Origin: a bacterium
GTDB taxonomy: Bacteria > UBP15 > UBA6099 > JAJRTR01
Length of the DNA: 10,607 nt
Reading direction: 5' to 3'
Assembly: GCA_024278215.1 (NCBI GenBank)
Contig: JAJRTR010000187.1
Location: 1 to 10,607 of the forward strand
The notes below the pieces were generated by a model, which ran no database searches, was not told the origin of the DNA, and saw nothing but the letters and a program-made list of their open reading frames with translations. Positions 1 to 10,607 of this stretch are shown one piece after another (position 1 is the stretch's first letter; the number at the start of each line of letters is the position of its first letter). The position numbers and the translations under genes are program-made.

Positions 1-2
1 AT

Positions 3-434
3 GCGCTCGGGTTGCAGTTCCATGATACGGACGATGTGCAGATACCCGGGAAAACATCGTCGTCCGGAGTGGACAGCGGGTCTTCGGCTACCAGATTGTT
101 CGCGGTGATGACCGGCAAGTACTCGTCGGGCACAGGACACCTCGGCCTGTATTACCAGACCGGCGACAGCCTTGACAACACGGACTTCGACGGGGTCGGC
201 CTGATGCTCGGGGTCGAGTATCCGCTAAGAAAGAGCATCGGAACGGGCGAAGACAACATGAGCGTGTTGTTCGAGTTCGACACCAAACCTTTCTATATCG
301 GAAAAACCGGGGCGGCAAGCCTTGGTCTGCGCTATAGGTTTATGAACGCCGGGCATGTGACGCTCGCAATTGTCGATGTGACGGACGCCGCAATGCTGAC
401 CCTGGAAGGCGCATACGATTTCGGCGCGAAATGA
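3..434 (+). CDS. C-terminal part of a predicted outer-membrane beta-barrel protein (5' end outside window)
   Basis: The reading frame is open from the first complete codon at position 3 to a TGA at 432-434, so the gene starts before the window and only about 143 codons are seen. A TTG at 12 is an in-frame codon and need not be a start. The visible protein has short alternating polar/hydrophobic stretches rich in Gly, Tyr and Phe, such as GHLGLYYQTG, VGLMLGVEYPL, MSVLFEFD and ASLGLRYRF. These are typical of amphipathic strands of an outer-membrane barrel. The last strand ends YDFGAK, which lacks the usual terminal aromatic residue. No specific family is recognised. The next gene on the same strand also looks like a barrel, so the two may belong to one envelope locus. 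It could instead be a periplasmic beta-sandwich protein. Confidence 0.6.
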   Translation, partial: ALGLQFHDTDDVQIPGKTSSSGVDSGSSATRLFAVMTGKYSSGTGHLGLYYQTGDSLDNTDFDGVGLMLGVEYPLRKSIGTGEDNMSVLFEFDTKPFYIGKTGAASLGLRYRFMNAGHVTLAIVDVTDAAMLTLEGAYDFGAK

Positions 435-570
435 GAGCAGGCAGGCGGCGGCAAGGAAGCGCCGGGGGCGGTGCAAGGGCGGCGCGAAAAACTGAATAAC
501 ACGAGAGCCGGTTTCAGCCGGATACGGCAGAACGTGATTTTATGATCGGCTCACGAGACGGGAAACAAAT

Positions 571-1884
571 ATGAAAAAACACCTGAGCCAGTTGCAAAAT
601 TATGTTCGAAGCGAGGTCGAGCGAAATTGGTCTGAAGCAAGACGCAGGTGCAATATCCGCGCAGGCGTACTTGTAGAGCACGTCGAGGAAGATTTTGCGC
701 CGACATCACATTTGTTGACAATTGCAGCCGACCACCGCCGAATCGGAATTTTGCAATTGGCCCAAGTGATAATGCTTTTCTCAATCGTTTTGCTTACCGT
801 TCTATCGGCATCGTCGAACATCGCAGATGCCGCAGACCTTCTCGAACCGCAGGCTCTGTCGTGGAACGCCGGTAAGGTGACACAGGACGAGGGGCGCGCC
901 GACCTGTATTTCGTTTCTCTCGAACCGGGTTTCAGAATAGGTAACCTGACGGCGGTTATCGGCATCAATTACTATTTCGATGAAGACCTGAAGGTGCGAG
1001 ACGGCGGCAACGACCTGATAATGCTTTCCTCGCTCGAATATGAAGACCCCAACAGGATGCGCTTATATTACGGCGAGATCGAAAACCTTACGCTCGGCAG
1101 CGGTTTCGTAGTCTCCAACTATCGCACGAATGTGACAGGCAATGTGCCGATGACACGCATGCAGGGCCTCGAACTGGACCTGTGGGGGCCGCGCTCGGCC
1201 GTAACGGTGTTCGGCACACGAACCGACCTGCTGGGGCTTCGCGCCGTGCGCAATATGGGCCGGGTCACCATCGGCACCACCGCCGTCACCGACGCCGAAC
1301 CGGACTTCGAGGAGATAGCGCTGGACTTGCAGGGAACGATCGTGCCGGAGAAATTCTCACTCTATACCGAGGTCGCCTCCATCCAGGATTACGGCGACGG
1401 CTTCGCTCTGGGTGTGCTTGCGACACCGCTTCCTTTCGTAGAGGTCAAAGCCGAGTTGCGCGATTTCGACTCGGACTTCGTGCCCGGCATCGTCGATGAA
1501 CACTACGAAGCGCGCCCCGTCGTCGAAAGCATCAAGGCCAACACGACAGGCCGCCTCATGGGCTTCTACTCGGCTGTCGACTTCTTCCGGGGCCGCCGCG
1601 TTTCCGCAACTCTAACCTTTGAAGACTACGAAGACTATAAATCAAGATATACCATCACGGGCCGGGGCAAAATCAACAACCGGATACACGGCGACCTGTT
1701 TTTCGCAAAAGAAGATTTCGTGCCGCAGCTCGGCGGGAGCAGCGAAGATTCCATCGTGCGCGCACACATCTACGTGAAGACGACTAAAAGACTCGACCTC
1801 ATCTTTGATTTCTATAACGCCTACGACGACAAACGGAATATGCTCGAGTCTCTGACGGTAAAAACAGAATATCACCTGTGGTGA
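571..1884 (+). CDS. Predicted outer-membrane beta-barrel protein with a repeat-derived N-terminal extension
   Basis: The frame encodes 437 residues. It opens MKKHL, has a residue 5-65 segment translated from the 179-bp palindromic repeat, and then a hydrophobic signal-peptide core (residues 68-84, MLFSIVLLTVLSASSNI) with a likely signal peptidase site after ADA at 85-87. The mature part has many alternating strands (VITIG-like, LRLYYGE, VKAELRDFD, ATLTFEDYED). It ends in EYHLW, a terminal aromatic typical of BAM-recognised barrels. No named family is recognised. The ATG at 571 follows only a weak GGGA about 10 bases upstream. In-frame alternatives are GTG at 766 and ATG at 772, but these have no Shine-Dalgarno sequence and would give a signal peptide without a basic n-region. 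The simplest reading is that the repeat split an ancestral signal peptide between its MKK n-region and its hydrophobic core, in frame. Whether the product is still exported is unknown. Confidence 0.72.
   Translation: MKKHLSQLQNYVRSEVERNWSEARRRCNIRAGVLVEHVEEDFAPTSHLLTIAADHRRIGILQLAQVIMLFSIVLLTVLSASSNIADAADLLEPQALSWNAGKVTQDEGRADLYFVSLEPGFRIGNLTAVIGINYYFDEDLKVRDGGNDLIMLSSLEYEDPNRMRLYYGEIENLTLGSGFVVSNYRTNVTGNVPMTRMQGLELDLWGPRSAVTVFGTRTDLLGLRAVRNMGRVTIGTTAVTDAEPDFEEIALDLQGTIVPEKFSLYTEVASIQDYGDGFALGVLATPLPFVEVKAELRDFDSDFVPGIVDEHYEARPVVESIKANTTGRLMGFYSAVDFFRGRRVSATLTFEDYEDYKSRYTITGRGKINNRIHGDLFFAKEDFVPQLGGSSEDSIVRAHIYVKTTKRLDLIFDFYNAYDDKRNMLESLTVKTEYHLW
585..763 (-). repeat. Palindromic MITE-like element, copy 1 (inside a coding frame)
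   Basis: This 179-bp copy begins GAGCCAGTTGCAAAATT and ends AATTTTGCAATTGGCCC, which are imperfect terminal inverted repeats. It aligns over its full length, in opposite orientation, with 3108-3285 (about four in five bases identical by eye, one 1-base indel). It contains no stop codon in the frame of the 571-1884 gene, so it is translated as residues 5-65 of that protein. No clear target-site duplication was found. The strand given is relative to the copy at 3108-3285, taken as plus. Confidence 0.85.
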
Positions 1885-1949
1885 GAACTCGATTTTCGCA
1901 ATTCATGATACATGACCCGGCGTAGCCGGAACCGGAATGGTTGCTTTTT

Positions 1950-1978
1950 CGTGCCCAAACAAATGCGGTTTGAGCACG
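1950..1978 (+). terminator. Hairpin downstream of the outer-membrane protein gene, possible terminator
   Basis: CGTGCCCAAAC (1950-1960) pairs with GTTTGAGCACG (1968-1978) with one mismatch and a 7-base loop. It lies 66 bases after the stop at 1884. No T-tract follows, so it is not a canonical intrinsic terminator. It may protect the mRNA 3' end or be another dispersed palindrome. Confidence 0.35.
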
Positions 1979-1996
1979 GCACACATGGTTTCTTAT

Positions 1997-2048
1997 CGTT
2001 CCGGGGCTCCGACCCGGAACGCAGGGACTGAACGCTCCGCGTTCACCA
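1997..2048 (-). repeat. Two-hairpin dispersed repeat, copy A
   Basis: The 36 bases at 2013-2048 are the reverse complement of 9936-9971 with one mismatch (35/36). Copy A can form two perfect hairpins. One is CGTTCCGGG (1997-2005) with CCCGGAACG (2013-2021), loop 7. The other is TGAACGC (2029-2035) with GCGTTCA (2039-2045), loop 3. No gene overlaps it. It resembles a REP/BIME-type extragenic palindrome. Confidence 0.8.
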
Positions 2049-2194
2049 ATCTCTTTTCATCATTGCAGTCGTGAGATACCAAACATGTGGTGTATGGCAT
2101 AAAAGTGGGTTTGCGCAAAGACAGATACAGATACCGCCCAAAAACCGCGTTGCCAGTCCCTGTTTTTCGCGCATTTCTTATGCGACTTACTTCT

Positions 2195-2232
2195 GAGCTG
2201 ATTGTAAGATTCCGATTCTGCTGTGGTCGGCT
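2195..2232 (+). repeat. Decayed end of the MITE-like element, copy 3
   Basis: These 38 bases match the left end of the element at 3108-3145 at 32 positions, and all six differences are transitions. Similarity fades after about 2245, so only one terminus is recognisable. The orientation is the same as the copy at 3108-3285. Confidence 0.65.
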
Positions 2233-2492
2233 TATAATATTGACACAAAGAAAAATGGGACTTCATGCGAAACGCCCGGGTGCTAACTGATCGATGCCCA
2301 TTCATCCGTGATCTTAACCCGGACCTCCGTGTCCGTTTGACCAGTTCTCTCGGGAACTCACCTGAAATCCCACTGGAACTTCTTTTATATAGTTATTTAT
2401 CGGACGCAGATATAAATACTTTAGCATTTTAGCAAATAATTATTTTTGTCTTTTTCGGTGTTTCCCGCTTCCCTTTTCGGTTTCAGCTTTGC

Positions 2493-2541
2493 CGGGTTGG
2501 GATAACCCGCATATTTCACAAATGCGGGATAGCCCGTCCGG
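2493..2541. repeat. Palindrome with conserved loop, copy 1
   Basis: The core is CCCGCAT (2506-2512), loop ATTTCACAA, ATGCGGG (2522-2528). Outer imperfect pairing extends through GGG (2499-2501) with CCC (2533-2535) to the flanking CCGG. The same stem and nearly the same loop occur at 4924-4956. It lies 29 bases beyond the moaB stop but has no T-tract in that direction, so it could end or protect the moaB transcript without being a classical terminator. Confidence 0.7.
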
Positions 2542-2569
2542 GAGGGGCTCCCTGAGCCGCTTGATGCTT

Positions 2570-3067
2570 TCAGCGCGATGCTTCCCAGACTATATGCGCT
2601 ATCTCGGGGATTATGATCTTTTCCATCGCAAGTGTCACGGCACCGCTGGAGCCGGGTATGGAGACGACGACTGTGCCGCCCGCGATGCCCGCCACGGCAC
2701 GGCTCATCATCGCTGCCGGGCCGATGTCTTCGTAGCTTAGCATCCTGAAAATTTCTCCGAACCCCGGCAGCGTTTTGTCGAGTCTCGCTTCGAGCGCGTC
2801 ATAAGTCGTGTCGCGGCGTGATATCCCTGTGCCGCCGTTGAAGATTACAGCCTGGACAGTTTCGGGCATTGTGTCGAGCAAATTGTTTATTTCGGATGTT
2901 TCATCTTTTATTATTCTATGGCCTGCGACAATGTGGCCGGCGGCCTCGAGTTTATCCCGGATTATTGCGCCGCTTGCGTCGGTATCGATCGTTCGCGTGT
3001 CGCTGACGGTAACGATAAAAACTTTTACCTGACCGCCGGCTTTTTCGTGGTGTTCCCTGTGTCCCAT
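2570..3067 (-). CDS. moaB: MoaB/MogA-family molybdenum cofactor biosynthesis protein
   Basis: This 165-residue protein matches the MoaB/MogA fold, which adenylylates molybdopterin before molybdate insertion in the cytoplasm. Visible signatures are VTVSDTR (19-25), NGGTGISRRD (77-86, the nucleotide/pterin loop), a SYEDIGPAAMMSRA segment and PGSSGAVTLAM near the C-terminus. The ATG at 3067 is chosen because GGGGGA precedes it by six bases and the protein then has the family's usual length. The open frame extends upstream to 3157, but that part is translated repeat sequence. E. coli MoaB itself is not clearly active while MogA and many MoaB homologues are, so the exact reaction is inferred. The gene lies downstream of znuB on the same strand, separated by the 178-bp palindrome, and may be co-transcribed with it. 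No other cofactor gene is in the window. Confidence 0.92.
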   Translation of the reverse strand: MGHREHHEKAGGQVKVFIVTVSDTRTIDTDASGAIIRDKLEAAGHIVAGHRIIKDETSEINNLLDTMPETVQAVIFNGGTGISRRDTTYDALEARLDKTLPGFGEIFRMLSYEDIGPAAMMSRAVAGIAGGTVVVSIPGSSGAVTLAMEKIIIPEIAHIVWEASR

Positions 3068-3107
3068 GTTTGTTCCCCCGGTGTACGCTGTGATATTACG
3101 TATACTT

Positions 3108-3285
3108 GAGCCAATTGCAAAATTCTGATTCTGCTGCGGTCGGCTGCTATTGTCCATAGCTGCGTGGTCGGCATAAAATCGTCCTCGATGTACTTTACAT
3201 GTACGCCTGCGAGGATTTTACACCTCCGCCTTGCTCTGAACAATTTCGCTCGACCTCGCTACGAACATAATTTTGCAATCGGCTC
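3108..3285 (+). repeat. Palindromic MITE-like element, copy 2 (between znuB and moaB)
   Basis: The 178-bp element has terminal inverted repeats GAGCCAATTGCAAAATT (3108-3124) and AATTTTGCAATCGGCTC (3269-3285), 16 of 17 matching. The inverted similarity continues inward. At the centre TAAAATC, CCTCG and GTAC on one side (about 3173-3196) face GTAC, CGAGG and ATTTTA on the other (about 3204-3221). The whole element can therefore fold as one long interrupted hairpin. It has no transposase and no intact gene. Its right end abuts the znuB TAA (3286-3288) directly. Confidence 0.87.
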
Positions 3286-4152
3286 TTATGAAGATATATC
3301 AGACCTCTTGATTTTGCGCCTTCGCAACAGTCTCGAAGCGGCTGTTACAACGAGGTAACATGCGCCGGCGACAACGATTATCGTCGCGCCCGCGGGCAGA
3401 TTCGGACTGTAGCTGACCGCGAGTCCCGCCGTAGTGAACAACATGCTCAGGAGCACGGACAGGCCCATGATTTTCCATAGTGTGCCGGAGAAATGTCCCG
3501 CGACGGCAACGGGCAGGGTGAGTAGTGCTATGACCATTATCACGCCGACGACGGAAACTGTCAGAACGACCGTCAACGCTGTAAGGCAGAGCAGCAACAG
3601 GTAGTAGAACTCGACATTTATGCCCCGAACACGCGCGAATTCTTCGTCGAAGCATATTCCCATAAACTGGTTGTAGAGCAGCAATCCCGCGCCGGCGACA
3701 ACGACGTCAAGCGTCGCTATCAGCAGGATGTCGCTCGTTTTTACCATGAGAATATTCCCGAACAGGTAGCTCATCAGGTCTTCATTGTAGCCGGGTGTGC
3801 GCGATATGAACAGAACGCCGACCGCCATACCCAGCGCCCAGAGAGCGCCGATGACCGTGTCCTCGCGCTCTTTGGCGCGGATGCTGACGAAACCGATGAT
3901 AAATGCTGCCAGAAGCGCTGCCGCCACTGCCCCGTAAAGGGGATCGAGAAATGACCAGCCGCAGACTTTATTGAGGTAGTTGGCGGCGCCGAGCCCGCCC
4001 AGCACACAGTGCGCGATGCCGCCCGCGATGTAGCTTATCCGCCGCATTATTACATAGGTGCCGATTATGCCGCATGAGACGCTGACAAGCAACCCCGTGA
4101 TCAGCGCGTATTGCAGGAACGTGTAGTGGCCGACGGCCCTGATGAATTCCAT
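3286..4152 (-). CDS. znuB: Zinc/manganese ABC transporter permease, ABC-3 family (ZnuB-like)
   Basis: This is a 288-residue, strongly hydrophobic inner-membrane protein with roughly eight membrane segments, the normal size for ABC-3 permeases. Family features are RRISYIAGGIAHCVLGGLG near residues 37-55, VSVVGVIMVIALLTLPVAVA in the C-terminal half, and SPNLPAGATIIVVAG near the end. It forms the channel that moves Zn2+ (or Mn2+) from ZnuA into the cytoplasm. Its ATG at 4152 overlaps the TAA of znuC by one base (TAATG), which indicates translational coupling. It ends in a basic tail, RLLRRRKIKRSDISS, with the stop immediately beside the 178-bp palindrome. The last few codons could have been altered when that element arrived. 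Metal preference cannot be decided from the sequence. Confidence 0.93.
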   Translation of the reverse strand: MEFIRAVGHYTFLQYALITGLLVSVSCGIIGTYVIMRRISYIAGGIAHCVLGGLGAANYLNKVCGWSFLDPLYGAVAAALLAAFIIGFVSIRAKEREDTVIGALWALGMAVGVLFISRTPGYNEDLMSYLFGNILMVKTSDILLIATLDVVVAGAGLLLYNQFMGICFDEEFARVRGINVEFYYLLLLCLTALTVVLTVSVVGVIMVIALLTLPVAVAGHFSGTLWKIMGLSVLLSMLFTTAGLAVSYSPNLPAGATIIVVAGACYLVVTAASRLLRRRKIKRSDISS

Positions 4153-4913
4153 TATCGGCAGTCCTCTCCCGTGCAGTCGTGGTCGTGGCGCACGATCTTG
4201 AAATTGCCGCCGTATACTTCGTCCAGCAGGTCGCTGGTTATCTCCTCTGTCGGGTGCACCGCTACAGTTCCTTTGACGCAGATGACATTCTTTGTGAAGC
4301 GTGTGACGAAGCCGAGATTGTGAGAGACGAGCAGTATGGTCATGCGGCTGCTGAGGCGACCGAGGAGTTCATTCATGCGTACTTCCGACTTCATGTCCAG
4401 ACCGGCGGTGGGTTCGTCGAGCAGGAGCAACTCGGGTGCCGGTGCGATGGCGCGAGCGAGGAGAGCACGGCGCTGCTGGCCGCCGGATAGTGTGGAGAAC
4501 TGGCGGTTCCTGATATCCGATAGTTGGACTTCGTCGAGCGCCGCACGCGCGGCCTCTTTATCCGCTCTCGTGTAGGGACCGAAGTTCCTGGCGATGCACA
4601 GTCTCCCCATAAGCACAAGGTCCGTGACGCTGACAGGGAAAAATGGGTCGGATGTCAGGTTCTGGGGCATGTAGCCGATTCGTTTTCCGGCTCGACGTGG
4701 CAGCCCGCCCAGTACACTGATGCGACCGCTGTCGGGAGTGAGGAGCCCCAGGATGAGTTTGAGCAGAGTGCTCTTGCCGCCGCCGTTCGGGCCGACAATG
4801 CTGGTGAACGTACCCCGGGCAAGAGCGAAACTGATGTTTTCCAGCACGGGCGGCCCACCATACGTGAAGCTGACATCATCAAATTCTATTACCGGTTTTT
4901 CGGGCAAATGCAA
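4152..4913 (-). CDS. znuC: Zinc/manganese ABC transporter ATP-binding protein (ZnuC-like)
   Basis: This cytoplasmic ATPase energises ZnuB. It shows Walker A GPNGGGKST (41-49), a Q-loop in YMPQNL, the signature LSGGQQRR, Walker B LLLLDEP and the switch histidine in SHN. The C-terminus is VRHDHDCTGEDCR, a His/Cys/acid-rich tail of the kind seen in zinc-transporter ATPases that may bind metal. I place the start at TTG 4913 (253 residues) because AAGGAAGG lies just upstream, and a TTG at 4907 is also possible. The frame also reaches an ATG at 4961, directly after the znuA stop. That ATG has no ribosome binding site, and translation from it would run through the palindrome at 4924-4956 and add MFLTRIGEICGLKEGH. 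The gene is followed by znuB with a one-base overlap. Confidence 0.92.
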   Translation of the reverse strand: MHLPEKPVIEFDDVSFTYGGPPVLENISFALARGTFTSIVGPNGGGKSTLLKLILGLLTPDSGRISVLGGLPRRAGKRIGYMPQNLTSDPFFPVSVTDLVLMGRLCIARNFGPYTRADKEAARAALDEVQLSDIRNRQFSTLSGGQQRRALLARAIAPAPELLLLDEPTAGLDMKSEVRMNELLGRLSSRMTILLVSHNLGFVTRFTKNVICVKGTVAVHPTEEITSDLLDEVYGGNFKIVRHDHDCTGEDCR

Positions 4914-4923
4914 ATGTCCTTCC

Positions 4924-4956
4924 TTTAACCCGCATATTTCACCAATGCGGGTTAAA
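4924..4956. repeat. Palindrome with conserved loop, copy 2 (znuA-znuC junction)
   Basis: TTAACCCGCAT (4925-4935) and ATGCGGGTTAA (4945-4955) form a perfect 11-bp stem, extended by one T-A pair, around the loop ATTTCACCA. It occupies most of the short gap between the znuA stop and the znuC ribosome binding site. In the znu mRNA it would be a stable hairpin immediately before AAGGAAGG. There is no U-tract after it, so it is not an intrinsic terminator. It may act as an mRNA stabiliser or translational control element, as intercistronic REP hairpins do in some operons. Confidence 0.78.
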
Positions 4957-4961
4957 AACAT

Positions 4962-5882
4962 TCAGGGCTGCCGCGCGAGCGCCGACTTTATTTCCACGGC
5001 AATATTTCTTAGATTCTTTATGTAATCATAAGCGAGAGGGTCGATAGGAACCACCGCGCCGCCGATGGCCCCGGCGATGGCCTCCGCGCTCTTCTTCGAG
5101 AACTGCGGCTGCACGAATATCACCCTGACATCTTCGGACTTCGCCTTGTTTATCAGACTCGCGATATGCTTCGCGCCGGGTTCTTTGCCGCCTGTTTCCA
5201 CCGCCATCTGCTGCAATCCATAGGCCCTGGCGAAGTAGCCGAACGCAGGGTGGAACACATAAATCTTCTTACCTCTGACCGGTTCGAGGGCGGCGCTGAT
5301 CTCTCTGTTTAACTTGTCGAGGTCCGCGACAACAACCGAGAGGTTGTAGTCGATTTCATCGGCGTGTTCCGGTACGATTTTCTTAAGATTCGCGGCAATA
5401 AGCACCGCCTGTTTTTTTGCCAGCGCGGGGTCGAGCCACGTGTGGGGATCGAGTTCCCCGGCCTTGTGCCCGTGTTCTTCATGCTCGTTTTCGCGCGTGT
5501 GTGTGTCGAGCATTATTTTATCAATGCCGCTGCTTGTGTCCACTATGTTGAGATTCTTCAACCTGCCGCTTATATTCTCCAGCAGGTGTTTCTCGAATGG
5601 CACACCGATAAGGAATAAGGTTTCGGCGTTGTCCAGTGCCGCGATCTGGCCTGGTGTGGGGTCATAGGTGGCGGGCGATTGGCCGGGCATCACAAGGACT
5701 TTCACGTCGAAATACTTTCCGCCGATACGGTCGACGAAATATTTTTGCGGCAGTATGCTGACGTACACCAGCGGCTTGACTCCGCCCTCTTTTTCCGTGC
5801 CGGTGCGGGTGCAGGAAGTAAAAAGCAGGCAACATGCGAAAAAAAGGGAAACACAGGAAGCGGTTTTAAATACATTTGTCAT
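4962..5882 (-). CDS. znuA: Zinc/manganese-binding periplasmic lipoprotein of an ABC transporter (ZnuA-like)
   Basis: This is a cluster A-I substrate-binding protein that captures Zn2+ or Mn2+ for ZnuBC. From ATG 5882 it has 306 residues. The signal sequence MTNVFKTASCVSLFFACC is followed by the lipobox LLFTSC (Cys 24), so it should be lipid-anchored. Candidate metal ligands are His in LDPHTWLDP, His in VFHPAFGYFA and Asp in VVPIDPLAYDY. A short His/acid-rich loop, THTRENEHEEHGHKAG, precedes the first of these, as in zinc-specific members. The usual first ligand (His in the HxYEP-type motif) is replaced: here the motif reads GQSPATYDPTP. Upstream starts ATG 5897 and TTG 5909 are possible, but 5882 gives the best lipoprotein signal and has GAGAG nearby. 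znuC follows after a 33-bp palindrome. No convincing Zur site was recognised. Confidence 0.93.
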   Translation of the reverse strand: MTNVFKTASCVSLFFACCLLFTSCTRTGTEKEGGVKPLVYVSILPQKYFVDRIGGKYFDVKVLVMPGQSPATYDPTPGQIAALDNAETLFLIGVPFEKHLLENISGRLKNLNIVDTSSGIDKIMLDTHTRENEHEEHGHKAGELDPHTWLDPALAKKQAVLIAANLKKIVPEHADEIDYNLSVVVADLDKLNREISAALEPVRGKKIYVFHPAFGYFARAYGLQQMAVETGGKEPGAKHIASLINKAKSEDVRVIFVQPQFSKKSAEAIAGAIGGAVVPIDPLAYDYIKNLRNIAVEIKSALARQP

Positions 5883-6047
5883 TTCTCTCGAATCCATTCT
5901 GCACAACAACAGTGTTTAAGCAAACATTACAAGGTCGCGAAACCGCACTAAAAGCCTTACAAGATAATAATGGAGTTGCCCCGCAATATAAATGATAACC
6001 GGGAAAATATTGATGTGTGTAACTGGAGGGATGAAAGGGCCGGCGGG
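5883..6047 (-). promoter_or_regulatory. Upstream region of znuA, expected promoter/regulatory region
   Basis: This 165-base gap separates the last pseudopilin gene from znuA and should hold the znu promoter. TTACAAG occurs twice on the plus strand, about 30 bases apart (near 5928 and 5960). I see no clean -10/-35 pair and no convincing Zur or MntR palindrome, so the regulator is not identified. Confidence 0.3.
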
Positions 6048-6061
6048 TCAGAGTTCCCGCC
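6042..6061 (-). terminator. Hairpin over the stop codon of the pseudopilin operon, weak terminator candidate
   Basis: On the minus strand GGCGGG, loop AACTCTGA, CCCGCC forms a 6-bp GC stem whose loop contains the TGA of the last pseudopilin gene. Only a short T run (CCCTTT) follows. It may end or protect the pilin transcript. Confidence 0.35.
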
Positions 6062-6581
6062 AGCGCCTGATCTGGATATAGCGGTAGTCATTTATAGCGA
6101 AGCCGCTCCATATACGACGCACCTGGGCGCGAACGCGCCGTGTGTAGGCGTCTGTTGTGCCTGTGGATATTATGTCGATGTAATGATAGAAACGCACGTT
6201 CGCGTTGGTATCGGCCTTGTATGTCGACATGGAAACCTGGTATTTCCAGCCGGTTGTCACGGGCGCGCCGCTTGTGCAGGCGGCCTGCGGGAACGTGTTT
6301 GAATATCTGGCATTGAACCTTGGCGGAAAGAAAAGCGGGAAGGCTCTTATGCGCCAAATATTGTATTCGAGTCCCGATTCGGCGCAGTAGTAAGCCTCCA
6401 TATCCTCGATCTGGTTCGATATTATTTCGAGATCGGAGAGGCGCATCATCTCGAGAGTGATCATGAGAGCGCCCGCGAAAAAAATGATGAATACGGCCAT
6501 GAGGATAACCGAGCCGCGCTCGCCGGAGTTGTCGTTCAACGGCTGTTTGCCGCCGGAGTTCTCTTTCATACTTGCTGTCAT
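6048..6581 (-). CDS. PilX/GspK-like minor pseudopilin
   Basis: This 177-residue protein begins with a short basic, polar leader ending in ERG. A hydrophobic helix follows (SVILMAVFIIFFAGALMITLE, from residue 24) and then QIEDMEAYYCAESGLEYNIWRI. The AxxxAESGLEYxxW pattern is typical of PilX/GspK-type minor pilins. Unlike its three partners it has no Glu at position 5 of the mature protein (SVILM), as is usual for GspK and common in PilX-like proteins. Its ATG overlaps the TGA of the preceding gene by four bases (ATGA), which indicates translational coupling. It is the last gene of the cluster. It is shorter than GspK (around 300 residues), so the PilX-like reading is preferred. It probably sits at the tip of a pseudopilus or type IV pilus. 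Confidence 0.82.
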   Translation of the reverse strand: MTASMKENSGGKQPLNDNSGERGSVILMAVFIIFFAGALMITLEMMRLSDLEIISNQIEDMEAYYCAESGLEYNIWRIRAFPLFFPPRFNARYSNTFPQAACTSGAPVTTGWKYQVSMSTYKADTNANVRFYHYIDIISTGTTDAYTRRVRAQVRRIWSGFAINDYRYIQIRRWREL

Positions 6582-7474
6582 GGGTCGATTTTCACCGCCT
6601 CCGCATACTGGCAGTTTTCTGTAAACACATCTGAAACGGTAACTTGCAGGCGATGGCTCGGATTGATGAATCCGAGGCCGGAGCGCACATTGGACGCGAC
6701 CATATCAATGCAGCCGGCCCAGTAGTCGCCAGGGTTGGTGTAGGTCAGGTTCCAGGTCCACGAGTTGGGAAAACCGGGGCAGAAGAAGCAGGTCATAGTA
6801 ACCTGCGCGGTTGACACATATTCCCGGTTGACCCTGTCGCAGAATGCTTTGACGCACAATTTGCCGGGATTCCCCGCGTTGCCGATGTTGTAATAATAAG
6901 TTTCGGACGCGAAAGCAGTTGTGCGTGAAAGCATGTAGCCGTCGCGGCTTGTGCGCATCTGCACATGGGTCATGAACTGCATCGGGTTCAGGTATGTTGT
7001 GCCGGGCAGTATCTGGCGCGCGTCGGAAACCTCGAATCTGAAACGGAATGAATTGACGATGCGGTGTCGGGTGACGCCCGTAGCCATGCGCCTCGAATAG
7101 GCTGTGTATGAAAATGAATCGATGGGCGCCGCCAGCGAGTCGTTGACGAAGACGGGGCTCTGTGTGCCGAACTCGATGTTGGCTGCGCCATCGTAGTTGA
7201 AGCGGTATATGGTGCTGGAGGACCAGTCGGGGTAGAAATCGATATATGTCGGATCTGTGCATGATCTGAGGTCGTAGGCTTTGCGGATCTCGCGCCCGAG
7301 TTTGCTCATGCCGACCCTGCCGATCTCGAGTGTCTCGACACGCCGGTCCGCTATGCGCCAGGAATTATATGTAGACTCTATCAGCGGAAAAAGTCCGAGC
7401 GCGAGCACGGCGACAATAAAAATAACTATTATCACCTCGACCAGCGTTATCCCGCGTGTTCTGCTTTCGTCCAT
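6578..7474 (-). CDS. PilW/GspJ-like minor pseudopilin
   Basis: This 298-residue protein has a seven-residue leader (MDESRTR) ending in G8. The class III methylation motif ITLVE and the helix VIIVIFIVAVLALGLFPLI follow. The Glu at mature position 5 is present. The globular part has many beta strands and Cys residues, including SCTD, KLCVKAFC, TCFFCPGF, GCIDM and ENCQ, which may form disulfides outside the cytoplasm. Its length and position after a PilV-like gene and before a PilX-like gene fit PilW/GspJ. It lies six bases after the stop of the preceding gene and overlaps the next by four. No strong ribosome binding site is seen, so it probably depends on coupling. Its substrate or exact machine cannot be told because no ATPase, secretin or major pilin gene is in the window. 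Confidence 0.84.
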   Translation of the reverse strand: MDESRTRGITLVEVIIVIFIVAVLALGLFPLIESTYNSWRIADRRVETLEIGRVGMSKLGREIRKAYDLRSCTDPTYIDFYPDWSSSTIYRFNYDGAANIEFGTQSPVFVNDSLAAPIDSFSYTAYSRRMATGVTRHRIVNSFRFRFEVSDARQILPGTTYLNPMQFMTHVQMRTSRDGYMLSRTTAFASETYYYNIGNAGNPGKLCVKAFCDRVNREYVSTAQVTMTCFFCPGFPNSWTWNLTYTNPGDYWAGCIDMVASNVRSGLGFINPSHRLQVTVSDVFTENCQYAEAVKIDP

Positions 7475-7480
7475 AGTTTG

Positions 7481-8011
7481 CTACCAGTCGGGCGGTCTCT
7501 TCGCTATCTGTGTCTCGAGAAAAACGTCCGGGTCCTTGGGGTCCAGCGTACCGTTGCTGTCCTTATCGTACCATACACGGACCTGGATGTATCCCAGCGC
7601 GTCGTTCGTCCCCGGCACCAGTCCTGTGTCCACCGTGCATTCATATTTCTGGAAAGGGTAGGGAAAAGAACAGGCGGCGGCGTTTTCCGTAAGGGTGGGC
7701 GCGGCAGCCGGGTTCAGGCGTCCGAAGTCCGATGTAGTGCCGCTCATGGGGCAGCCGTTGACGGGCGCGGCCCCGTAGTCTGTGTAACATGACGCCCGCG
7801 AACGCACTTCCTCGATTTTCAACTGTGCGAGAAAAGCGGCGTGAGTGAGATATTCCTCGTCGTTACTCTCCTCGAGTGCGGAAGCCATCACCCGCATAAT
7901 AGGATATATCACTATCGTCATCACAATGATTGTGACGACGATCTCGACAAGTGTAAACCCGCCGGAGCCGGCGACTTTTTCTCCTCTTAAATATTTCATA
8001 GCGAATTTCAT
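7481..8011 (-). CDS. PilV/GspI-like minor pseudopilin with an EF-hand-like loop
   Basis: From ATG 8011 this is a 176-residue protein. A basic leader (MKFAMKYLRGEKVAGSG) ends in GG, followed by FTLVEIVVTIIVMTIVIYPIMRVM, a prepilin peptidase site and helix with Glu at mature position 5. The stretch AAFLAQLKIEEVRS after the helix matches the PilV/GspI pattern. Near the C-terminus, residues 149-160 read DKDSNGTLDPKD, which fits the 12-residue EF-hand calcium loop at positions 1, 3, 5, 6, 8, 9 and 12. Several Cys residues (ASCYTD, NGCPMS, AACSF, YECTV) may form disulfides. The open frame extends upstream to 8095, but that part overlaps the preceding gene. ATG 8011, ten bases after that gene's stop, is preferred, and ATG 7999 is also possible. 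Confidence 0.84.
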   Translation of the reverse strand: MKFAMKYLRGEKVAGSGGFTLVEIVVTIIVMTIVIYPIMRVMASALEESNDEEYLTHAAFLAQLKIEEVRSRASCYTDYGAAPVNGCPMSGTTSDFGRLNPAAAPTLTENAAACSFPYPFQKYECTVDTGLVPGTNDALGYIQVRVWYDKDSNGTLDPKDPDVFLETQIAKRPPDW

Positions 8012-8021
8012 TTGTTTATTG

Positions 8022-8543
8022 TCACAACTCGTAAAGTTCGATCTTGCCCGTGCCCCGTACGACACTGACACGCCACCGGTAGAGGCTGTTGACATCCTCG
8101 ACCAGGATCGTGCCGCCCGTATAGGGGTGCGGCCCGCCGCGGGAGTCGAAATAAAAAGCGTTTGTCGCCGTGTTCGAAAGCCGCAGGCCTTCCTCGATAG
8201 TCACCGTTTTTATCGGTGCCGCGCTGCTCCCGTAGGTGCTGTATATCCGCCAGCTGTCGGTGGCGGTGCCGACAGTGTACAACTCGAGCCGGAAGGCCGG
8301 TTCCTGAGAAAGGCTTGTTGCGGTGTTGCCGTTGAGCCCGCCGCCCATCGCCAGCCGTCTCGAGTAGCGAAGGTCGGCGGCAAGGTCGTGCGCCGTCGAA
8401 TACACATGATGTTTTATGATCGCCAGCTTCGTGTAGCGCGGCACGAACATCTTATAGAGTATCGCGACAAGGACAAGAATAAGCAGCAACTCGACAATGG
8501 TAAACCCTTTCTGCGATTTTATCCTGTCCACAGTTATGCGCAA
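8022..8543 (-). CDS. GspH/FimT-like minor pseudopilin
   Basis: This 173-residue protein has a leader MRITVDRIKSQK ending in G13, then FTIVELLLILVLVAILYKMFVP, a canonical prepilin peptidase site with Glu at mature position 5. The segment DLAADLRYSRRLAM after the helix and FYFDSRGGP further on match FimT/GspH proteins. The start is uncertain. TTG 8543 follows GGAGG by only two bases, while GTG 8531 lies 14 bases from it and would leave a nine-residue leader. It is the first gene of the four-gene cluster (GspH/FimT-, PilV-, PilW-, PilX-like), which together would form the initiating tip complex of a type II secretion pseudopilus or type IV pilus. A good promoter lies 47 bases upstream. Confidence 0.85.
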   Translation of the reverse strand: MRITVDRIKSQKGFTIVELLLILVLVAILYKMFVPRYTKLAIIKHHVYSTAHDLAADLRYSRRLAMGGGLNGNTATSLSQEPAFRLELYTVGTATDSWRIYSTYGSSAAPIKTVTIEEGLRLSNTATNAFYFDSRGGPHPYTGGTILVEDVNSLYRWRVSVVRGTGKIELYEL

Positions 8544-8589
8544 TGCCTCCGGGCACTATTACCCATCATGGATGAAATACTACAATTAG

Positions 8590-8617
8590 ATTATACCACA
8601 GGAAAAAGTTAGTCAAA
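8590..8617 (-). promoter_or_regulatory. Sigma70-type promoter for the pseudopilin operon
   Basis: On the minus strand a perfect -10 TATAAT (8595-8590) is preceded by TTTGAC (8617-8612) with a 16-base spacer, or TTGACT with 15. The -35 box overlaps the stop codon of the upstream MBL gene. Transcription would start near 8583, about 40 bases before the first pseudopilin gene. Confidence 0.7.
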
Positions 8618-9419
8618 CTTCCAGAATCATTCCCTCGCGGGCGGAAATCGTGTTTTTGAAGAGTTTCTTCGCTTTTCTTTCGATGCTGCGGAGCGTTTTA
8701 TCGTCATGGGTAGGTTCGTGATGAAACAGAACCAGCTTCTTCACGCCCGCTCTTCCGGCTATCCCCACAGCGGCCTCGTATGTGCTGTGGCCCCATCCGA
8801 TACGTCCATGATCGTACTGCTCAGGTGTATACTGCGCGTCATACAACAGTATGTCGGCGTCCCTGATGTTTTCAATGTATGTGTCGATGTCTTCTCCGAA
8901 TTCATGCTCGGTATCGCTGGAGTAGCATACCGCCCTGCTGCCTTCCTGAACCCTGAAACCCATCACTTCCTGGGGATGCACCAGCCAGAATGGCGTTATG
9001 AGGCAGTCGCCGACTTCCACACCGCCTTCTTTCATTGTGTGAAAGTGTTTTTCCGACTGTGTCTGGTTGAAATCGAGAGGGAAGTAGGGCGCTTTCATCT
9101 GCGCGGCGAGGTGTTTCCTCATATTCTTATTGCCGTAAAAATGAATCGTGAAATCGCTCAGAAGAAGCGGGATGAAGAAAGGCATACCCTGAATGTGGTC
9201 CCAGTGGACGTGTGAAATAAACAGGTGAATAGTTCGGGTGCTATTCTTGCGCTTGATATAGTCGAGCCCGAACTCGCGAATGCCCGTACCCGCGTCCAGA
9301 ATGATTATATTCCCGTCCGCAGCCTCCACCTCGACGCAACTCGTGTTCCCGCCGAACTCGACCGTTTTCTCACCGGGCGTTGGAATGCTGCCCCTGACTC
9401 CCCAGAACCTTACTCTCAT
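8613..9419 (-). CDS. MBL-fold metal-dependent hydrolase (possible phosphodiesterase)
   Basis: This 268-residue cytoplasmic protein opens MRVRFWGVRGSIPTPG, then GGNTSCVEV (23-31) and ILDAGTGIR (40-48). The metallo-beta-lactamase metal motif HVHWDH is at 70-75. Further likely metal ligands are His in LVHPQEV, Asp in SSDTEH and His in LFHHEPTHDD. The opening is characteristic of a subgroup of MBL-fold hydrolases often annotated as cyclic-nucleotide phosphodiesterase-like; the substrate cannot be assigned from sequence. ATG 9419 is chosen because homologues commonly begin with this WGVRGSIPTPG block. GGAGG lies only two bases before it, which is unusually close. A GTG at 9437 would add six residues but has no ribosome binding site. 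There is no signal peptide. The gene is upstream of the pseudopilin cluster on the same strand, but that cluster has its own promoter. Confidence 0.88.
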   Translation of the reverse strand: MRVRFWGVRGSIPTPGEKTVEFGGNTSCVEVEAADGNIIILDAGTGIREFGLDYIKRKNSTRTIHLFISHVHWDHIQGMPFFIPLLLSDFTIHFYGNKNMRKHLAAQMKAPYFPLDFNQTQSEKHFHTMKEGGVEVGDCLITPFWLVHPQEVMGFRVQEGSRAVCYSSDTEHEFGEDIDTYIENIRDADILLYDAQYTPEQYDHGRIGWGHSTYEAAVGIAGRAGVKKLVLFHHEPTHDDKTLRSIERKAKKLFKNTISAREGMILEV

Positions 9420-9496
9420 ATCCTCCGGCCTTTTCACTCACTATACATTTTTGTGCTGAACATTATTAATCAGATTATTTAACCAAACATGTTATC

Positions 9497-9561
9497 AGAG
9501 ACCCGACGAAATGTTCAAGAATAATCTGAAAATAATCAATTTTGGAAAAACACGGGTCTCT
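9497..9561. repeat. Inverted repeat flanking a short AT-rich segment
   Basis: AGAGACCCG (9497-9505) and CGGGTCTCT (9553-9561) are perfect 9-base inverted repeats around 47 AT-rich bases. They could be the ends of a tiny element or a stem upstream of the MBL gene. No second copy is seen in the window. Confidence 0.55.
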
Positions 9562-9613
9562 ACTCCGGACATGACCTGTGTCTGTGCAAACAGTTTTCGG
9601 GTAATATACGCTT

Positions 9614-9637
9614 GGGCGGGATCCGGTGATCCCGTCC
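9614..9637. repeat. Strong hairpin
   Basis: GGGCGGGATC (9614-9623) pairs with GATCCCGTCC (9628-9637), a 10-bp stem with one G-T pair and the loop CGGT. There is no T-tract, and no coding sequence overlaps it. Confidence 0.6.
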
Positions 9638-9843
9638 TTGATTCATGTGTAACAAGTGGTCTCCAGCCATTTCCCGAATCTGTTGAAAAGCTGCTGTTTT
9701 CTTTGATGCGCTCCGCTGTGCGAGTTCGGTAGTGAAGAAACAAAAGCCTCTTCGCTATTTGGTGTGGGTAGAGAAATGTAGTGTGCCGGAGGATAACCAA
9801 ATGTTTGCAAAGACCTATGTAGAGTTTTCCACAAATCCACCGT

Positions 9844-9867
9844 CCGGCAATCCTGTGGAATTGCCGG
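9844..9867. repeat. Hairpin
   Basis: CCGGCAAT (9844-9851) pairs perfectly with ATTGCCGG (9860-9867) around eight bases, and CC/GG inside the loop can extend it. It is one of several palindromes in this intergenic region. Confidence 0.55.
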
Positions 9868-9935
9868 GAAACGGTGAGTATTGTGGTAAACTCGGCTCGA
9901 TAGCTATGAGTTTTCCGTGCACACCGAAGTTTTTA

Positions 9936-9989
9936 TGGTGAACGCGGAGTGTTCAGTCCCTGCGTTCCGGGACAGCACCGCGGAACGCA
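9936..9989 (+). repeat. Two-hairpin dispersed repeat, copy B
   Basis: The 36 bases at 9936-9971 match the reverse complement of 2013-2048 with one mismatch. That mismatch (C to T in the first hairpin arm) shortens the first stem to four base pairs. The second hairpin is TGCGTTCC (9961-9968) with GGAACGCA (9982-9989). It lies about 140 bases before the start of the sugar-nucleotide gene. Confidence 0.8.
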
Positions 9990-10131
9990 GAGGGGAAATG
10001 CACATCGCAGTCGGCTCGATGTGAAGGAATCGGATTGCGATAGTACAAAGCCACTCGCCTGCTTGCTTTGAGAACATCCGTGCAGTAAGATACTCGGGAT
10101 AAATTATGACAAAAAGTGCTGGGAGAATATC

Positions 10132-10607
10132 ATGCGAGTTGTAGTGACAGGCGGTGCGGGATTTCTCGGTTCGCATCTTTGCGAAAGACTTCTCAAAGAC
10201 GGCCACGAAGTAATCTGCATGGACAATTTCATTACCGGTTCGAGCGATAATATCAGCCATCTGCTCGGCGAGAAATTCACATTTATACAGTATGATGTAA
10301 CTAATTACCTTGCGGTGGAGGGTGGGGTCGACCTGGTAATGCATTTCGCCAGTCCGGCAAGCCCGATAGATTATCTCGAACTTCCTATCGAAACGATGAA
10401 AGTCGGTTCGCTCGGCACACACAAAGCCCTTGGGCTGGCGAAGGCCAAGGGCGCGACCTTCCTGATCGCATCGACATCCGAGACTTACGGCGACCCGCTC
10501 GAACACCCGCAGAAGGAAACTTGCTGCGGGAATGTCAACCCCATCGGTCCCTGCGGTGTGTACGACGAGGCAAAGCGCTTCTCGGCAGCCATGACTATAG
10601 CCTATCA
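10132..10607 (+). CDS. UDP-glucuronate decarboxylase / NAD-dependent epimerase-dehydratase (3' end outside window)
   Basis: The ATG at 10132 follows GGGAGA by five bases, and the frame stays open to the window end (158 full codons). The N-terminus [20 protein letters not shown] is the NAD-binding Rossmann motif of extended short-chain dehydrogenases. Downstream are [48 protein letters not shown] and VYDEAKRF. This order is characteristic of UDP-glucuronate decarboxylase, which makes UDP-xylose in the cytoplasm for surface polysaccharides. The catalytic Tyr and Lys of YxxxK (VYDEAK) and the Ser/Thr of STSE are present. The conserved block before them reads [13 protein letters not shown] where homologues usually have [13 protein letters not shown], so three conserved positions are Cys. 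The protein should be about 310 residues, so roughly half is visible. Neighbouring polysaccharide genes, if any, lie beyond the window. Confidence 0.9.

Follow-up and report, generated by a model that had tools for sequence, protein, structure and literature searches.

ERIC sequences are approximately 127 bp long and are not known to have an autonomous partner; both they and Correia elements duplicate TA. More generally, prokaryotic MITEs are described as shorter than 500 bp, bounded by terminal inverted repeats (TIRs) of approximately 4-30 bp, flanked by duplications in their younger copies, and intergenic; an AT-rich sequence is typical of such elements, rather than defining (PMC10969869). 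Their copy numbers lie between 1 and 44 in several families, exceed 120 for Correia elements, and reach 711 for ERIC in Photorhabdus (PMC10969869).

The family described here is represented by an element within a window of 10,607 nucleotides, which corresponds to contig C165 of a 4.55 Mb draft genome (207 contigs, 95% complete). In its length, its TIRs, the duplications around its younger copies, its lack of coding capacity, and its multiple, mostly intergenic copies, it matches the description of prokaryotic MITEs. It departs from that description in composition, as the consensus element is not AT-rich (49% GC, compared with 51% for the genome), and only its flanks are. It is almost certain that this is a MITE family with 17-bp ends, inserted with 4-bp duplications preferentially at C-NNNN-G targets, and most likely moved in trans by a DDE-type transposase.

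Results

Structure of the element and its setting in the window

The window contains one full-length copy of the element, a second near-full copy, and the remnant of a third:

3108-3285, + strand (consensus orientation +): full-length 178-bp MITE copy, in the gap from the znuB stop codon to moaB
3108-3124, + strand: left TIR, GAGCCAATTGCAAAATT, 17 bp; the consensus TIR pairs at 17/17
3269-3285, - strand: right TIR, AATTTTGCAATCGGCTC, reading GAGCCGATTGCAAAATT on the - strand, with one mismatch to the left end
3104-3107, no strand: left flank ACTT, differing from the right flank TTAT (3286-3289); no intact target duplication
585-763, - strand: second near-full copy, 179 bp, inverted; flanks ACCT and AAGT, no intact duplication
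2195-2241, + strand: degraded left end from a third copy; 85% identity to the left end across 2195-2232, with the match extended to 2241 by nhmmer

The copy at 3108-3285 forms one long interrupted hairpin with its apex near 3197, its TIRs being complementary at 16 of 17 positions of this imperfect 178-bp palindrome. The preliminary description had claimed just such a palindrome from the sequence alone, and both the end alignment and the apical hairpin, placed where a central one had been proposed, agree with it. Folding as RNA and DNA, which it had recommended, gave structures far stronger than those of shuffled sequences (z = -6.6 for RNA of the + strand, -8.7 for RNA of the - strand, and -4.4 for DNA), with none of 200 shuffles folding equally well. 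The family consensus, which is also 178 bp with perfect TIRs, has a fold energy of -80.8 kcal/mol on the - strand, compared with -65.0 kcal/mol on the + strand. Lengths of 178 bp and 179 bp are found in about half and a third of copies respectively, and these two classes suggest at least two source variants. An Rfam search of the window matched no family.

The other copies in the window had also been anticipated. The opposite orientation of the copy at 585-763 is evident in the complementarity of its arms to those of the full-length copy (81% between 636-767 and 3104-3235, and 90% between 585-635 and 3235-3285), and the decayed third end, previously delimited at 2195-2232, is genuine and somewhat longer. 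None of the three has an intact duplication. Inversion between the copies at 585-763 and 3108-3285 was considered as the cause of the missing duplications, and was rejected on the grounds that the flanks do not fit.

The - strand of the window encodes znuA-like, ABC, ABC-3 (znuB-like) and MoCF_biosynth (moaB-like) proteins, and the element at 3108-3285 takes up most of the 218 bp that separate the znuB stop codon (3286-3288) from moaB (start at approximately 3067). Only 8 bp lie between the end of the copy at 585-763 and a likely gene start at 771, that of an unassigned secreted protein with a signal peptide. Other repeats are present in the same window. A short hairpin repeat, TAACCCGCATATTTCACCAATGCGGGTTA, which may be the solo end of an insertion sequence, is found at 2503-2531 and 4926-4954, and the motif TTTCACNAA with a stem of at least 6 bp occurs 63 times in 2.16 Mb. 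Further dispersed intergenic repeats lie at 1910-2064, 2089-2175 and 9745-9987, with similar sequences at up to 41, 17 and 14 places respectively in the DNA examined; 1997-2048 and 9936-9987, parts of the first and last of these, are mutually inverted copies.

Copy number and effects on the assembly

The preliminary description suspected a high copy number in the genome, and the end motif, allowing up to two mismatches, indeed occurs 719 times (355 + 364), compared with zero for a reversed-pattern control. Searching the genome with blastn recovered full-length copies at 94-97% identity among the 40 scored of 506 candidates. Examination of 2.16 Mb base by base, corresponding to 47% of the genome, identified 232 distinct copies or fragments, including 132 near-full copies. 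Extrapolation gives approximately 245 near-full copies and 430 copies in total for the whole genome, scaled by end counts rather than by length because the first stretches were picked for containing copies. Copies account for approximately 1.5% of the 2.16 Mb, a proportion that may be somewhat high for the genome as a whole.

These copies are among the chief reasons that the assembly is broken: of 159 contig ends examined, 38 are no more than 200 bp from a copy, compared with approximately nine expected. Hence the assembly loses copies.

Evidence for transposition

Target duplications were assessed in the 123 full copies for which both ends and flanks were readable. An exact 4-bp match between the flanks was found in 74 of these, against 2.39 expected from shuffling of flanks (maximum of eight in 1000 shuffles), and the element is therefore a transposon. 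Other duplication lengths were near chance, with six copies sharing 5 bp and no copy sharing 6-10 bp. The 73 usable duplications comprised 41 different sequences, hence these were independent insertions. Retention of the duplication rose with identity to the consensus, from 0/6 copies below 85%, through 5/17 at 85-90% and 31/47 at 90-95%, to 38/53 above 95%; this loss with divergence is an age gradient, as ageing predicts.

Empty sites, to which the preliminary description had looked for the target duplication, could be read from within the same genome: paralogous sites carry the 4 bp once, showing clean insertion. An uninterrupted site was alignable elsewhere in the genome for four duplication-bearing copies. 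The clearest, for C199:5166, is CCCATC-TTAC-GTCTTTT, with a single TTAC and up to 27 paralogous matches; that for the copy at C130:636 is ATATTATG, with 21 paralogous matches, and the remaining two (on C1 and C56) align more poorly around the junction.

Short derivatives of 39-159 bp also retain intact duplications, each with its own junction. The smallest, of 39, 46, 48 and 63 bp (C182:13840, C6:16952, C199:8779 and C26:8146), have both ends and exact 4-bp duplications. They may have arisen through deletion in place or through transposition of tiny forms, which are indistinguishable and equally possible; if they did transpose at that size, they would mark the minimal mobile substrate. A longer copy of 200 bp (C44:397-596), flanked by a TTTA duplication, contains a hairpin, CCGGATTTCTTTGTGAGAAATCCGG, as an insertion, and several truncated copies break near the corresponding insertion point (after CCATAG), beside similar hairpins.

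Target preference and genomic context

Target sites, read after the removal of one copy of the duplication, had C at position -1 and G at position +1 of the 4-bp target in 54% of cases, compared with a background of 25% (p = 5e-14), and the flanks were 38% GC, compared with 51% for the genome. Once elements were removed in silico, 102 of the 123 insertion points were intergenic, five were at sequence edges, and 16 fell in long ORFs, some of which may be spurious; ORFs make up approximately 86% of the DNA. The types of gene gap occupied track the intergenic space available, and neither end of genes is favoured. The element prefers to insert at C-NNNN-G within AT-rich DNA between genes.

Solo element ends are found directly 5' of gene starts (e.g. 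C6:47609, C112:87530 and C175:3502), and are possibly decayed copies giving promoter-like sequence.

Candidates for the source transposase

TIR ends lying no more than 6 kb from one another and sharing their 4-bp flanks were paired across 47% of the genome (2.16 Mb), and no autonomous element bounded by these ends was detected. The only long pairs with matching flanks, of 1443 and 1823 bp, are close to what chance would give from 108 long pairs, the latter enclosing a host gene resembling FapA, and pairs of 1422 and 1428 bp, without duplications, contain host genes; all four were rejected as the parent.

In genome-wide searches with Pfam families, the recognised transposases were limited to decayed remnants of four IS types. 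The preliminary description had proposed a comparison with insertion sequence termini of this genome, and these searches gave only fragments or elements lacking the ends of the family. Matches to DDE_Tnp_1 comprise a frameshifted IS4-like gene and two truncated IS1634-like genes, these family names, beyond the Pfam matches, being a reading of the sequences. Matches to PF13751 are fragments; in L074 they are IS debris beside which a MITE copy, flanked by a CATA duplication of its own, simply landed. PF13701 is represented only by a fragment near a copy on C44. PF13586, PF00872, PF05598, PF00665 and PF13546 had no match in the whole-genome searches. This leaves room for a parent in families outside the search (IS110, IS200/605, IS630, IS66 and others) or in the missing part of the assembly.

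Distribution

The family was not found in the 59 other genomes searched (60 including the host), six of which are from the same order and had TIR matches at control level. No exact end pair was present in the GTDB contig collection, from which records near this genome may be left out; no plasmid, phage or viral contig matched the element; and a literature search found no paper containing the end sequence. The closest relatives of one window protein, at 53-57% identity, come from five MAGs, one titled UBP15_UBA6099 and another ADurb.Bin236; judged from this single protein, the host probably falls in or near candidate phylum UBP15.

Discussion

The preliminary description proposed a non-autonomous MITE moved in trans. 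Copy number, 4-bp duplications, empty sites and the lack of coding capacity all support this; the enzyme acting in trans is the part that is inferred. Such a transposase, most likely of the DDE class judging from the combination of TIRs and a fixed short duplication, would recognise the 17-bp ends GAGCCAATTGCAAAATT (right end AATTTTGCAATTGGCTC) and make staggered 4-bp cuts, preferentially at C-NNNN-G in AT-rich intergenic DNA, leaving 4-bp direct repeats. The source enzyme would now be lost, decayed, or absent from the draft assembly, and the long imperfect hairpin would be a property of the transposed unit, with no RNA function indicated. A less expected scenario, which we consider improbable, is that the family was recently amplified and is kept active by a transposase type outside the common IS families searched. 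If true, a genome could contain hundreds of young copies although every transposase recognised in it is defective, and the enzyme responsible would be of a new or unexpected kind, using GAGCC... ends and C-NNNN-G targets.

The strength of the hairpin raises the alternative that this is a structured repeat kept for an RNA function, as an mRNA stabiliser, RNase III site or attenuator, with mobility only historical. The fold is very stable and better on the - strand, and the better-folding strand is the one transcribed in 38 of 62 co-directional gene gaps, a weak bias (estimated p ~0.1). Double changes at stems are also in excess (47 in total, compared with 20 expected under independence), and those that pair outnumber those that do not by 32 to 15, although this excess may come from sub-family variants shared between copies or from arm-templated repair. 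Single changes to the stems, however, are divided evenly between 51 sites keeping a G-U pair and 55 creating an A-C break, and individual cells lean towards breaking changes (295, compared with 187 keeping). Hence maintenance at the RNA level is not seen. Nor does the genomic context, which follows intergenic space rather than either gene end, or Rfam, where the element is unmatched, favour such a role. The structured repeat that the preliminary description offered as its alternative thus gains no support from the pattern of change among copies, and is very unlikely.

The element is palindromic, intergenic and high-copy, features shared with REPINs, palindromes that a REP-associated tyrosine transposase (RAYT) mobilises. 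Yet REPINs are not known to leave a target duplication, and neither the exact 4-bp duplications nor the 17-bp repeats at the extreme ends of this element fit that origin, making it extremely improbable. Equally negligible is the probability that the copies resemble one another through a shared coding domain, an explanation that the preliminary description had itself singled out as contrary to its own. Frame 3 of the + strand is open in 70 of 123 copies, and the copy at 585-763 falls inside a mechanical ORF (571-1884); but stops interrupt every frame in 53 or more of the 123 copies, the alternation between 178 and 179 bp shifts the frame, and the likelier start of that ORF, at 771 with its signal peptide, is downstream of the element.

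The family is new but belongs to a kind well known in bacteria, and its notable features are its abundance and the lack of a detected mobilising enzyme; the biology is otherwise ordinary. It is nevertheless a case of a high-copy MITE whose host apparently belongs to an uncultured candidate phylum, for which the exact ends, the length of the duplication and the preferred target are now described, and which breaks the assembly of its host. Taken together, the ends, duplication and target suffice for the source transposase to be recognised in an improved assembly or a closely related genome.

Among known systems, DDE insertion sequences with 4-bp duplications are in general alike in combining TIRs with a fixed short duplication, but here no transposase with these ends was found. 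ERIC, from Enterobacteriaceae and Vibrionaceae, is similarly a long imperfect palindrome that is intergenic, and present in up to 711 copies per genome (PMC10969869), although the element described here is longer, at 178 bp, has a 4-bp duplication, and has no sequence relation to ERIC, being unmatched in Rfam. The Correia elements of Neisseria are likewise short intergenic MITEs with TIRs, found in over 120 copies in N. gonorrhoeae (PMC10969869), but have different ends, and the duplication here is of 4 bp. The closest in length are Chunjie of Geobacter uraniireducens (178-235 bp) and QMITE2 of Coxiella burnetii (approximately 190 bp), and Chunjie and QMITE1/2 share the gradient from intact, duplication-bearing copies to truncated ones (PMC10969869). 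Compared by description, Chunjie has 38 copies and 57 partial copies, and QMITE1/2 have 45 and 78 (PMC10969869), against the approximately 430 in this genome. Among the copy numbers known for MITE families, that of this family is at the high end, yet not unprecedented.
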